From Allomeiothermus silvanus DSM 9946 (GTDB lineage: Bacteria > Deinococcota > Deinococci > Deinococcales > Thermaceae): 64,000 nucleotides of DNA. Each line of letters begins with the position of its first letter. Position 1 is the stretch's first letter. The stretch is from positions 2,376,001 through 2,440,000 of the forward strand of contig NC_014212.1 in assembly GCF_000092125.1 (NCBI RefSeq). The letters are read 5' to 3'. Shown here piece after piece: positions 1 through 64,000 of the stretch. A program made the position numbers and the translations under genes. The notes under the pieces were generated by a model. The model did not search any database, had not been told where the DNA came from, and was given only the letters and a program-made list of their open reading frames with translations.

Positions 1-2
1 AT

Positions 3-311
3 TTAGTCTGGACGGCACGAGCAATAGAGCGTGAAGCACCGCACTTCGTTCGTTTTGCCAGCATCGAGGGCGCCGAACACGACCTAGTTGTAGAAGGATC
101 CGTGCAGCTGGAGCCTACCGATAACGGCACCCGCGTCAAACTGCACTTCGAAGGCCAACCCCACTTCAAATCCCCCCTGATGAACCGTGCCGCCGATATC
201 TATGCCGGGATGTTTGGTGAACCCCACAAGCTTTTGAAAGTGACTTTGGAGGAGTTTAAACGCGAAGTTGAGGCCCGTTCACAAAGCAAAGAGGCCCCTT
301 CGCCCGCGTGA
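3..311 (+). CDS. C-terminal part of an SRPBCC-like protein (5'-truncated)
   Basis: An open frame enters from the window edge and stops with TGA at 309-311, giving about 102 residues. The first available start is an internal GTG at 102, but the frame is open to base 3 and the upstream residues read as normal protein, so the gene probably begins outside the window. Alternating hydrophobic strands followed by a long C-terminal helix (FKREVEA) suggest an SRPBCC/START-like ligand-binding fold, perhaps the Deinococcus-Thermus DUF3809 group. No catalytic motif is visible. The function is unknown and the family call is tentative. Confidence 0.5.
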   Translation, partial: LVWTARAIEREAPHFVRFASIEGAEHDLVVEGSVQLEPTDNGTRVKLHFEGQPHFKSPLMNRAADIYAGMFGEPHKLLKVTLEEFKREVEARSQSKEAPSPA

Positions 312-326
312 TGGCTTCTTAGGCAT

Positions 327-364
327 GGACTAAGCTCCCCCACTTCTCATGGGGAGCCTAGTCC
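327..364. terminator. Stem-loop between convergent genes
   Basis: The arms at 327-340 and 351-364 pair over 14 bases with one mismatch around a 10-base loop. The hairpin sits between the SRPBCC-like gene and the convergent phosphoribosyltransferase gene. There is no T-tract, so it may act as a bidirectional or Rho-assisted terminator. Confidence 0.5.
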
Positions 365-415
365 TGTCGCGCCAGGGTTATGCATCTGCGCCACAAGCTT
401 TAGCCGATTACCCGG

Positions 416-958
416 TTAGGTAGTTTGCAGGATTGGCAAATCGCCCAAGGTGGTAACCGGGACTTTGGTGGGGCCACTACCTTGGCGGAAAGCCGCCAAA
501 CGGGCCACTACCTTGGCCCCTGCCCGCTCGGCTACGCGCTCGAGCGCCAGCATAGTTCCCCCTGAGGAGACCACGTCCGAAACCAGCACCGTATTTTGGC
601 CCAGAAGTTTCTCGGCCATACGGCGGTCCAGCCACAGCACCTCGCCCACCCCCAGAGTCAGTGACTCTACCTCCTGGATGATGGGATCTTCCATGTAGGG
701 GCGGCGCTTTTTGCGCACCACGATGTAGGGCTTGCCTAACCGCTCAGCTAGGGCATGGGCTAGCACGATAGGTGAGGTCTCACTGGTGAGGAGGATCTCG
801 GTCTCCGCAGGCACATGCGCCAAAAGCGCATCAGCAGCGGCGTTGACGAACTCCACGTCACCCAGCAGTTCCACCAGCGGGATGCGGGTGCCCGGCAGGG
901 GTTCGATCAGGGGAACATGGCGGGTGAACTTACCGATAGTGATGGGATAGGTTTCCAT
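416..958 (-). CDS. Phosphoribosyltransferase-family protein (paralogue 1)
   Basis: This is a type I phosphoribosyltransferase fold of about 180 residues. The start METYPITIG at 958 is preceded by GGAGGT and aligns with the start of the next gene upstream; the longer frame to 1126 is probably not translated. The PRPP loop reads VSDVVSSGGTM, so the first of the usual two acidic residues is Ser. The hood-like segment VRKKRRPYMEDP matches [13 protein letters not shown] in the neighbour, which makes the two genes tandem duplicates on one strand. Purine-base salvage is the likely setting, but the substrate cannot be read from sequence. A TAGACT hexamer at 1096-1101 is a possible -10. Confidence 0.75.
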   Translation of the reverse strand: METYPITIGKFTRHVPLIEPLPGTRIPLVELLGDVEFVNAAADALLAHVPAETEILLTSETSPIVLAHALAERLGKPYIVVRKKRRPYMEDPIIQEVESLTLGVGEVLWLDRRMAEKLLGQNTVLVSDVVSSGGTMLALERVAERAGAKVVARLAAFRQGSGPTKVPVTTLGDLPILQTT

Positions 959-1156
959 TTGACCTCCAAAAACGTCTGTAGCTTCTGCGATTTCTATGCT
1001 GCTGGGGGCTAGGACCTCGGGCCTCGCCACACACCACAACTGAGCCCAGACCCCCACGGCTTGGGCAGATTGCTTCAGGCTCCCCAAACGCCTCGAGTCT
1101 ACCCCTTCGCTTTGATGAGAAAGCAAGGCCTATGCCTGGCACGAGATTGCTCCCGT

Positions 1157-1693
1157 TTATTCCGGTTCGAAGAGGGGCAAGTGCCCTAGCGCGATCACGT
1201 CCTCGCGGGGGCTACCTTCGGTGAAGACCGCCATCACCGCGACCATCTGCCCACCCACGTCCTCTATTAGCTCGCGCAGCCCCTTGAGGGTACTGCCGGT
1301 AGAGACCACGTCGTCCACCACAGCCACCTTCTTGCCCTTGATAAGGGCCACATCCGCCCCATCGAGCACCAGGAGTTGCGGCTTACCAGTGGTGATGGAG
1401 ATAACCGTGCGCGAGACCGGATTGATCATATAAGGCTTTTCGGTCTTACGAGCCACCACATAAGGTTTTTTAGTGATGCGAGATAGGGCATGGGCCAGCG
1501 GAACCGCTTTGACCTCGGGAGTGACCAGGGTCTCTACCTCACTGGGCAACCGCTTAGCCAGTTCTGCAGCTACGGCCTCCACCAGCTCAGTATCTCCCAG
1601 CAGATTCAGCAAGGCCACCGCCACCCCTGGCCCTACCTGAACCACAGGCAGATCACGCCGCACACCCCCAATTTCAATCGGATACGTTTTCAC
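1157..1693 (-). CDS. Phosphoribosyltransferase-family protein (paralogue 2)
   Basis: This 178-residue type I phosphoribosyltransferase has a canonical PRPP-binding loop, [12 protein letters not shown]. The start is taken as GTG at 1691-1693 (VKTYPIEIG), matching the start of its tandem paralogue. An IS481-family element lies 41 bp upstream in the same orientation. The transposase frame has no stop and runs in frame through the 41-bp leader into this gene, so the uninterrupted frame extends to 2797. A TAGACT hexamer at 1701-1706 precedes the GTG by only 7 bases and fits the leaderless -10 position, which would allow expression despite the insertion. The substrate is probably a purine base, which is inference. 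Confidence 0.75.
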
Positions 1694-1734
1694 GCCCCCT
1701 AGTCTAACGCCTTTTCTTCCCATGGGGGAGTGCA

Positions 1735-2797
1735 TGTAATCGGTCAACACATTTGAGACTCTTTGAGGAACCGACTCCTCTTGCATCTTAGCCAAAAACT
1801 CCAGCGGAGCAAGACCCCCCAGGGCCATGTGAGGCCTTCGGCGGTTGTAGTAGTCCAGGTAGGTATCCAGCTCTGCCTGCAGCTCGCTGAGCGGGGTGGG
1901 CAAAGGCCGGGTGTAGAACTCCTCCTTGAAGGTCCGCTGCATCCGCTCCACGTGACCATTGAGTTTAGGACTCCTCGGCGGTAGCACAAACAAGGCAATC
2001 CCCAGAGCACAGCAGGCCTCCTCAAACTCGGCCATGAACTCGCTGCCCCCATCCACCTGGATGGCCCGGATGGGAAAAGGGGCCCTGGCCAGAAGCAAGG
2101 ACAAGAACCCCTCAGAAAGCTTAGCCGTGGCCCGGCTGTGCACCTCCGCCAGGACAAACCGGCTATGGAGGTCAATCGCCGAGAAGTGCTTGACCATGCT
2201 TCCCGGTCCTAAGGTCAGGGTGAGGGTGTCCACCTGGACCAGGTCCCCAGGAGCCCTGGCCTCGTATCCTCGGGGCTTCCTTTTGGCGTAGGGCCGGTTT
2301 ACCCTTCGCTTTAGCTTCCCTCTTTGAGTCCGGGCCAGGTAGCCGGCCACGCTCTCGATACGTCGGTGCTTCTCCAGGTAGGCCAGGATGCGCCCCACCG
2401 TGCGTTCGCTCATCTGGAAACCCTCCTTGCGGAGGGTAAGCCAGATGGACCAGCGTCCCCAGGTGGGGTTTTCCTTGCGGAGAGTTTCTATTCTAATGAG
2501 CAGCCCTGGGGTCCAGTGGACCTTTGTGCGCAGGTGCTTAGGGCGGCGGGAGCGGGGTTTGAGTCCAGCCAGGCCCTTTTCTTTTAGGGCTTTTTGCCAG
2601 CGGTGGTAGGTGGCCCGGCTGATCCCGACCAGGTCCTGGATCTCCTTCCAGCTCTTTTTACTTTCACGCAGGGCTTTGACCAGTCGGAGCTTGCGCAGAC
2701 GTTCCTGGACCTCTGGGTCGCTTGCGTTGGCCTCGGCCAGCCTCTGTGCTTGTCTAGCGCCTCTCCATATCTCTCGGCCAACGGTGGTAAACTGCAC
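1735..2797 (-). CDS. IS481-family transposase (no stop codon inside the IS)
   Basis: About 354 residues are encoded within the element. An N-terminal helix-turn-helix ([19 protein letters not shown]) is followed by an rve/DDE integrase core with Asp in DLVQVDT, Asp in QVDGGSEF and Glu in GHVERMQ, and a typical C-terminal [13 protein letters not shown] segment. The start is GTG after a strong AAAGGAGGTT ribosome-binding site. The element ends in the codons for DY plus one base without a stop, so termination depends on flanking DNA. Here the frame continues into the downstream phosphoribosyltransferase. Either a chimera is made or re-initiation occurs at the native GTG. Confidence 0.9.
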
Positions 2798-2874
2798 CTG
2801 GGGAACCTCCTTTCCTGGTCGGTTCCCCTCTTTTTATCCCAGCTTAGAGTCTCACATGTGTTTGTCCGGGTTCA
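1735..2874 (-). mobile_element. IS481-family insertion sequence, copy 1
   Basis: The 1140-bp element has imperfect terminal inverted repeats: the left end begins TGTAATCGG and the inverted right end TGAACCCGG, and both continue to a shared GAGACTC core. It is flanked by a 5-bp target duplication, gtgca, at 1730-1734 and 2875-2879. The same 1140 bp recur at 37252-38391 in the same orientation, and the transposases are identical in translation. Intact ends, the duplication and the identity suggest a recent insertion. The left end carries an outward-facing TTGACC that could serve as a -35 for the downstream gene. Confidence 0.93.
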
Positions 2875-2939
2875 GTGCAATCCTCCACCTCTCCTTGCAC
2901 ATTGAGCCATCTCACACCCCACGCCGACGAGCAGGAGCA

Positions 2940-2945
2940 TAAACT
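2940..2945 (+). promoter_or_regulatory. Leaderless -10 (TAAACT)
   Basis: TAAACT lies 6 bases before the ATG at 2952 with no ribosome-binding site. This supports that start over the internal ATG at 2970. Confidence 0.45.
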
Positions 2946-2951
2946 GAAAAC

Positions 2952-3398
2952 ATGACCTCTGCTAAAGGTATGGTTCCCGCCAAAGTAGAGACTTTGGGGC
3001 TTGACCCGACTACCGGCAATGTGGTGGTGCTGCTCAAGACCGAAACCGGGGCCTTCCTACCGATTGTGATTGGGCCCCTCGAGGCCCAGCACATCATGGT
3101 GCACCTCCAAGGCGAGACCCCCAGCCGTCCCCTCACCCCCGACCTGTTCCTCTCGGTGCTGGAGATCTTAGGGGTCCGGCTGGTGCGGGTGGAGGTAGTC
3201 GAACTTAAGGACGGGGTGTTCTTCGGGCGGCTGGTCTTGGAGCAACGAGGGCTCGAGTACGAAGTGGATGCGCGCCCTTCGGACTGCCTGGCCCTGGCGA
3301 TACGCGCCCAGGTTCCTATCCTAGTTGCCGAGTCGGTGCTGAGCGACGCCGGGGTGGACGAATCCAGCCTCCACTCAGGGGAGAATCCGCAAGCGTAG
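2952..3398 (+). CDS. Bifunctional nuclease (BFN/DUF151) family protein
   Basis: This 148-residue protein matches the BFN/DUF151 domain throughout: GNVVVLLKTETGAFLPIVIGPLEAQ near the N-terminus and the YEVDARPSDCLALAIRAQVPILV block near residues 99-123. Plant and bacterial members were reported to have both DNase and RNase activity, but the bacterial role is unclear. The gene is monocistronic, lies just downstream of the IS481 right end (73 bp), and faces away from it. The start at 2952 is favoured by the -10 placed 6 bases upstream. Confidence 0.85.
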   Translation: MTSAKGMVPAKVETLGLDPTTGNVVVLLKTETGAFLPIVIGPLEAQHIMVHLQGETPSRPLTPDLFLSVLEILGVRLVRVEVVELKDGVFFGRLVLEQRGLEYEVDARPSDCLALAIRAQVPILVAESVLSDAGVDESSLHSGENPQA

Positions 3399-3534
3399 TT
3401 GCCATAGTGCCAAACCAGAAAATCCTTTTCCTCGCCCATCGCCAGCACCTGCGCCAACCCCTTTCCGGGAAGAAAAGAGGATGGCTCTGGAATCACAGGC
3501 TATTTTTGCGTCCGGCGGCTTTCAGGAAAACTGC

Positions 3535-3546
3535 TAAAACTAGACT
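3535..3546 (+). promoter_or_regulatory. Possible leaderless -10 for the phosphoesterase
   Basis: TAAAAC (3535-3540) lies 6 bases before the ATG, and TAGACT (3541-3546) abuts it. No ribosome-binding site is visible. Confidence 0.3.
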
Positions 3547-4302
3547 ATGCACCTGCGTGTTCTGTGGTTTTTGGTCGCATTGCTCGGGCTGGCTTTCGCC
3601 CAGCGGATTGGGGTGATCGGAGATTGGGGGGCAGATAGCCCACACCGACCCCAGATCGCCCAAGCCCTGCATCAAAAGGAACCGCTCGAGGCCCTTCTCA
3701 CCTTGGGGGACAACTTCTACCCCCGGGGCGAGCCGCTTCAGCGCTTCGTGGACGAGCTTCCCCGGGTCAAGATTTATCCCGCTTTCGGCAATCACGACAT
3801 GCCCGCGCTCGAGCAACAACTAAGGCTGTTCGGGGTCGAACAGCCCTACTACACGGTTCAGCTAGGCGAGGTGCAGATCTTCATAGTCTACTCAGAAGTG
3901 TTTACCACACAACAGCGGGCCTGGCTCGAGAGCGCCCTCAAAACCTCCCAAGCCTGCTGGAAGGTGGTAGCCCTACACCGCCCCCTGTATTCCTCGGGCT
4001 TCCACGGAGGGAACCGCAGCCTGCGGCAAAGCCTCGAGCCCCTGTTACTGCGCTATGGGGTACGGCTGGTACTGGCGGGACATGACCACGACTATGAGCG
4101 GCTCGAGGCCAGGGGCATCGTCCACCTGGTCGCGGGCGGGGGTGGGGCTTATCTGCGGGATTTCCGCAGCGCCGTCCCACAGAGTAAGGTGCGCCGGGTG
4201 AGCCCGAATTTCCTCGTGCTCGAGGCCACCCCCGAAAAGCTCACGGTCACGGCTTACGACCAAAAGGGCGGGGTGCTGGACCGGGTGGAGATTAGGAAGT
4301 AA
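3547..4302 (+). CDS. Secreted metallophosphoesterase (acid-phosphatase-like)
   Basis: A 251-residue calcineurin-like phosphoesterase with an N-terminal signal peptide (VLWFLVALLGLAFAQ, cleavage near residue 19). The five metal-binding motifs appear in order: GDWG (D26), LGDN (D55, N56), GNHD (N82, H83), H144 in ALHRP, and GHDHDYE (H179, H181). This arrangement resembles tartrate-resistant/purple acid phosphatases. The product is probably a periplasmic or extracellular phosphomonoesterase that releases phosphate. It is a single gene, convergent with mtaB. The substrate is not predictable from sequence. Confidence 0.88.
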   Translation: MHLRVLWFLVALLGLAFAQRIGVIGDWGADSPHRPQIAQALHQKEPLEALLTLGDNFYPRGEPLQRFVDELPRVKIYPAFGNHDMPALEQQLRLFGVEQPYYTVQLGEVQIFIVYSEVFTTQQRAWLESALKTSQACWKVVALHRPLYSSGFHGGNRSLRQSLEPLLLRYGVRLVLAGHDHDYERLEARGIVHLVAGGGGAYLRDFRSAVPQSKVRRVSPNFLVLEATPEKLTVTAYDQKGGVLDRVEIRK

Positions 4303-4397
4303 TACCGACTGCGCGAAGATAATCTTCAAAACCATCAGCGCTACATCTTCGTAAAGCCCGGTGGAGTCCCTTCGGCTAGGGTGGGGGTCTAAAATCC

Positions 4398-5720
4398 TCA
4401 CGCCAGAGGCAACAGCATCCGCGCAGGTTCTTCCTTGACCGCCTCGACGGCTCCGAGCAGGGTATAGCCCCGGATCTCCCGGACCTTCACCCACACCGTC
4501 TGCCCCTGTCGGCCCGCACCGTCGGCTAAGACCTCGTAGTAGTCGGGGGTGTGGCCCACCCACTGCCCCTCACGGCGGGACTCGAGCAGCACCTCCACGC
4601 GGCTGCCAAGCTTAGGAGCAATGCGCCCGGCAGCGAGTTCTTGGGCCAGGGCGATGATCTCCTTGGTGCGGCGCTTGCGCTCCTCTATCGGCACCTGTGG
4701 CAGCGAGGCGGCACGGGTCTTGGGCCGGGGGGTGTAGGTGAAGGCGTGGACCCGGCTAGGGCGGAGTTCCCGTAGCAAGGCTAAGGTCTCTTGGTGCTCT
4801 GCCTCGGTCTCGGTAGGAAGACCCGCGATTACGTCGGTGGTGAGAGCGAAACCAGGGATTAGGGCGTAAGCCATCTGCACCAGTTCCCGGTAATAGGTTG
4901 TGTCGTAGCGGCGGCCCATGAGCTTTAGAAGCCGGTCGGAGCCGGTCTGGAGGGAGAGGTGCAGGTGGGGCCTCACCCGAGGGGCATAGCGGGCGATGAC
5001 CTCCAGCAACTCCCGGCCTGTATCCTCCGGCTCGATGGAGCTGAGCCGCACCTTGGCCCCCATCAGGACCAGTTCCTCCACCAGCCCGGCGATCCCTTGA
5101 GGGTGACCCCGGTACGAGCCCAGCCGCACCCCGGTGAGCACGATCTCCTGCACCCCCGCTTCGAGGAGGCCTCGAGCTTCCGCCAAGGCATCCCCACTGG
5201 CGCGGTGGCGTTCACGCCCGCGCAGGCGGGGGATGATGCAGTAGGCGCAGCCTGCGTTGCAGCCGTCCTGCACCTTGACGAACGAGCGCACCCAGTTGTT
5301 GAGCAGGCCGCGCTCCCCGGCCCCCCAGAACTCGTTGGGCGGGGTGGTGAGGGGGTCGGCGGGCAGGCCGAAGTGCTCGAGGATCACCCTGGGCAACTCG
5401 GCTTTGCGAGCGTTGGGCACCACCGCGTCGGCCCCCAGTTCGGCCAATTGGTCCGGGGCCAGTTCGGCATAGCAGCCCGTTACCACGATGAAAGCCTGGG
5501 GGTTGGCCCGCCGGGCCCGGCGAACCTCCTTGCGGGCATCGGCCTCGGCGGTAGTGGTAACCGCACAGGTGTTGATGACCACCAGATCGGCCCCGTCCTC
5601 GAGCCGCACCACCTGGGGCTGGAGGGCCCGCAACAACCCTACCAGGGCATCCGACTCGACCTGGTTGACCTTGCAACCCAACGTCCTGACCGCTAGGCGT
5701 ACGGGAGAAAGCGCTGCCAT
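4398..5720 (-). CDS. mtaB: tRNA N6-threonylcarbamoyladenosine methylthiotransferase MtaB
   Basis: A radical SAM methylthiotransferase that converts t6A37 to ms2t6A37 in ANN-decoding tRNAs. The N-terminal domain has the three cluster cysteines (C19 in TLGCKVNQ, C55 in NTCAV, C86 in TGCYAE, counted from the longer start), followed by the radical SAM CxxxCxxC (C157, C161, C164 in GCNAGCAYC) and a C-terminal TRAM domain. The TLGCKVNQ opening favours MtaB over MiaB or RimO. Starts are possible at 5729 or 5720; a TAGAGT hexamer at 5732-5737 lies too close to the first, so 5720 is preferred. It is divergent from the threonine-dehydratase-like gene. Confidence 0.92.
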   Translation of the reverse strand: MAALSPVRLAVRTLGCKVNQVESDALVGLLRALQPQVVRLEDGADLVVINTCAVTTTAEADARKEVRRARRANPQAFIVVTGCYAELAPDQLAELGADAVVPNARKAELPRVILEHFGLPADPLTTPPNEFWGAGERGLLNNWVRSFVKVQDGCNAGCAYCIIPRLRGRERHRASGDALAEARGLLEAGVQEIVLTGVRLGSYRGHPQGIAGLVEELVLMGAKVRLSSIEPEDTGRELLEVIARYAPRVRPHLHLSLQTGSDRLLKLMGRRYDTTYYRELVQMAYALIPGFALTTDVIAGLPTETEAEHQETLALLRELRPSRVHAFTYTPRPKTRAASLPQVPIEERKRRTKEIIALAQELAAGRIAPKLGSRVEVLLESRREGQWVGHTPDYYEVLADGAGRQGQTVWVKVREIRGYTLLGAVEAVKEEPARMLLPLA

Positions 5721-5781
5721 CCCAACCATCCACTCTACCCGCCGGGCGCCAAAGATCCAATACCGCTCCAGCCAAATCCTT

Positions 5782-5787
5782 TAGCAT
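5782..5787 (+). promoter_or_regulatory. Leaderless -10 (TAGCAT)
   Basis: TAGCAT lies 6 bases before the ATG at 5794, and no separate ribosome-binding site is seen. Confidence 0.4.
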
Positions 5788-5793
5788 AGGGCC

Positions 5794-6708
5794 ATGCTCT
5801 CCCTCGAGGTCATCTACCAAGCTGCCGAGCGCATCGCGGCGTATACCCATCGCACCCCGATCCTCTCCTCCTCGAGCTTGGATCAGCTCTTCGGCAAGCG
5901 GTTATTCCTCAAGGCCGAACACCTGCAAAAAACCGGTAGCTTCAAGGCCCGCGGCGCAGTGAACGCAGCCTTGCAACTCGAACGCCCCCGTGGCCTTCTG
6001 GCTGTCTCATCGGGCAACCACGCCCAGGCGGTAGCCTATGCTGCCTACATCTTGAAGGTTCCGGCCCTCATTGTGATGCCGGAAGATGCCTCCCGCTTTA
6101 AGAAAGCTGGCACCCGTGCCTATGGAGCGGAGATCTATGACCGCGGGGTAACGGTCGAAAACCGCGAGGAAGTCGCGCACACCCTCACCCTAGAGACCGG
6201 CTACAGCTTTATCCATCCCTTCAACGACCCTAGGGTGATGGCCGGACAGGGGACCATCGCCCTCGAGCTAGCCGCTCAGGTTCCCGACCTGGATGCGGTG
6301 CTGGTGGCGGTAGGCGGGGGCGGGATGATCTCGGGGGTGGCGGCTGCGATGAAGGCATTGGCCCCCCAGGTCCGGGTGATTGGGGTGGAGCCGGAGGTCG
6401 CTAACGACGCCCAGCGAAGTCTGGCGGCGGGTCGGCGGATCGCGCTCGAGCAAGCTCCCAAAACCGTGGCGGATGGGGTGCGCACCCTTTCCTTGGGCGA
6501 ATACCCCTGGGAGGTAATTCGTGAACGGGTGGACGAGATCGTGAGCGTGCCCGAAGAAGCCATCCTCGAGGCCCAGCGTCTGCTAATGAGCCGCACCAAA
6601 CAGGTAGTAGAGCCCACCGGGGCGCTGCCGCTAGCCCCTCTACTGACCGGCCACCCCCTGCCCGAGCGGCTAGGAATCGTGGTTTGTGGGGGAAACTGGA
6701 TGCCCTAA
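5794..6708 (+). CDS. Threonine dehydratase / serine-racemase-like PLP enzyme
   Basis: A fold-type II PLP enzyme of 304 residues. The PLP lysine is K51 in GSFKARGA, the SSGNHAQ loop is at 72-78, and the phosphate-binding GGGG is at 174-177. It lacks the C-terminal ACT-like regulatory domain of biosynthetic IlvA, so it resembles the short catabolic threonine ammonia-lyase (TdcB) or serine racemase types. The expected reaction is deamination of L-threonine or L-serine to a 2-oxoacid. It is a single gene facing away from mtaB. The precise substrate is uncertain. Confidence 0.85.
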   Translation: MLSLEVIYQAAERIAAYTHRTPILSSSSLDQLFGKRLFLKAEHLQKTGSFKARGAVNAALQLERPRGLLAVSSGNHAQAVAYAAYILKVPALIVMPEDASRFKKAGTRAYGAEIYDRGVTVENREEVAHTLTLETGYSFIHPFNDPRVMAGQGTIALELAAQVPDLDAVLVAVGGGGMISGVAAAMKALAPQVRVIGVEPEVANDAQRSLAAGRRIALEQAPKTVADGVRTLSLGEYPWEVIRERVDEIVSVPEEAILEAQRLLMSRTKQVVEPTGALPLAPLLTGHPLPERLGIVVCGGNWMP

Positions 6709-6727
6709 GTACCCCGTGGGAAGCGCT

Positions 6728-7243
6728 TTAGATACGGGTCGCGTCCCATAGCTTACGGGTGGTGATGATCTGGCCCGCGTGGTGCTGGGCGTGGTTGCCG
6801 ATATGATCGAAGATATACATGGCCGGCACCGGAGGGTTACTGCCCCAGGCCCGGGGAGCCTCGAGGTCGGCCTCGCGTAAAGCCGAAAGCCCCTCCCAGA
6901 CCAGCCGCATGTTGGCCCGAAACTCTCCCAGCACAGCTTCAGGGGCCTCATGGGTGAGGCGCAGCTGCTCAGGGGGCAGCTTTTGGAAAGGCTCGGGGAT
7001 TTCCTCTCCCCGGCCTCGGTACAAGAGCCGCACCGAGGCGATGCCGATGTGCCGTACCAACCCACCCACCGGGTTGGTATTCGGCCCGGGGACCCACCAA
7101 AACCCCGCAGGCCCTAGGTCGGCAGCCCACTTGTCCACAATCTCCAAGACCTCCTCGAGGTTGCGTAGCCAGACCGAAACCACGGGCAAAACACCGGCAA
7201 CATCCCCGCGCAGCCAGGGCGGAGGGGGTACAGGAGGTTGCAT
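6728..7243 (-). CDS. DinB-family protein
   Basis: This 171-residue protein fits the DinB/YfiT four-helix bundle. The likely metal-binding histidines are in GGLVRHIG near residue 66 and NHAQHHAGQ near residues 151-159. DinB proteins of this type often act as metal-dependent thiol transferases, but the role here is unknown. The gene is convergent with the preceding dehydratase gene (19 bp apart) and divergent from the DUF418 gene. The start at 7243 is supported by a -10 seven bases upstream. Confidence 0.82.
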   Translation of the reverse strand: MQPPVPPPPWLRGDVAGVLPVVSVWLRNLEEVLEIVDKWAADLGPAGFWWVPGPNTNPVGGLVRHIGIASVRLLYRGRGEEIPEPFQKLPPEQLRLTHEAPEAVLGEFRANMRLVWEGLSALREADLEAPRAWGSNPPVPAMYIFDHIGNHAQHHAGQIITTRKLWDATRI

Positions 7244-7250
7244 GGCCCCT

Positions 7251-7256
7251 ATTCTA
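7251..7256 (-). promoter_or_regulatory. Leaderless -10 (TAGAAT) for the DinB gene
   Basis: On the minus strand TAGAAT lies 7 bases before the ATG at 7243. The -35 is weak. Confidence 0.45.
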
Positions 7257-7272
7257 AACCCTCTCGCCGGAC

Positions 7273-7278
7273 CATAAT
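7273..7278 (+). promoter_or_regulatory. Leaderless -10 (CATAAT) for the DUF418 gene
   Basis: CATAAT lies 6 bases before the GTG at 7285, in the 41-bp divergent gap shared with the DinB gene. Confidence 0.4.
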
Positions 7279-7284
7279 CAGCAA

Positions 7285-8379
7285 GTGGTCACCCCTGCTC
7301 GAGAGAGAGATGCTTTCCTCGACGCCCTGCGGGGTTTTGCCCTATTCGGCATCCTGGTGGTGAATCTGGAAGCCTTCGCCGACCCCTTTTATTCGGTCTC
7401 GCATAGCGGCGAACCCCTGGACGACCTGGGCCGGGCGATCATCACCTTCTTCTGTAGCGGTAAGTTCTACACCATCTTTGCCACGCTGTTCGGATTGGGC
7501 TTGGCTTGGCAAGCTGCACGGCTGCGGGCTATGGGGCTAGACCCCCAACCGGTCCTGCGGCGAAGACTACGGTGGCTGCTGGGCGCCGGAGCCGTCCATG
7601 GCATCGTTCTCTTTAGCGGTGACATCCTGGGAACCTACGCGGTGTTAGGGCTTTTTGCCCTGCGCTACCTCGAGCGCCCCTACCTCTTACGAACCGCACT
7701 CGCCTACTATGCGTTCGGGGTAGCTTTGCTGGCCGGGCTGAGCTTCTGGTTCGGTGCCCGCGGACTCAGCCCGGATGCCGCCATCTACGCTAGCGGCAGC
7801 TTCGCTGAGGTGAGCCGGGTACGGCTATGGGACTGGCTGTGGAATACCGGCTGGAGCATCGTGCTGGGCTTCGAGATCGTGGGGTTGATGCTTTTTGGCT
7901 TTTACCTTTTCGAGCACTGGCAGCGGTTTTCGGCGGTGACCCTGCGCCGGGGTATCCTGCTGGGGCTTGTGCTGGGCATCCCGGTGAACGCTTACGACAT
8001 CTGGGCCGGGCCCCATTACCTCGAGCCCCTACGCGGCCTAGGCGGTTTGGCCTTCGCGGTGGTCTACGCCGGACTGATCCGGCTCTACTGGGATCGCCTG
8101 CGCTGGCTTCACCCCCTGCAATATGCCGGGCGGATGCCGCTCACCAACTATCTGTTGCAATCGCTGGTGATGAGCACGGTGTTCTACGGGTACGGACTGG
8201 GATTGTACGGACAGGTCAGTCCGCTTTTGTTCCCGCTCATCGCGGTGGGGTTCGTGGCCTTACAGGTGCTGTTGAGCCGGTGGTGGCTCGAGCGCTTCCA
8301 TCAGGGACCGCTGGAGCGGCTATGGCGGAAGTACACCTATGCCGGGCTGCAATCAAATGCGGAAGCTGGGTCAAGGTAA
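7285..8379 (+). CDS. DUF418 (YeiB-like) integral membrane protein
   Basis: A polytopic membrane protein of 364 residues with about nine or ten hydrophobic segments. It opens with the family signature LDALRGFALFGILVVNL and ends with the DUF418 block (LTNYLLQSLV ... WLERFHQGPLERLWRKYTY). These proteins are often predicted transporters or acyltransferase-like membrane proteins, and no substrate is established. The start is GTG at 7285 with a -10 six bases upstream. It is convergent with carA (27-bp gap). Confidence 0.88.
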   Translation: MVTPARERDAFLDALRGFALFGILVVNLEAFADPFYSVSHSGEPLDDLGRAIITFFCSGKFYTIFATLFGLGLAWQAARLRAMGLDPQPVLRRRLRWLLGAGAVHGIVLFSGDILGTYAVLGLFALRYLERPYLLRTALAYYAFGVALLAGLSFWFGARGLSPDAAIYASGSFAEVSRVRLWDWLWNTGWSIVLGFEIVGLMLFGFYLFEHWQRFSAVTLRRGILLGLVLGIPVNAYDIWAGPHYLEPLRGLGGLAFAVVYAGLIRLYWDRLRWLHPLQYAGRMPLTNYLLQSLVMSTVFYGYGLGLYGQVSPLLFPLIAVGFVALQVLLSRWWLERFHQGPLERLWRKYTYAGLQSNAEAGSR

Positions 8380-8406
8380 GTTCGCCAGGTCGGCCTCGTG
8401 AAGGGA

Positions 8407-9585
8407 TCAAACCCCCAGCTTATCGGCCTGCTGCTTCTCCACCGGCATCCCCGTTACCCCGTGAAAGCTTTCGACCTCTTCCAAGAATCGCCGAAATAAG
8501 TAGATCGAGTCGTGCGGGCCAGGGCTAGCCTCGGGGTGGTACTGCACGCTGAAGACCGGGTAGCGCACGTGGGCCATGCCCTCGAGGGTTCCGTCGTTGA
8601 GGTTGATGTGGGTGGGCTTGAACTCCTTGAGGGAATCGGGGTCCACCGCGTAGCCGTGGTTCTGGCTGGTGATCTCAACCTTGCCGGTGAGCAGGTTCTT
8701 GACCGGATGGTTGGCCCCCCGGTGGCCGAACTTCATCTTAAAGGTGCGCCCTCCCGCGGCCAGGGCCAGCATCTGGTGGCCCAAGCAGATGCCGAAGGTA
8801 GGCAAAAGGCCCATCAGCTTCCAGAGGGTGTCATGAGCGTAGCGGGGCATGGAGGGGTCGCCCGGGCCGTTAGAGACGAAGAGCCCCTGGGGCTCGAGGG
8901 CCATGATCTGCGCAGGAGTGGTCTTGCCCGGTACCACGATGGGTTCAAAGCCGAGTTCGGCCATGTACTTGACCTGGGAAAGCTTGATACCAAAGTCCAT
9001 CACCACGATGCGCCGCCCGGTCTTGAGGGTGGGGTAGGCGTAAGGTAGCGGGGTGGAGACCTCGGGGGTCATGTCGCGCCCGTCGATGTCAGTCCAGGAA
9101 CGAGCCTCAGCCTGAAGGGCCTTGAGGTCTGCCTCGTTGAAACGGTAGTCCTTACCGCCCAGCGCTGAGGCATGGGCGATCACCCCTTTGAGCACCCCGC
9201 CCTCGCGGATCTTGCGCACCAGAGCGCGGGTGTCGATACCTTCGAGCCCCGTCACCCCGTAGAACTCCATAAACTCAGCCAAGCTCTGCTGGGCTCTGGG
9301 GCCTGCCGCGTAGGGGCTGAACTCCCTGGCCACGAAGCCCCGTACCCAGGGGCGGTTCGATTCCATGTCGAAGACATTCACCCCGTAGTTGCCCTGGTGG
9401 GGATAGGTCATCACCACAATCTGCCCGTTGTAGCTGGGGTCGGTAAGGGTCTCCTGGTAACCGGTCTGGGCAGTGTTGAAAACCACCTCGCCCACGGTCT
9501 TGCCACGGCTGCCAAAGGCATAGCCGTGGTAGGTGGTGCCGTCTTCTAAGACCAAGACTGCGCGTTCCTTCATTCCAAATTCCAT
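8407..9585 (-). CDS. carA: Carbamoyl-phosphate synthase small subunit
   Basis: The glutamine amidotransferase subunit of carbamoyl-phosphate synthase, which feeds ammonia to CarB for pyrimidine and arginine synthesis. The N-terminal CPSase small-subunit domain ([19 protein letters not shown] ... NTAQTGYQE) is followed by a class I glutaminase with nucleophile Cys in FGICLGHQ (about 271) and the His/Glu pair in YHPEAS (about 354/356). Starts are possible at 9597 (TTG), 9585 (ATG) and 9573 (ATG, giving MKERAVLV); the last is closest to other family members. It lies 59 bp downstream of the HicB/nuclease gene on the same strand. carB is not in the window. Confidence 0.95.
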
Positions 9586-9635
9586 ACTATGCGACAAGTT
9601 TGTATTTCTATTCGTAAGCCAATACCGTATAGCTT

Positions 9636-9649
9636 CCTAACGGGTTAGG
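9636..9649. other. Perfect 14-bp inverted repeat at a stop codon
   Basis: Arms CCTAAC and GTTAGG flank a 2-base centre. The repeat overlaps the stop codon of the nuclease gene and lies 50 bp before carA. It is too short for a terminator; a protein site or chance are both possible. Confidence 0.3.
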
Positions 9650-10763
9650 TCAACAGTTTCTCTAGCTCTCCTTCCAGCGTCTTTTCGTTGACAAAGGTAA
9701 AGCCCCACTGGTTGTGCAGTTCGTCCAAGACGGCCTCGGGAATCCCTAACAACACGTACATCACCTGCTTGGCCGGGATGCGCAGGTCCTGGGCAATGCG
9801 CTGGTGGCGCTCGAGGGCTTCATCGTAGCCACCGGTCTTGCACTCCACCAACAAGAAGCGGTTTGGGGTGCGCACCAGAAGATCCACTTCGAAGCGATCC
9901 CCATTGGGATAGACGATGCTGGGGTTGGCTAACAGGTCGTGGGGAATATTACGCCGCCTCAGGGAAAGCTGAATGACCTGTTTGGCGTAGCGCTCAAGCC
10001 AACCTCCGGTGATGAACCCCTGCATCTTCCCTTCCACGCTGAGCCGCCCATAGATACGCCGCTGTTTGGAACTATAGGTATAGCTCTTGAGCAACCCCGC
10101 CTCTTTGAGCATGGTGCAGAGCTGGGTTACCGCGCCGATATCGTTCTGGCTAGCCGAGGCCAACGAGTATTGGAACTCACCACTGCCTTTGGCGGCGGTC
10201 GCCTTGATCTTCTCGTAAAACCCACTGACCGCGGCGAAGCGTTCGCCCATGAACCCGCTGATGCGCTCGAGAGCCTTTTCTTCAGCTTCGCTGCCCCCAT
10301 TGCGGCTGAGCTGGAGTTGTAGCCCAACCTCGTTGACATATTCGGAAACCCGGGTAGAGGGGCGCTTAGGCTCCTGACGGGGCGGCTGGGGCTGAGCAGG
10401 AGAGCGGTCTACCCCATCCGCACGCCCTCCCCGCCGCAGGGCACGCACCTCCTCGAGGATGCTCTTGACGGTCTTCAAGATGACCTGTTCGGTGGGGTTG
10501 GTGCTGGGGTGGGTGGTGAGGGCGAGTTCTTGCAAAGCGGCCCCGGCGGGACCCAGTTCGGGTACGGTCTGGTGCGAAAGCAAGCTTTTGGCTAGCCACA
10601 ACTCGAGTTCTTCGCTTAGCCGCTCGCGGCACTCCTCAAAGGAACGGCCCCGCACTAGCAGTCCGCTGATCTCGGGGACAGTAGCCTCGAGGTAGCCACC
10701 CTCGCCGGGGCGGTACTGGGCGGACTTGAGGGCCAAGGCCAGGTAATCGGTGAGTAAACCCAT
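9645..10763 (-). CDS. HicB-like domain fused to a Card1/Can2-like PD-(D/E)XK nuclease
   Basis: A 372-residue protein with three parts. Residues 7-60 (YLALALKS ... GGYLEATVPEISG ... SFEECRERLSEELELWL) have the HicB antitoxin-like fold signature. Residues 90-150 are a low-complexity linker rich in Pro, Gln and Arg. Residues 195-372 resemble the C-terminal half of Card1/Can2 (DUF1887): a winged-helix-like block, then GGWLERY (E257), FEVDLLV (D294) and LLVECKTGG (E307, K309), forming a PD-(D/E)XK centre. No CARF ring-nucleotide sensor is recognisable; the HicB-like domain occupies that position. No CRISPR or cas gene is nearby. A DNA- or RNA-cleaving role is inferred. Confidence 0.72.
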   Translation of the reverse strand: MGLLTDYLALALKSAQYRPGEGGYLEATVPEISGLLVRGRSFEECRERLSEELELWLAKSLLSHQTVPELGPAGAALQELALTTHPSTNPTEQVILKTVKSILEEVRALRRGGRADGVDRSPAQPQPPRQEPKRPSTRVSEYVNEVGLQLQLSRNGGSEAEEKALERISGFMGERFAAVSGFYEKIKATAAKGSGEFQYSLASASQNDIGAVTQLCTMLKEAGLLKSYTYSSKQRRIYGRLSVEGKMQGFITGGWLERYAKQVIQLSLRRRNIPHDLLANPSIVYPNGDRFEVDLLVRTPNRFLLVECKTGGYDEALERHQRIAQDLRIPAKQVMYVLLGIPEAVLDELHNQWGFTFVNEKTLEGELEKLLT

Positions 10764-10808
10764 GTCGTCTAAAGTTTACCCCTATAGCTCAAGCCAGATC
10801 CCACAAGG

Positions 10809-11351
10809 CTACGGACGAGCCCTCATGTAGGCGTGTTGCGGGTCGAGCACCTTGGTCACACCGATCTCGCGGCAGTTGTCGTAGAAGGGGCAACGGTTGC
10901 ATTCGCTCCAGACCTTGGGTGGCAGCTTCTCCCGGGTGGTGACGCTATAGCCGAGGGACTCAAAAAACCTAACCTGCAAAGTCCAGGCGAAGATCTGCGG
11001 CACCCCCAGGTCACGGGCCTCACGTTCAGCGGCCAAGGCCAGCCAGCGCCCCAGCCCCTGCCCCTGGCGGTCCGGGTGAACCGCCAGCCCCCGCACCTCA
11101 GCGATGTCGTGCCAGAGGAGGTGCAAAGCCCCAGAGCCGACGATGTAGCCGTCTTCGTCCTCCAATACGAAAAAGTCCCGCAGGTTCTCGTAGAGGTGGT
11201 CGTGGCTACGCACCAGCATCAGCCCGCGTTCAGCCCAATACTTTATGAGCGTATAAATTTGCTCCACGTCGCGCATCTTGGCCTTGCGCAACTCGGTATT
11301 GGCATCGAAGCGTACTTTGGGCAAAAAGGTGGTTCCTATCTCCAGGGTCAC
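10809..11351 (-). CDS. GNAT N-acetyltransferase, probably N-acetylglutamate synthase
   Basis: The start is chosen as GTG at 11349-11351 because GAGGAGGG precedes it by 8 bases; a longer frame to 11423 would overlap argH. The 180-residue product has a GNAT core (VRGLAVHPDRQGQGLGRWL, the acetyl-CoA loop) and a C-terminal cysteine-rich segment (SECNRCPFYDNCRE). It is the last gene of argG-GNAT-argH, and short GNAT-type N-acetylglutamate synthases are known next to argH in several phyla. It therefore probably acetylates glutamate in the first step of arginine synthesis. The Cys motif could bind a metal, which is inference. Confidence 0.8.
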   Translation of the reverse strand: MTLEIGTTFLPKVRFDANTELRKAKMRDVEQIYTLIKYWAERGLMLVRSHDHLYENLRDFFVLEDEDGYIVGSGALHLLWHDIAEVRGLAVHPDRQGQGLGRWLALAAEREARDLGVPQIFAWTLQVRFFESLGYSVTTREKLPPKVWSECNRCPFYDNCREIGVTKVLDPQHAYMRARP

Positions 11352-11391
11352 TGCTGCTTCCCTCCTCGTTGGGCGGACACGAGGTTCGCCC

Positions 11392-12786
11392 TTACCAACC
11401 GATTTCCTTTTTAGCGACTTCAATGGCTTCCCTGACCCGAAGGGGCGCAGTACCGCCCTGGGAATTTCGTCGGTGGATGGCGGTCTCGAGCCGGGTAAGT
11501 TCTAAGGCATCCGCCTCGAATAAAGCATGAAAACCCTGAAGGTCTTGCAGGGTTAGATCCCGCAACTCTTTCCCCCCTTCGATGCAGTAGCGCACGATTT
11601 GCCCCACTACATGGTGGGCTTCGCGGAAGGGCAGGCCTTTGTGCGCCAGGTAATCGGCCAGCTCGGTAGCGAGCGAGAAACCCGACTCAGCCGCCTTAGC
11701 CATCGGCTCCGGTCGCCATACCAACCCAGGCAACATCGCCGTCAAAAGCCTTAGCGAAGCGCGGTAGGTATCCACCGCATCGAAGAGGGGTTCCTTGTCC
11801 TCCTGAAAGTCCTTATTGTAGGCTAGCGGAAGCCCTTTCACCACCGTTGCCAGCCCCACGAAACTGCCCACTACCCGGCCCGCCTTGCCCCGGATCAGCT
11901 CGGCGATATCGGCGTTTTTCTTTTGTGGCATGATCGAAGACCCGGTACTGAAGGCATCCGGCAGCACCGCGAAGCCAAACTCAAAGGAGGTATAGAGGAT
12001 GATCTCCTCGGCCATACGCGAAAGCGTCAGCTGCCCGATGGCCAAAGCCGCCAAGGCCTCGAGCACGAAGTCCCGCGAGCCCACTGCATCCAACGAGTTC
12101 CGCATGGGCCTGGTGAAGCCGAGCTGCCGGGCGGTGAACTCGCGGTCGATAGGGAAACCCGTCCCGGCCAGGGCCGCCGCCCCCAAGGGGGACTCGTTCA
12201 GCCGCCTTTGGGCGTCTTGGATACGTCCAGCGTCGCGGGTGAGCATCTCGTAGTAAGCCAAAAACCAGTGCGATAGCAACACCGGCATGGCTCGCTGAAG
12301 ATGGGTATAGCCGGGCAGGATCAGGGGCGGGTCCACGTACTTTTCCGCCTGGCTGACCAGGACTTTTCGCAGGGCCTCGAGCTCCGCCAGCGTCCCCGTC
12401 AGCTCGCCGCGGAGCCATAACCTGAGGTCGGTAGCCACCTGGTCGTTGCGGCTCCTGGCGGTGTGAAGCTTCCCGCCCACGGGCCCCACCAACTCCGTCA
12501 GGCGGGTCTCCACGTTCATATGCACGTCCTCGAGTTCCTCTCGCCAGACGAACTTGCCACAGAGGATTTCCTCGCGCACCTGCATGAGCCCCTGGCGCAG
12601 GGTTTCGCCTTCCTCTGGGCTGATGATTCCCTGCTGGGCCAGCATCGCAGCGTGCGCTAAGGATCCTTCGATGTCCACCAGCGCCAATCTCTGATCGAAG
12701 CGCCAGGAGGCGTTGAACTCCTGAGCCAGCTGGTTGGGAGCTTCGGAAAAACGGCCTCCCCAGGTGCGTTGGGTCTCTTGACTCAC
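11392..12786 (-). CDS. argH: Argininosuccinate lyase
   Basis: A fumarase/aspartase-superfamily enzyme of 464 residues that cleaves argininosuccinate to arginine and fumarate. The opening [11 protein letters not shown] and the superfamily signature [12 protein letters not shown] are both present, as is the [10 protein letters not shown] segment with its conserved His-Thr-Ala-Arg-Ser-Arg context. Its ATG overlaps the stop of the GNAT gene upstream by 4 bases, indicating translational coupling in the arg operon. Confidence 0.97.
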
Positions 12787-13265
12787 AGGTGTACCTCGAG
12801 ATTTTTATGCAACACGAAAGGCGGCGGGGTGAGTGGGTTGGCCGCGCTGTACACCAGCCGCGGGTTTAGCGTGTAGCCGAGCGAGCTATACCACTCGACG
12901 AGGCGGTATTGGTCGTGCCGGACGGCCAGACGCAGTTCGTTCAGTCCGAGGGCCTGCGCCTTTTCTTCCAATACTCCTATCAGCTTTGGTCCCCAGCCTT
13001 GCTTGCGGTGTTCCGCGAGTACGCCCAGCTTCTTGATCTCCCCTACCCCCCGCTCGAACGGGTGGGGAACCAGGCGCACCGTGGCGATAATCTTCCCCTC
13101 CCGCTCGACCACCCAGCCGTAGCCTTTCTCGAGGTCGGCCCGCACCTTCTCTGCTGTCTCCTGGTGACCGCTCGAGTCGGGCGCAACCTTTCCGGCCCAG
13201 GCGGTACGGATCATCTGGGCGATGGCTGAGGCGTCCTCGAGTTGGGCTAAGCGAATGTGGGCCAC
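12783..13265 (-). CDS. GNAT-family N-acetyltransferase in the arg operon
   Basis: The start is chosen as GTG at 13263-13265 ([12 protein letters not shown]), with GGGAG 8 bases upstream, leaving a 22-bp gap after argG; the longer frame to 13313 would overlap argG. The product of about 160 residues has a GNAT fold with the acetyl-CoA loop [19 protein letters not shown]. It sits between argG and argH with a 4-base overlap to argH. A link to arginine metabolism is likely from context, but the acceptor is unknown. Two different GNAT genes in one arg operon suggests distinct roles. Confidence 0.78.
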
Positions 13266-13287
13266 CTGGTTATCTCCCGCCGGTCGC

Positions 13288-14481
13288 CTAATCCTTTGGC
13301 TGGGCCTTGGCACGCACCCTCAGCCGTAGGGAGTTCAGCTTAATGAAGCCATCGGCGTCGGCCTGGTTGTACCCCCCTTTCTCGTCAAAGCTGACCAGGC
13401 TTTTATCGTAGAGGCTGATGGGAGACTTGCGCCCGGCGACGATCACGTTGCCCTTGTAGAGCTTGAGCCGCGCGGTGCCGGTAACGGTCTTCGCCACGTG
13501 ATCAAAGTACGCCTGCAGGGCTTCCCGCTCGGGGGCAAACCAGAAGCCGTTGTAGACCAACTCGGCGTACTTGATGGCCAATTGGTCGCGCTGGTGCAGC
13601 ACCTCGCGGTCTAAGGTGAGGCTTTCCACCGCACGGCGGGCGTGATATAGCAGCGTCCCGCCGGGGGTTTCGTACACCCCCCTAGATTTCATGCCTACAA
13701 AGCGGTTTTCCACCAGGTCTACCCGGCCCACCGCATTACGGCCCCCGATCTCGTTGAGCCGGGTCAGCAAGGCCGCCGGGGAAAGGCGCTCCCCGTTGAC
13801 CGCCACCGGGTCACCCTCCACGAAATCTACTTCGACATACTCGTATTGGTCGGGAGCTTTTTCGGGATCAAGGGTGAGGCGGAACATCCCCGCCGGGGGT
13901 TCGTTCCAGGGGTCTTCCAGCACACCCCCCTCATAGGAGATGTGCAGCAGGTTGGCGTCCATGGAGTAGGGCTTCTCGATGGTCACGGGGATAGGGATCC
14001 CGTGCTGGGCAGCGTACGCGATCATCTCGCTGCGGCCCACGAAGCTCCACTCCCGCCAGGGGGCGATCACCTTGATGGAGGGCTCGAGGGCGTAGGCGGT
14101 GAGTTCGAAGCGCACCTGGTCGTTGCCCTTACCGGTAGCCCCGTGTGCGATGGCCTCGGCTCCCTCTTCCTGGGCGATGCGCACCAGGTGCTTGGCGATG
14201 AGGGGGCGGGCGATGGAGGTACCCAGCAGGTAGTAGCCTTCATACAAGGCTCCTGAGCGGAACATGGGAAAGACGAAGTCCGCTACAAACTCCTCACGCA
14301 AGTCTAGGGCATAGGCCTTGGAAGCCCCGGTTCTGAGGGCCTTGAGCCTGGCCTCCTCGACCTCCTCACCTTGCCCGATGTCAGCGGTAAAGCAGATTAC
14401 TTCAGCGTTGTAATTTTCGATCAACCATTTCAAGATGATGCTGGTATCCAGCCCGCCCGAGTATGCCAGTACGATCTTCAC
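13288..14481 (-). CDS. argG: Argininosuccinate synthase
   Basis: ATP-dependent ligation of citrulline and aspartate to argininosuccinate. At 397 residues it is the usual length for the short bacterial type. The ATP-pyrophosphatase P-loop AYSGGLDTS opens the protein, and [13 protein letters not shown] and NGFWFAPE are further family signatures. The start is GTG at 14479-14481 with GGAGG 8 bases upstream. It is the first gene of the arg operon, and its promoter lies 146 bp upstream behind a structured leader. Confidence 0.97.
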
Positions 14482-14620
14482 GCTCTTTCCTCCGTAGGGC
14501 TTCGCCCTATGCAGATTTTGGGCGGGGACTCTCCCCGCCCATTCCCTTATACGCTTCGGCCATCGTCCCCTTGCGCCCAGCGGCGCTTCTTATGGTGGTG
14601 GGGTCGTCGCCTTAACATGC
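14482..14620 (-). promoter_or_regulatory. Structured 5' leader of argG
   Basis: Between the promoter and the argG start the transcript contains two strong hairpins. One has 10-bp perfect arms at 14519-14528 and 14532-14541 (GC-rich, 3-base loop). The second, with arms TAGGGC and GCCCTA at 14495-14500 and 14504-14509, ends immediately before the ribosome-binding site. No T-tract follows the large hairpin on the minus strand. This could be an attenuator, a stability element or a site that limits ribosome access. Confidence 0.45.
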
Positions 14621-14636
14621 TGCATAAGTATACGCA
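14621..14636. promoter_or_regulatory. Candidate arginine-repressor operator
   Basis: An imperfect palindrome, TGCGTATACTTATGCA on the minus strand, covers the -10 of the argG promoter. It resembles ARG boxes (an AT-rich core flanked by TGC/GCA), and the position would block polymerase. ArgR is known in Thermus; binding here is inferred. Confidence 0.45.
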
Positions 14637-14655
14637 CACTCGGGCAGGGGGTCAA
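14627..14655 (-). promoter_or_regulatory. argG operon promoter
   Basis: On the minus strand, TTGACC (14650-14655), a 17-base spacer and TATACT (14627-14632) form a near-consensus housekeeping promoter. The start of transcription would be near 14620. Confidence 0.75.
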
Positions 14656-14662
14656 GGGGCAT

Positions 14663-14668
14663 TAGGCT
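14663..14668 (+). promoter_or_regulatory. Possible leaderless -10 of plsY (TAGGCT)
   Basis: TAGGCT lies 6 bases before the plsY ATG at 14675. An AGGAG in the same gap could instead be a ribosome-binding site. Confidence 0.3.
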
Positions 14669-14755
14669 AGGAGCATGGGTCTACTGTACGCTGCGCTGGC
14701 CGGTTACTTTTTCGGGAGCCTGCCCTTTGCTTACTGGTTTGGGATTTTGCAACAT

Positions 14756-15847
14756 TAGGAGTTACGCAGTTGCAGTTGACTGGACATTCTTCTGTGTGCT
14801 AGGAGGAGAGTGCTTAGCCAAGCTTCTCCAAAGGGGGTGATGCCCATGAACCCACCGAAGTGCGATGACCTGGACTACATCCACTTTCTCATCGCCGCTC
14901 AGCGGGTCTTCACCTGTACCGAGGCCGCTCGCTGTAGTCCAAAGGAGAAGAGCCCTCCCGCCCATGATGCCTTTACCCGCCTGCTGCAAAGACAGCCGCC
15001 CGACACGGCGGCGCTGTGGCAGGAGGCCAAGGCCTTCGTGAAGCTCAGGGAGGGGCTGCTGATCCTGGACGACACCACCCTGGATAAGCCCTACGCTCGG
15101 GACATGGATCTGGTGAGTTACCACTGGAGCGGCAAACACCAAAGGGTGGTTAGGGGCATCGCCCTCATGACCCTGCTGTGGACGGAGGGGCAGGCCCTGA
15201 TCCCCTGCGACTTTCGGGTCTACGACAAGCCCCAGGATGGGAAGAGCAAAAACGACCACTTTCAGACCATGCTCCAGAAAGCGAAGGAGCGGGGGTTTCA
15301 GCCGGAATATGTCCTGATGGACAGCTGGTATGCCAGCTTGGAGAACCTCAAGGCCATAGTCAGCTTTGGCTGGCGGTTTCTGACGCGGCTGAAGGGCAAC
15401 CGCCTGGTCAACCCGGAGGGGAAGGGAAATGTACCCATCCGTGAGGTGGAAATCCCTGGGGAGGGGAGGGTGGTTCATCTTCGGGGTTTTGGGTTCGTGA
15501 GGGTGTTCCGAACGCTCTCCAAGGACGGGGAGGCGGAGTACTGGGCCACGAACCATCTGGGGATGAGCGAAGAGAAGCGGGCGGAGTTAGAGCGGCAAGG
15601 ATGGGGGATCGAAGTGTACCATCGGGGGCTCAAGCAGTGCTGTGGGGTGGAGCGGGCCCAGGTGAGGAAGGCGGTCTCCATCCTGCGGCACCTCCTCCTG
15701 GCTTTGCGGGCCTTCCTCCGGCTGGAGGTCTACCGGCTGCGCAGGGGGGTGAGCTGGTACGAGGCCAAGGCGTCCATTGTTCGCGAGGCAATACGAAGTT
15801 ATCTCGCCCATCCCCTCCACATCCTTCAGCCAACTGCGTAAGTCCTA
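14756..15847 (+). mobile_element. IS701-family insertion sequence in plsY
   Basis: The 1092-bp element has 17-bp terminal inverted repeats, TAGGA(G/C)TTACGCAGTTG, with one mismatch between ends (14756-14772 and 15831-15847). A 5-bp target duplication, aacat, is at 14751-14755 and 15848-15852. It holds one transposase gene, and both ends and the duplication are intact, so the insertion looks young. The family assignment rests on transposase resemblance from memory. Confidence 0.9.
14846..15841 (+). CDS. IS701-type DDE transposase
   Basis: About 331 residues from ATG 14846 (MNPPKCDDLDYIHFLIAAQ), chosen because GGGGGTG precedes it at good spacing; starts at 14810 (GTG) or 14840 are possible. 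The DDE core shows Asp in LLILDDTTLDKPYA, Asp in YVLMDSWYASLENL, and Glu in the helix WGIEVYHRGLKQCCGVE. The TAA stop lies inside the right terminal repeat. It appears intact and is probably active. Confidence 0.88.
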   Translation: MNPPKCDDLDYIHFLIAAQRVFTCTEAARCSPKEKSPPAHDAFTRLLQRQPPDTAALWQEAKAFVKLREGLLILDDTTLDKPYARDMDLVSYHWSGKHQRVVRGIALMTLLWTEGQALIPCDFRVYDKPQDGKSKNDHFQTMLQKAKERGFQPEYVLMDSWYASLENLKAIVSFGWRFLTRLKGNRLVNPEGKGNVPIREVEIPGEGRVVHLRGFGFVRVFRTLSKDGEAEYWATNHLGMSEEKRAELERQGWGIEVYHRGLKQCCGVERAQVRKAVSILRHLLLALRAFLRLEVYRLRRGVSWYEAKASIVREAIRSYLAHPLHILQPTA

Positions 15848-16356
15848 AACATAAAAACCTGCTCGAGGACGGCTCAGGTAACGTCGGGACCACCAACGCC
15901 TGGCGGGTGCTGGGGCCAGTCCCCGGCACAATGGTGCTCGTATTAGACGTAAGCAAGGGCATCCTAGCCGTGGCGTTGGGAGAGTTTCTGGCCAAAGATG
16001 CCACCGGAGGGCTACTGGCCGGGGCACTTGCGGTGTGGGGGCACTGCTACTCGATATGGCTGCTGGGCAAAGGCGGAAAGGGCATCGCCACCGCCGTAGG
16101 GGTACTATTTGCCGTTCAGCCGGTGATGCTGCTCATCGCCCTGGCAGCTTTCGCCGGGCTTACGCTCTTGAGCCGAAGCCGCTACCGTGCGGCTACTCTG
16201 GTTGCTCTGGCCTTACCGCTGGTGTGTGTGGCCGTTGTGCCCGTGGCTACTTATTTGTGGTTCGGCTTCGGGGTAGGGATCCCGGTAGCCATCAAGAACC
16301 TGCCGGACTGGAACCGAGCTTAGCGCGCCGCGTAGCCTCTTGGCTTTTCACCTTAC

Positions 16357-17412
16357 TCACGCTTCCCGTGGGGTACTCAAAACCGCCCGGTTACGCCCCT
16401 GGCGCTTGGCCGCATATAAAGCCTCATCGGCTCGACGCAGCAAATCCGCCTGGGATTCCCCCGGCTGGTGCACCGCCACCCCTAGGCTCACCGTCACCCT
16501 CCCGACCCCAGGAAAAGGCCGCGAGTGCATCCGGTTTTGCAAGCGCTCGACCAAAACCAGCGCTTGCCCCGCCTCGGCAGACTCCAAAATCATCAAGAAC
16601 TCCTCTCCACCCCACCGGCCCACCGCGTCTCCTTCGCGCAGCGCATCGCGTAAGCGCACCCCTACTTCGATTAGGACATCATCCCCCACCGCGTGGCCGA
16701 AACGGTCGTTGATGGATTTAAAGTGGTCGATATCCGCCAGCACCACTGCGATAGGCCGCTGAGCAGCCAGACGGTCCTCGAGCGCCCGTGTAGCCCCCAA
16801 CCGATTGAGCAGCCCGGTGAGCCCGTCGGTGTGGGCTAGAAGGTGCAGTTCCCTGGCCCGCTGATGGGCTAGAGCCAGCCGATCCTTAGCGTTGGAAAAA
16901 ACGTAGAGCAAAGCCGCCATCGCCGCCAACCGCACGATATCCCGCAACCAAGCTAGAAACTCGGCTTGGTGTCGCCCTTGATAAAGGTCGGGTATCAACC
17001 GCGCAGCACCTAGCACAGCAGCGATCAGTACCAGCAAAACGCTGTAACGCAGGCCAGCCCGAGAGTCGGAAGTCAGGTAGAACAGAATCATCAAAAACGC
17101 GAAAACCCAGGCGGTAGCTCCGATCTCAGCCCAGACCCCCCTGAGATCACCAACAAAAGCGAAGTAATAAGCGTACTTGCTGAGAAAAAGAAGTCCGATC
17201 CCCAGGATGGCCTGCCGCTCGATACGGGCTACCGGGAGTTTTCGGGTGAGCAGCGCCCATAACCAGAACAAGCTGAGGGCTGAGAAAAAAGGATACGTCC
17301 AACGTACGAAAGGATCCTGGGCTTGCTGAAAGGCCCAGATCACCGGCAAGGAGGCCACCCCTACCAGCAACCCTGCGGTATATACCCGGTACCTCAGACG
17401 TTCATCGCTCAT
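16357..17412 (-). CDS. Membrane-bound diguanylate cyclase (GGDEF)
   Basis: About 351 residues. Five or six N-terminal hydrophobic segments (roughly residues 10-190) form a membrane sensor of unrecognised type, followed by a GGDEF domain. The signature RWGGEEF is intact, and the inhibitory I-site RxxD (REGD) lies five residues before it, so the enzyme should be active and feedback-controlled by cyclic-di-GMP. The start ATGAGCGATGA at 17412 overlaps the hisD stop by 11 bases, so it is probably co-transcribed with hisD; a longer start at 17445 is possible. The gene ends 33 bp from the convergent plsY remnant. Confidence 0.9.
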
Positions 17413-18670
17413 CGCCCCGGCTACCGTTATGCGCCCGCAGATCAAGGGCCCGCGCGTGGGCCTCGAGCCCCTCTTCCCGCGCCAACTGGGCCCCCAGCGG
17501 AGCTAGCTTGGCTACTGCCTCGGAGGAAAGCCCTACCACCGGGATTATCTTGAGAAAGTCCCGCACCGCCAGCCCCCCTCCAAAGCGGGCCGTGCCCGCG
17601 GTGGGCATCACGTGGCTAGGCCCGGCTATGTAATCCCCCAAGGCCTCGCAGGAGTGCTCGCCGAGGAACACCCCTCCGGCGTTTTGCACCCTCCCCAGCC
17701 AGCGGGTGGGATCCTCCACCGAGAGACAAAGATGCTCGGGAGCATAGAGGTTGGCCAGCTCGAGCGCTTCTTCCAAGCTCCCCACCCGGACCAACCCGCT
17801 CCTCTCGAGGGCCTTGCGGGCTATCTCGGCTCGGGGGAGGGTGGCGAGCTGGCTGTGGAGTTCGGCTTCGACCCGGGCCAGTAGGTCAGGATCGGGTGAG
17901 AGCAACCAAGCCTCGGAATCGGGGCCGTGTTCCGCTTGGGCCAAGAGGTCGGCAGCCAGCAGCCGGGCATCCGCTGAAGCGTCGGCTACGATCAGGGTCT
18001 CCGTAGGGCCGGGCAGGGCCTCGATTCCTACCGCCCCGTAGACTTCTCGCTTAGCCAGAATCACGTAGCGGTTGCCCGGTCCGACGATCTTATCCACCCG
18101 CGGAACCCGCCCGGTGCCATAGGCCAAAGCCGCGATGGCCTGGGCACCGCCCATGGCAAAGAGCCGGTCGGCCCCCGCTACCCAGGCCGCCGCCAGGATG
18201 GCTGGAGGAACCCGAGGGGGGCTCGCCACCACCACCTCGCCCACTCCGGCCACCCGTGCCACCACCGCCGCCATCAGCACCGAGGAGATGAGGGGAGCAC
18301 TCCCACCGGGGACGTACACCCCCACCCGCTCCAGAGGCCGCACCAGCTGACCTAATAAACCCTCAGGGCTAGCCTCCAAGAAGCCGCCGCGGGGTTCATT
18401 GACATAAAACGCCTCGATCCGCTCACGGGAAGTCTCGAGGGCATCCCTAAGTTCACTATTTAGGTCATCATAAGCTTCCCGCCAAGCTCGCTTGGGGATC
18501 TCTTCGGCGGGAAAGCCATCCAATCGCTCACTCCAGCGATCCAAGGCGGCATCCCCCTCGTGTTCGATCTCCTGCAGGATTTGCCGAACCCGTGCGAGTG
18601 CTGCCTCGTCTTCGAGAAAAGGCTTTCTACGAGCAAATCGCTCGCGAACCTGATCGGACAGATGGATCAT
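17402..18670 (-). CDS. hisD: Histidinol dehydrogenase
   Basis: Two-step NAD-dependent oxidation of histidinol to histidine. At 422 residues it is full length. Family signatures are [23 protein letters not shown] and the zinc/active-site residues in [11 protein letters not shown] and [15 protein letters not shown] ribosome-binding site precedes the ATG. No other his genes are in the window, so the histidine pathway is dispersed, as is common in Thermaceae. It is followed directly by the diguanylate cyclase. Confidence 0.96.
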
Positions 18671-18718
18671 GTCATGCTCCTACTCTCAGGTTAAATCGTC
18701 CCAGACAGTCAGTTTGGT

Positions 18719-19384
18719 TTATCGCCGTCTGCGCCTGCGCTGGCGCGACCCTTCCCGGTTCTCCGGCTGGGGTTGGCCCTCTTGGCGCTGCACCTGGAGG
18801 AGCTGAGCTTCAAATACGTGGTCGCCCACTTTTTGCGTCAGCCGTACCGGATAGCCGTCTGCATCGTAATAGAGCAGGGTCAAACCAGGCCGCAACCGGA
18901 ACACTCGGACGGGAGTTGGGCCCCAGGGAAGCTCGAGGGTCTGATCGGCCAATCGCTCTACATAGACCCTCCCCCCTACCATGCCGTAGCGCTGGACCTC
19001 TCCCGGCTCGAGCTCGAGCCGCGCCACCGCCAGGATCAACGAGAGGGGGTCGTGTAGTTCGCTTACGTAGGGGATCGCCAAGTCTTCCTTGCCCTGGCTT
19101 ACCACTACCACACCCTCGTCCCGTAAGAACTCAACCTCCATCACCCGCGCCTCGCGCCCTTCGACCCGCTCGCGGTAGCGGCGGGGGTAGCCAGTGGGGT
19201 CCAGTTCACTCTCCCAGCGCTGGCGGGTGCGGGGTTCGCCAAAGCGGGCCGAGGGTAGCTCAACGGTGGCCTCGAGGATAAGCCGCGCACCCCAGCGCAG
19301 CGGCTCGAGGGTGAGCCGCTGTTCCCCGGCGGCCTGCCCGGCGAAACGCAGGTTGTAGCGCAGTGTCTGGGGAATGACTACCAT
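18719..19384 (-). CDS. DUF3108-like protein with an arginine-rich tail
   Basis: About 221 residues from ATG 19384 (MVVIPQTLRYNLRFAGQAAGEQRLTL); the longer frame to 19615 crosses into the pilin operon and is unlikely. A beta-rich pattern of repeated short strands (YNLRFAGQAAGEQ, LILEATVELPSARFGEP, VRVFRLRPGLTLLYYDADGYPVRLTQ) resembles DUF3108-type beta-barrel-like proteins. No signal peptide is visible. The protein ends in a run of six arginines, which could bind nucleic acid or acidic lipids. It lies 48 bp upstream of hisD on the same strand. Function unknown. Confidence 0.65.
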   Translation of the reverse strand: MVVIPQTLRYNLRFAGQAAGEQRLTLEPLRWGARLILEATVELPSARFGEPRTRQRWESELDPTGYPRRYRERVEGREARVMEVEFLRDEGVVVVSQGKEDLAIPYVSELHDPLSLILAVARLELEPGEVQRYGMVGGRVYVERLADQTLELPWGPTPVRVFRLRPGLTLLYYDADGYPVRLTQKVGDHVFEAQLLQVQRQEGQPQPENREGSRQRRRRRR

Positions 19385-19392
19385 GCGGTCTG

Positions 19393-19398
19393 ATTTTA
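19393..19398 (-). promoter_or_regulatory. Leaderless -10 (TAAAAT) of the DUF3108-like gene
   Basis: TAAAAT lies 8 bases before the ATG at 19384 on the minus strand and supports that start. Confidence 0.4.
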
Positions 19399-19475
19399 CC
19401 CTATCGCAGCCGCCGCTCCCCCCAACCGGGGGTATCGGTGCAGCGGGTACCCAGGTAAGCTCGAAGATAGGGTAA
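19396..19475. promoter_or_regulatory. Inverted repeat between divergent genes
   Basis: Perfect 10-bp arms TTACCCTATC (19396-19405) and GATAGGGTAA (19466-19475) lie 60 bp apart in the gap between the DUF3108-like gene and the pilus operon. Each arm reads as a -10-like TAGGGT toward its own gene, so the pair may be two divergent promoters or a shared operator. Confidence 0.4.
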
Positions 19476-19502
19476 GTGGACACCCAAGGGGGGTTGTTGG
19501 GT

Positions 19503-22500
19503 ATGAGGAGAAACAAGGGTATCGCGCTGGTAGTGGCACTGCTCGCGGGAGCGCTTTTACTTACGGTAGTTCTCGCGGTGGTATCAAACCTCTCCCTTTC
19601 CACACGCCGCCTCACCGGCGATCAAGGGCCTATCCTGCAAGCCAAGTACGCTGCCGAATCCGGTCTGGCCTTTGCCAGCAAGCGAGCCGAAACGGTGTTG
19701 GACCAGACCGGGTTTTTGATTCAATACCTCAAGCTACCCGATGGGGCCAACCTTAACCAGTACGCGGCCAACTTCTGCAACACCACTGCCAGTAGCCCCA
19801 GCTTCACCAATCCCTATACCCAGCCGCCTACGGTTCAGAATGTCACGGTATGCACCGTAGATCCAAACGGCACCGTACCCGCCAGTGACCGTTGGAAAAT
19901 CTTCAGCGACAATATCCCTGACTCGGCTTACACTGCTTGGAACTCCAAATACCCAAGCCGCCCTATCAGCAAAAGCACCTTCTGGACCGACTTGTTCAGC
20001 ACCCATACGCAAGAACAGGTTTTGGGGGAGACGGGTGGAGTGCGCTCGGTCTACCAAGTCCCGCAAGGGGTCCTGGAGCCTCTCCAGGTAACCGCCTACC
20101 GGCAAGGAGGTAGCTGGGTTTTCCGCTTCGAAATCCAGCCCCAAACCGTTCGGTCGGTTGGTTTGCTCCTAGGCAGTGCAAACCAACGTCTAGCCCAACA
20201 GGTCCTCGAGCGCCAGTATGGCAACCGCTTAGCCTTGGTGCTCTTACCTCCCAGCTTCGCCCAGTTCGCCCAGTTCACCGACTTCAACGCCACCGGCGTG
20301 GGCAGCGAGCGGGTGTGGTTCTACGATAGCCACTTGTATGGCGGCCCCGTACACACCAATGACGTGTTGGCCTTTGGTGGCGGAGAACCCTGGTTTGGCG
20401 GACGGGTGAGCAGCGCAGGCTGTGTGAGGTCGAGTCCCACCGCTCCATGCAGCAGCAAAGACCCAAACAAGGTGTATGTAAACCCCAGCGCCCCCACCAA
20501 AACCGACGTTGCCACGGCATTCCCAGCCTATGCCAAGCCCCAATTCGCCAACGATCCCAATAGCCAAACCACCCCCCCCGCTAAAGATGTCAAGTGGGAT
20601 GCTGACTATATTCCCTTACCTACCACAGATGTAGCTCAGAAAACCGCTGCGCAAAGTGGAGGCATCTACATCGACGCGGGCGAGACCGCCTCGACAGCCC
20701 CAGGAGGCCCCTACGGCAACCTCAACCGCCTGAGGCTCTGGGCGGCCAAGGATGCCAATGGCACCCCTTTGGATGCCTCCGACTGGGACGCCGCCAACGA
20801 GCGCTGGAAGATTGATCAAAACCACACCCGTTACCAGTTCATCGAGGCCACTATGGACTACCGGGGCTTCGGGCGCTGCGAGGATCCCATCCAAGGCATC
20901 AGCCTCACCCCCTCCTCGGTGAACGCGCCTACTAGTAGCCCGGCCACGGTGACGGTAAACGTCACCCGCAACCCCAACTGGAGCGGGCCGGTGTTTATAG
21001 ATAACGGTACCGCCATTCCCAGCGGGGCCACCATCAGTGGACTGGGCCAGCCCTACACCGGCAACGGCACCCTAAGCGTTAGCCTGCCTGCGGGCTTCGC
21101 CGGGGGAAGCGTGCAGATAAGGGCCCAGGCCAAGAGCGGCACAGGCACCCCGGCCGTACAGGGGGACACCGGGTACTACACCGCTAATCTGACCCTAAAC
21201 GCCGCCCCACAGCCCTACTACAACCTGAACAATGCAGGGGTAACCGTTTGCAAAGGGATGACGGCCACTGTCAGCATCAGCATTTCGCGGCAAAACGGGC
21301 ATAACCTTCCTGTAACCCTGAGCTTTACCAACCTGCCCAGCGGCATCAGCATCAGCCCGTCCAACCCCACCATCCCCGCAGGCAGCAGCAGTGTGAGCGT
21401 CACCATTAGCGCTAGCGCCAGTGCCAGTGGTGGAACAGTAAACATCAGCGCCCTCGACTCCAACAACACCCCGCCCGGCAATAAAAACCCCAAAAGCCTC
21501 AGCATCACCGTACGTGACAAATTCGCCCCAAGCGCAACCAACGTCAGCATCAACAAGCCCACCAGTGGTACCAACTCCGGCAGCACCACTATCAACCTCA
21601 ACCGCTGCCCTGGCTATAACAACCCCATTGACATCAGCTTCTCCGGGGTGCCGACCGGGGTGACCTTGAGTCCGGCATTGGTCAGCGGCACTACCGCGAG
21701 CAGCATAAGTGTCAGCGTCACCGTCAGCACCCTTGCGACCCCTGGCACCTATACCGTGACCGGAACCGCCACCAGCAACGACGGAACCAGGCAGACTTTC
21801 ACCTTCAACATCACCATCAACGGTCCCAGCTATACTCTGACCGCTAACGACGTCAGCGTGGCTCGGGGGGGAAGCACCAGCTATATCGTGAGCGTCAGCC
21901 ACCAAAACGGCCACAACCTGGGGGGTCTCCTGAGCTTTTCGGGCCTGCCTACCGGGGTGAGCCTTACCCCCGCCACCGCCACCTGGCCCGCTAGCACTTC
22001 CACAGCAAACTTGTCTTTTACCCTGGCGGTCTCCTCTAGCGCCACCCCCGGTAGCTACACCATCACGGTGAATGGTGTAGACACCGCGGGCCTCACCGCG
22101 TCTGATACCTTCAAGCTCAGCATCCCCGCGCCTGATTTCGCCCTCAGCCTCAGCAAGAGCCAGGTAGACCTCATCCGCGGGGGCAGCCCGGTGACCCTCA
22201 ACGTCACCATCACGCCAAGCAATGGTTTTAGCGGTCCGGTAAACCTCAGCTTTAGCGGCCTACCCAGCGGCGTCACGGTGAGCCCATCGAGCGCCAGCGT
22301 CAACACCAGCGGCACCGCCACCTTCAGCCTTTCCGCCAGCAACTCCGCGACCCTCACCTCTGGCGTCACCGTCACCGTCACCGGCACGGGCGGTGGCCTG
22401 ACCCGCACCCAAACCTTCACCCTCACCGTAAGCGGTAGCGGCGGCTTGGGGTGGCATCCGCGCCTTTGGCAGACGGCAGCGTTAGGGCTGGGCTGGCTGA

Positions 22501-23585
22501 CGCCCTTCACCACCTTCGCCCTCCCCTACCCGGCCTTGCCTAACGTGAGTGTCCCACCCCCTACGTGCACTACCGGGAAATTCGTAAACCCCAACTATAG
22601 CTTCACGCAAAGCGCCGGGGCCAAAATCACCTACCGCATCGACAAGGACGGCTACATGAGCGCGCGGCTGGAGATTAGCTTCCCCGACTCGCTCCGAGGC
22701 GGTACGGGCGGCACCATCAGCGCCAACTCGGGCTGGGTACCAGCGGGCCGGTTCAACGGGGTGCTCTACGTGGACAACCAGCAGTCAGGCTCGAGCCTGG
22801 CCATCGAAGAGCTCACAGGCCCCAACCGCATTAGCGGCCTGCGGGATAAGAATGGGAACCCCATTCCCACTACCGACCCCCGCTCGGCCCCTCCGGCTAT
22901 CGCGCGCTTCCAGCAGATCACCGTCGCCGCGCAGAAGACCATCGCCATCAGCGGTGACCTCAAGTACGAGGATCCCCCCTGCACCGGGGCACCCACCAAG
23001 AATGCTGACGGCAGCGTAACCCCGGCGGTGTGTGGTAACCGGGAGGAGATGATCGATCCCAATAACCCGAATTACAAGGCCAACATCCTGGGTATCTACT
23101 CCCAAGACGGGGATATCCGCATCAACGCTGGCGGGACTGACCCCTACGGCAACCCGGTGGTCGGGGCCAACGCGCCCAAGAATACCGAGGTGCATGGGGT
23201 GCTGATGACCTCGAGCGGACGCATCTACTCTAACTTCAACCGCTTCTATAACAGCCCCGATGGCAACCCGGAGTTAGGCGACTTCCGGCTCTTAGGTGGC
23301 ACCATCAGCAAGTTCTACGGCGAGGTGGGGCGCGACACCAACGGCGATGCCAAGCCCGACCAGGGCTTCGGACGGCGGTACACCTATGATATCCGTACGC
23401 AGGACAGCGGAATGACCCCACCTGCCTTCCCGACGTTTGACAAGGGGATTCCTCCCAAGGTCCAACTCTGGGACGAAGCTTTGAACTCGAGCAAGCCCAT
23501 CGCCGAAGGAGGGCTCAACGGACAATACTCCCCCCGTTCGCTCAAACCCGTTACCGGCTTTACCCGCCCGGCCAAGGATCAGTGA
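19503..23585 (+). CDS. Very long ComZ-like pilus protein with Ig-like repeats
   Basis: About 1360 residues from ATG 19503, preceded by a G-rich ribosome-binding site. Residues 1-30 (MRRNKGIALVVALLAGALLLTVVLAVVSN) are a PilX/ComZ-type prepilin helix. Residues 30-460 and 1000-1360 resemble ComZ/DUF4900 surface proteins (VWFYDSHLYGGPVHTNDVL, HGVLMTSSGRIYSNFN). In between, residues about 465-980 hold four or five Ig-like beta-sandwich repeats of about 90-100 residues, each with a variant of LSFSGLPTGVTLSP. It overlaps the next pilin gene (TGATG). In Thermus, ComZ sits near the pilus tip and aids DNA uptake; the repeats would extend it from the surface and suggest adhesion. Confidence 0.82.
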   Translation: MRRNKGIALVVALLAGALLLTVVLAVVSNLSLSTRRLTGDQGPILQAKYAAESGLAFASKRAETVLDQTGFLIQYLKLPDGANLNQYAANFCNTTASSPSFTNPYTQPPTVQNVTVCTVDPNGTVPASDRWKIFSDNIPDSAYTAWNSKYPSRPISKSTFWTDLFSTHTQEQVLGETGGVRSVYQVPQGVLEPLQVTAYRQGGSWVFRFEIQPQTVRSVGLLLGSANQRLAQQVLERQYGNRLALVLLPPSFAQFAQFTDFNATGVGSERVWFYDSHLYGGPVHTNDVLAFGGGEPWFGGRVSSAGCVRSSPTAPCSSKDPNKVYVNPSAPTKTDVATAFPAYAKPQFANDPNSQTTPPAKDVKWDADYIPLPTTDVAQKTAAQSGGIYIDAGETASTAPGGPYGNLNRLRLWAAKDANGTPLDASDWDAANERWKIDQNHTRYQFIEATMDYRGFGRCEDPIQGISLTPSSVNAPTSSPATVTVNVTRNPNWSGPVFIDNGTAIPSGATISGLGQPYTGNGTLSVSLPAGFAGGSVQIRAQAKSGTGTPAVQGDTGYYTANLTLNAAPQPYYNLNNAGVTVCKGMTATVSISISRQNGHNLPVTLSFTNLPSGISISPSNPTIPAGSSSVSVTISASASASGGTVNISALDSNNTPPGNKNPKSLSITVRDKFAPSATNVSINKPTSGTNSGSTTINLNRCPGYNNPIDISFSGVPTGVTLSPALVSGTTASSISVSVTVSTLATPGTYTVTGTATSNDGTRQTFTFNITINGPSYTLTANDVSVARGGSTSYIVSVSHQNGHNLGGLLSFSGLPTGVSLTPATATWPASTSTANLSFTLAVSSSATPGSYTITVNGVDTAGLTASDTFKLSIPAPDFALSLSKSQVDLIRGGSPVTLNVTITPSNGFSGPVNLSFSGLPSGVTVSPSSASVNTSGTATFSLSASNSATLTSGVTVTVTGTGGGLTRTQTFTLTVSGSGGLGWHPRLWQTAALGLGWLTPFTTFALPYPALPNVSVPPPTCTTGKFVNPNYSFTQSAGAKITYRIDKDGYMSARLEISFPDSLRGGTGGTISANSGWVPAGRFNGVLYVDNQQSGSSLAIEELTGPNRISGLRDKNGNPIPTTDPRSAPPAIARFQQITVAAQKTIAISGDLKYEDPPCTGAPTKNADGSVTPAVCGNREEMIDPNNPNYKANILGIYSQDGDIRINAGGTDPYGNPVVGANAPKNTEVHGVLMTSSGRIYSNFNRFYNSPDGNPELGDFRLLGGTISKFYGEVGRDTNGDAKPDQGFGRRYTYDIRTQDSGMTPPAFPTFDKGIPPKVQLWDEALNSSKPIAEGGLNGQYSPRSLKPVTGFTRPAKDQ

Positions 23586-24043
23586 TGCGCGCCAAGGGTT
23601 TCTCCCTCCTCGAGCTCTTAGTGGTTTTGCTCATCCTGGGGCTTCTGGGAGCGCTGGGCTTCATCACCTTGCGGGAAAGCATCAACCGCGGCCAGGTTCG
23701 GGAGGTAGCTACCCGTCTCGCGGCGGATCTGGCCCAGGCCCGTAGCTCAGCCCAGCGCTATGCGCGGCCCTCGCGACTCGAACTGACGCCCGATGGCAAA
23801 GGCTATACCCTCATCCTGCGTCAAGGGGCAGCGGATCAGGTGGTCCAGACCTACACCACACCCCCAGGCATTACCCTAGAGGCCGTGGGCTCCACCCCTA
23901 CCCAAATCACCTACGATGCCCCCCTGGGGGAGGTCACTACCAATAGTGCAGCGGCCTTCGCAGCCGAGGTAAAATCCAACCGGACTACGTACTCTAGGGT
24001 GGTACGCGCCATTGGGGTCACCGGCAAGGTGGTGATGCGATGA
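23585..24043 (+). CDS. Minor prepilin, GspH/FimT-like
   Basis: This 152-residue prepilin has the classic leader MRAKG/FSLLELLVVLLILGLLGALG, with peptidase cleavage after Gly5 and Glu at mature position 5. The C-terminal half is a short beta-rich head. The ATG at 23585 shares a base with the upstream TGA. It is the second gene of a four-gene pilus operon and corresponds in position and type to the pilA1-like minor pilins of Thermus. It probably helps prime pilus assembly or form the tip complex. Confidence 0.88.
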   Translation: MRAKGFSLLELLVVLLILGLLGALGFITLRESINRGQVREVATRLAADLAQARSSAQRYARPSRLELTPDGKGYTLILRQGAADQVVQTYTTPPGITLEAVGSTPTQITYDAPLGEVTTNSAAAFAAEVKSNRTTYSRVVRAIGVTGKVVMR

Positions 24044-24486
24044 GGCAGCAGGGCTTAACCTTGATCGAGGTACTGGTAGCCATCGCTATCTTCGCGGTGA
24101 TCCTGGCGGTGGTGGTGCCCCTTCTGGGCTTCTTTCGCCTGAATAACCAAAGCACCCGTACCCTAAACGCCACCACGCTAGCCCAGAATGTTGTGGAGGA
24201 GGTGCGGGGGTTCTGGCAAGATCCCGACCACTACAACAAAACTTGCTACGAGCCTGCATCACCACTACCCAGCCAGGTGAGCTTGCAAGCATACACGCTG
24301 GATTCAGCAGGAGGCAGCCCTTCCCCACTCACCGTGAACTATAGCTGTGCCAGCGCTACCCCTGACGCCGCTTATATCTCCCTCAAGAGAATGGAGGTAG
24401 TAGTCAAAGACCCCAGCGATGCCACCAAGGTTCTGGCCCGCGTCACAGTGGACGTGCCTAACCCCACTCCCCCACCTATCAACTGA
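24040..24486 (+). CDS. Minor prepilin, PilV/GspI-like
   Basis: A 148-residue prepilin with leader MRQQG/LTLIEVLVAIAIFAVILAVV and two cysteines in the head (TCYEPAS and YSCASA), which may form a disulfide. It overlaps the preceding gene by 4 bases and is followed after 7 bases by the next pilin. It is the third gene of the operon and probably a tip-complex subunit for pilus assembly and DNA uptake. Confidence 0.88.
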   Translation: MRQQGLTLIEVLVAIAIFAVILAVVVPLLGFFRLNNQSTRTLNATTLAQNVVEEVRGFWQDPDHYNKTCYEPASPLPSQVSLQAYTLDSAGGSPSPLTVNYSCASATPDAAYISLKRMEVVVKDPSDATKVLARVTVDVPNPTPPPIN

Positions 24487-24493
24487 GGCCCGT

Positions 24494-25270
24494 ATGCGAA
24501 GTAAAGGCTTTACTTTGTTCGAACTCCTGGTGGCCATGGCGCTAGTGGGCTTGATCTTTACCGCTTTTCTCCAGGTATTTACTGGAACCCTCAGCCAGTC
24601 CACCCTCACCAGTGCCCGCTCCGACCTGCTGAAAGAAGGCCAGATCGCCGTGCAGGTGATGGCTTCAAAGCTACAAGAAGCCTGCTATGTCTACCCTAAC
24701 GGCAAAACCCTACGTATGGCCGATAGCGGCTACAGCACCCAAAACCTGCATGGGGGTTACGACTGGACGGTGGGCAGTGACCCCATTCTGGCGATGCTTC
24801 TTCCGCCCGACCCCAATAGCGCCAATCCGAACTCCTATCGTTTCATCGCCTACTACCCGTTGCTGCGCGGTTTTTACAATAGCAACGCCGGGTCCAGCCT
24901 GCAGCTGGAGAGTGACCCGGCCAACGACAACGTCTGGGTGCTGATGGAATACCGCCGTAACCTTGATCAAAGCCTCAAGCCCAGCAATTTTGCCAGTAGT
25001 CCAGCTTCCTGCGCCGCTCTAGCTGGAGGGCTGACCCGCGCTGACATCCAAGGCGGCACCGCTCGCATATTAGTAGATTATGTAAGCCCCCAAAACGACC
25101 TCTTCAGCACCAACGACAAACCCACCGACCCTAACGATGCCCCTACCGCAGCTACGCTAAACCTGCGGATGCAGCGCAGTGTCCAGGGGAAAAGCCTGAG
25201 TGTAGCTGGCGGAGGGAGTGGTCTTAGTGTACGGGTGTTTCCCCGCAACCTGAGCGTCCTCTCCCCCTAG
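24494..25270 (+). CDS. Minor prepilin, PilW/GspJ-like
   Basis: About 258 residues from ATG 24494; the longer frame from 24419 reads through the previous gene. The leader MRSKG/FTLFELLVAMALVGLIFTAF is followed by a large head domain with two cysteines (EACYV, PASCAAL). The size and position last in the operon fit PilW/GspJ-type minor pilins, which form the tip complex with the PilV and GspH types. The gene stops 12 bp before lepA. Confidence 0.88.
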   Translation: MRSKGFTLFELLVAMALVGLIFTAFLQVFTGTLSQSTLTSARSDLLKEGQIAVQVMASKLQEACYVYPNGKTLRMADSGYSTQNLHGGYDWTVGSDPILAMLLPPDPNSANPNSYRFIAYYPLLRGFYNSNAGSSLQLESDPANDNVWVLMEYRRNLDQSLKPSNFASSPASCAALAGGLTRADIQGGTARILVDYVSPQNDLFSTNDKPTDPNDAPTAATLNLRMQRSVQGKSLSVAGGGSGLSVRVFPRNLSVLSP

Positions 25271-25276
25271 TACAAT
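25271..25276 (+). promoter_or_regulatory. Leaderless -10 of lepA (TACAAT)
   Basis: TACAAT lies 6 bases before the GTG at 25283 and directly after the PilW-like stop codon. An AAAGG in the gap could alternatively be a ribosome-binding site. Confidence 0.4.
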
Positions 25277-25282
25277 CAAAGG

Positions 25283-27097
25283 GTGCAGGAACGCATACGC
25301 AATTTCTCCATCATCGCCCACGTAGACCACGGCAAGTCCACGCTCGCCGATCGCATCCTCCAGATGACCCACGCGGTCAGCGTCCGCGAGATGCGCGAGC
25401 AGTTTTTGGATTCCCTCGAGCTCGAGCGCGAACGCGGCATCACCATCAAAGCTAGCGCGGTGCGGCTTTTCTACCAGGCCAAAGACGGCCAGACCTACAC
25501 CTTCAACCTCATTGATACCCCCGGCCACGTGGACTTCGGCTACGAGGTAAGCCGGGCCCTGGCCGCCGTGGAAGGGGTGCTGCTGGTGGTGGATGCCTCC
25601 CAGGGCGTCGAGGCCCAGACCATCGCCAACTTCTACCTGGCCCTCGAGCACGAGCACACCATCATCCCGGTGGTGAACAAGATCGACCTCCCTTCCGCCC
25701 GGCCCGAGGAAGTAGCCCTCGAGATCGAGGAGGTATTGGGCCTCCCTACTGAGGAGGTGGTGTTCGCCTCTGGTAAGACCGGCCAAGGGGTGGAGGACAT
25801 CCTCGAGGCCATCGTAAGGCGCATCCCGGCCCCCGCGGGCCAACCCACCAACCCGCTCAAGGCGCTCATCTTCGACTCGATCTTCGACGCTTACCAGGGG
25901 GTGATCCCCTACGTGCGGGTCTTCGAGGGGGCAGTTACCCGCGGGGACAAGATCCGCATCTGGTCCACCGGAAAAGAGTTCGAGGTGGACAAGGTAGGAG
26001 TCTTTCGGCCCGGCGCGCTCGAGCCTGTCGCTCGGCTCGGCCCCGGCGAGGTGGGCTGGATCACCGCCAACATCCGCGAGATCGGCGAGGCCCAAGTGGG
26101 CGACACCATCACCCTGGCCGACAACCCCACGGATGGCCCCTACCCCGGTTTCAAACCGGCCAAGCCGGTGGTCTTCGCCGGGATGTACCCGGTGGACACC
26201 CAGGACTACAACCGCCTCCGCGACGCCTTGGAGAAGCTCAAGCTCAACGACGCTGCGCTCTCCTTCGAGCCGGAGACCTCCGAGGCGCTGGGCTTCGGCT
26301 TCCGCTGCGGGTTTTTGGGTCTGCTACACGCCGAGATCGTGCAGGAGAGGCTCGAGCGGGAGTTCAACCTCAACCTGATCTCCACTGCCCCCAGCGTCAT
26401 CTACCGGGTCCTCACCACCGATGGGGAGATGATCGAGGTGCATAACCCCTCTATGCTGCCCGACCCCGCCACCATCGCGGCGCTGGAGGAGCCCTACGTC
26501 CGGCTTACCGTCTACACCCCTGAGGAGTACGTCGGGCCGATCATGCAGCTATTACAAGAAAAACGTGGACGGATGGACCATATGAACTATCTGGGCACCC
26601 GCGAGCGCGCCAAGCGGGTGGAGCTGGTGTACCAAGTGCCCTTCGGGGAGATCCTCTACGACTTCCACGACCGCCTCAAGAGCCTCTCGCGCGGGTATGC
26701 CTCGATGGACTACGAGCAGGCCGGATACCAAGAAGGCGACTTGGTCAAGGTGCAGATTCTGGTCAATGAGGAACCCGTAGACGCGCTGGCTTTCATCGCC
26801 CACCGGGACAAGGCCTACACTATTGGCCGCAGCATCGTGGATAAGCTGGCCGAGGTAATCCCCCGCCAACAGTTCGCAGTGCCCATCCAGGCCGCCATCG
26901 GCGGGAAGATCATCGCCCGGGCCACGGTGAAGGCCCTGCGCAAAGACGTACTCGCCAAGTGCTACGGCGGCGATGTCAGCCGCAAGAAGAAACTGTTGGA
27001 GAAGCAGAAGGAGGGTAAGAAGCGCCTCAAGGCCATCGGTAGCGTAGAGGTGCCGCAGGAGGCCTTTCTGGCGGTGCTCTCGGCGGGGAGGGAGTGA
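25283..27097 (+). CDS. lepA: Elongation factor 4 (LepA)
   Basis: A translational GTPase of 604 residues, the usual length. G-motifs: AHVDHGKST (G1), GITIKA (G2), DTPGHVD (G3), NKID (G4) and a typical SGK (G5). It also has the C-terminal LepA domain ([22 protein letters not shown]) and the basic tail [18 protein letters not shown]. It back-translocates or remodels stalled ribosomes under ionic stress. The start is GTG at 25283 and the 3' end overlaps a possible GTG start of the kinase. Confidence 0.97.
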
Positions 27098-27126
27098 GCA
27101 CGCTCTTCGCCGTACGCCTTTTCTTT

Positions 27127-27152
27127 CGACGTATGACGTTTGACGCTAAGGC
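27127..27152 (+). repeat. GCGTT-type short repeat cluster
   Basis: GACGTATGACGTTTGACGC-like words resemble repeats at 31014-31050, 60516-60547 and 61523-61613. They fall between lepA and the preferred kinase start. Confidence 0.35.
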
Positions 27153-27153
27153 C

Positions 27154-28143
27154 ATGTCGCTCAAATACCGCATCGCCCTCTCCATCGCTACCCTCTCCTT
27201 TGTTCCAAACATCGTCGTGTTGGCGGGGTTTCTGCTCAGCACTCGAGGGCAGAACTCCGAGATTTGGCTACCGCTGTTACTATGGGCACCCTTCTTGGCC
27301 CTGGGCTCGGCGGGGGTGGGGTATCTGGTGGCTACGGTCTTGATGCGCCCGGTGGACGAACTGACCCGTTCGCTGGCTTACCTGCGAAGCACTGAGCGCG
27401 TTTTGGCCGAACTCACCCTCCCCCGCCCCAAGGAGCGCCCACCCGCGGAGATCGCCGAGTTGCGGGAGGGCTTCGAGGAATTGCTCGAGCACCTGCGCCA
27501 GGTAATGGAAGGGCGCGAGGCGGTTTTCGCCACCCTGGCCCACGACCTCAAGACCCCGCTTTTGGCGGCCATTCGGGCCCTCGAATACCTCGAGGATGCC
27601 GACTCCATCGGCCCCCTTCGGCGCAAAGAGGTCATCCGCGACCTGTGGAAAGAGCTTTCACGGAGCTATTGGCTGGTGGAAAACCTGCTCACCGCCAGCC
27701 GCCTCGAGACCCAAAAACCCAACCCCGAAATGCTCAACTTGCGGGCCATGCTCGAGGACCTACGCTTACGGTTTGCCGACCCAGCAAAACAAGCCGGAAT
27801 AAGCCTGGAGGTCGCGGGAGCGGGGCAGGCCCGGGTAGACCGTCACCTGCTCGAGCGGGCCCTCACCAACCTAATCACCAACGCTTTGCGCCACGCCAAG
27901 AACCGGGTGATGCTCCGGGCCGGGGACGGCTGGGTGGAGGTCGAGGACGACGGACCGGGGCTGCCGGATAGCCTTGAGCGCCTCTCCCAGCCCTTCCGTA
28001 GCCAGCGGTTGCGCGGGGTGCGGGCGGGCTCGGCGGGGTTGGGGATGTACGTGGCTCGGCGGGTCGCGGAGGTTCACGGGGGCAAGCTCGAAAGCCCCTC
28101 AGGTCAGTTGGGCGGGGCCTGCTTGCGGCTGAGGCTAAACTAG
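27154..28143 (+). CDS. Sensor histidine kinase
   Basis: About 329 residues from ATG 27154 (MSLKYRIALSIATL); the frame is open back to GTG 27094, but the first 20 codons cover a repeat cluster, so the later start is preferred. Two TM segments (about 8-30 and 40-63) are followed by HAMP, HisKA with the phospho-accepting His in AHDLKTPL, and HATPase_c with N-box NLITNALRHAK, EDDGPGLPD and SAGLGMYVA. It senses an unknown signal through a very short extracytoplasmic loop and presumably phosphorylates the regulator encoded 59 bp downstream. Confidence 0.9.
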   Translation: MSLKYRIALSIATLSFVPNIVVLAGFLLSTRGQNSEIWLPLLLWAPFLALGSAGVGYLVATVLMRPVDELTRSLAYLRSTERVLAELTLPRPKERPPAEIAELREGFEELLEHLRQVMEGREAVFATLAHDLKTPLLAAIRALEYLEDADSIGPLRRKEVIRDLWKELSRSYWLVENLLTASRLETQKPNPEMLNLRAMLEDLRLRFADPAKQAGISLEVAGAGQARVDRHLLERALTNLITNALRHAKNRVMLRAGDGWVEVEDDGPGLPDSLERLSQPFRSQRLRGVRAGSAGLGMYVARRVAEVHGGKLESPSGQLGGACLRLRLN

Positions 28144-28202
28144 GCGTATGGCATATCGCGTATTGCCAAAAGCTTTTGGCGACCCGCGATAAGCGATAGG
28201 CA
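28144..28202. repeat. Long palindromic segment between kinase and regulator
   Basis: A perfect 16-bp palindrome, GCCAAAAGCTTTTGGC (28165-28180), is nested within arms TATCGCG (28154-28160) and CGCGATA (28185-28191). It fills most of the gap and ends beside the regulator start. Confidence 0.6.
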
Positions 28203-28781
28203 ATGCGACTCTTAATCGCCGACGACCACCCCCTGTTCCGCCTCGGGCTGCGGGCCGCGCTCGAGCGCGAGGGGTTTGCCGTGGTCGGCGAGGCGAGCGA
28301 CGGAGAGGAAACGGTAAAGCTAGGCTTAAAGCTTCGCCCCGAGGCCATCCTGCTCGACATCAAGATGCCTAAGCGGGACGGAATCTCCGCCTGCCGGGCT
28401 TTGCGCGAGGGGGGCTACGCCGGGCTCATCGCTATGGTCACCACCTTTCACGAACCTGCCCTGGTCCATCAAGCAGCTACAGCCGGGGCTGACGCCTACT
28501 GGTCGAAGGAAATGCCCCCCGACGAGTTGGCCCACCGCCTAAGGCGACTGCAAAAAGGGCTCGAGCCCCGCCTGCGGGCCCCCGACCTACCGGAGCTGAC
28601 CCCGCGAGAAAAAACCGTATTGCGCCTGCTGGTGCAGGGGCTTTCTACCAAGGAGATGGCCCAGGAGCTGGGGCTTTCGCCGGACACGGTAAAGGATCAC
28701 CTCGAGCGCCTGTACGGCAAGCTCTCGGCCCGAAACCGCGTAGAAGCTTTGGAGCGAGCCAGGGGCTTGGGTTTTCTTTAG
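28203..28781 (+). CDS. NarL/FixJ-type response regulator
   Basis: 192 residues. A receiver domain (acidic pair D7/D8, phospho-acceptor D52 in LLDIKMPKRDG, switch Thr in MVTTFHEP, Lys in SKEMPPDE) is followed by a LuxR-type helix-turn-helix (ELTPREKTVLRLLVQGLSTKEMAQELGLSPDTVKDHLERLYGKL). The kinase partner is of the HisKA class, whereas NarL-type regulators usually pair with HisKA_3 kinases, so this is a mixed pair. The target genes are unknown. Confidence 0.92.
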   Translation: MRLLIADDHPLFRLGLRAALEREGFAVVGEASDGEETVKLGLKLRPEAILLDIKMPKRDGISACRALREGGYAGLIAMVTTFHEPALVHQAATAGADAYWSKEMPPDELAHRLRRLQKGLEPRLRAPDLPELTPREKTVLRLLVQGLSTKEMAQELGLSPDTVKDHLERLYGKLSARNRVEALERARGLGFL

Positions 28782-28792
28782 AGGCCGGGTGC

Positions 28793-28798
28793 TATAAT
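28793..28798 (+). promoter_or_regulatory. Leaderless consensus -10 (TATAAT) of darA
   Basis: A perfect TATAAT lies 7 bases before the ATG at 28806. A weak TTGGGT lies 19 bases further upstream. Confidence 0.6.
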
Positions 28799-28805
28799 CC
28801 AGGCC

Positions 28806-29135
28806 ATGAAGCTGTTAATCACCATCGTGCAGGACGCAGATGCACCGGGTTTGATCAAAGCCCTGTCCGAGCACGGCTTCCAAAGCACCAAGCTGGCTTC
28901 CACCGGAGGGTTCCTGCGCGAAGGCAGCACCACCCTGCTCATCGGAGTAGAAGACTCCCAGGTCGAGGCAGTCAAGGACGTGATCCGGGAAAAATGCCGC
29001 ACGAGAACGAGGCTCATCACCCCTGGCGTCCCCATGGCCGAGGCCCCCGACCCCTTCCTGGCCCAGCCGGTAGAGGTAAGAGTAGGCGGGGCGGTGGTGT
29101 TTATCCTCAACGTCGAGGAGTTCATGAAGGTGTAG
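28806..29135 (+). CDS. darA: Cyclic-di-AMP receptor (DarA/PstA, PII-like)
   Basis: 109 residues, the standard length. The N-terminal MKLLITIVQDADAPGLIKALSEHGF and STGGFLREGSTTLLIGVEDSQVEAV match the PII-like cyclic-di-AMP receptor family (DUF970). These trimers bind cyclic-di-AMP and change loop conformation, but the partner protein is unknown. It is a single gene with its own strong -10. It suggests cyclic-di-AMP signalling in this organism; the cyclase is not in the window. Confidence 0.9.
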   Translation: MKLLITIVQDADAPGLIKALSEHGFQSTKLASTGGFLREGSTTLLIGVEDSQVEAVKDVIREKCRTRTRLITPGVPMAEAPDPFLAQPVEVRVGGAVVFILNVEEFMKV

Positions 29136-29204
29136 CGACCCCAATCATGATCAGAAAATAGGTTATTGGCGACTGAGAGCATACAGATCAGATACTTCTT
29201 GTTG

Positions 29205-29210
29205 TAAGTT
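29205..29210 (+). promoter_or_regulatory. Leaderless -10 (TAAGTT)
   Basis: TAAGTT lies 7 bases before the ATG at 29218. Confidence 0.35.
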
Positions 29211-29217
29211 AGTAGGT

Positions 29218-30114
29218 ATGAAACGTTGGTGCGGCTTGCTGGCCGCCTTTTTGTTGGGCCACGCCTGGGCCCAGATCAGCTTTCCCCCGGAAAATCTGAC
29301 CCAAGCGTTAGGAGTAAATAGCCAAGGCCGGACCTTCACCTACAACCGGGGGACGGTGCAGCTCGAGCTGCTGGCCGGATTAGTCTACAAGGTGGGCTAC
29401 CGGGGCCCCGCTACTGACTACCTAGGCGCCGGGCGGGTGCTGGCCGCGGGGATCGGGGAGCCCAAGATCGCTGAGGCTTTCCTGGGCTTCATGCGGCAGA
29501 ACGCCGACAAACTGCGGGGCAAGGGGCCGCAGAACATCGGGGTGGTGGATGGCTTCACCTTCACCCTAACCCTGGCCGCTGACCTGAGCTTTACCCTGGC
29601 CCCGGTGGAGATCAAGGACTTTGGGCCAGATCGGCACGTTTTGGGCAAGAGCGGGGTGATGATCCGGGAGTTCTCTGACTTCCAGTGCCCGTACTGCAAA
29701 CAGTTCACGCTGCAAGTCAAGCCGGAGCTTGAGAAGCGCTACATCAACCCTGGCTTGGCCCGCTTCAGCTTCCGGCACTTCCCCCTGACCCAGATCCACC
29801 CCCAGGCCATGCCTGCCGCCTTGGCCGCCGAATGTGCCGCTCAGCAGGGTAAGTTCTTCGAGTACCACGATGCCCTCTTTGAAAAGGGTATCAACGTCTC
29901 GGCCCGGGCCCAGGAACTTAAGCTGGACGAACTAAAGCTGCTCCGCTGTACCCAAGACCCGGCCACCCGGCAGATCATCGAATCCGACTTAGCGATGGGC
30001 AACCAGGTGGGGGTGAACGGGACGCCCACGGTGTTTGTGGGTCCTTTTCGCCTGCCCAACGCCTACGACATAGACGCCTACGAGCGCTACATCAAGATGG
30101 CCAACGCCCTGTGA
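29218..30114 (+). CDS. Secreted DsbA-family thiol oxidoreductase
   Basis: 298 residues with a signal peptide (LLAAFLLGHAWAQ, cleavage near residue 19), an N-terminal domain of about 120 residues of unrecognised type, and a DsbA-like thioredoxin domain with CPYC at 157-160 and cis-Pro in NGTPTVF. It probably oxidises or isomerises disulfides in the periplasm. Its extra N-terminal domain is shared by Thermus-type homologues as far as I recall. The stop overlaps the GTG of the next gene by 4 bases, so the two are co-translated. Confidence 0.87.
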   Translation: MKRWCGLLAAFLLGHAWAQISFPPENLTQALGVNSQGRTFTYNRGTVQLELLAGLVYKVGYRGPATDYLGAGRVLAAGIGEPKIAEAFLGFMRQNADKLRGKGPQNIGVVDGFTFTLTLAADLSFTLAPVEIKDFGPDRHVLGKSGVMIREFSDFQCPYCKQFTLQVKPELEKRYINPGLARFSFRHFPLTQIHPQAMPAALAAECAAQQGKFFEYHDALFEKGINVSARAQELKLDELKLLRCTQDPATRQIIESDLAMGNQVGVNGTPTVFVGPFRLPNAYDIDAYERYIKMANAL

Positions 30115-30944
30115 AGGGTACACCCCTTGACCCTGGCGGGGTGACGCTCGACAATTCTTGCGTGCACTACGGCGACTGGGTGCTATTACAAGACCGCCGG
30201 GGCCGGAAGTACCTGTTTCGGCTCAAGGAAGGCCAGAGCTTTGACCACCACCGAGGCTCGTTGAAGCACGAGGAGATCCTAAGGGCCGGGTATGGCTCGA
30301 GGATCACCCTAGGGAACGGAGAACCCTTCAGCGTTCACCGCCCCACGCTCGAGGATTACGTCCTGTATATGCCCCGCGAGGCCACCCCCACCTACCCCAA
30401 AGACGCAGCGATGATCACCTTTCTGCTCGACTTGGCCCCGGGGATGCAGGTGCTCGAGGCAGGTTCGGGTTCGGGTGGGCTCACCCTGTTTTTGGCGCGG
30501 GCTGTAGGACCTGGGGGGCAGGTCTGGAGCTACGAGAGCAAAGCTCGCCACCAGGAGCGGGCCAAGCGGAACTTGGCAGCTTATATGGATAGCCGGGAAA
30601 CCTGGGGGAACGTGACCTTCGTGTTGGGGGATTTGCGGGAGGCCAGGCTCGAGCCCCATTCCTTAGACGGGGTGGCCCTGGACCTGATGGAGCCCTGGAC
30701 GGTGCTGGGCAACGTGGTGACGGCGCTCAAGGTGGACCGCTCGGTAGTGGCGTATCTGCCCAACATCACCCAGGTGGTAACGCTCCTAGAGGAGGTCAAG
30801 CAGGCAGGCTGGCCCTTACAGCACGAAAGGACGCTCGAGGTCATCCTGCGCAGTTGGGACGTGCGCCCTCCCATTGCCCACCCGGATTTTCAGCAGGTGG
30901 GACACACCGCGTTCTTGACCCAGTTGCGGCGGCTAAGCGGATAG
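30111..30944 (+). CDS. trmI: tRNA (adenine-58-N1)-methyltransferase
   Basis: S-adenosylmethionine-dependent m1A58 methylase, important for heat tolerance in Thermus. 277 residues. The N-terminal beta domain (SVHRPTLEDYVLYMPREATPTYPKDAAM) precedes a Rossmann domain with motif I VLEAGSGSGGLTLFLA and motif IV ALDLMEPW, then NITQVV. A GTG at 30111 overlaps the upstream stop; other Thermus TrmI proteins begin closer to the residue corresponding to VLLQDRRGRKY, so the real start may be later (for example GTG at 30141). Confidence 0.93.
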   Translation: MKGTPLDPGGVTLDNSCVHYGDWVLLQDRRGRKYLFRLKEGQSFDHHRGSLKHEEILRAGYGSRITLGNGEPFSVHRPTLEDYVLYMPREATPTYPKDAAMITFLLDLAPGMQVLEAGSGSGGLTLFLARAVGPGGQVWSYESKARHQERAKRNLAAYMDSRETWGNVTFVLGDLREARLEPHSLDGVALDLMEPWTVLGNVVTALKVDRSVVAYLPNITQVVTLLEEVKQAGWPLQHERTLEVILRSWDVRPPIAHPDFQQVGHTAFLTQLRRLSG

Positions 30945-31013
30945 CTCGATCCATGGCGACGGCGTACCCATCCGGTGGCAATCATAGGACCAATTTCTGC
31001 TAGGCTGGGCTTC

Positions 31014-31050
31014 CGGCGTTTAGCGTTCAACGTTAAGCGTCCCGCGTTTT
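31014..31050 (+). repeat. GCGTT-type short repeat cluster
   Basis: GGCGTTTAGCGTTCAACG-like units fill the 37 bases immediately before the rqcH ATG. It is part of a family also seen at 27127, 60516 and 61523. Confidence 0.45.
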
Positions 31051-32592
31051 ATGGAAGGTCTCCTCATCCACGCTATCCTGCGCGACCTAAAGCCGCGCCT
31101 CCCGGTGCAGACTTTGGGCTGGGTCTTTCCCGACGAGGGCACAGCGGCGTTGCTGCTCGAGGGCATCGGCAACCTGGTGCTGCGCTACCGACCGCCCAAC
31201 CCGATCCTCACCTTGGAGCCTGGGGAACTCGAAGGGGAGCCTAAAACCCCCTTTCAGCGGATGCTCGCCACGCGGGCCAAAGGAAGATTGCGCGAGGTCC
31301 AGCAGGTCAAGCTTGACCGAGTGGTACGGCTCTTTTTCGAAGGGGAGCACGGTTTCGTGGACACCCCCCCCACCCGGCTCATCTTCGAGCTCACCGGGCG
31401 GAACGCAAACCTGATCTTAACCGACCCCGAAGACCGAATTCTGGGCCTGGACCGCAACGTGACCCGCCAGGTCAACCGCTTCCGCGAACTGCGACCCGGC
31501 CTGCCCTACACCCCTCCCCCGCCCTACCAGAAGCTCGACCCCCGCACCGCGAACCAAGCCGATCTGCGCGTCTTGCTGGGGCAAAGACTCGCCCAGGCAG
31601 CGCAGAAAAACCTCGATGGCATTGGGAAAGAGCTGGCGCAGGAGTTGGCGCGGCGGGCAGGGCTGACCCCCGAAACCCTCCTCAGCGAGCCCCACCTGCC
31701 GACCCTCTACAAGGCCCTGCAAAGCTTGGTAGCGCAACCTGGCGAGCGCGCGGCTTTATCGAAAGACCTTCGCGAAGCCTGGGAGCAAGAACAGATCGAA
31801 GCCCTGCGAAAGCCGCTCCGCGAAGCCCTGCTCAAGCGGAAAAAGACCCTGGAGGCCCGGCTGGAGGACTACCACAAAGCCTTGGCCCGGCTCGATGAAG
31901 CCGCCAAGCTACGCGCCTGGGGCGATCTGCTTTTGGCCTACAGCCAGCAGGTGCAACCCCATTTGAGCGAGGCCGTCCTTATCGATTTCCAAGGGCAGGA
32001 AGTGAAGATTCCGCTCGAGCCCAGCCTCTCCCCCGCGCAAAACGCGGAGAAGTACTACTCTCGGGCCAAGCGGCTCGAGGCCAACGCTCTTCGGGGAGGG
32101 GAACTCGAGCCCAAGACTCAGGAACAACTGGCGAAGCTCGCGGCAGAACTCGAAGCTATCGAAAAGGCTGGGCGGGCGGAACTGATGCAGAGGCTCGAGC
32201 GCACCCGCCAGGACCGCTCTTCCGAGGTCGGGCTGCGGTTTCAGTCCCCTTCGGGCTTCACGGTGTGGGTAGGTCGAAGCTCCAAGGAGAACGAGTTTCT
32301 CACCCGCACCGCCCACTCACAAGACCTGTGGTTCCACGTCCAGGGTATCCCCGGCTCGCACGTCATCCTGCGCACGGCGGGCCAGAACGCCCCTCTCCCA
32401 GACCTCCTTTTCGCCGCCCAACTCGCCGCCTTCTACTCCAAGGCCAAGGGAGACAAGAACGTGCCAGTGGACTACACCTCTAAGAAAAATGTCTGGCGAC
32501 CCCGCAAGGCTGCTGCCGGGCAGGTGCTCTACACCGGGGCTAAGACCCTGTTCGTGGATGCGGACCTGCCCGAAGGTGTCTCAGAGGCTTAG
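31051..32592 (+). CDS. rqcH: NFACT protein RqcH (ribosome quality control)
   Basis: 513 residues with the NFACT-N domain (MEGLLIHAILRDLKPRLPVQTLGWVFPDEG), a long coiled-coil region about residues 245-400, and the NFACT-R domain (VWVGRSSKENEFLTRTAHSQDLWFHVQGIPGSHVIL). Bacterial RqcH binds obstructed 50S subunits with tRNA-Ala and adds C-terminal alanine tails. No upstream ribosome-binding site is obvious, since repeats fill the leader. It is convergent with the sugar ABC operon. Confidence 0.9.
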   Translation: MEGLLIHAILRDLKPRLPVQTLGWVFPDEGTAALLLEGIGNLVLRYRPPNPILTLEPGELEGEPKTPFQRMLATRAKGRLREVQQVKLDRVVRLFFEGEHGFVDTPPTRLIFELTGRNANLILTDPEDRILGLDRNVTRQVNRFRELRPGLPYTPPPPYQKLDPRTANQADLRVLLGQRLAQAAQKNLDGIGKELAQELARRAGLTPETLLSEPHLPTLYKALQSLVAQPGERAALSKDLREAWEQEQIEALRKPLREALLKRKKTLEARLEDYHKALARLDEAAKLRAWGDLLLAYSQQVQPHLSEAVLIDFQGQEVKIPLEPSLSPAQNAEKYYSRAKRLEANALRGGELEPKTQEQLAKLAAELEAIEKAGRAELMQRLERTRQDRSSEVGLRFQSPSGFTVWVGRSSKENEFLTRTAHSQDLWFHVQGIPGSHVILRTAGQNAPLPDLLFAAQLAAFYSKAKGDKNVPVDYTSKKNVWRPRKAAAGQVLYTGAKTLFVDADLPEGVSEA

Positions 32593-32696
32593 CCTGGAAG
32601 CGCAGATCTGATGGTGTCGAGTGCAGCAAGAGATATCTTTGGCACGTGGAAATCGCGCACTTAGGTGCAGCTTCAAGGGTAGGCGACGGCGACCGC

Positions 32697-33518
32697 TCAG
32701 CCCTTGACCGATCCCGCCAGCAAACCGCGAATAAAGTACCGACCCAAAAAGATGTACACCAAGAGCGTCGGCAACGCAGCTAGAAGCGCTCCGGCCATGG
32801 GCAGATTCCATTTCACCGCCTCCCCGCCCGCGAGCTGGGCTAGCGCTACAGTGATGGGTTGGTTGGCGGGGCTACTGACCAGTGTTACCGCGAAGAGAAA
32901 CTCGTTCCAGATCTGGGTGAACTGCCAGATGATCACTACCACGAAACCCGGCACCGAAAGCGGAAAGACCACCTTGCTGTAGATGCCGAAGAACCCGGCC
33001 CCGTCAATGCGGCTGGCCTCGATGAGTTCGTCGGGGATCTCGGCGTAGTAGTTGCGGAAGATCAGCGTGGTGATGGGTAGGCCATAGACCACGTGCACCA
33101 GGATCAGCCCCCACAGGCTCCCGCCCAGCCCGATCTCGCGCACGAACTGAAAGAGCGGGATGAGCACCGCTTGGTAGGGGATAAACATGCCAAAAAGCAT
33201 CAGCGGGAAGATGATGTTGGCCCCTGGAAACTTCCACTTGGAGAGCACGTAACCGTTAATCGAGCCCAGCAAGGCCGAGAGGATGGTGGCGGTGATGGTC
33301 AACAAGAAGGAGTTTTGCAGCTTGGGCAAGAACGCCCTCCAAGCCTCGGAAAAGCTCTCCCAGTACCATCGCTGGGGCAGTTGCCAGGTGGACTGCAAGG
33401 TAATGGCAGAGGGCTCCTTGAGCGCGGTGACCACTACCAGATACACCGGTAGCAAGAAGAACAGCGTAGCGATCAGGAGCAGCGCGTATTGCAGGATGCG
33501 TCCGGGGGTAAGGGTCAT
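32697..33518 (-). CDS. ABC sugar permease, MalG type
   Basis: 273 residues, six TM helices, with the cytoplasmic EAA loop [28 protein letters not shown] contacting the ATPase. It is the last gene of the ROK-binding protein-permease-permease operon and overlaps the preceding permease by 4 bases. No ATP-binding gene follows, so a shared MalK/MsmK-type ATPase elsewhere is needed. By analogy with Thermus thermophilus it forms the glucose/galactose (or mannose) channel with its neighbour. Confidence 0.92.
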
Positions 33519-34639
33519 CGCCGCACCTCGCTCTTGAGCTGGTTATATAAGTAGGGCACGATCACCAACGCTACCAAAATCAGCAAAATGGTACCGATAG
33601 CCGCCCCTTTGGCGATTTGGTTGGCGCGGAAGGTAGTGAGGTACATCAACAGCGCGGGCACATCGGTGGGGGCGTTGTCAGCCCCAGCCATGGCGAAGAT
33701 CAGGTCGAAGATCTTGAGGGAAATATGCCCTAGGATGATCATCGCCGAAAGGGTGATGGGAGCCAGGAGTGGGAAGATGATGTAACGGTATAGCTGCCAC
33801 TCGGTGGCCCCGTCCACTCGAGCCGCCTCGCGCAGTTCCTCGGGGATGCCGCGCAGACCCGCCAGGTATAGAGCCATGGTATACCCCGACATCTGCCATA
33901 CTGCGGCCAGGATGATGCCGATAAAGGCCAAATTGAAGCCATGGGGTTCGTCATAGGGAAGAAGCTGTAGCCGATTCCCAATAACCAAAGCCCACAATAA
34001 CAGCAACCCCGCAGACCCCGCCGCTATCCAACCCCGCCGTCGCTGCCCCCCCCGGAAAGCTGCGACCGCGATCCAGATCAGCACTGCGGAGACCACCAGC
34101 GCGGTATAGAAGGGAAGATCGTTCCAGCTGAACTGCCAGACCTGCTGCCGGCTGGTAAGCCAGGCAAACTCCCCTTTGGGTAGCCCCACTACGGTGGGCA
34201 ATTGGTTCACCCCGCCCGCCGGTTGGAGCATCCAGCGCCAGATGGTGCCGGTGACGATAAACGAAAGCGACATCGGGAATAAAAAGATGGTGCGGAAAAA
34301 GCCTTCCCCGGCGGGTCCCCGGTCCAGGATCATGGCCAGACCGAGGCCTAGCACCAAGCAGCCCAGGATGAAAAAGAGGGTGAAGAAAATGGTGTTGACC
34401 AGATCCTGTCGAAAGCGAGAGTCAATCAGCCCGGTGAAGAGTTCACGGTAGTTCTCGAGGCCGATAAACCTGATCTGCGGGTTAGCTGAAAGCGCTTGGG
34501 ACGGATCCTTACCCCAGTCGGTAAGGGAGGTGTAGACAGTCTGACCAATAAAGCCATAAACGAAGACAGCAATCAAAATGACTGAGGGCAACAAAACCAG
34601 CACGCCATAGAGAGAGTCTTTGTTTTTCAACCAGCGCAT
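33515..34639 (-). CDS. ABC sugar permease, MalF type, with an inserted segment
   Basis: 374 residues, longer than the usual 290-310. The core is a MalF-type permease with EAA loop [29 protein letters not shown] near residue 267. Residues about 145-235 form an insertion with two extra hydrophobic segments ([19 protein letters not shown] and [18 protein letters not shown]) not found in typical MalF-like sugar permeases. It is preceded by a strong hairpin after the binding-protein gene. Confidence 0.9.
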
Positions 34640-34686
34640 TCGTGCTCCTTGGGTGGAGGGCCGCCCTGAGCCACTCAGAGAAAATA

Positions 34687-34708
34687 GGGGCAGGCCCGGG
34701 CCTGCCCC
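34687..34708 (-). terminator. Hairpin between binding protein and permease genes
   Basis: A perfect 22-bp palindrome (two 11-base arms, GGGGCAGGCCC and its complement) is followed on the minus strand by TATTTTCT. It sits inside the operon and probably causes partial termination or protects the upstream message, favouring more binding protein than permease. Confidence 0.6.
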
Positions 34709-34718
34709 TTGGCCGGGC

Positions 34719-35966
34719 TTAGCGGCCTATGCCGACCTGGGTGGCGATGGCCTGGGCCGCGTTGGCAGCAGCTTGAGCGTTCTTGCCGTTGAGGTAAATC
34801 TCAATCACGGTGCCGAACTGGCTCATGAAAGACTCGGGGGCTACCGCGCCGTGGACCAGCGAGCCCACAATCTTGTTGCTCTTCCAATCTTTCATGGCCG
34901 CTTGCGAGTAGGTGCTGTATTTGCTGGGATCGGAGTCGGTGCGGGCGGCGATGGAACCCTTGAGCGGGTTGAAGGTGTCCTGACCTTCCTTGGAGCCCAG
35001 CAGTTTGAGCCAATTGATCACATTGGTGCGATTCTTGACCCCTTTGGGGAGCCCGAAGGAGTCGGAGAGCATCATGAACACACCGCTGGTACCAGGGCTG
35101 GGGGCCCAACCGAAGCCGGTTCCGGGCTCGAGCTTCTTAGTGGTGGTCATATATCCTGCGGCCCAGTCGCCCATGATGTTGAACGCCGAGGTACCTTCGA
35201 TCACCCGGTCGATGGCTTGCTGCCAGGAGAGGCCAGCCGCATCTTTGTTAGCGCAATCGAGTACCTTACCGAAGGTGTTCCAGACATTGAGCATCTTGGG
35301 GTCGTTGAACTTGAGCTGGCCGCGCCACAGCCGGGCCCAGTCGTCGGCTCCGAGTATACCCAGCGCCACCGATTCCCACAGGTGCTGCTGGGTCCAGTTC
35401 TCGCCCAGCGCCAGGGGGGCCTCGAGGCCTTTGCCTTTGAGGGTCTGGCAGGTAGCCAGGAACTCAGCCCAGGTTTTAGGCGGGGTCACCCCCCACTCTT
35501 TGAGCTTGGCCGGGTTGTACCACATCACGTTGGAGCGGTGGATGTTTACCGGCACGCTCCAGATGCCGCCTTTGTAGGAGAGCAGGTCAAGAAGGCCTTT
35601 GGGGAACTTGGTAGTCCAGCCCTCTTGGCGGAACAGACTGCTGAGGTCTTCCATGCGGTCGGCCACTACCCAAGTGCCGATCAGCTCTTGACCGGCGTGA
35701 ACCTGGAAGCTATCCGGCGGATCACCCCCCAGCATTCGGGTCTTGAGCACTGCACGGGCATTCACTCCGGAACCGCCGGTCACGGTGGCGTTGATCACCT
35801 CCACACCGGGGTAGCGCTTCTTGTAGAGATCGATCAGGGCTTGTAGGGCTGGCCCCTCATCGCCCGCCCACCAGGAGAAGATCTCCAGCTTGCCGCTGCC
35901 CTGAGCCAAAGACGTGAGGCCCAGGCCCAGGGCAGCTATGGCCAACCATCGTTTGAGTGAACGCAT
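34719..35966 (-). CDS. Glucose/galactose-type sugar-binding protein
   Basis: 415 residues with a signal peptide ([17 protein letters not shown]). The mature protein opens with [19 protein letters not shown] and contains [32 protein letters not shown] and [12 protein letters not shown]. From memory this is very close to the structurally studied Thermus thermophilus glucose/galactose-binding protein (TTHA/TTC0328-type). It starts 14 bp after the ROK repressor gene, so both are in one operon. Role: periplasmic capture of glucose, galactose or mannose for the two permeases downstream. Confidence 0.9.
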
Positions 35967-35980
35967 CTTGCATCCTCCTT

Positions 35981-37177
35981 TTACTTTCCCTGCATTGCAA
36001 CAGGGGAGGCGGGGTGCTCCCGCAACCCCCCGGATGCCAAAAACGAGTGCAGCACCAAAGCCGCTGCGCCCATCGCCGGGGCCAGGTGACCGAATAGGCT
36101 GGGCTGGACCTCAAGCCTTTGGTGTTGGCGTAAAAAAGCATGCTCCTCGACGGCCTGACGCAAAGGCTGCTGGAGATAATCCCAAGCCTCAGCCCCAGCC
36201 CCGCCCAACACCACCCGCTCAGGGTCGTAGGCCACTGCCAGGTTGGCGATCAGCCTGCCCAGGGCCCGGCCCAACTCCGCGAGGGATTCTACGGCCAAGC
36301 GATGACCGGTCTGCGCCTGCTTCAAGACTTCCCAGAAATCCTTGGCCTTTCCCCCCAAAGCATGGTAGTGCTCGAGCATGGCCCGCAGGCTCACCTCGGT
36401 CTCGAGGCAACTCACCCGACCGCAGCGGCAACGCTTGGGGCTCGAGCCCAGCCAGTGCCCCACCTCGCCGAAGGCCCCGTTCGCCCCACGGAGCACCGTC
36501 CCCGCATGCACCAACCCTACCCCTAGCCCGGTGCCTAGCATCAAGTAGGCCAGCTGGCCTTGCCGGGGGGTGAAAAACACCTCACCCGCGGCCGAGCTAT
36601 TGGCGTCGTTCTCGATGTGGACCGGGAAGGGAAGCCGGGCTTGCAGCGCCTCGGCCACGCTAAAGTCGCGCCAACCCAGGTTGGGGGCGTAGTGTAGCCA
36701 CCCTCGAGCATCTACCACACCAGGCAGGGCCAACCCCAGACCCAAGGCCTCCGGATGCCGTTGTAGGGCATGTCGGGTGACCTGGGTGAGGCGCTCGAGG
36801 CGTTCTGACAAAGGAGTCCGGGGGTCAGCACCCCACTCTTCACGGAAGAGGAGGGTCCCGGTCCAGTCCACCGCCAGCACCACCGAGTTCTCCACCCCCA
36901 GTTCGGCCCCCAGGGCCACCGCCCCAGCGGGGTTGAGCCCAACCTCCACACCTGGCCTCCCCAGCTGGGATTTCGGTCGCAGCGTATCCCCTCGGGAAAG
37001 CACCAGCCCCTCGCTTACTAACTGGTCCATCAGCGAGGAGATAGTGCTTTTGGTGAGGCCCAAGCGCCGCGCCAGCTCCGCCCGGGTAAGCGACCTCGAG
37101 CCCTTGAGGGCTTCCAAGATCGCCCTGCGGTTGATCCGCTTCATCTCCAGGGGATCGCCTTTACGGCTCGGGGACAT
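35981..37177 (-). CDS. ROK-family transcriptional repressor
   Basis: 398 residues from ATG 37177 ([21 protein letters not shown]) with GGAGG 10 bases upstream. A winged helix-turn-helix ([23 protein letters not shown]) is followed by a ROK sugar-kinase-like domain with [12 protein letters not shown] and the zinc motif [20 protein letters not shown]. It heads the glucose-type ABC operon and probably represses it and itself. It has its own promoter and a XylR-like palindrome. The IS481 transposase frame upstream has no stop and reads in frame into it, giving a 777-codon open frame from 38314. Confidence 0.9.
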
Positions 37178-37195
37178 CGGAACTAGGCCTCCAAT

Positions 37196-37216
37196 AGTAA
37201 GTTTTCCGAACGAACT
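37196..37216. promoter_or_regulatory. Candidate ROK/XylR operator
   Basis: AGTAAGTT, five bases, then AACGAACT form an imperfect palindrome of the AGTNNGTT-N5-AACNNACT type known for XylR-like ROK repressors. It lies just downstream of the -10, where binding would block initiation. Confidence 0.6.
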
Positions 37217-37217
37217 G

Positions 37218-37246
37218 AGTCTACTCCACCCCGCTCTGGGTGTCAA
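37218..37246 (-). promoter_or_regulatory. ROK-ABC operon promoter
   Basis: TTGACA (37241-37246), a 17-base spacer and TAGACT (37218-37223) form a near-perfect promoter. The IS481 target duplication begins at the next base upstream (37247), so the promoter itself is intact. Confidence 0.8.
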
Positions 37247-37251
37247 GTATG

Positions 37252-38314
37252 TGTAATCGGTCAACACATTTGAGACTCTTTGAGGAACCGACTCCTCTTG
37301 CATCTTAGCCAAAAACTCCAGCGGAGCAAGACCCCCCAGGGCCATGTGAGGCCTTCGGCGGTTGTAGTAGTCCAGGTAGGTATCCAGCTCTGCCTGCAGC
37401 TCGCTGAGCGGGGTGGGCAAAGGCCGGGTGTAGAACTCCTCCTTGAAGGTCCGCTGCATCCGCTCCACGTGACCATTGAGTTTAGGACTCCTCGGCGGTA
37501 GCACAAACAAGGCAATCCCCAGAGCACAGCAGGCCTCCTCAAACTCGGCCATGAACTCGCTGCCCCCATCCACCTGGATGGCCCGGATGGGAAAAGGGGC
37601 CCTGGCCAGAAGCAAGGACAAGAACCCCTCAGAAAGCTTAGCCGTGGCCCGGCTGTGCACCTCCGCCAGGACAAACCGGCTATGGAGGTCAATCGCCGAG
37701 AAGTGCTTGACCATGCTTCCCGGTCCTAAGGTCAGGGTGAGGGTGTCCACCTGGACCAGGTCCCCAGGAGCCCTGGCCTCGTATCCTCGGGGCTTCCTTT
37801 TGGCGTAGGGCCGGTTTACCCTTCGCTTTAGCTTCCCTCTTTGAGTCCGGGCCAGGTAGCCGGCCACGCTCTCGATACGTCGGTGCTTCTCCAGGTAGGC
37901 CAGGATGCGCCCCACCGTGCGTTCGCTCATCTGGAAACCCTCCTTGCGGAGGGTAAGCCAGATGGACCAGCGTCCCCAGGTGGGGTTTTCCTTGCGGAGA
38001 GTTTCTATTCTAATGAGCAGCCCTGGGGTCCAGTGGACCTTTGTGCGCAGGTGCTTAGGGCGGCGGGAGCGGGGTTTGAGTCCAGCCAGGCCCTTTTCTT
38101 TTAGGGCTTTTTGCCAGCGGTGGTAGGTGGCCCGGCTGATCCCGACCAGGTCCTGGATCTCCTTCCAGCTCTTTTTACTTTCACGCAGGGCTTTGACCAG
38201 TCGGAGCTTGCGCAGACGTTCCTGGACCTCTGGGTCGCTTGCGTTGGCCTCGGCCAGCCTCTGTGCTTGTCTAGCGCCTCTCCATATCTCTCGGCCAACG
38301 GTGGTAAACTGCAC
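37252..38314 (-). CDS. IS481-family transposase, copy 2 (no stop codon inside the IS)
   Basis: Identical in translation to copy 1: helix-turn-helix, DDE core (VDT, VDGGSEF, HVERMQ) and GTG start after AAAGGAGGTT. The frame leaves the element without a stop and continues across the ROK promoter, operator and leader (about 25 codons) into the ROK gene in frame. The insertion-site DNA is different from copy 1, so the same outcome at both sites is notable. Confidence 0.9.
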
Positions 38315-38391
38315 CTGGGGAACCTCCTTTCCTGGTCGGTTCCCCTCTTTTTATCCCAGCTTAGAGTCTCACATGTGTTTGTCCGGGTTCA
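37252..38391 (-). mobile_element. IS481-family insertion sequence, copy 2
   Basis: 1140 bp, matching copy 1 at 1735-2874 in length, ends and encoded protein, and in the same orientation. The 5-bp target duplication is gtatg at 37247-37251 and 38392-38396. It lies between dtd and the ROK promoter, one base past the -35. The outward TTGACC in its left end faces the ROK gene. Confidence 0.93.
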
Positions 38392-38421
38392 GTATGGGAT
38401 CCTGACTTCGATAGGAAAATT

Positions 38422-38886
38422 TCAGGAGCGGCTGGGGCGATGGCGATCTTGTGAATCCAGAAAGATCGTCACTGGCCCGTCGTTGACCAGGTGCACTTGC
38501 ATCTGTGCTTGGAAGACCCCGGTCTCGACGTGGATCCCTTCGCGCAGCAGGAAGTCTATACACTGGCTGTAAAGCCGCTTCCCCTCATCGGGGGAGGCTG
38601 CCTCGATAAAGCTAGGGCGGTTACCCTTGCGGGTGTCGGCGTAGAGGGTGAACTGGCTCACCACCAACACCTCCCCGCCTACCTCAGCTAGGGACAGGTT
38701 CATCCGGCCCTGGGGGTCTGGAAAGACCCGCAAGGCTGCGATCTTGCGGGCCAGATAGGCGGCGTCCTCTGGGGTGTCGCCACGCCGGACCCCCAGCAAC
38801 ACCAAGAACCCCCGCTCAATCTGGCCGACCACTTGGCCATCCACGAGAACCCGAGCTTCTGCAACCCGTTGAACGACGGCACGCAT
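38422..38886 (-). CDS. dtd: D-aminoacyl-tRNA deacylase
   Basis: 154 residues from ATG 38886 ([17 protein letters not shown]); the frame is open to 38904. It hydrolyses D-aminoacyl-tRNAs, including D-Tyr-tRNA and mischarged Gly-tRNA-Ala. Signature [17 protein letters not shown] and the cis Gly-Pro motif [11 protein letters not shown] are present. It follows the two DegV genes on the same strand (46-bp gap) and is probably in their operon. IS481 copy 2 lies just downstream. Confidence 0.95.
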
Positions 38887-38932
38887 AAAAAAGCTAGCAA
38901 CCAACCCTAGAGATCATCGTTTGCCACATCTT

Positions 38933-39760
38933 CTACCTCGGCGCGCCAAAAATCGCTATCGTACCCGGCCCGGTGTGGGCCGAGACCGCTGCCCCGGCAT
39001 CGCGCTCGCCGTCATAAACTAAGCCTTCCTGGCGGAGCATCCGGCGCAGTTCCTCGAGCCCCTTTGCGTTGCTGGAGTGGGCCAGGGTGAAGCGGGCTCC
39101 CTGCGGGAAAGCCTGGTGGAAGCGCTCGACCAAAGTCGACAAGCCACGGTAGAAACCCCGCACCCGGTCGGTGGGATTGACTACCCCACCTTTGACCTCG
39201 AGCACCGGCAGGATCTTGAGCAAATTTCCCACCAAGCTCTGAAGGCCGCCGATACGCCCGCTGCGGTGAAGGTAGGTGAGGGTGTCGGGGAGCACGTAAC
39301 CGCATACCCGCTCACGCAAAGGGGCGATGGCCTCCTCGAGCCGCTCAATGGGCACCCCTTCCTTGAGCTTTTTGCGGGCTTCCTCCAGCACGTAGCCGAG
39401 CCCCGCGTTCAGGCTCAACGAGTCCAGGACCTGAACCCGCCCGGCGAATTTCCCCGCGATCAGTTTGGCGGTGGCGACCGTGCCGGAAAGCTTGCCCGAC
39501 ACATGCACCGAGACCACCCGCTCAAAGCGGTGTAGTAGTTCTTCGTACTTGGCCTCGAAGTCGGCGGGGGCCACCTGGCTAGTGCTGACGGCCTGGCCCG
39601 CTAGCTGCGCCTGGGTGACTTGCTGGGGGGTGATCTCAAAGTAATCGCGGTAGCTCTTCCCCTGTATCACGACTTGTTGGGGAACCAGGTGGATTTCCCG
39701 CTCGAGGGCTTCTTGAGGAGAAAGCCCCAGGGTGGAGTCAGCGACAAAGGCTACGTTCAT
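38933..39760 (-). CDS. DegV-family fatty-acid-binding protein (second of a pair)
   Basis: 275 residues. Opens with VAFVADSTLGLSPQEA and contains VSVHVSGKLSGTVATAKL (lipid carboxylate contact), HRSGRIGGLQSLVGNLLKILPVLEVKGG and a C-terminal HTGPGTIAIFG. DegV/FakB proteins carry fatty acids to the FakA kinase for incorporation into phospholipid. It overlaps the upstream paralogue by 4 bases and differs from it enough to suggest a different acyl preference, as known for FakB1/FakB2. Confidence 0.88.
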   Translation of the reverse strand: MNVAFVADSTLGLSPQEALEREIHLVPQQVVIQGKSYRDYFEITPQQVTQAQLAGQAVSTSQVAPADFEAKYEELLHRFERVVSVHVSGKLSGTVATAKLIAGKFAGRVQVLDSLSLNAGLGYVLEEARKKLKEGVPIERLEEAIAPLRERVCGYVLPDTLTYLHRSGRIGGLQSLVGNLLKILPVLEVKGGVVNPTDRVRGFYRGLSTLVERFHQAFPQGARFTLAHSSNAKGLEELRRMLRQEGLVYDGERDAGAAVSAHTGPGTIAIFGAPR

Positions 39761-40596
39761 AGGCTATAGGCGTAAAACCCGTACACGCCCGGCCCGGTAT
39801 GGGTGGAGATGACCCCCCCCACCTCGCTGGTAGCCCGTACCTCTACCGGCAGCCCAGAAGCTGCCACTTCCCGTTTGAAGGCATCTACGGCCTGGGGATC
39901 GGCGTTGTAGAGGTAGTAGACGCGGATCTTTTGCCGACCTGCGGCCCAGGTCTTGAAAGCATCTACCATTTCGGCCAGGGCTTTCTTCTCACCCCGGGCC
40001 CGCCCGGCGGCCTCGACCCGGCCCTCCTTGAGGGTCAGGATCGGCTTGATGCCCAAGAGGCTGCCCAGAAAAGCCTGGGCCCCGCCGATGCGTCCGTTCT
40101 TCTTGAGGTATTCCAGCGTGGCCAGGGTAAACCGCACGATATTGTCGGCGCGGATGCGCTCGAGCTCCACCAATACTTGGCTCAGGTCGGCCCCCTGGGC
40201 GAGCATCTCGTGGGCTCGCTCAACCATCATCCCAATGCCCATACTGGCTGCTAATGAGTCAAAGACTACGATCCTGCCGGGAAAGTCTTGAGCCGCTAGA
40301 ATGGCCGACTGAAGGGTACCGGAAAGCTTGGAGGAGATATGGATGGAAAGTACCTGGTCGGCTTTCTGTAAAGCCCGCTCGTAGGCTGCCTTGAAGTCAG
40401 CGGGAGAGGGCTGGGAGGAAGAAGGCAGGGCCGCCCCCGCGCTCACCCCTCGGAAGATATCAGCAGGTTTGACCTCGAGCCAGTCCTTGAGCACTTTCCC
40501 CTGGAAGTTGACGTATAGCGGCACCACCTCCACACCCATCTCTTGGGCCCGGGTCTGAAGGTCAGAGGTCGAGTCAGTGACTAAAGCTATGCGCAT
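39757..40596 (-). CDS. DegV-family fatty-acid-binding protein (first of a pair)
   Basis: 279 residues from ATG 40596 (MRIALVTDSTSDLQTRA) with GGAGG upstream; the longer frame to 40773 crosses the leader. Family signatures are VTDSTSDL, LSIHISSKLSGTLQSA, LKKNGRIGGAQAFLGSLLGIKPILTLKEG and ISTHTGPGVYGFY. It is the first gene of a tandem DegV pair followed by dtd. It binds a fatty acid and presents it to FakA; no fakA is in the window. Confidence 0.9.
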   Translation of the reverse strand: MRIALVTDSTSDLQTRAQEMGVEVVPLYVNFQGKVLKDWLEVKPADIFRGVSAGAALPSSSQPSPADFKAAYERALQKADQVLSIHISSKLSGTLQSAILAAQDFPGRIVVFDSLAASMGIGMMVERAHEMLAQGADLSQVLVELERIRADNIVRFTLATLEYLKKNGRIGGAQAFLGSLLGIKPILTLKEGRVEAAGRARGEKKALAEMVDAFKTWAAGRQKIRVYYLYNADPQAVDAFKREVAASGLPVEVRATSEVGGVISTHTGPGVYGFYAYSL

Positions 40597-40954
40597 GGTG
40601 GCCTCCAAAGTTTGCTGCGGATCACCACCCGAATGTAGCTCGGGTGGCGGATCATCGAGCTTTTGTCCTGGCGAAAGTATACACCACAGCGCAATTTGCC
40701 AACTTTTTACACCACCGCCATCCCAGACGGCATAACCTTGGCGCGATCGCCAAGCCTCGCGGCAAAAAAGCACGAATCCGGTCTTTAGGGCCAGACGTTG
40801 AATGCGAAATACCTAGCAAGAAGCGCAGGGCCATATTGTGCCAGGGTGGGGAAACTTCCCGTGGGGCCACAGGATAGGGAAAAATGTGAGGGTGCACCCA
40901 ACCGCCAGCTTTTGTATTGGCAATCCCCTCCCCGAAATGTTAGTGTCTGTAGCT
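40597..40954. other. Intergenic region between degV operon and serA
   Basis: About 360 bp without a gene. On the minus strand there is a -10-like TATACT (40676-40681) for the degV operon and, in its leader, a hairpin with 8-bp perfect arms CCACCCGA/TCGGGTGG (40625-40632 and 40640-40647). A 7-bp hairpin (40737-40743/40748-40754) lies mid-region. The serA promoter is at 40917-40946. No riboswitch was recognised. Confidence 0.5.
40917..40946 (+). promoter_or_regulatory. serA promoter, leaderless
   Basis: TTGGCA (40917-40922), an 18-base spacer and TAGTGT (40941-40946) lie 8 bases before the ATG at 40955. No ribosome-binding site is present, so the message is probably leaderless. Confidence 0.55.
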
Positions 40955-42520
40955 ATGTGGCAGGTGCTCGTGACCGATGAAATGCGGCTTGGGGAGATCA
41001 AAAACCCCGAGGTTCGGCTGGATTACCGCCCCAACATGCCCCGCGAGGAGATCCTGCGGGTCATCGGCAAGTACGACGCGATCATCACCCGTAGCCGTAC
41101 TCAGGTGGACTCCGAGCTGCTCGAGGCCGGAACCCGTCTAAAAGTGGTGGGGCGCGGCGGGGTGGGCGTGGATAACGTGGACCTCGAGGCCGCATCGAGG
41201 CGGGGAGTCCTGGTGGTCAATGTACCCGAGGCCAACACCCGCTCTGCGGCCGAGCTAGCTTGGGCCCTGCTGCTAGCTGTTGCCCGTGGCCTGGTCGAGT
41301 CTGACCAAAAAATCCGCGAAGGCAAATGGGACCGCAAGTACCTGGGCCTCGAGCTAGACCGCAAAACCCTGGGCATCGTGGGATTGGGGCGGATCGGCGG
41401 ACAGGTGGCCCGTTTCGCCAAAGCGTTCGATATGCGGGTGTTGGCTTACGACCCTTACATCCCCCGCACGCGGGCCGAAACCCTAGGGGTCGAACTCCTT
41501 GACGACCTGGCGGATATGCTGCGCCAATCGAACTTCCTTACCGTTCATACCCCCCTCACTGAGGAGACCCGCGGCATGATCGGGCGGCGCGAGCTGTACC
41601 TGCTGCCTAAGGGAGCGGTAGTGGTGAACGCGGCGCGGGGCGGCATCATCGATGAGAAAGCGCTGCTCGAGGTGCTCGAGGAAGGCCACCTCTTCGGTGC
41701 GGGCCTCGACGTGTTCGCAGAAGAGCCGCCAGGGGCCGAGCACCCGCTGGTGCAACATCGCAAGGTGACCCACACCGCCCACCTGGGAGCCAACACCGTG
41801 GAGGCCCAAGACCGGGTGGGAGAAGCAGTGCTCGAGCGGGTCATTGAAACCCTACGGGGCAACCTGGCCCACGCCCTCAACACTGGCTTCGATCCGGAAG
41901 GCTTGGAGGCCCTAAGGGGGTGGCTGCCGCTGGGCGAGGCCCTGGGCAAGCTGCTGGCTCAGATCACCGGGGGCCGCCCCCAAACGGTAGAGGTGGGATT
42001 TTACGGAGAGTTTGAGAAAAACCCTGAGCCGGTAGCCTCTGCGGTGGCTAAAGGCCTCCTCAGCCGGGTGCTGGGGGTAGGGGATGTAAATTTGGTCTCA
42101 GCCAAGCCCCTGCTCAAAGAACGCGGCATCGAACTGGTTACCCGTCAGTCCGAGCAGGCCCAGGATTACCGCCAGGTGCTCGAGGTGCGCCTCGAGACCG
42201 ACCGGGAGACCCGGCGGGTGCGGGGTACGGTGATGGGCGGCAAGCCTCGCTTGGTGGGGGTAGATGATTACCGGCTGGAGGTCGTTCCCGAAGGCTTCAT
42301 GCTGATCTGCACTAACCGCGACCAGCCCGGCGTGGTAGGCAAGGTCGGCACCCTGCTGGGCGGAAGCGGGGTCAACATCGCCGGGATGCAGCTTGGGCGG
42401 GATGCACCGGGCGGGAAAGCCCTCTTCGTGTTGGCGATTGACGAACGCCCCAGCGAAGAGGTCTTGGACGCGCTACGCGGGCTGGACGTGCTCGAGCGGG
42501 TGGATTTAGCCGAGCTTTGA
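40955..42520 (+). CDS. serA: D-3-phosphoglycerate dehydrogenase
   Basis: First step of phosphorylated serine synthesis. 521 residues from ATG 40955 (MWQVLVTDEM). NAD-binding GLGRIG at 143-148, catalytic Arg about 228 (NAARGG), Glu about 257 (AEEPP) and His 276 (HTAHLGANT). The C-terminus holds the intervening ASB domain and an ACT domain (LICTNRDQPGVVGKVGTLLGG) expected to mediate serine feedback. Its length is typical of the long SerA type. The next gene is a class V aminotransferase 24 bp away, fitting the next pathway step. Confidence 0.95.
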   Translation: MWQVLVTDEMRLGEIKNPEVRLDYRPNMPREEILRVIGKYDAIITRSRTQVDSELLEAGTRLKVVGRGGVGVDNVDLEAASRRGVLVVNVPEANTRSAAELAWALLLAVARGLVESDQKIREGKWDRKYLGLELDRKTLGIVGLGRIGGQVARFAKAFDMRVLAYDPYIPRTRAETLGVELLDDLADMLRQSNFLTVHTPLTEETRGMIGRRELYLLPKGAVVVNAARGGIIDEKALLEVLEEGHLFGAGLDVFAEEPPGAEHPLVQHRKVTHTAHLGANTVEAQDRVGEAVLERVIETLRGNLAHALNTGFDPEGLEALRGWLPLGEALGKLLAQITGGRPQTVEVGFYGEFEKNPEPVASAVAKGLLSRVLGVGDVNLVSAKPLLKERGIELVTRQSEQAQDYRQVLEVRLETDRETRRVRGTVMGGKPRLVGVDDYRLEVVPEGFMLICTNRDQPGVVGKVGTLLGGSGVNIAGMQLGRDAPGGKALFVLAIDERPSEEVLDALRGLDVLERVDLAEL

Positions 42521-42531
42521 CCGGTAAGGGG

Positions 42532-42537
42532 TAGACT
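42532..42537 (+). promoter_or_regulatory. Leaderless -10 (TAGACT)
   Basis: TAGACT lies 7 bases before the ATG at 42545, within the gap after serA. The aminotransferase gene may have its own promoter in addition to read-through. Confidence 0.4.
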
Positions 42538-42544
42538 TTCGGAT

Positions 42545-43612
42545 ATGTCGGTATACCGAAACCGCCTCCTCACCCCCGGCCCGGTCGAACTCCATCCCAA
42601 AGCCCTCGAGGCCCTCTCCCGCCCGCAACTCCACCACCGCACCGACGAGGCCAGGGCGTTCTTCCAAGCTGCCCGTGAGGGCCTCAAGCAGGCTTGGAAC
42701 ACCGAGGGTGAGGTGCTCCTCCTCACCGGCTCGGGCACCCTCGCCATGGAAGCACTGGTACTCAACCTCTTTGCCCCCGGCGAGCGGGTCTGGGTGCCGG
42801 TGCATGGCAAGTTTTCCGAGCGCTGGGCAGAGATCGCCGAAAGTCTGGGGCTCGAGGTGGTGCGGAAAGACCTCGAGTGGGGTCGGGTGGTGAAGCCGGA
42901 GATGGTAGAGGAGTTATCCGGCCCCTTCCACGGGGCACTGCTCACCCACTCAGAATCTTCCACAGGAGCCCAGAACGACGTCCGGACGCTGGCTCAGACC
43001 TTCAAATCTCGCTTTCCCAACGCGCTGGTGGTGGCCGACATGGTGACGAGCCTGCTGATTTCGCCGGTCGCGCTCGAGGCCTGGGGGATTGACGCCGCCG
43101 CCTCGGGTTCGCAGAAAGGGACCATGTGCCCACCGGGGCTCGGTTACGCCGCGCTCTCGCCCAGGGCGCTCGAGCGCCTCAAACCTAGAGGCTACTACAT
43201 GAACCTGGCGAAGGAGCGCAAGGCGCAAGCCGAGGGGGAGTCGGCCTGGACCCCAGCCATCAACCTGGTGGCGGCGGTGGCAGGGGTGCTGGGGCAGGTG
43301 TTGCCGGGGCTCGAGGAGCACCTCCGCCTCAAGGCCCGTCAGACCGAGTTGCTCTATAGGGCCGGGGAGTCAGTGGGGCTCAAACCCGTCCCCGAGGTCA
43401 AAAGCCCAGCCACCACCTGCTTTTACTTGCCCGAAGGGTTCAGGTACGCCCAGGTGAAGGAGGCCTTCGCCCGGCGCGGGGCCACCATCATCGGCGGGCA
43501 GGGAATTCTCAAGGGGAAGATCTTTCGAATTTCGCTGATGGGATACTCGGATATCTATGACGCCTACGCAGTAGCCGAGCTGATGAAAGACGCGCTTCAA
43601 TCGCTGGGCTAA
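42545..43612 (+). CDS. Class V aminotransferase (phosphoserine/serine-type)
   Basis: 355 residues, PLP fold-type I class V, with PLP lysine K191 in SGSQKGTMCPPGLGY and TPGPVELHP near the N-terminus. Alanine-glyoxylate, serine-pyruvate and archaeal-type phosphoserine aminotransferases all fall in this group. Because it follows serA directly, it most likely makes phosphoserine from phosphohydroxypyruvate with glutamate, taking the place of SerC. That assignment is inferred from context. Confidence 0.85.
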   Translation: MSVYRNRLLTPGPVELHPKALEALSRPQLHHRTDEARAFFQAAREGLKQAWNTEGEVLLLTGSGTLAMEALVLNLFAPGERVWVPVHGKFSERWAEIAESLGLEVVRKDLEWGRVVKPEMVEELSGPFHGALLTHSESSTGAQNDVRTLAQTFKSRFPNALVVADMVTSLLISPVALEAWGIDAAASGSQKGTMCPPGLGYAALSPRALERLKPRGYYMNLAKERKAQAEGESAWTPAINLVAAVAGVLGQVLPGLEEHLRLKARQTELLYRAGESVGLKPVPEVKSPATTCFYLPEGFRYAQVKEAFARRGATIIGGQGILKGKIFRISLMGYSDIYDAYAVAELMKDALQSLG

Positions 43613-43635
43613 GAAAATGAGGCAGCAAGACCTTC

Positions 43636-43663
43636 AACCCTCCCCGCCAACGAGGCGAGGGTT
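43636..43663. terminator. Bidirectional hairpin terminator
   Basis: AACCCT ... CGCC pairs with GGCG ... AGGGTT around a short loop in the 50-bp gap between convergent genes. There is no long T-tract on either strand. Confidence 0.5.
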
Positions 43664-44514
43664 CACAGCCAGGTCTCGAGCGCGATGATGACCAGCATCC
43701 CGATGCTCACCACCACATTAGCCTGGAAAAAGGCTTGGTCCACCTTGGAAAGGTCATCGGGTTGCACTAGGTGGTGCTCGTACCACAGCACCGCACCCAC
43801 GAAGAGCATCCCCAGGAAGTAGACCCAGCCTGCCCCGGTCAGAATCCCGGTCAGAACGAAGAACAACCAAGTTCCCAGATGGGTAAAGCGGGCGATCTTG
43901 AGCGCCTGGGCGATGCCAAACTTGGCCGGGATGCTGTAGATGCGGTTCTCCCGGTCAAACTGAAAGTCCTGGGTGGCATAGAGGATATCGAACCCCGCCA
44001 GCCAGAGCGCCACCCCGGCCCACAGGGCGAAAGTCGCGGGCTCGAAGGAACCGGTGACGGCGATCCAGCCGCCCGCCGAAGCCGCGCCGATGGTGAGACC
44101 GAGCCAGTAGTGGCAAAGCCAGGTAAAGCGCTTGGTATAGCTGTAGCCGACCAAGAAAAACACCGCCACCGGCAAGAGTTTAGCGGTGAGTGGGTTGAGG
44201 TTGAAGGCGGCTAGGGTAAGAAAAAGGATTCCCACAACCGAGAGGGTGATCACCTCGAGCGGCTTGACCGCTCCCCTGGGCAGGTGCCGTTGGGCAGTGC
44301 GCGGATTCCGCGCGTCAATTCGCCAGTCGATGAGCCGGTTTAGGGCCATCGCCGCGGTGCGGGCTCCGACCATCGCCACCGTGATCCAGAGGAAGATCTG
44401 TAAACCGGGCCACCCCGGCTTGGCCAGCAACATTCCTCCATAGGCAAAAGGCAGGGCAAACAGGGTGTGCTCGAAACGGACTAGCTCGAGGTAAGTACGA
44501 AGGCGCGCAGCCAT
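43663..44514 (-). CDS. UbiA-family polyprenyltransferase (possibly MqnP)
   Basis: 283 residues with eight or nine TM helices and both Asp-rich motifs, NRLIDWRIDARNPRT near residue 60 and YATQDFQFDREN near residue 180. It attaches a polyprenyl chain to an aromatic acceptor. Thermaceae make menaquinone by the futalosine pathway, in which a UbiA-like enzyme (MqnP) performs this step, so that is the best guess. The gene stands alone. Confidence 0.85.
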   Translation of the reverse strand: MAARLRTYLELVRFEHTLFALPFAYGGMLLAKPGWPGLQIFLWITVAMVGARTAAMALNRLIDWRIDARNPRTAQRHLPRGAVKPLEVITLSVVGILFLTLAAFNLNPLTAKLLPVAVFFLVGYSYTKRFTWLCHYWLGLTIGAASAGGWIAVTGSFEPATFALWAGVALWLAGFDILYATQDFQFDRENRIYSIPAKFGIAQALKIARFTHLGTWLFFVLTGILTGAGWVYFLGMLFVGAVLWYEHHLVQPDDLSKVDQAFFQANVVVSIGMLVIIALETWL

Positions 44515-44837
44515 GGCTGAACTCTAGTTTACGGGCTACACCGCAAGCGATACCGCATTTGCGTACGATCATGAATCCTTCTGGGCCTGAGCCTGGAATC
44601 CCCAAGGAGGCCAGCAACAACCCAATACCCACTTTGTGCCACGCGATCCGGTGTGCCTGGGGTCAACTCACTACCGTGCCTAGGTCTGGCTCAGGCGGCT
44701 AGTTCAGTACCAAATTTCCGCCCACGGCGATATAGAGAGTTCGTACGCGGGGATTTAGGCTTGGTACATCCCGAGCCCCTTCACACTCACCCTGGCAGCC
44801 CGGGAGCCGTTGGGGAAAGCGTCTCGAAGTAACCCCA
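44515..44837. other. Intergenic region, nothing recognised
   Basis: About 320 bp between the UbiA-family gene and the two-TM gene, both on the minus strand. A TAAACT hexamer near 44525 may belong to the UbiA promoter. No gene, RNA or repeat was recognised; short frames here lack start context. Confidence 0.4.
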
Positions 44838-45272
44838 TCAGCGGAGTGGCTCAGGATAAGCCCTGAGGATATCGTCATACTCCTTCACTGCTTCCTCCCA
44901 GGTGCGACGCCCGGTGGCCAGGGCAGTGTTGAGCAGGCGCAGCCGAGCCGCACACTGATTTCCCTCGGAGAGCCGCTCGCTATACTTGAGCTGTGCGTTT
45001 AGGCTGGTAGAAACAGTGGTGGCAAAGCCGAACAAGGCTCCGACGATGCAGGCCAGCCTCCAGCCCGGCACTCCCTCCCCGATTACCGGCCCCCCGGCAG
45101 CAGTCACCCCGGTGACGAGGGTTGAAGCGCCGGAAGTCAGGATGCTGAAGATCAGGAGCCGGGAGTTGGTTCGCCTCAACTGGGCACAGTAGCGATCAGC
45201 CTTTTGCGAGCTTTCTTTTACCAAGCTTGCCAAACTGCCCAGATCATTGGCGGGCGTACCGGCTTGCTCCAT
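44838..45272 (-). CDS. Small two-TM protein, SLATT-like
   Basis: 144 residues with two TM helices at about 38-59 and 71-92, an N-terminal amphipathic helix, and a C-terminal cytoplasmic helical segment (NAQLKYSERLSEGNQCAARLRLLNTALATGR). This 2TM-plus-helix layout resembles SLATT/DUF4231 domains, which form pores in several nucleotide-signal defence systems. No cyclase, SLOG or other defence partner is adjacent. A TATACT at 45302-45307 and GGGGTGA precede the ATG. It is divergent from the DeoR-type regulator. The family call is tentative and the function unknown. Confidence 0.6.
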   Translation of the reverse strand: MEQAGTPANDLGSLASLVKESSQKADRYCAQLRRTNSRLLIFSILTSGASTLVTGVTAAGGPVIGEGVPGWRLACIVGALFGFATTVSTSLNAQLKYSERLSEGNQCAARLRLLNTALATGRRTWEEAVKEYDDILRAYPEPLR

Positions 45273-45370
45273 AGTTCACCCCAATCAAGGCTTCAAGTCC
45301 CAGTATAGCCGTCAGATCGGAGATAACCAGAAAATCTAAGGCCAGGTGAGGGGTCGATCTAGATAAGTGG

Positions 45371-45403
45371 TTGGCAAAGTCACCCGACTTTCGTATTCTT
45401 TCG
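45371..45403 (+). promoter_or_regulatory. deoR-type gene promoter with two CTTTCG sites
   Basis: TTGGCA (45371-45376), a 17-base spacer and TATTCT (45394-45399) end 8 bases before the ATG at 45408, so the message is leaderless. CTTTCG occurs at 45388-45393 and 45398-45403, exactly 10 bp apart around the -10. It is the complement of the CGAAAG motif at the other promoters of this locus, suggesting autoregulation. Confidence 0.6.
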
Positions 45404-45407
45404 CTAG

Positions 45408-46184
45408 ATGCCCTCCCTCGAGGCCACCCTGCGCCACCAAGCCATCCTCGAGCACCTACGCCAAGAAGGACAGGTGCGGGTTTCCGAGCTTTCCAAACGC
45501 TTCGCGGTCTCGGCGGTAACGATCCGCGCCGACCTCGAGCACCTCGAGCAACAAGGGGCACTCCGGCGCACTAGGGGGGGTGCGGTCCCAGCCCAGCAGC
45601 GACGATTCGAACTCCCGCTCGAGGCCAGCCGCCAAGTCCACGCCCGCGAGAAGGAGCGGATCGGACGCCACGCTGCGGGCCTAGTTCGTAGTGGAGAAAC
45701 CATCATCTTAGACGTGGGAAGCACCACCACTGAGTTAGCCCGGAGCCTATCGCCAAGCCTGCGGAACGTGGTGGTGGTAACGAGCGCCCTCAATATTGCC
45801 CTGTTGCTGGAGTCGCATCCCGGTATCACCGTGGTGGTGACTGGCGGAACCCTGCGGCCCTTACAGCACTCCCTGGTGAACCCCTACGGGACCCTGCTCT
45901 TGCAGGAGATCAACGCCGATAAAGCCTTCATCGGCTGCAACGGGGTACACCCCGAGAAAGGCTTTACCAACACCAACCTGCAAGAGGCTGAGGTAAAGCG
46001 GGCCATGATCGAAGCAGCCCGTGAGACCATCGTTCTGGCGGACCATTCCAAAATCATGCAGGTGGCGACCGCGCGCATTGCTCCGCTGGGGGCTGCCCAG
46101 CTCCTCGTAACCAGTTCGAAAGCCCGGCCTGAAGACTTAGAGGCCCTGCGCAAGGCTGGGCTCGAGATCGCGTTAGGTACGTAA
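45408..46184 (+). CDS. DeoR-family regulator of the galactoside locus
   Basis: 258 residues. The DeoR-type helix-turn-helix (ILEHLRQEGQVRVSELSKRFAVSAVTIRADLEHLEQQGALRRTRGGAV) is followed by the DeoRC sensor domain (ILDVGSTTTELARSL, VVVTGGTLRPLQHSLV, ADKAFIGCNGVHPEKGFTNTNLQEAEVKRAMI), which usually binds a phosphosugar. It sits before the ABC importer and beta-galactosidase genes and probably represses them. CGAAAG repeats at its own, the binding-protein and the galT promoters are candidate operators. Confidence 0.9.
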   Translation: MPSLEATLRHQAILEHLRQEGQVRVSELSKRFAVSAVTIRADLEHLEQQGALRRTRGGAVPAQQRRFELPLEASRQVHAREKERIGRHAAGLVRSGETIILDVGSTTTELARSLSPSLRNVVVVTSALNIALLLESHPGITVVVTGGTLRPLQHSLVNPYGTLLLQEINADKAFIGCNGVHPEKGFTNTNLQEAEVKRAMIEAARETIVLADHSKIMQVATARIAPLGAAQLLVTSSKARPEDLEALRKAGLEIALGT

Positions 46185-46199
46185 TTCCCTAAATCTTTA

Positions 46200-46257
46200 C
46201 GAAAGTTTCCGAAAGTTTGCACAACTATTGACAAGCCCCCGAAAGTCCAGGTAGACT
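46200..46257 (+). promoter_or_regulatory. Galactoside ABC operon promoter with three CGAAAG operators
   Basis: TTGACA (46228-46233), an 18-base spacer and TAGACT (46252-46257). CGAAAG occurs at 46200, 46210 and 46240, spacings of 10 and 30 bp, all on one face of the helix. Two copies lie upstream of the -35 and one in the spacer, suited to repression by a multimer. Confidence 0.7.
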
Positions 46258-46355
46258 CTCTCCGCAGCCGCAATTGGGTAGCCTGGCCAATAGCTTCTAG
46301 GCTCGAGCCTGCTTATAGCGAGGGCTGCTCAGGGTTAGCTATACGGAGGTATTCG

Positions 46356-47624
46356 ATGAAACGAAGGATGTGGTTGATCGCAGCTTTGGGGGCATGCTTG
46401 CTGGCCGCGGGTTTGACCCAAAGCAACCTCACCGGCAGGCTGGTCTACAACTCCAACCAGTCAGATCCTAAACCCCGGGCCTTGGACGCCAAGATCGTGG
46501 AGGCTTTCAAGAAGAAGAACCCGAACCTCCAGATGGAGTTTAATACCGTAGATCACGAAACCTTCCAGAATACCTCCATCCGCACCTACTTGGCCTCCGA
46601 TAACCCCCCCGACGTGCTCACTTGGTTCGCTGGGAACCGGATGCGGGCTTTTAGCAGCCGAGGTCTGGCTGCCGACATTACCGACGTGTGGAAGAGCAAC
46701 AACTGGGAGAAAGTCTACCCCAAGGGCTTCCAGGCGCTCTCCAAAGACGCCAGCGGCAAGTACGTGTTCGTCCCGGTGAGCTACTACTGGTGGGCGGTGT
46801 ACTACCGCAAAGACATCTTCAACAAGCTGGGGCTCAAAGAACCCAAAACCTGGGACGAGTTCCTGGCGGTATGCAAAAAACTCAAGGACGCCGGCTACAC
46901 CCCCATCGTCAACGCCGCCAAGGAGACCTGGCCGCAGGGGGGTTGGTTCGACTTCCTGGACATGCGGGTCAACGGCCCCGCTTTCCACAAAGACCTCACC
47001 GACGGAAAAATTCCCTACACCGATGCCCGGGTGAAGAAGGTCTTTACCTACTGGCGTCAGCTCGTGGATAACAAGTATCTGCTCGAGAACCCCGCCGCTT
47101 ACACCTGGCAAGACGCCGCCAACCTGATGATTCAGGGCAAAGGCGCAATGTATCTGATGGGCGACTTCCTGCGCGACCAGTACCCCGACGACCGCGAGGC
47201 CGCGGAGCTGGACTTCTTCCGCTTCCCCATCATCGATCCCAAAGTGCCCATCGGCGAAGAAGCCCCCACTGACGGCTACTTCATACCTGCCAAAGCCAAG
47301 AACATGGCCAACGCTAAGGCTTTCCTGAGCTTTTTGGGCTCCAAGGAAGTGGCCGAGATGGCTGCCCAGGATATAGGCCGCCTCCCGGTGCGCAACGATG
47401 TAGACGTCAAGACCCTCTTCAAGGACAAGCCCCACATCCAAAAGGGAATTGCTCTCCTGGCCGACGCCGACGACATCCTACAGTTCTATGACCGCGACAC
47501 CGTGCCGGAGATGGCCCGTATCGGAATGGACGGCTTCGTGAAGTTCTTGAGCAATCCCACCCAAGCCGATGCAATCCTGGCTGACCTCGAGAACCAGCGC
47601 AAGCGCATCTTCGGGCAACGGTGA
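46356..47624 (+). CDS. ABC sugar-binding protein (galactoside locus)
   Basis: 422 residues with a signal peptide (LIAALGACLLAAGLTQ) and a family 1 solute-binding fold (LVYNSNQSDPKPRALDAKIVEAFKKKNPN, DNPPDVLTWFAGNRMRAF, YLMGDFLRDQYPD). GGAGG precedes the ATG by 8 bases after a leader of about 90 nt. It is the first gene of the importer-beta-galactosidase operon, so the likely ligand is galactose, lactose or another beta-galactoside. A strong hairpin follows it. Confidence 0.9.
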   Translation: MKRRMWLIAALGACLLAAGLTQSNLTGRLVYNSNQSDPKPRALDAKIVEAFKKKNPNLQMEFNTVDHETFQNTSIRTYLASDNPPDVLTWFAGNRMRAFSSRGLAADITDVWKSNNWEKVYPKGFQALSKDASGKYVFVPVSYYWWAVYYRKDIFNKLGLKEPKTWDEFLAVCKKLKDAGYTPIVNAAKETWPQGGWFDFLDMRVNGPAFHKDLTDGKIPYTDARVKKVFTYWRQLVDNKYLLENPAAYTWQDAANLMIQGKGAMYLMGDFLRDQYPDDREAAELDFFRFPIIDPKVPIGEEAPTDGYFIPAKAKNMANAKAFLSFLGSKEVAEMAAQDIGRLPVRNDVDVKTLFKDKPHIQKGIALLADADDILQFYDRDTVPEMARIGMDGFVKFLSNPTQADAILADLENQRKRIFGQR

Positions 47625-47644
47625 GTTTTTAGCGCGGCCTCTGC

Positions 47645-47676
47645 GAGTCCCCCCCGAGCCCTCCTCGGGGGGACTC
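47645..47676 (+). terminator. Hairpin between binding protein and permease genes
   Basis: Arms GAGTCCCCCC..GAG and CTC..GGGGGGACTC pair over about 13 bases with one bulge around a 5-base loop. It is in the same position as the hairpin at 34687 in the other sugar operon and likely sets the binding protein to permease ratio. Confidence 0.55.
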
Positions 47677-47706
47677 TGGCTCAAAGACCCCTAGAGGGAG
47701 GTAACC

Positions 47707-48663
47707 GTGCAAACCGCACCCCGGTCCAGCCGGAACCCCAAGAGGGCCACGAGCCTTTACCAGGCCAGGTGGCTGGTGGTATTCTTGGGACTCCCGCTGC
47801 TTTTATACTCGGTGTGGGTAATTTATCCATTCGTCCGCACCTTCACCCTGGCCTTTGCTAGCTACGACGGCCTCTCCCCCGCCCAGTGGATCGGCTGGCA
47901 AAACTTCCGCGAGATGTTCCAAACGGAAGCCTTTCGCTTAGCCTTATGGCACAACCTGATCTGGATCCTGATCTTCATCACCGTGCCCACCTCTGCCGGG
48001 CTGGGCTTGGCTATGGTACTTAACCAGGGGGTTCGCTTCGATCGTTTCCTAAAAATCGCTTACTACTTACCACTGGTGCTGGCTCCGGTGGTGACGGCGA
48101 TGGTCTGGGGCTGGATCTACCATCCCCAGCAGGGCCTGGTCAACACCGTGATCGCCGGATTTTTGGGTGTGTTGAAGACGCTAGGATTCAACGTCAATCC
48201 CGAAGACGCCAGGAATATCGGCTGGCTGGGGGATCCTAAGCTGGCTTTGCTCTCGGTGATTGGGGCCGCGGTATGGCGGCAGGTGGGCTACGTGATGGTG
48301 CTCTATCTGGCCGGGCTCAAGACCCTCGACGCAGAGGTGCTCGAGGCGGCCCGGGTAGACGGAGCCGAGGGCTTCAATCTCTTCCGCTACATGATCTTTC
48401 CCATGTTGGCCCCGGTGACTACGGTGGTGGTAGTGATCTCCATCGTAGACAGCCTGCGCAGCTTCGACCTGGTGAACGTGATGACCAACGGAGGACCCTT
48501 CAACAGCTCGGAGGTACTCGCCAATTACATGGTCAAGACTGCTTTCCACGACTACCGCCAGGGTTACGCTGCAGCGGTGGCGGTGATCCTCTTTCTGATC
48601 ACCTTTGTATTCACCCTGATCTACCTGCGCCAAGTCATGCGGCAAGAAGAAAGGAACCTATGA
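47707..48663 (+). CDS. ABC sugar permease, MalF type
   Basis: 318 residues, GTG start after AGGGAGGTAACC. Six TM helices with the EAA loop [28 protein letters not shown]. It overlaps the next permease by 4 bases. It forms the galactoside import channel with its neighbour; the ATPase must come from elsewhere. Confidence 0.93.
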   Translation: MQTAPRSSRNPKRATSLYQARWLVVFLGLPLLLYSVWVIYPFVRTFTLAFASYDGLSPAQWIGWQNFREMFQTEAFRLALWHNLIWILIFITVPTSAGLGLAMVLNQGVRFDRFLKIAYYLPLVLAPVVTAMVWGWIYHPQQGLVNTVIAGFLGVLKTLGFNVNPEDARNIGWLGDPKLALLSVIGAAVWRQVGYVMVLYLAGLKTLDAEVLEAARVDGAEGFNLFRYMIFPMLAPVTTVVVVISIVDSLRSFDLVNVMTNGGPFNSSEVLANYMVKTAFHDYRQGYAAAVAVILFLITFVFTLIYLRQVMRQEERNL

Positions 48664-49529
48664 GTGCTGCCGCTTCCGTACAAAGCCCTGCCCGAAAGCG
48701 CAAACTGCGCCGGGGACCCAACATTTGGGTGCTGGGGCTGGTGTGGTTCTTTGCCCTTTTATGGCTGGTTCCCTTCGTGGGAGCCATCATCACCAGCTTC
48801 CGCACCTTCGACGACCTCAACACCCGCGGCTTCTGGAGTGTGCCGCAAGAGATCACGGTAAATAATTACGTGCGGGCCTGGGGGCAAGCGGGGGTCAGCA
48901 GATACCTGCTCAACAGCTTCAAGATCACGCTGCCGGCGCTGGGGCTATGTATGCTTTTTGCTTCGATGTGTGCCTACGGGCTGGTGCGCTTCCGCTTCCG
49001 GCTTTCCGTCCCGATTTATGTGATGTTCGTGGCCGGGCTGATGCTTCCTTTCCAGGTATTGCTCTTGCCGGTGTTTTTCCTGGCCAACAAGCTGCACATC
49101 TACGATACGTTGTGGGCGTTGATCCTCTTTCACGCGGCTTTTCAGCTCGGCTTCTGCACCTTCGTGCTGCGCAACTTCATGAAGACGGTCCCGTTCTCGC
49201 TTTTCGAGAGCGCTCTGATTGATGGAGCCTCGGAGTGGACTATCTTCCGCCGCATCGCCCTACCTCTGCTGCTGCCGGGGCTGGCTGCTTTGGCCACGTT
49301 GGAATTTACCTGGATCTTCAACGACTACCTGTGGGCCATCGTGCTGTTGCAAAGCGACCAGCTCAAGCCCATCACCACCGGCTTGGCTAACCTGCGCGGA
49401 CAGTACATCAGCGACTGGCCGCTGATGGTAGCGGGTAGCCTGATCGCCACCGTGCCCACCTTGGTGGTCTTCTTCGGGTTGCAACGCTACTTTATCGACG
49501 GGCTCACGGTGGGAGCAACCAAGGGATAA
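48660..49529 (+). CDS. ABC sugar permease, MalG type
   Basis: 289 residues from ATG 48660 (MSAAASVQSPARKRKLRRG), overlapping the previous stop. Six TM helices with the EAA loop FSLFESALIDGASEWTIFRRIALPLLLPG. The C-terminus (RYFIDGLTVGATKG) is typical of MalG-like permeases and matches the neighbouring operon type. It lies 3 bp upstream of the beta-galactosidase frame. Confidence 0.93.
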   Translation: MSAAASVQSPARKRKLRRGPNIWVLGLVWFFALLWLVPFVGAIITSFRTFDDLNTRGFWSVPQEITVNNYVRAWGQAGVSRYLLNSFKITLPALGLCMLFASMCAYGLVRFRFRLSVPIYVMFVAGLMLPFQVLLLPVFFLANKLHIYDTLWALILFHAAFQLGFCTFVLRNFMKTVPFSLFESALIDGASEWTIFRRIALPLLLPGLAALATLEFTWIFNDYLWAIVLLQSDQLKPITTGLANLRGQYISDWPLMVAGSLIATVPTLVVFFGLQRYFIDGLTVGATKG

Positions 49530-49532
49530 GTC

Positions 49533-51527
49533 GTGGCAGGGCCCTCAGTAAATGGCGAAGACAGTGTGAAAACACCCAAAACCCCAACTATGCTTGGAGT
49601 CTGCTACTACCCCGAACACTGGCCCCGCGACCGCTGGGCCGAGGACGCCCGCCGGATGCGGGAATGCGGCCTTAGCTACGTACGCATCGGTGAGTTTTCC
49701 TGGAGCCGACTCGAGCCCGAACCGGGTCGCTTCGATTTCGAGTGGCTGGACCAGGCCATCGCGACCCTTCACGCCGAAGGCCTCCAGGTAGTGCTGGGAA
49801 CACCCACTCCCACCCCGCCTAAGTGGCTGGTGGACCGACACCCCGACATCCTGGCGACAGACCGCGAGGGCCGCTTGCGCAAGTTTGGCTCGAGGCGTCA
49901 CTACAGCTTTTCGAGCCGAACCTACCAAGCACATACCCGCCGCATCGTGACCGTCATAGCCCAGCGCTACGGTAACCACCCCGCAGTAGCGGGCTGGCAG
50001 ACCGATAACGAGTACGGCTGCCACGACACCACCCGCAGCTATGGCCCAGAGGATTTGTTGGCCTTCCGCGAGTGGCTGAGGGCTAAATACGGCTCGATCG
50101 AAGCGCTGAATGCAGCCTGGGGCAACGTCTTCTGGAGCATGGAGTACCGCACCTTCGAGGAGATTGACCTACCCAACCTCACCGTCACCGAGGCTAACCC
50201 GGCGCACTGGCTCGACTTCTACCGCTTCAGCTCGGATCAGGTGGCGGCTTACAACAAGCTACAGGTCGAAATCATCCGCCAGTATTCGCCGGGGCGGTTT
50301 ATCACCCATAACTTCATGGGCTATACCCCCGACTTCGACCACTTCAAAGTAGCAGAGGACCTCGACGTAGCCAGCTGGGACAGCTACCCGCTGGGCTTTA
50401 CCGATATGGACGTTTTACCGGTCTCCGAAGAGGAAAAGCTCCGCTACGCCCGCACCGGCCACCCCGACATCCCGGCCTTTCACCACGACCTCTACCGCGG
50501 GGTGAAGCCGCGCTGGTGGGTGATGGAACAGCAGCCGGGGCCGGTGAACTGGGCGGCCCATAACCCTTCTCCTGCCCCCGGCATGGTGCGGCTATGGACC
50601 TGGGAAGCGCTGGCCCACGGAGCCGAAGTGGTGAGCTATTTCCGCTGGCGGCAATTCCCCCAGGCCCAGGAACAGAAGCATGCCGGGCTCAACCGCCCCG
50701 ACTTCCAACCCGACGTGGGCTACTGGGAAGCCCAGCAGGTCGCGCGGGAGCTGGAAGGGCTCGAGCTGCCCCCTACCCAACAAGCCCCGGTGGCGTTGGT
50801 CTTCGACTACGAGGCCGACTGGGTAACGCGCATCCAGCCGCAGGGCCGCGAGTTCACCTACCGCGACCTGGTCTGGAACTTCTATCAGGCCCTGCGCTCT
50901 CTTGGCCTGGATGTGGACTTCGTGAAGCCAGGGGGGAGCCTCGAGGGGTACCGGCTCGGGGTAGTCCCCTGCTCCCCGATCCTGCATGAGGCCACGATCC
51001 GGGCTTTGCACAATACCCAGGCCCAGCTGGTCTTCGGGCCACGTACGGGCTCTAAGACCGAATCCATGGGTATCCCTCCAAACCTCCCCCCCGGCAAGCT
51101 GGCCGAATGGCTGCCCATCCGGGTAACCCGAGTCGAATCGCTGCGCCCAGGGGTGAACTTCGCCCTCGAGTGGAACGGGCAGCGCTACACCTCTTCGGTG
51201 TGGAAGGAGTGGGTCGAGTCCGATCTCGCGCCCGTCGCCAAGTTCGACGATGGCCGAGGGGCTCTCTGGCAGCACGATAACCTGCACTACCTGGCTTTCT
51301 GGCCCACGGTGGCTTTTCTCCGGGCCTATCTGGGCCACCTGGCCAACCGCCAAGGCCTGCAAACTTTCTCGCTTTCCGAGGGCTTGAGGCTACGGCGGCG
51401 GGGCCACCTGACCTTCGCCTTCAACTATGGCCCACACGAACAGCAAGCTCCGGCCTCCCCGCAGGCCCGCTTCGTGTTGGGGGGCCGTATGGTCCCGCCG
51501 CACGGCCTGAGCATCTGGGAGAGCTAA
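49533..51527 (+). CDS. Beta-galactosidase, glycoside hydrolase family 42
   Basis: 664 residues. The catalytic TIM barrel ([21 protein letters not shown]) holds the acid/base Glu160 in TDNEYG and the nucleophile Glu332 in [11 protein letters not shown], followed by the trimerisation and C-terminal domains. It has no signal peptide, so it cleaves imported beta-galactosides in the cytoplasm. The start is uncertain: GTG 49533, GTG 49566 or ATG 49590 ([12 protein letters not shown]), the last matching Thermus relatives. Co-transcribed with the importer. Confidence 0.95.
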
Positions 51528-51687
51528 GGGGTGCCGGTGGGGGCCACGCTCGAGCCCACCCTAGAGATTTACTAAGGATCATGGGGGGGACCCAAGGCGC
51601 CTATCGCGGAACTCGAAAGATGACAACCCCCACTTAAATCAGCCGTTCTCGTTCTCAGGTCTGGGCTGGTGGTTTCGGGTCTCTACA

Positions 51688-51721
51688 TAAGCTTGCGAAA
51701 GTTTTGATAAGCTAGCGAAAG
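51688..51721 (+). promoter_or_regulatory. CGAAAG operator pair upstream of galT
   Basis: AAGCTTGCGAAAG and AAGCTAGCGAAAG are near-identical 13-bp units 20 bp apart (two helical turns), with CGAAAG at 51696-51701 and 51716-51721. The second ends 15 bases before the galT start. The promoter elements themselves are not clear; TAAGCT at 51708-51713 could be a -10. Confidence 0.55.
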
Positions 51722-51736
51722 CAAGGGAGCGCCAAG

Positions 51737-52777
51737 ATGCACAAGCGCATGTTCAAAAAAGCCGATGGCCGGGTGATGTTTTTATACGGCAATGAACCCC
51801 ACACCCTACCCCCGCTGGAAGAGATGGAGCCGGCCCCCACCCCCCACCCCCACATGCGCTGGCACCCCTTAAGACGGGAGTGGGTGGTGTATGCAGCCCA
51901 CCGGCAAAACCGGACCTTTCTCCCCCCGCCCGAGTATGATCCGCTCTCCCCCACCAAACCGGGCGGCTTCCCTACCGAGATCCCCTTCGAGACTTTTGAG
52001 ATCGCGGTCTTCCCCAACCGCTTCCCCTCGCTCACCCCGCACCCCGGCCCTGCGCCCGAGGATATCCCGGTGCCGGTGGCTCCCGCCAAGGGCGACTGCG
52101 AGGTGGTGGTCTACACCCCCGAACAGACCGGGAGCCTGGCCACGCTCTCGCAAGAACGCCGCGAGCTGCTGGTACGGGTTTGGGCTGATCGCTACCGCGA
52201 GTTACTGGCCCGAGACGAAGTGCGCTTCGTGATGCCCTTCGAGAACCGGGGCGAGGCCATAGGGGTCACGCTGCACCACCCTCACGGACAGATTTACGCC
52301 TATCCCTTTGTTCCGCCGGTCATAGAGAAGGAGGTCCAGAGCTTCCGCGAGGGCCCGGTGCTGGTCTCGCTGCTGAACGACGCCGCACCCTACGTGGTCT
52401 GCCAGGACGAGTACACCCTCGCCATCGTTCCACCCTTTGCCCGCTACCCCTACGAGGTGCTCGTTTACCCCAAGCGCTTCCACCCTGGCCCCTGGACCTT
52501 TAGCGACGCTGAGTTCGCCAGCTTTGGCAAAGTTCTGGGCGAAGTGGTGGCGAAATACGACCGGCTCTTCGCCCGCCCGATGCCCTACATTATGCTGTTG
52601 CACGCCGCACCCGAAGGCGAGGAAAGCACTTTCCACTTCCACGTCGAGTTCTACGCCGCGCTGCGCGCCCCCGACAAGCTCAAGTACCTAGCCGGAACCG
52701 AAGTTGGGGCGGGAACTTTCGCGGTAGACGCGCTCCCCGAGGAAACCGCCAAGACCCTACGGGAAGTCAAACCATAA
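51737..52777 (+). CDS. galT: Galactose-1-phosphate uridylyltransferase
   Basis: 346 residues. Leloir pathway enzyme exchanging UDP-glucose and galactose-1-phosphate. Histidine triad active site HPHGQ at 181-185 with nucleophile His183, and the C-terminal zinc/nucleotide segment FHFHVEFYAALRAPDKLKYLAGTE. GGGAG precedes the ATG. Its own CGAAAG operators suggest a separate transcript from the beta-galactosidase. Confidence 0.96.
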   Translation: MHKRMFKKADGRVMFLYGNEPHTLPPLEEMEPAPTPHPHMRWHPLRREWVVYAAHRQNRTFLPPPEYDPLSPTKPGGFPTEIPFETFEIAVFPNRFPSLTPHPGPAPEDIPVPVAPAKGDCEVVVYTPEQTGSLATLSQERRELLVRVWADRYRELLARDEVRFVMPFENRGEAIGVTLHHPHGQIYAYPFVPPVIEKEVQSFREGPVLVSLLNDAAPYVVCQDEYTLAIVPPFARYPYEVLVYPKRFHPGPWTFSDAEFASFGKVLGEVVAKYDRLFARPMPYIMLLHAAPEGEESTFHFHVEFYAALRAPDKLKYLAGTEVGAGTFAVDALPEETAKTLREVKP

Positions 52778-52895
52778 ACTGGCTTACAAAGCTGCTATCG
52801 CGAGAACCGGAGTTTTTCGGATCTATCCCATCCATCCGTAGATTTGCCGCAACCCAGCTTGCGTAGCAGCACCCAGAACGAAAGGTAAAGTCACT

Positions 52896-53906
52896 ATGAA
52901 CCCAATCGCCCTACAAAAGCTCCGAATCTGGATGAACGAGCGCGGTTTTGAGCGCTTCTTTGTGCAAAATCCGGAGAACTTCGCTTGGCTCAGCGGGGGG
53001 GGAGACAACACCGTGGTGGTAAATCGCCCGGCGGCCTGGCTCGAGGTGGCAGGCGATGCCTCTACCCCCGTCCGGCTCCACACCTCCCGGATTGAAGCCC
53101 AGCGGCTAACCGAGGAGGAAGTAGAGGGGCTCGAGGTCATCTCACACCCCTGGTATAGCCCACCCAACCTACCTAGCCCCAACGACTCCGAGCACGACCT
53201 CACCCTGCTGCGGCTGGTGTTAGGCCCCGAGGAGCAAGAACGCTACCGGGCTTTAGGCCGGGACGCAGCGAGAGCAATAGGGGAAGTAATGCAGGACGCC
53301 GAACCGGAGTGGACCGAATTCGAACTCGCCGGGGCGGTGGCGAGCGCCCTCTACGCCTACGGCATTCAGCCCGTAGTGCTGCTGGCAGCAGGCGAGGAGC
53401 GCATCTTCACCTACCGCCATCCGCTACCCAAGAACCGGCCGCTTGGCCGGCTGGCCATGGCGGTGTTGTGTGGACGGCGCGCAGGGCTAATCGCCAACGT
53501 TACCCGGATCAAGACCTGGGGGCACAGCCAGGCGCGAGCGCTCATGGATCGCGTTTTGCAGGTGGAGTCGGCCGCTCTTAATTGCACGGTGCCGGGCAAA
53601 ACCTTGGCGGAAGTTTTCCTCACTTTGAAACAGGCCTATACCGACATCGGATACCCCGAAGCTATCGAGGAACACCACCAAGGTGGGCTCACCGGCTATA
53701 AACCGCGCGAGATGCTCGCCACCCCGAGCAACCTCACCATCCTCGAGACCGCTATGGCCGTTGCCTGGAACCCCAGCCTGAGGGGGGCTAAAGTTGAGGA
53801 CACCTTCCTGATCGGCGAGAATGGCCTGGAAAACCTCACCCTAGACCCCCACTGGCCCATGGTCAAGGTCGAGGGGCGGTTAAGGCCAGGGCTGCTCGAG
53901 GGCTAG
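52896..53906 (+). CDS. M24 (aminopeptidase P/creatinase)-like protein in the galactose operon
   Basis: 336 residues with an N-terminal creatinase-type domain and a C-terminal pita-bread domain. Family traces are the HHQGGLTGYKPRE block and AKVEDTFLI near the C-terminus. The paired Asp ligands expected in the central strand (vDxGxxxxGYxSDxTRT) are missing; that stretch reads AMAVLCGRRAGLIANVTRIKTWG. It is therefore probably not a dinuclear metallopeptidase. It lies between galT (118-bp gap) and galK (10-bp gap) on the same strand. A role in galactose metabolism or regulation is inferred only from context. Confidence 0.75.
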   Translation: MNPIALQKLRIWMNERGFERFFVQNPENFAWLSGGGDNTVVVNRPAAWLEVAGDASTPVRLHTSRIEAQRLTEEEVEGLEVISHPWYSPPNLPSPNDSEHDLTLLRLVLGPEEQERYRALGRDAARAIGEVMQDAEPEWTEFELAGAVASALYAYGIQPVVLLAAGEERIFTYRHPLPKNRPLGRLAMAVLCGRRAGLIANVTRIKTWGHSQARALMDRVLQVESAALNCTVPGKTLAEVFLTLKQAYTDIGYPEAIEEHHQGGLTGYKPREMLATPSNLTILETAMAVAWNPSLRGAKVEDTFLIGENGLENLTLDPHWPMVKVEGRLRPGLLEG

Positions 53907-53916
53907 AAGGAGAACC

Positions 53917-54966
53917 ATGAGTTTCAAAGACCGATTCGGCGCCTTCTCCGAAACCAGCGCGCAGGCCCCCGGCCGGGTCAACCTGCTGGGCGAACACACC
54001 GACTACAATGATGGCTTTGTCCTTCCTACTCCCCTACCCTATTTCACCTATGTCGAAGCTGATCGGCTCGAGGGCCGTATCGAAGGCTACGCCGAGAATT
54101 TTGGCGAGACCCGCTCCCGATCGCTCGATCAAGGTAAGCAGGGGGACTGGCTCGACTACCTAGCCGGGTGTGTCTGGGTGCTTCGCACAGCCGGCTACCC
54201 GGTTCCCGGTGGACGGTTTTATGTGAGGAGCGAGGTGCCTATGGGCGCTGGACTTTCCAGCTCGGCAGCGCTCGAGGTAGCCACCCTGCGGGCCTTACGT
54301 GCCCTGTACCGACTTCCCCTCGACGACAAGCAGATCGCCCTCCTGGCCCAACAGGCCGAGGCCGAGTACGTGGGGGTACGGGTAGGGATCATGGACCAAA
54401 TGGCGAGTTCGCTGGGCCAGCCGGGACAGGCGTTATTCCTGGACACGCGTACCCTCGACTACCAATTGGTGCCGCTCCCCGCCGGGTACAAAGTAGCGGT
54501 GGTGGACTCCGCCGTACCCCGCCGCCTGGCCGAGGCCGGGTACAACGAGCGCCGCTCCCAGTGCGAGGAGGCCGCCCGTCTCCTGGGGGTAAAGGCCCTG
54601 CGCGACGTGGGTCTGGAGCGGCTGAACGAAGTGGAGGCACTCCCCGAACCATTGGGCCGCCGCGCCCGGCACGTCATTACCGAAAACGCCCGGGTGCTCG
54701 AGGGAGTCACGGCGCTCAGATCGGGGGATATAAGGCGCTTTGGCGAACTCATGCTAGCCTCTCACCGCTCGCTCCGCGACGACTATGAAGTCTCCATCCC
54801 CGCGCTCGACCGGTTGGTGGATCTGGCCATGCAAAATGGCGCCGCCGGGGCGCGACTCACCGGGGCTGGGTTCGGTGGGGCCATCGTAGCCCTGGTGCCG
54901 GAGCAGGAATATGAGCGGTTCAAAGCCGGACTGTCTCGAGGTTATCCCCAAGCCCACTTCGTTTGA
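53917..54966 (+). CDS. galK: Galactokinase
   Basis: 349 residues, a GHMP kinase. Galactose-binding motif GRVNLLGEHTDYNDG, ATP loop PMGAGLSSSAALEVA and the third motif TGAGFGGAIVALV are all present. It phosphorylates galactose released by the beta-galactosidase for GalT. AGAAGGAGAA gives a good ribosome-binding site, and the gene follows the M24-like gene closely, so the two are probably co-transcribed. Confidence 0.96.
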   Translation: MSFKDRFGAFSETSAQAPGRVNLLGEHTDYNDGFVLPTPLPYFTYVEADRLEGRIEGYAENFGETRSRSLDQGKQGDWLDYLAGCVWVLRTAGYPVPGGRFYVRSEVPMGAGLSSSAALEVATLRALRALYRLPLDDKQIALLAQQAEAEYVGVRVGIMDQMASSLGQPGQALFLDTRTLDYQLVPLPAGYKVAVVDSAVPRRLAEAGYNERRSQCEEAARLLGVKALRDVGLERLNEVEALPEPLGRRARHVITENARVLEGVTALRSGDIRRFGELMLASHRSLRDDYEVSIPALDRLVDLAMQNGAAGARLTGAGFGGAIVALVPEQEYERFKAGLSRGYPQAHFV

Positions 54967-55062
54967 AACGGCATATTGGCCCGCTTGGCGCTCAGCGTTA
55001 GATTAATGAGAAATTAAGAGAATTTGCTCATCTCTTCTAGCAGAGAAGCAACCGCGAACCTA

Positions 55063-55118
55063 CACTTTTGATACTCAGCCCAAACTTTTTTGGCGGGATG
55101 GGCACTTATCCAAAAGTG
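55063..55118. promoter_or_regulatory. Inverted repeat upstream of the lipoprotein gene
   Basis: Perfect 8-bp arms CACTTTTG (55063-55070) and CAAAAGTG (55111-55118) frame the AT-rich region directly before the ribosome-binding site. They could be an operator or a loose stem. Confidence 0.35.
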
Positions 55119-55129
55119 GAGGTTCATCG

Positions 55130-56401
55130 ATGAAGCTACCTATCGCGCTGGCCCTGGGAACTATGGCGCTTGCTCTATCGGCCTGCACCAGCGGTCTGCG
55201 GGGCAACACCCCGGCTTATTGGGGTAAGGAACTACCCCCTGCAAATGCCCCTCTGAGCCGGGCCTACAAAGAGGCGATCGACAAGCACTACGCCACCTTC
55301 CCGCCCAAGGAGGGTGAGTGCGCCAAAGAAATCCACGCCCGCTACTGGGTGTATGGACCTGACGGCAAGGTCTACCCCACCTGGCACCCCCCGGTGGACC
55401 CACAGACCGGTTGCAAGTTCGGGCACGAACACGGCCACGACCCGCGCGAATCGGCCCTATACAACGGGATGCCCCCCTTTGGCTATGTCAACGAGAAGCA
55501 CTTCGAGTACAAGGACGTAAATGCCGAAGGCTACCAGGGCAACTTCCGCGACGAGGACCACGTGGGCCACAAGATCGAACTGCAAAATAACTTCACCGTC
55601 TATAGCGACGCGGGCTTCGCCTACACCCGCTGTAGCGTGATGATGAAGCTCCACCAGGGCACCCACTCGCCCGACGCTACCAAGAACAACCTGCACGAGT
55701 TCTTCTACGACATCCAGTGCGCCGACGGTACTGAGCTACACTGGAAGAGCCTCCACGGCTTTGGTCAGCCCGGAACCATGAAAGATCAGTGCGGCGACCA
55801 TACCCTGGTCACCGGCACCGACTTTGTCCCGCCCAACTCTCCTGCCGACGGCGGCGACCGGCGCATTCCTGGCCCTAACTGCGTGAGCGATTTCAGGAAG
55901 GACCCCAAGTTCTGGCGTTTCTCCGAGCAATGGGTGCTGAGCCACGGGGCCTGGGCTGACCAGGGCAGGTTACAGGTGGGCTTCGGGCCCTATTTCGTAG
56001 TACATGACCCCAGCCGCTACTACGATCCCAGCGCCACCACCAAGATCGGTCGCCCGGTAGACTTCTGTTTCGACGGAGGGATCACCGCGGGGGACTGCGC
56101 CAAGCTGAGGGAACTCGAGCCCAGCGGCAAAATCGCCTACGATGACCCCCGCTCGCCTTTCCGGGGAGCCGACCGTACCGTCCACATGAACGGTCTGCGG
56201 ATCAAGAACGTCACCGGGAGCACCACCTGGTACTCCGACGTGTTCGGTAAGACCTGGAGCAAGACCAAGGACCCGGCCCAGGGCATCGTGGTTGAGCAGT
56301 TCCTCCGCCAGGGGGCCCAATCCGATGGCACCGACATCCGGGGCCCGACCATGGAGGGCGATTACGGACACGAGGGAACCGGCGTCCACGCCCCTAATTG
56401 A
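55130..56401 (+). CDS. Cysteine-rich lipoprotein of unknown function
   Basis: 423 residues with a lipoprotein signal ending in the lipobox LALSAC (acyl Cys19). GGAGG precedes the ATG. The mature part holds eight further cysteines (GECAKE, TGCKFG, YTRCSV, IQCADG, DQCGDH, PNCVSD, DFCFDG, GDCAKL), suggesting four disulfides, and is rich in His and aromatic residues (HEHGHDP, GHEGTGVH). I do not recognise the family. It is exported and membrane-anchored. It follows galK by 163 bp but has its own AT-rich upstream region, so it is probably not part of the galactose operon. Confidence 0.75.
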   Translation: MKLPIALALGTMALALSACTSGLRGNTPAYWGKELPPANAPLSRAYKEAIDKHYATFPPKEGECAKEIHARYWVYGPDGKVYPTWHPPVDPQTGCKFGHEHGHDPRESALYNGMPPFGYVNEKHFEYKDVNAEGYQGNFRDEDHVGHKIELQNNFTVYSDAGFAYTRCSVMMKLHQGTHSPDATKNNLHEFFYDIQCADGTELHWKSLHGFGQPGTMKDQCGDHTLVTGTDFVPPNSPADGGDRRIPGPNCVSDFRKDPKFWRFSEQWVLSHGAWADQGRLQVGFGPYFVVHDPSRYYDPSATTKIGRPVDFCFDGGITAGDCAKLRELEPSGKIAYDDPRSPFRGADRTVHMNGLRIKNVTGSTTWYSDVFGKTWSKTKDPAQGIVVEQFLRQGAQSDGTDIRGPTMEGDYGHEGTGVHAPN

Positions 56402-56421
56402 GCCTTTATCGCGTTTCCCAC

Positions 56422-56450
56422 CATTACGCCTCCCACGGTGAGGCGTAATG
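56422..56450 (+). terminator. Hairpin after the lipoprotein gene
   Basis: Perfect 11-bp arms CATTACGCCTC and GAGGCGTAATG around a 7-base loop, 20 bp after the stop. It lacks a T-tract but is well placed as a terminator. Confidence 0.65.
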
Positions 56451-56501
56451 TACTCGGCCCAGCAAACCCCGCTGTACCGAGTATTCGTGGGAACCGCTCT
56501 C

Positions 56502-56820
56502 ATACCGGATTCAAAAAGACAGTTTACAAAACCCAAAACTCCAGAGGCTGTCTTTTTGAATCCAGAGCACACCCCTCCCTTGAGCACCGGCGCTAGCCGG
56601 GGGCCGATGGCCCTTCACTTGAGTACCGGCGCTAGCCGGGGGCCGATGGCCCTTCACTGACGGTCGGCGAAGAAAGCGTATCCCTTCCAAGGGGCGGTAT
56701 CGCCCACCCCTCGCTTCGCTCGGCGAAACTACGCCACCGCTACGCGGATAACTTCGGTCGGCCGCCCCGCCTTGGCGGGGCGGAGTTACCGTTCGGTAAC
56801 GAATCAACCGAATCTGGTAT
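56502..56820. repeat. MITE-like palindrome island
   Basis: A 319-bp non-coding block is bounded by inverted ends ATACCGGATTC (56502-56512) and GAATCTGGTAT (56810-56820), one mismatch in 11. Inside are a perfect 16-bp inverted repeat (56507-56522 with 56548-56563), two tandem 39-bp units (56580-56618 and 56619-56657), a 10-bp perfect GC stem (56762-56771 with 56774-56783), and a 7-bp stem GTTACCG/CGGTAAC (56785-56800). The right end falls on the hslO stop codon. No clear target duplication is seen and no protein is encoded. Confidence 0.6.
56580..56657 (+). repeat. Two tandem 39-bp repeats
   Basis: Units at 56580-56618 and 56619-56657 differ by a single C/T change. Each contains two small stems (CCGGC/GCCGG and GGGCC/GGCCC). 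They lie inside the MITE-like block and are too few and uninterrupted to be a CRISPR array. Confidence 0.85.
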
Positions 56821-57854
56821 TACGCCTGGGGTGCTTCGGATAACCGCACCGCCCGGCCACAGGTGCAGCTTTCCCCATCATGGTGCACCTCGAGCCCCTC
56901 GGCAGTCTGAAAGTACCATAGCCTCCCGCAGTCCGGACAGCGCACCTCTTTGCCGGTGGAAGGCTCGGCCAGCGAGCGGATCTCGGGTGGGGTAATCCAG
57001 TAGCGCTCGTTGCACCAGTGGCATACTGCCTCCGCCCCTCCGTCTTTGGCGATCATGTCTTCGCGCTCGCTGCGATCGAAGAAAACCAGCGCCTCGAGAG
57101 CTTTTTGTTGGCTGCACGTGCACTGAAACTGGAGTGGTATGGAGTTTTCTTTGAACCCCAAGGCGGTCAGGTCGGTACGTTGGTAATCCAGCCCCTGAAG
57201 CAGCAGCTCCACCGTGCGCTCCATGCCATACTCGGCCAACAGCGGGGTGATGCCGCCCACCCTGCTTAGATTAGCCTCCAGGGCATCAATCACCGCTTGG
57301 GGAGCCTCGGGCATCACCTGGATGATCACCCCACCCGCCACCTGCACGCTGCCATCCCCATACACCCGCACCCCCAGCAATACGGCTGAGGGCACCTGTT
57401 CGGACTGCCAGAGATAGTGCGCCAGGTCTTCGGCGATCTCGCCGGAGACGAGTTCGGTAGAAGAGTCATAGATCTCCCCGTTGGACAAAGCCCGGTTTAC
57501 CCGTAGCTGCCCCTTCCCCACCAGGCCGCCCACATTGAGCTTTCCGTCCGCGCGCAAGGGGATCTCGGCCTGAGGGTTCTTGGCGTAAGCTCGCACCGAG
57601 CCATCCGGACCAGCATCCACGATCAACCCGCCTAGCGGACCATCTCCGTCGAAACGCAAACCCACCCGCTCGCGCGGGGTTTTGGAGAGCAGAAACGCCA
57701 ACAGCAATCCGCCGGTCATCGCACGGCCTAGCGCAGCGGTAGCGGTGGCAGAAAGCCCGTGGCGCCGCCGGGCCTCTTCGGTTATATCGGTAGTATCGGC
57801 AGCCAACACGCGCAAGTTGCCTTCAGCAGCGAGGCCGCGAATGAGTCTTCCCAT
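56820..57854 (-). CDS. hslO: Hsp33 redox chaperone with an extra zinc-binding tail
   Basis: 344 residues from ATG 57854; a -10 TACAAT seven bases upstream supports this over GTG 57857. The Hsp33 core is followed by the redox zinc site CTC (C245, C247) and CHWC (C278, C281). A C-terminal extension of about 45 residues adds CPDC (C306, C309) and CTC (C330, C332), a second zinc-ribbon-like pair missing from typical Hsp33 of about 290 residues. Hsp33 is activated by oxidative unfolding when its zinc is lost. Confidence 0.93.
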   Translation of the reverse strand: MGRLIRGLAAEGNLRVLAADTTDITEEARRRHGLSATATAALGRAMTGGLLLAFLLSKTPRERVGLRFDGDGPLGGLIVDAGPDGSVRAYAKNPQAEIPLRADGKLNVGGLVGKGQLRVNRALSNGEIYDSSTELVSGEIAEDLAHYLWQSEQVPSAVLLGVRVYGDGSVQVAGGVIIQVMPEAPQAVIDALEANLSRVGGITPLLAEYGMERTVELLLQGLDYQRTDLTALGFKENSIPLQFQCTCSQQKALEALVFFDRSEREDMIAKDGGAEAVCHWCNERYWITPPEIRSLAEPSTGKEVRCPDCGRLWYFQTAEGLEVHHDGESCTCGRAVRLSEAPQA

Positions 57855-57861
57855 CACCTAG

Positions 57862-57867
57862 ATTGTA
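57862..57867 (-). promoter_or_regulatory. Leaderless -10 of hslO (TACAAT)
   Basis: TACAAT lies 7 bases before the ATG at 57854 on the minus strand. No ribosome-binding site is seen. Confidence 0.45.
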
Positions 57868-58082
57868 GCTGCCCGGGCCTGGAGAAAGGGGCTCTAAGGC
57901 AGAATCGAGATCCTCAGCCTACGGGGCAAGGTATCGATTATTCAGATGGCTATCCCCATTCGATTCCAATTGTCAGATCTCAATCCCAAGCTTTAGTCTT
58001 GAGCGAGAGCGTTCTTCTTGGGTTGCCGTTGGAGGATAGCCACGGGCGCTATTTCCAGTGTTGCTATAAGGGGGAAGGAGCC

Positions 58083-59375
58083 ATGCCAGCCACCGAATCA
58101 CGCAATCAAGCCCTGTTGGAGTTGCGGCAAAAGGTTGTCCCACACGGGGTTTCACAGGTTCATCCGGTCGTGGCGGATAAAGCGCTGGGCGGAAAGATCT
58201 GGGACGTGGACGGGCGGGAGTACCTGGACTGGGTCGGCGGGATCGGGGTGCTCAACGTAGGACATAACCATCCAAAGGTAGTCCGGGCGGTCCGGGAGCA
58301 GCTCGAGCGCTTCTGCCACACCTGCTTCCAGGTCACAGCCTACGAGCCTTACATCCGGTTAGCAGAAAAACTCTGCCAAAGCGCCCCGGGCGACTTCGAG
58401 AAGAAAGCCTTTTTCGTGACTACCGGAGCCGAGGCCACCGAGAACGCCATCAAGATCGCTCGAGCCTCTACTGGGCGGAGTGCGGTAATCGCCTTCCGGC
58501 ATAGCTTTCACGGGCGTACCCTGATGGGCATGACCCTCACCGGCAAAGCCCAGCCCTACCGCCAGAACTTCGGCCCCTTCGCCCCCGAGGTCTACCACGC
58601 GCCGTATCCTTACGAATACCGGGGGGTAGACACCCAAGCAGCGCTCGAGGGCCTACAAGAACTCTTCGACACCGAGGTCTCGCCGGAGCGGGTAGCGGCC
58701 CTCATCATCGAGCCGCAGCTGGGCGAGGGGGGCTTCGTCCCTGCCCCGGCGGAGTTCCTGCGCTCGCTGCGAGCCCTCACGCAAAAGCACGGCATCGTCT
58801 TGATCGACGACGAGATCCAAACCGGCATCGGGCGCACCGGCAAGTTTTGGGCCATCGAGCACGCGGGCATCGAACCGGACCTGATCTGCTTCGCCAAGAG
58901 CATCGGCGGCGGGCTACCCATCGCGGGCGTGCTGGGCCGCGCGGAGATCATGGACGCCCCCCTCCCCGGCGGGCTAGGGGGAACCTTCGCGGGAAACCCC
59001 TTAGCCTGCGCAGCGGGGCTGGCGGTGCTCGAGGTCTTCGCAGAGGAAGGTTTGCTCGAGCGGGGCCAAAGGCTCGGGGAGATCCTCCACGAGGGCTTCA
59101 GGAAGCTGCAGTCGCGCTTTCCGCACATCGGCGACGTACGCGGCCTGGGGCCGATGGTGGCCATTGAGATCGTCCAGGACCCCTCCACCAAGGAACCCGA
59201 CCCCGTCCTCACCCACCGGGTCTTCGAGGCAGCTCGCGAGCGAGGGCTACTCCTGATGAAGGCTGGGATGTACTCCAACGTGATCCGCTGTCTGGTCCCG
59301 CTGGTGGTGAGCGAGGCCGAGGTGCATAAGGGGTTGGAGATCCTCGAGCAAAGCTTCGAGGCCGCGCTTGGGTAA
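58083..59375 (+). CDS. gabT: 4-aminobutyrate/omega-amino-acid aminotransferase
   Basis: 430 residues from ATG 58083 with GGGGGAAGGAGCC upstream; the longer frame from 57759 is not supported. Class III PLP aminotransferase: TTGAEATENAIKIAR, FHGRTLMGMTLTGK, DDEIQTGIGRTGKFWA and PLP lysine K272 in CFAKSIGGG. It transfers the amino group of 4-aminobutyrate or a related omega-amino acid to 2-oxoglutarate. It heads a polyamine importer cluster that ends in a second aminotransferase, fitting putrescine/GABA use. Confidence 0.85.
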   Translation: MPATESRNQALLELRQKVVPHGVSQVHPVVADKALGGKIWDVDGREYLDWVGGIGVLNVGHNHPKVVRAVREQLERFCHTCFQVTAYEPYIRLAEKLCQSAPGDFEKKAFFVTTGAEATENAIKIARASTGRSAVIAFRHSFHGRTLMGMTLTGKAQPYRQNFGPFAPEVYHAPYPYEYRGVDTQAALEGLQELFDTEVSPERVAALIIEPQLGEGGFVPAPAEFLRSLRALTQKHGIVLIDDEIQTGIGRTGKFWAIEHAGIEPDLICFAKSIGGGLPIAGVLGRAEIMDAPLPGGLGGTFAGNPLACAAGLAVLEVFAEEGLLERGQRLGEILHEGFRKLQSRFPHIGDVRGLGPMVAIEIVQDPSTKEPDPVLTHRVFEAARERGLLLMKAGMYSNVIRCLVPLVVSEAEVHKGLEILEQSFEAALG

Positions 59376-59446
59376 GCGCTCAGGAGGATTATGGGCTGTA
59401 TGGGTTTAAGTTGGCTTGCCAGCGGTAGGGTGGGGTGAGGAATACC

Positions 59447-60514
59447 ATGGCTGTGTCTACACCCGCGAATCCCCAGAACCCGGCCGCCCTGGGAACCTTA
59501 TCGGTGCGGGAGGTGGTAAAACGCTTCGGGGAGGTAGCTGCACTGCGGGGGGTAAGCCTGGAGATCGAGAAAGGCGAGTTCTTCACGCTCCTGGGTCCCT
59601 CGGGCTGTGGCAAGACCACGTTGCTCAGGATCATCGCGGGCTTTGAGCTGCCGGACGAGGGAAAAGTGTGGCTGAATGGAGCAGACATCTCCTCCTGGCC
59701 AGCCAACCGCCGCCCCATCAACACAGTTTTTCAGAGCTACGCCCTGTTCCCCCATCTCAACGTCTTCGAGAACGTGGCGTTCGGCCTCAAAAGCCGCCGC
59801 TTCCCCAAGGACCTGGTCGAGCAGCGGGTGGAGTACGCGCTGGGGCTCTTGCAGATCGAGCCGTTCGCCAACCGCTACCCCCACCAGCTTTCCGGCGGCC
59901 AGAAGCAGCGGGTGGCCATGGCCAGGGCCTTGGTCAACGAACCCGAGGTGCTGCTGTTGGACGAGCCGATGAGCGCCCTCGATGCTAAACTCCGCGCCGA
60001 GGTGCAGGTGGGGCTGCGCCGCCTACAGCGCTCGCTGGGAACCACCTTTATCCTGGTCACCCACGACCAGGACGAGGCCATGACGGTCTCGGACCGCATC
60101 GCGGTGATGCGCGAGGGGCAGGTGGTGCAAGTAGGTAGCCCCGAGGAAGTCTACGCCGAGCCCAAGACCCGCTTCGTGGCTGAGTTTTTGGGAACTGCCA
60201 ACCTGATCCCGGCCAAGAAGAGCGGCAGCGGGGCGGAAACTCCCCTGGGACACCTCCAGGTGGCGCGCCTGCTGCCCTGGAGCGAGGGGACCCTGGCTAT
60301 CCGCCCCGAGCGGGTGCAGATCTGCCCCACCCCACCCCCTGTCAACGGGGTCGCGGCTCGGGTACGCGATGTGGTCTATCGGGGCTCGCACCAAGAGGTC
60401 TGGCTCGAGCCCGACAATCTGCGGGTCCGTGCCGCACCCTACCCCGCGCTCTCCCCCGGTCAGGAAGTGTGGGCTGGGCTGCCGCCCGAGGGGTTGGTGG
60501 TGCTGGATGATTGA
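59447..60514 (+). CDS. potA: Polyamine ABC transporter ATP-binding protein
   Basis: About 355 residues from ATG 59447 with GGTGAGG upstream. Walker A GPSGCGKTT, signature LSGGQKQRVAMARAL, Walker B LLLDEPMSALD, H-loop THDQDEAM, then a TOBE domain with VYRGSHQEVWLEPDNLRV. PotA energises spermidine/putrescine import with PotB, PotC and PotD encoded downstream. The stop is followed by a GCGTT-type repeat cluster. Confidence 0.93.
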   Translation: MAVSTPANPQNPAALGTLSVREVVKRFGEVAALRGVSLEIEKGEFFTLLGPSGCGKTTLLRIIAGFELPDEGKVWLNGADISSWPANRRPINTVFQSYALFPHLNVFENVAFGLKSRRFPKDLVEQRVEYALGLLQIEPFANRYPHQLSGGQKQRVAMARALVNEPEVLLLDEPMSALDAKLRAEVQVGLRRLQRSLGTTFILVTHDQDEAMTVSDRIAVMREGQVVQVGSPEEVYAEPKTRFVAEFLGTANLIPAKKSGSGAETPLGHLQVARLLPWSEGTLAIRPERVQICPTPPPVNGVAARVRDVVYRGSHQEVWLEPDNLRVRAAPYPALSPGQEVWAGLPPEGLVVLDD

Positions 60515-60515
60515 G

Positions 60516-60547
60516 GCCAAACGCAAGATGCTAAACGCAAAACGCCT
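60516..60547 (+). repeat. AAACGCAA-type short repeat cluster
   Basis: Units such as CCAAACGCAAG and CTAAACGCAAAACGC lie between potA and potB. The same words, in inverse orientation, recur at 31014 and 61573. Confidence 0.5.
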
Positions 60548-60592
60548 GGGGAGCGGCTGCGCTTTACATCCAGCACCTTGTCGGAGGTACGC

Positions 60593-61498
60593 ATGAGCCG
60601 CCTTTTGGTCTGGTACGGCGAACTCGGCACGGCAGGCTCAATCCTCCGGCGGGGGTTGGCGCTGTTGCTGCCCGCTTTACTATGGCTGTTGGCCTTCCTG
60701 ATCCTGCCGAGCTTGGCCTTGGTAGCGGTGGCCTTTGCCGAGCGGGGGAACTTCGGGGAGATCATCTGGAACTTCAGCCTGGAAAACCTCTCGAGGCTTC
60801 TCGGTTACGGCATCTTTGGCTGGAGCCCGGACAACCTGATCATCCTGGCCCGCACCGTCTGGGTGGCCTTCATAACCACCCTGATCTCGGGGCTGCTGGC
60901 CTACCCTCTGGCCTTTTTCATCGCCAGCCGCAAGCCCCAACAGCGCTACTTGTGGCTAGCGCTGGTCATCATCCCCTTCTGGACCAACCTGGTGATCCGC
61001 ACCTACGCCTGGCAGCTCCTGTTTGCTCCACAGATGCCCTTCGCCCGGATCGCCGCCGCCCTTCACCTGATTGAGCCAGGAACCGCGCTCAACCCCAGTT
61101 CCTTCGCGGTGTACGTGGGCATGGTCTCGGCCTTCCTGCCCTTTTTGGTGCTTCCCTTGTACTCCTCGGTCGAGCGGTTGGACTGGAGCTTGGTGGAAGC
61201 CGCCCAAGATCTCTACGGGGGCCGCAGCCGGGTGTTCTTCCAGGCCATCCTGCCGCAAACCCTGCCGGGCCTCACGGTGGGGGTCATCCTCACCTTCATC
61301 CCGGCGATGGGCATGTTCGTGGTTCCGGACCTGTTGGGCGGGGCCAAGTACCTGCTGGTGGGAAATCTCATTCAGCAGCAGTTCTTCTCCAGCCGCGACT
61401 GGCCCTTCGGGGCCGCCCTCAGCCTGGGCCTGGTGTTGCTGACCCTCATCGCCTTGCGGATTTACCGGCGCAGCGGAAAGGACGTGGATCTGGTATGA
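60593..61498 (+). CDS. potB: Polyamine ABC permease PotB
   Basis: About 301 residues from ATG 60593 with GGAGG 5 bases upstream. Six TM helices and the EAA loop WSLVEAAQDLYGGRSRVFFQAILPQTLPG, plus the PotB-type segment LVIIPFWTNLVIRTYAWQLL. It forms the import channel with PotC. Repeat clusters flank it on both sides instead of the tight coupling usual in this operon type. Confidence 0.93.
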   Translation: MSRLLVWYGELGTAGSILRRGLALLLPALLWLLAFLILPSLALVAVAFAERGNFGEIIWNFSLENLSRLLGYGIFGWSPDNLIILARTVWVAFITTLISGLLAYPLAFFIASRKPQQRYLWLALVIIPFWTNLVIRTYAWQLLFAPQMPFARIAAALHLIEPGTALNPSSFAVYVGMVSAFLPFLVLPLYSSVERLDWSLVEAAQDLYGGRSRVFFQAILPQTLPGLTVGVILTFIPAMGMFVVPDLLGGAKYLLVGNLIQQQFFSSRDWPFGAALSLGLVLLTLIALRIYRRSGKDVDLV

Positions 61499-61522
61499 GG
61501 CTGATGGCTGGAGGCAAGACTC

Positions 61523-61613
61523 AAAACGCAAAACGCAAGACACAAGACGCAAAACGCAAAACGCCGCTCGACCATGGTTTAGGGCGTTCAGCGTTTAGCC
61601 TTTTGCGTTTGGC
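61523..61613 (+). repeat. AACGCAAAACGC repeat cluster with inverted arm
   Basis: AAAACGCAAAACGCAAGAC-like direct repeats (61523-61564) are followed by the inverse, GCGTTCAGCGTTTAGCC and TTTTGCGTTTGGCG (61574-61613). They can fold into an imperfect stem between potB and potC. Confidence 0.6.
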
Positions 61614-61679
61614 GCACTTTTGGTTGTCGGCCCCCGACCATCCACGTATCCCGGCCTTCGACACAGCCGGAGGCTCTTT

Positions 61680-62474
61680 ATGAGCCGCGTCCACCCCGCC
61701 GTAGGCATCACCGCTGTCCTGACGCTGGCCTTTTTGTACTTGCCCATGCTGGCAGTGGCGGTGTTCTCGGTGAACAAAACCCGCTACGGGCTCGAGTGGG
61801 GCGGTTTTAGCTGGAAGTGGTACACCGGGCTCTTCCAAAACGACCAGATTCTCGAGGCCGCGCGCAACACGCTGGTGCTGGCGGTGGTCTCGACCCTGAT
61901 CGCCACCGTTCTCGGCACCATGCTGGCTTTGGCCCTCGAGCGCTACCCCTGGGGACGGCGGGTGCGAGGCTGGCTCGAGACCGCGCTGTATCTCCCGGTA
62001 GTCACCCCAGACATCATCCTGGCGGCAGCCTTGGTGGTGGCGTTCAGCTTTTTGCGGCTGGTCTCCGGGATTTTCGAGCTGGGGATGGTCTCGATGATCA
62101 TCGGACACGTCACCTTCCAGATCGCCTTCGTAGCCCTGGTGGTGCAAAGCCGGCTAAGGAGCCTGGGCCGCGACCTAGACGAGGCGGCCCGGGACCTCTA
62201 CGCCAGCTACGGCTACTACGTGCGCCGGGTGTTGCTGCCCCTCTTGGCCCCAGGAATCGTGGCCGGGGCCATGCTGGCCTTTACCCTCTCGCTCGATGAC
62301 TTCGTGATCAGCTTCTTCACCGCCGGGCCGACCTCGCAGACCCTTCCGCTTTTCATCTACGCTTCGGTGCGGCGGGGGGTCACGCCAGAGATCCATGCGC
62401 TCTCGACCCTCATCTTCCTGGCGACGGTGCTTTTGGTGCTCATGTCGGAGCGGCTGAGCCGACGGGCCGCTTGA
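61680..62474 (+). CDS. potC: Polyamine ABC permease PotC
   Basis: 264 residues from ATG 61680 with CGGAGGC upstream; the longer frame from 61620 begins in the repeat region. Six TM helices, PotC-type motif FYLPMLAVAVFSVNKTRYG-like near the N-terminus, and EAA loop RDLDEAARDLYASYGYYVRRVLLPLLAPG. Functions with PotB. Confidence 0.93.
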   Translation: MSRVHPAVGITAVLTLAFLYLPMLAVAVFSVNKTRYGLEWGGFSWKWYTGLFQNDQILEAARNTLVLAVVSTLIATVLGTMLALALERYPWGRRVRGWLETALYLPVVTPDIILAAALVVAFSFLRLVSGIFELGMVSMIIGHVTFQIAFVALVVQSRLRSLGRDLDEAARDLYASYGYYVRRVLLPLLAPGIVAGAMLAFTLSLDDFVISFFTAGPTSQTLPLFIYASVRRGVTPEIHALSTLIFLATVLLVLMSERLSRRAA

Positions 62475-62536
62475 ACCCATCTCATGACCCTCTCGCCCCC
62501 ACCGCTTAGGCTGTCCCAAAACCAACGGAGGTAACT

Positions 62537-63565
62537 GTGCAACGAATCCTGATCTTGCTGACCCTGGCTTTAGCATCCTTGGCTTTCGCCCAGAACAAGG
62601 AGATGCGGCTATTTATCTGGTCGGAGTACATAGACCCCAAGATCCTGGAGGACTTCACCCAGCAGACCGGCATCAAGGTGCGGGTAGACCTCTACGAGTC
62701 CAACGAGGACATGCTGGCCAAGCTGCAAGCCGGGGGGGTGAGCCAGTACGACGTGATCGTGCCCGGTGATTACATCATCCCTACCCTGATCCAGCTCAAG
62801 CTGATCCAGCCTTTCGACAAGAGCAAGATCCCCAACTTGAAGAACCTCGATCCCAAGTTCGCCAACCCCCCGTACGACCCCGGTAACCGCTACAGCGCGG
62901 CCTACCAGTGGGGCATGTCGGGGATCATGTACCGCAAGGACCGGGTTCCAACCCCCAAAAGCTGGAGCGTGATCCTGGGGCCGGGCGGGAGCGGGCCCTT
63001 CGTGCTGATGGACTCGATCCGGGAGATGATGGGCGGAGCCTTACGCTATTTGGGTTACAGCATCAATAGCAAAGACCCCAAGCAAGTACAGGCCGCTGGT
63101 AAAGTACTGCTCGAGGCGAAAAAGAGCAGCCGCTTCTTGGGTTTTGAAGGCGGCGTGGGGGCCAAGAACCGCCTGGTGGCGGGAACCGCGACCTATGCGG
63201 TGGTCTATAACGGCGATGCCATCAAAGCCGCCGCCGAAAATGACAAGGTGGGCTTCGTGGTGCCGCAGGAGGGCGCAGCCCTCTTTGTAGACAACCTGGC
63301 GATCCCCGCCAAAGCCCCTAACCCCGAGGCGGCCCACAAGTTCATCAACTTCATCCTCGATCCCAAGATCGGGGCTCGGCTCTCCAACTTCAACCGCTAC
63401 GCCACCCCCAACAAGGCCGCCCTACCCTATATCAACCCCGCTGACCGCAAAAACCCAGCTATCTATCCTGACGCCAAGGTGATGGCAAAGCTCGAGTTCG
63501 TCTTGGATCTGGGCAAGGACACCCGCCTCTACGACGAGGTGTGGACCGCGGTCAAAAGCCGCTGA
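62537..63565 (+). CDS. potD: Polyamine-binding protein PotD
   Basis: 342 residues, GTG start after GGAGGTAACT. Signal peptide (LILLTLALASLAFAQ) and a spermidine/putrescine-binding fold (LFIWSEYIDPKILEDFTQQTGIKVRVDLYESNEDMLAKL, YDVIVPGDYIIPTLI, AAYQWGMSGIMYRKDRV). It captures polyamines in the periplasm for PotABC. Last of the transporter genes before the second aminotransferase. Confidence 0.93.
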   Translation: MQRILILLTLALASLAFAQNKEMRLFIWSEYIDPKILEDFTQQTGIKVRVDLYESNEDMLAKLQAGGVSQYDVIVPGDYIIPTLIQLKLIQPFDKSKIPNLKNLDPKFANPPYDPGNRYSAAYQWGMSGIMYRKDRVPTPKSWSVILGPGGSGPFVLMDSIREMMGGALRYLGYSINSKDPKQVQAAGKVLLEAKKSSRFLGFEGGVGAKNRLVAGTATYAVVYNGDAIKAAAENDKVGFVVPQEGAALFVDNLAIPAKAPNPEAAHKFINFILDPKIGARLSNFNRYATPNKAALPYINPADRKNPAIYPDAKVMAKLEFVLDLGKDTRLYDEVWTAVKSR

Positions 63566-63688
63566 ACGCACTATGGACGTCCAGAAGGCTTGCATTCCTC
63601 CGCCGGGTGAACCTTGGGCTCACCTTAGATAGCCGAACTGAATTAGAACGAACATGGTGCTCACTGCTTGGAGAAAGACGGAGGAATC

Positions 63689-64000
63689 ATGCCCTATATC
63701 AACCTGAAAACCCCCATTCCCGGCCCCAAAAGCCAGGAACTTCAGGCCCGCCGGGCTGCTGCGGTGACCGCCGCGCTGGCCCAGGCCAACCCCATCGCGG
63801 TCAAGAAAGCCCACGGCTCGCTGGTGGAGGACGTGGACGGCAACACCCTCATTGACCTCGCCGGGGGCATCGGCGTGCTGGCGGTGGGGCACACCCCCCA
63901 AAGCGTGGTGGAGGCCATCCAGGCCCAGGCCGACGAGCTATTGCACATGTGCTCGATCGTCGCCAACTATGAGCCCTACGTGGCCCTCTGCGAAGCCCTG
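63689..64000 (+). CDS. Second class III aminotransferase, GABA-type (3'-truncated)
   Basis: The frame starts at ATG 63689 (MPYINLKTPIPGPKSQELQARR) after GGAGGA and is still open at the window end, 104 codons. HGSLVEDVDGNTLIDLAGGIGVLAVGHTPQSVVEAI matches the N-terminal region of 4-aminobutyrate aminotransferases. With gabT upstream of potABCD it makes a cluster with two related but distinct aminotransferases, perhaps one for putrescine or a diamine and one for 4-aminobutyrate. Confidence 0.8.
   Translation, partial: MPYINLKTPIPGPKSQELQARRAAAVTAALAQANPIAVKKAHGSLVEDVDGNTLIDLAGGIGVLAVGHTPQSVVEAIQAQADELLHMCSIVANYEPYVALCEAL

Follow-up and report, generated by a model that had tools for sequence, protein, structure and literature searches.

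The 64,000-nucleotide stretch of Allomeiothermus silvanus DSM 9946 DNA that we analyzed (hereafter, the window) contains a gene in which a HicB-type antitoxin-like domain is joined to the winged-helix-like domain and the PD-(D/E)XK nuclease core of Card1 and Can2, with no CARF domain. The gene lies in an arginine operon, between a GNAT acetyltransferase gene and carA. This slot is common to the fusion gene and to stand-alone hicB-hicA pairs, and it is the strongest clue to the gene's function. We see about an even chance that the protein is a CARF-independent nuclease of the Card1/Can2 type, with a HicB domain that sets its oligomeric state and control, and that it is a toxin-antitoxin or defense-type derivative of, or alternative to, HicBA.

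A HicB-type domain joined to a Card1/Can2-type nuclease

The gene is a genuine open reading frame of 372 codons that runs on the minus strand from 10763 to 9645. Its parts are as follows.

9645 to 10763, minus strand: whole gene, a fusion of HicB domain, winged helix, and PD-(D/E)XK nuclease, 372 amino acids (open reading frame, full-length conservation, dN/dS)
10560 to 10763, minus strand: UPF0150/HicB-type antitoxin-like domain, residues 1-68 (Pfam, phmmer, Foldseek)
10350 to 10559, minus strand: helical segment (helices 72-84 and 90-111) and disordered linker (113-126), residues 69-138 (AlphaFold2 with the 73-sequence alignment)
10041 to 10349, minus strand: winged-helix-like middle domain, residues 139-241, of the kind that follows CARF and precedes the nuclease in Card1-type proteins (pLDDT, PADLOC, Foldseek)
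9651 to 10031, minus strand: Card1/Can2-type PD-(D/E)XK nuclease domain, residues 245-371 (Foldseek and profile matches)
9993 to 9995, minus strand: codon of E257, in the GGWLE257RY helix (invariant, 73/73)
9882 to 9890, minus strand: codons of E292-V-D294, equivalent to SthCan2 E276/D278 (invariant, 73/73)
9837 to 9845, minus strand: codons of E307-C-K309, equivalent to TsuCan2/Card1 E302/K304 (invariant, 73/73)

Full-length orthologues are found at 94% identity in a congener, at 67-81% in Meiothermus- or Calidithermus-type genomes, and at about 35% in Thermus. Relative to the congener, the gene is under strong purifying selection (dN = 0.033 and dS = 0.57, for a dN/dS of about 0.06), and every part of it is under purifying selection (for the HicB part, dN = 0.013 and dS = 0.57). 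Only some of the Meiothermus genomes have the fusion (7 of 18), and a match was found in every one of the 27 Thermus genomes. The Thermus orthologues are not at the arginine operon; where examined, they have a conserved context before a murJ-like gene. Their HicB domain has drifted away from the HicB consensus.

A first-pass annotation, made from the sequence alone, had described the N-terminus as HicB-like, and Pfam, the PDB sequence search, and the fold search agree. Pfam's UPF0150 matches residues 6-68 (E = 2.5e-10, 40.6 bits relative to a cut-off of 27.3), and phmmer against the PDB matches residues 1-73 to TTHA0281 (5.8e-5). Foldseek matches the N-terminus to TTHA0281 (2dsy; rmsd 1.5-1.6 Å, TMt 0.82-0.86) and to E. 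coli HicB3 (6u0i) and HicAB (6hpb), with a probability of 1.00 over 55-59 columns. Both the Pfam and the fold matches indicate the partial RNase H-like fold of HicB/UPF0150 antitoxins, which spans residues 1-62 of the AlphaFold2 model. (This model was built from a 73-sequence alignment and has a mean pLDDT of 90.2; it supersedes a poor model from the single sequence, with a pLDDT of 51.) The absence of a CARF domain also stands, as a Pfam search of the protein up to an E value of 10 gave no match to any CARF family. The annotation's disordered linker is there (residues 113-126), but the middle of the protein holds more than a linker: residues 139-241 form a conserved winged-helix-like domain that is also present in CARF-bearing Card1 proteins. 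This domain is modeled mostly with pLDDT above 90 and belongs to a Foldseek match to VC1899 that runs across 251 columns. Similarly, the CARF_PDDEXK profiles of PADLOC match residues 137-315 (3.5e-10), solely over the part of the profiles that follows CARF.

The C-terminus had been proposed to be a Card1/Can2-like nuclease, and a lack of structural similarity to Card1 would have spoken against this. We looked for such a lack and found the reverse: the best 19 Foldseek matches in the PDB are all Card1, Can2, Cdn1, or VC1899 (VC1899 at 1.1e-11 and Cdn1 at 9.6e-10). A profile of the family (73 sequences) also matches these proteins in the PDB (Can2 at 1.5e-7, Card1 at 8.2e-7, Cdn1 at 1.1e-5, and VC1899 at 6.4e-4). 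With the single sequence, the matches of the C-terminus to Card1 and Can2 by phmmer are weak, and Pfam's Card1_endonuc (PF09002), at 249-318, is under its curated cut-off (E = 0.002, 18.1 bits relative to 26.4). None of 111 Deinococcota genomes contains a Card1/Can2 protein over the Pfam cut-off. We also considered NERD (PF08378) as the family, but its match at 259-311 is weak (20.6 bits, under the cut-off of 22.1) and the fold search favors Card1/Can2.

The protein has the GGW(L/F)E, ExD, and ExK motifs of the PD-(D/E)XK core of Card1/Can2, as F250-ITGGWLERY-259, FE292VD294LLV, and LLVE307CK309TGG. The four residues that had been singled out from the sequence (E257, D294, E307, and K309) are invariant, along with E292, G253, and W255, in 41/41 sequences of the order and in 73/73 sequences across many phyla, so the loss of these residues among orthologues, which would have undermined the annotation, was sought and not seen. 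Y230 is also identical in 73/73 aligned sequences. This invariance, together with the fold match, rules out a chance likeness of the motifs. According to PMC7969007, SthCan2 is inactive with E276A/D278A, and in TsuCan2 the nuclease was inactivated by E302A/K304A. Because the catalytic residues of the fusion are invariant in 73/73 sequences and match the pairs of residues in Can2 that were mutated for inactivation, the fusion protein is likely to be active as a nuclease.

A slot in the arginine operon and its link to hicA

In the window, the fusion gene (X) belongs to the codirectional run argG-GNAT-argH-GNAT-X-carA and is flanked by gaps of 45 and 47 bp. Its neighbors are:

8407 to 9597, minus strand: carA (carbamoyl-phosphate synthase small subunit), next downstream after a 47 bp gap (open reading frame; syntenic in relatives)
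10809 to 11423, minus strand: GNAT-family acetyltransferase (argA-like), next upstream after a 45 bp gap (open reading frame; the syntenic marker for the slot)
11392 to 14481, minus strand: the rest of the run on the upstream side, with gene overlaps, namely argH (12786-11392), GNAT (13313-12783), and argG (14481-13288) (open reading frames; order kept in relatives)

The sole promoter-like match on the minus strand of this run, a consensus match only, is upstream of argG (14655-14627), and no RNA families were found within 8000-15000. Farther upstream of the run is a transposase-like open reading frame (14810-15841, plus strand); by eye, the plsY-like sequence past it (within 14810-16323) seems to be without its N-terminus, as if cut by an insertion. 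Elsewhere in the window, a 39-nucleotide GC-rich unit is present in two tandem copies that are 92% identical (56572-56649).

A survey of gene neighborhoods in the Thermaceae, which the first-pass annotation had suggested, proved to be informative. The fusion gene directly follows GNAT in the window genome and in 8 others (Allomeiothermus, Meiothermus, and Calidithermus), and it follows an insertion in G021. In 9 Thermus-type genomes, the same slot contains hicB-hicA, as overlapping or abutting genes. The slot is damaged or has hicB only in G010, G012, and G043, and nothing lies between GNAT and carA in another 16 Thermus genomes, 10 Meiothermus genomes, and G052. One slot can thus be taken by either stand-alone hicBA or the fusion. 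(In the assemblies of T. parvatiensis and Thermus sp. JCM 17653, the apparent frameshifts at L089, L129, L163, and L164 do not seem to be programmed or to reflect gene decay; sequencing errors are likelier because argG, argH, or carA is split there as well.)

Furthermore, in Thermaceae MAG015 (G019), the hicB in the arginine slot is decayed (two stops), the fusion gene lies outside of the slot, and an intact hicA ends 11 bp ahead of the start of this fusion. The hicA gene scores 31.3 bits against Pfam's cut-off of 27 and retains the histidine, in 'GKRHQ'. So, judging by gene adjacency, the fusion can pair with hicA. This pair was seen in one MAG only; hicA is never beside the fusion in the arginine slot, and the window locus does not have the neighboring hicA that is expected of a HicB antitoxin. 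Nor did we find an orphan hicA in the host genome (G000) that could be the partner: since both hicA genes have their own adjacent hicB, no free HicA is visible.

Relatives that lack CARF and their type III CRISPR links

In a scan of 84,980 species, relatives of the nuclease were found in Cyanobacteriota, Chloroflexota, Pseudomonadota, Bacteroidota, Bacillota, Spirochaetota, Planctomycetota, and other phyla. Ahead of the winged-helix-like domain, most of them have about 54-90 residues, which typically form a coiled coil (for example, 'LLERIAVALERI') and are too few for a CARF domain. Helix 90-111 of the fusion probably corresponds to these coiled-coil N-termini. In a quick tree of the nuclease, the HicB-bearing proteins of Thermaceae and close kin fall on one side of a branch with support of 90, so the simplest reading is a single fusion, in which HicB would have been added to a CARF-less nuclease in Thermaceae and close kin. 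The annotation had HicB and the linker taking the place of CARF. The HicB N-terminus is there, but we reject a swap in one step, as CARF-less relatives are present in many phyla and HicB joined that branch. In a tree of HicB domains, this lineage clusters with stand-alone HicBs (support of 92/91), which is weak evidence given 65 residues and long branches; a later swap of the HicB domain is conceivable.

The relatives also vary in other ways. Two Chloroflexi proteins (L086:7629-8849 and L081:7443-8711) have a TIR-like N-terminal domain on the same nuclease core (in L086, TIR_2 matches with E = 0.039, below the cut-off). By eye, the cyanobacterial relatives L068, L096, L106, L110, and L126 have transmembrane-like starts, and L068, L098, and L106 have C-terminal extensions of about 180 amino acids without a clear Pfam match. 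Some Meiothermus genomes (L031-L034) contain a paralogue of about 317 amino acids that has neither CARF nor HicB. One scan of viral contigs gave no relatives.

Four CARF-less relatives lie within type III CRISPR loci. Two from Thermoflexus (L105:5219-10403 and L111:5033-10426) adjoin cas10 and cas6, and one from Anaerolineales (L127:1-3220) adjoins cas10; all three have a separate NE0113-type CARF gene nearby, and each is possibly a split effector, with CARF and nuclease in two proteins. The fourth, from Hydrogenothermaceae (L113:1799-8924), adjoins cas10, cmr3, a RAMP gene, cmr5, and cas6. By a search with type III seed proteins, the loci of the other distant relatives have no type III neighbors, and apart from these four loci, no convincing recurring neighbors, including defense genes, were found beyond close kin. 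The seed proteins also had no match in the window; this is a limited test, and it agrees with the first-pass annotation that there are no cas genes there.

Possible functions and comparison with known systems

We propose that the C-terminal PD-(D/E)XK domain is a metal-dependent nuclease. It would be a dimer that nicks or cuts DNA and/or RNA, and the winged-helix-like domain would aid nucleic acid binding. Because there is no CARF domain, activation by cyclic oligoadenylate in the manner of Card1 should be impossible. Instead, the HicB-type domain, on its flexible linker, most likely sets the oligomeric state and switches the protein on or off through protein contact. That is, protein-based control or fixed oligomerization would replace control by CARF, while the winged-helix-like and nuclease parts would act as in Can2. 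Since the gene stands where other arginine operons have hicB-hicA, and since hicA is directly upstream in one relative, we infer that the fusion may derive from the HicBA module or substitute for it, and hence may be a toxin-antitoxin or defense-type nuclease. A more specific version, which we consider doubtful, is a toxin-antitoxin-style module in which HicB rather than CARF gates a Card1-type nuclease and the trigger is HicA (from the host itself, a plasmid, or a phage) or its loss. If so, a nuclease known from CRISPR effectors would now respond to a protein as its trigger. The lack of an orphan hicA in the host, the lack of hicA beside any fusion in the arginine slot, and the lack of recurring defense neighbors for most CARF-less relatives all count against a role in defense or as a toxin-antitoxin system.

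Given its universality in Thermus, the main rival is that the protein is a housekeeping nuclease for constitutive DNA processing in the Thermaceae (repair, recombination, or competence), with a HicB-like domain that merely dimerizes and with accidental HicB ancestry and location. We think that this is somewhat unlikely, yet it deserves serious consideration. A match in every one of the 27 Thermus genomes, with one conserved context before a murJ-like gene where examined, suggests housekeeping more than mobile defense. The strong purifying selection, the drift of the Thermus HicB domain, the lack of nearby defense or cas genes, and the lack of viral relatives in one scan fit as well. However, the patchy distribution in Meiothermus, the sharing of the slot with a toxin-antitoxin pair, the hicA attached in one relative, and the relatives within type III loci are harder to explain if the protein is a housekeeping nuclease.

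It is improbable that the protein is, apart from its unusual C-terminus, a classical HicB antitoxin, which would neutralize HicA and repress its own operon via the winged helix and use the nuclease fold only to bind DNA. C-terminal DNA-binding domains are frequent in HicB antitoxins (PMC10865869), and the hicA-fusion pair in MAG015 and the clustering of this short HicB domain with stand-alone HicBs would fit, but complete invariance of the catalytic residues is unexpected for a mere DNA-binding fold, and the host has no hicA beside the gene and no orphan hicA elsewhere. It is even harder to credit an accessory role, in trans, for the host's type III CRISPR system, for example with a separate CARF protein, as may be the case for the relatives in Chloroflexota and Aquificota. 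The host does have a csm1/cas10 gene, but it is about 1.7 Mb from the fusion, and the fusion is also present in genomes with no csm1 match over the cut-off, among them G002, G004, G006, G015, G019, and G021 (by a search that covered csm1 only).

Card1 and Can2 are known as CRISPR effectors that are activated by cyclic oligoadenylate. That a conserved CARF-less branch can carry HicB, membrane segments, or a TIR-like domain hints at a general effector nuclease that has been placed under varied sensors, and the Thermaceae fusion, which shares its slot with hicBA, is a concrete case that can be tested. Proteins from thermophiles are usually easy to purify. New here are the location of the fusion in the GNAT/carA slot, where Thermus has hicB-hicA or nothing, and the intact hicA directly upstream of the fusion in one MAG. 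A fusion of HicB to Card1 did not come up in the literature that we searched, which did not extend to key subscription papers, and a search for HicB with CARF gave nothing related. CARF-less nucleases of the Card1 type are not named in that literature either; the 2020 classification of CARF proteins was outside its scope and may mention them.

The systems that most resemble the fusion are Card1/Can2 (DUF1887, PF09002; VC1899 1XMX, SthCan2 7BDV, TsuCard1 6WXW, and TbrCan2 8Q3Z), which have a winged-helix-like domain and then a PD-(D/E)XK nuclease, with the GGW(L/F)E, (E)xD, and ExK motifs in the same order. Known Card1/Can2 proteins are dimers in which binding of cA4 to CARF releases the nuclease (PMC7969007). 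In contrast, the fusion has a HicB-type N-terminus instead of a cyclic-oligoadenylate-binding CARF domain, scores under the Pfam cut-off, and is encoded in an arginine operon rather than in a type III CRISPR locus. The second-best fold match, Cdn1 (CARF-domain dual-activated nuclease, 9U49/8Z4I), has the same nuclease core, but it carries CARF and responds to cyclic oligoadenylate. NERD resembles the fusion only by its weak match. On the N-terminal side, the fusion resembles UPF0150/HicB antitoxins (TTHA0281, 2DSY; HicBA classes 1-2 of PMC10865869), which occupy the same slot in Thermus, but a stand-alone HicB has about 85 amino acids and is paired with hicA, while the fusion joins HicB to a nuclease; as far as the available text of PMC10865869 goes, this architecture is absent from its 14 HicA classes. 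For the C-terminal 230 residues, the nearest relatives are CARF-less Card1-type nucleases from other phyla (for example, L078, L083, L092, and L066), which have the same catalytic residues but start with short coiled-coil, transmembrane-like, or other N-termini, not HicB. PADLOC assigns these proteins to CARF_PDDEXK despite their lack of CARF, which is a warning that profiles for annotating defense systems call CARF-less proteins CARF effectors.

Follow-up and report, generated by a model that had tools for sequence, protein, structure and literature searches.

A galactose operon with an M24-like gene

The window analysed in this study is the whole stretch of 64,000 nucleotides taken from the genome of Allomeiothermus silvanus DSM 9946 (3.72 Mb, three contigs). 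Between positions 46356 and 54966, the window carries a same-strand run of genes in the order ABC substrate-binding protein, two permease-type ORFs, GH42 β-galactosidase, galT, an ORF of 336 amino acids and galK. This ORF (52896-53906, forward strand), which we named M24L, forms an uninterrupted reading frame flanked by galT (51737-52777) and galK (53917-54966), with 10 bp separating it from galK. Its placement between both genes had been proposed by a sequence-only reading of this DNA, and the coordinates and the Pfam matches of the neighbours bore this out. The features of the region were the following:

45408-46184, forward strand: probable DeoR/GlpR-type regulator upstream of the operon (ORF; identity assigned by eye)
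46228-46257, forward strand: promoter-like site TTGACA-18-TAGACT ahead of the operon (motif scan)
46356-47624, forward strand: sugar ABC transporter substrate-binding protein (PF01547)
47707-48663, forward strand: ABC sugar permease 1 (ORF; matches permease-type ORFs of relatives)
48660-49529, forward strand: ABC sugar permease 2 (ORF; matches permease-type ORFs of relatives)
49533-51527, forward strand: GH42 β-galactosidase (PF02449, 503.5 bits)
51737-52777, forward strand: galT, galactose-1-phosphate uridylyltransferase (PF01087, PF02744; TIGR00209, 124 bits, cut-off 102)
52896-53906, forward strand: M24L, putatively metal-free M24-fold protein and candidate sugar mutarotase (ORF, Pfam, homologues, AlphaFold2 model)
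53917-54966, forward strand: galK, galactokinase (PF10509, PF00288, PF08544; TIGR00131, 304 bits, cut-off 227)

The start of the second permease was inferred from an ATG at 48660 within an ORF listed as 48273-49529. The promoter-like site constitutes weak evidence, since one was found as compared to 2.1 in shuffled sequences. Elsewhere in the window, a 39-base unit is repeated in tandem at 56572-56658 (2.2 copies, 93% matches) and the 7-base unit GCAAAAC forms a tandem array of 7.3 copies at 61514-61564. The genome also encodes three further M24 proteins, with scores of 116-253 bits.

Fold and former metal site of M24L

In the Pfam scan, M24L matched PF00557 (Peptidase_M24) with 37.6 bits (cut-off 23) and scored 18.6 bits against Creatinase_N, below the cut-off of 22. 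None of the NCBIfam models came near its own cut-off; specifically, the ectoine hydrolase DoeA model TIGR02993 gave 10.7 bits versus an equivalog cut-off of 613, which leaves M24L outside that family. The same Pfam scan yielded neither a DNA-binding nor a redox-cofactor domain, and PF01263 (GalM/Aldose_epim) had no match at E<=1. The structure prediction suggested by the sequence-only reading returned a full M24 fold (AlphaFold2, pLDDT 97.1, pTM 0.93). In structure comparisons, also with Foldseek, this model matched prolidases, aminopeptidases P, DoeA and creatinase with Z scores of 28-31 over about 300-316 residues, and Spt16 was also among the matches (Z 26-28). The PF00557 match and the full-length matches to M24 structures assign M24L to the M24 "pita-bread" fold superfamily, with a predicted architecture of a creatinase_N-like N-terminal domain followed by a pita-bread domain.

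We then judged the five metal-ligand positions of M24 enzymes against the canonical paralogue encoded in the same genome and Pyrococcus furiosus prolidase (1pv9). The canonical set of Asp, Asp, His, Glu and Glu corresponds in M24L to Val190, Asn201, Gly264, Asn292 and Glu301, so that four out of five ligand positions are replaced and Glu301 alone is kept. The codons of these and other informative residues were located as follows, with conservation given over 78 family members:

53418-53420, forward strand: His175, matched in a profile alignment to 1pv9 His192, the conserved substrate His of prolidase; invariant, 78/78
53463-53465, forward strand: Val190, first Asp-ligand position (alignment); V in 77/78
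53496-53498, forward strand: Asn201, second Asp-ligand position (alignment); N 55, S 15, A 4, D 3, C 1 of 78
53673-53687, forward strand: HHQGG motif, residues 260-264, with Gly264 at the metal-His position (alignment); invariant, 78/78
53706-53708, forward strand: Arg271, position of the second prolidase His, IHE (alignment); invariant
53769-53771, forward strand: Asn292, first ligand-Glu position, EPG to NPS (alignment by eye)
53796-53798, forward strand: Glu301, sole retained ligand-position residue, KVEDT (alignment); 78/78

The sequence-only reading had noted the absence of the two Asp ligands, and the alignments to the paralogue and to 1pv9 agreed with it (D to V190 and D to N201). The loss is in fact wider, since the ligand His (now Gly264) and the first Glu (now Asn292) are also gone. 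The HHQGG and VEDT blocks that the reading described as kept are both present, VEDT at residues 300-303. However, HHQGG is no conserved remnant of M24 enzymes: with Gly264 in place of the metal His, it substitutes for the HxxGHGxG metal-His motif. The second catalytic His of M24 metallopeptidases (IHE) is replaced as well, by the invariant Arg271, and five residues are deleted after Asn292. No conventional metal site built from other residues emerged from the alignment. By its aligned residues, M24L lacks the five-ligand set of an M24 metallopeptidase. Cys192 was considered as a stand-in for the first Asp ligand and discarded, as closer alignment placed Val190 at that position and Cys192 varies in distant members. 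His175 aligned to prolidase His192 in the profile alignment, yet it remained unaligned in the single-sequence alignment.

The residues W31, E67, R70, E74, W86, R169, H175, C192, R204, E224, Y248, the HHQGG motif, R271, N292, K299, E301 and D302 were invariant in 78 out of 78 members. Asn292 lies within the search pattern by which many of these members were found, but it was also invariant in a pattern-free set of 12 members. In 12 members that extend as far as haloarchaea and Pantoea, with 30-33% identity, the invariant set held with the exception of C192 and E224. Since these residues are invariant down to 30-33% identity and the whole M24 fold was modelled, the pocket of M24L would have been rebuilt rather than decayed.

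The M24B prolidases and aminopeptidases P (P. furiosus 1pv9, Deinococcus radiodurans 5giu/5cdl) resembled M24L most in sequence. The likeness extends over the whole two-domain fold (Z 28-31), with Glu301, the TR motif and His175 aligned, whereas the replaced ligands and IHE His, the five-residue deletion and the sugar-operon context set M24L apart. Creatinase is a metal-free small-molecule enzyme with a conserved His232, whose place may be that of His175 in M24L. It shares the fold (1chm, 1kp0, 7yto; Z 28), but the sequence match was marginal (E 0.17) and no creatine-related context was seen around M24L. Likewise, the ectoine hydrolase DoeA/EutD (6twk, 6yo9) is similar in fold (Z 29) and differs in its TIGR02993 score, and no ectoine-related context was seen.

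Linkage of M24L to sugar operons

To describe the family, we searched genome sets from several lineages. In Deinococcota, 65 out of 111 genomes matched M24L at E<=1e-5, and a wide gap separated M24L orthologues (>100 bits) from ordinary M24 paralogues (<45 bits), so that the features of M24L are not a product of chance. Within the window's own family, 32 out of 50 genomes gave a match above 100 bits. M24L was present in 17 of the 18 genomes of one group (g3), and the exception (G041) was also the only one without galK and galT matches. A scan of named genomes with the pattern [LVY]AWNPSL[PRS][GW], from which the best 80 of 146 relatives were taken, added loci from Meiothermus, Thermus, Acetothermia (Bipolaricaulota), many Cyanobacteriota, Geomonas, Citrifermentans, Myxococcota and others. 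Residues 290-295 are conserved by construction in these 80 loci because the scan pattern covers them.

The sequence-only reading had expected the gene to be linked to gal genes in relatives, and this was the case. Among the best 80 of 146 relatives, some of which are near relatives of one another, 56 loci had galT and/or galK within 3 kb on the same strand and 23 had both. The gene order was constant, with galT upstream of M24L in 37 out of 37 loci and galK downstream in 42 out of 42. The distance between M24L and galK was 50 bp or less in 31 of these 42 (median 15 bp). A β-galactosidase (GH42 or GH2), often heading the run, lay within about 6 kb in 30 of the 80 loci. The remaining 24 loci had no close galT or galK, 7 of them having less than 3 kb of flank on one side. 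In a second set of 40 loci, galT or galK was found within 3 kb in 14; the linkage count was based on the 80-locus set only, since L035-L074 and some of L075-L154 share genomes. The automatic neighbour clusters contained some ORFs that look like antisense artefacts of GC-rich DNA (for example c15, opposite galK) and overlooked a real gal gene in several rows, which tblastn recovered. In two Acetothermia loci, a protein resembling a sugar nucleotidyltransferase (by eye) occupied the place of galT, directly before M24L and galK (L082:6060-7004 and L084:746-1696).

M24L was also found in operons for other sugars. In Thermus, it lay directly behind XylA (TIGR02631, 683 bits, cut-off 447) and XylB (TIGR01312, 478 bits, cut-off 380). 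The annotated order on plasmid pVV8 of T. thermophilus HB8 is xylF, permease, ATPase, ROK regulator, xylA, xylB, M24L (WP_014677649.1), Gfo/Idh and SDR, M24L being labelled there as 'aminopeptidase P family protein'. In Trueperaceae-type genomes and in locus L064, ABC permeases, an isomerase-like protein, a PfkB kinase and a LacD-like aldolase preceded M24L (L045:2105-7776 and L064:1732-9764); the isomerase-like protein matched sulfoquinovose isomerase weakly (86 and 63 bits versus a cut-off of 700) and the L064 operon also held a GH31 enzyme. On haloarchaeal plasmids, M24L was near arabinofuranosidases, GH2-type proteins and sugar ABC transporters; in Pantoea, it lay between a GMC oxidoreductase and an SDR; and an aldo/keto reductase was a neighbour in both haloarchaea and L064. 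A second M24L set in Nostocaceae (L091, L093, L096, L105 and L106) was placed between DJ-1/ThiJ-like genes and a GH77 4-α-glucanotransferase, and neither galT/galK nor a sugar kinase was found near these loci. Genome G071 carried two M24L copies, 94.9% identical over 331 aa, one in a xyl operon and the other downstream of a gal cluster, as would suit an activity that is general for sugars. In addition, operon types clustered only loosely in the M24L tree. With operon labels set by hand, the gal label had to change at least nine times, which would be expected of a single activity that moves from operon to operon. A gal-specific partner, such as a GalT/GalK chaperone, was rejected, as the same family occurs in xyl and other operons.

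The phylogenetic profile that the sequence-only reading had suggested pointed in the same direction. In the Geobacteraceae-centred set, the 11 out of 48 genomes that encode M24L were exactly those with galK, and by coordinates the two genes were adjacent in every one of them. Among the 145 genomes of the Nostocaceae-centred set, 36 had both genes, 3 only M24L, 11 only galK and 95 neither. Here galK was counted from matches above 60 bits (47 genomes), 18 weak partial matches out of 65 genomes having been dropped. In the genomes with both, M24L and galK were within 5 kb in 27 out of 36 and apart in 9. Among 27 Thermus genomes, galT was present in 27, galK in 26 and M24L in 10, and M24L occurred in 8 out of 8 genomes with GH42 and in 2 out of 19 without it. 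In Thermus, M24L tracks GH42 and not the near-universal galK/galT; thus, M24L follows sugar catabolism and not the mere presence of galK/galT. The Fisher tests on these co-occurrences ignore phylogeny, and the genome sets include shared descent. Two of the 10 Thermus matches (L036 in G062 and L038 in G046) were interrupted (in-frame TAG; two pieces in different frames), by either sequencing error or decay. Another genome of the Thermus group, otherwise without M24L and without GH42, carried beside galT a 41-residue remnant 60% identical to the M24L N-terminus (G048:C106:15991-16110), which looks as if M24L had been lost together with the galactoside cluster.

Genome-wide profile searches for PF01263 completed the picture. 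The Geobacteraceae-centred set gave no match in its 48 genomes, the control being positive in 10 out of 14 known genomes, and neither did the 27 Thermus genomes, where those left out of the matches were taken as lacking one. Among 24 M24L genomes across phyla, 11 had no match and 1 had a strong match (322 bits). PF01263 was present in 11 out of 11 cyanobacterial M24L genomes examined (best match 94-129 bits). The window's genome encodes one PF01263 protein away from the gal operon (G000:C1:684633-685361), with a weak score of 117.9 bits, which is a possible alternative mutarotase. Many Deinococcota genomes carry galT-galK with neither M24L nor PF01263. An essential Leloir enzyme was rejected, as many Deinococcota have galK/galT without M24L.

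A candidate metal-free mutarotase and competing explanations

We found no paper in the open-access PMC literature that names a function for the M24L family. The accessible text on the Thermus brockianus xyl genes describes xylF, xylH, xylR, xylA and xylB and leaves the M24L gene unmentioned (PMC5292009). The family apparently represents a widespread, uncharacterised and metal-free branch of the M24 fold that is tied to aldose catabolism. The sequence-only reading had suggested a sugar-binding, regulatory or new enzymatic activity in place of peptidase function. The non-peptidase, sugar-related role on this fold was strongly supported by the metal-site loss, the gal linkage across phyla, the co-occurrence with galK and the presence in other sugar operons. 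A purely regulatory role became less likely, as many polar residues are invariant where the active site used to be and the Pfam scan gave no DNA-binding domain.

Retaining β-galactosidases release the β anomer, and GalK and xylose isomerase take particular anomers. A mutarotase is the one function that would be useful in all the operons that carry M24L. We propose this activity because a free reducing aldose, which enters an enzyme that may be selective for one anomer, is common to the operon entry points and because GalM, the usual enzyme of gal clusters, is often missing. In our estimate, the chances are about even that M24L is a metal-independent small-molecule enzyme, most likely a sugar mutarotase (anomerase) that is non-homologous to GalM and fills its slot. 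The resemblance to GalM would concern the operon slot beside galK/galT and, as judged from context, the reaction, while the two proteins are unrelated in sequence and the GalM fold differs from the M24 fold. Slightly short of even, in our judgement, is the broader proposal of a new, non-homologous class of sugar mutarotase on the prolidase/creatinase fold. This class would have spread with gal, xyl and other aldose operons through Deinococcota, Bipolaricaulota (Acetothermia), Cyanobacteriota, Geobacteraceae, Myxococcota and haloarchaea, hidden as 'M24 family metallopeptidase'. If true, this misleading label would be corrected for a family of bacteria and archaea, users of galactose and xylose without GalM would gain a candidate for the mutarotase step, and M24L would illustrate once more how a peptidase fold can take on small-molecule chemistry without metals.

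According to this model, the GH42 β-galactosidase would release β-D-galactose and M24L would speed its conversion from the β to the α anomer by opening and reclosing the ring. GalK would then phosphorylate the α anomer and GalT would pass the product on. Xylose isomerase in the Thermus xyl operon would profit from the same anomerase activity, as would the first enzymes of other aldose operons. The analysis established the fold, the lost metal site, the place in the operon, the co-occurrence with galK and the presence in operons for different sugars; we infer that M24L is catalytic, that a free aldose is its substrate and that anomerisation is its reaction. The putative chemistry would consist of general acid/base catalysis by His175, His260/His261 and Glu301 with Arg204, Arg271 and Lys299 in the former metal pocket, residue roles that rest on alignment. 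Several observations count against the proposal. A thermophile would need a mutarotase least, since mutarotation is spontaneous and faster when hot. The PF01263 proteins of the window's genome and of all the cyanobacterial M24L genomes examined, the many Deinococcota with galT-galK and neither M24L nor PF01263, the 24 unlinked loci, the Nostoc copies beside GH77 and DJ-1-like genes and the two interrupted Thermus matches also speak against it.

Creatinase and DoeA are C-N hydrolases. As they are the closest metal-free small-molecule relatives by fold (Z 28-29), M24L could be a metal-free hydrolase that repairs sugar by-products by cleaving a C-N or similar bond, for instance in glycosylamines or in adducts from built-up galactose, xylose or arabinose. 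Such an activity would explain its presence with several reducing sugars, and some Nostoc copies adjoin DJ-1/ThiJ-like genes. However, these neighbours are confined to five related Nostocaceae loci, the DoeA model score is far below its cut-off (10.7 versus 613 bits) and a placement between pathway enzymes suits a pathway step better, so we consider repair unlikely. Rather unlikely, too, is a sugar-binding pseudoenzyme that senses the sugar and steadies or regulates the kinase or isomerase encoded next to it, or that provides a scaffold, in the manner of the eukaryotic non-peptidase M24 folds Spt16 and Ebp1/PA2G4. The lost metal site, the Spt16 fold match and the close coupling to galK (31 out of 42 downstream gaps of 50 bp or less) would fit this role. 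Nevertheless, at least 17 polar or aromatic residues are invariant to 30% identity, many of them at former active-site positions, which is beyond what a scaffold would be expected to retain. Moreover, the partners vary by operon (GalK, XylB, PfkB, oxidoreductases), and the two genes are apart in 9 of the 36 Nostoc-type genomes that have both.

The oxidoreductases next to M24L (Gfo/Idh and SDR in Thermus, GMC and SDR in Pantoea, aldo/keto reductase in haloarchaea and L064) would be compatible with another sugar-pathway step, such as an epimerase or isomerase acting at another carbon or a lactonase in oxidative pentose pathways. We regard this option as very unlikely, given that no lactone occurs in the Leloir pathway and that the Pfam scan of M24L gave no redox-cofactor domain. 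A peptidase, whether conventional or unusual, that trims peptides or glycopeptides and is found in sugar operons by chance would agree with the public labels 'M24 family metallopeptidase' and 'aminopeptidase P family protein'. This is scarcely credible, as M24L is found among sugar genes in one unrelated lineage after another, coincides perfectly with galK in the Geobacteraceae-centred set and has other residues in place of four out of five metal ligands and of the second catalytic His; a conventional peptidase was rejected on account of the lost ligand positions. Regarding the mutarotase reading, the YihR and YhcH anomerases belong to other protein families than M24L and offer a precedent for operons that carry an anomerase for their own sugar. 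The YihR-type sulfoquinovose mutarotase and the YhcH anomerase, the latter reported to be a metalloprotein, are encoded inside sugar-catabolic gene clusters (PMC5902678, PMC8141875).
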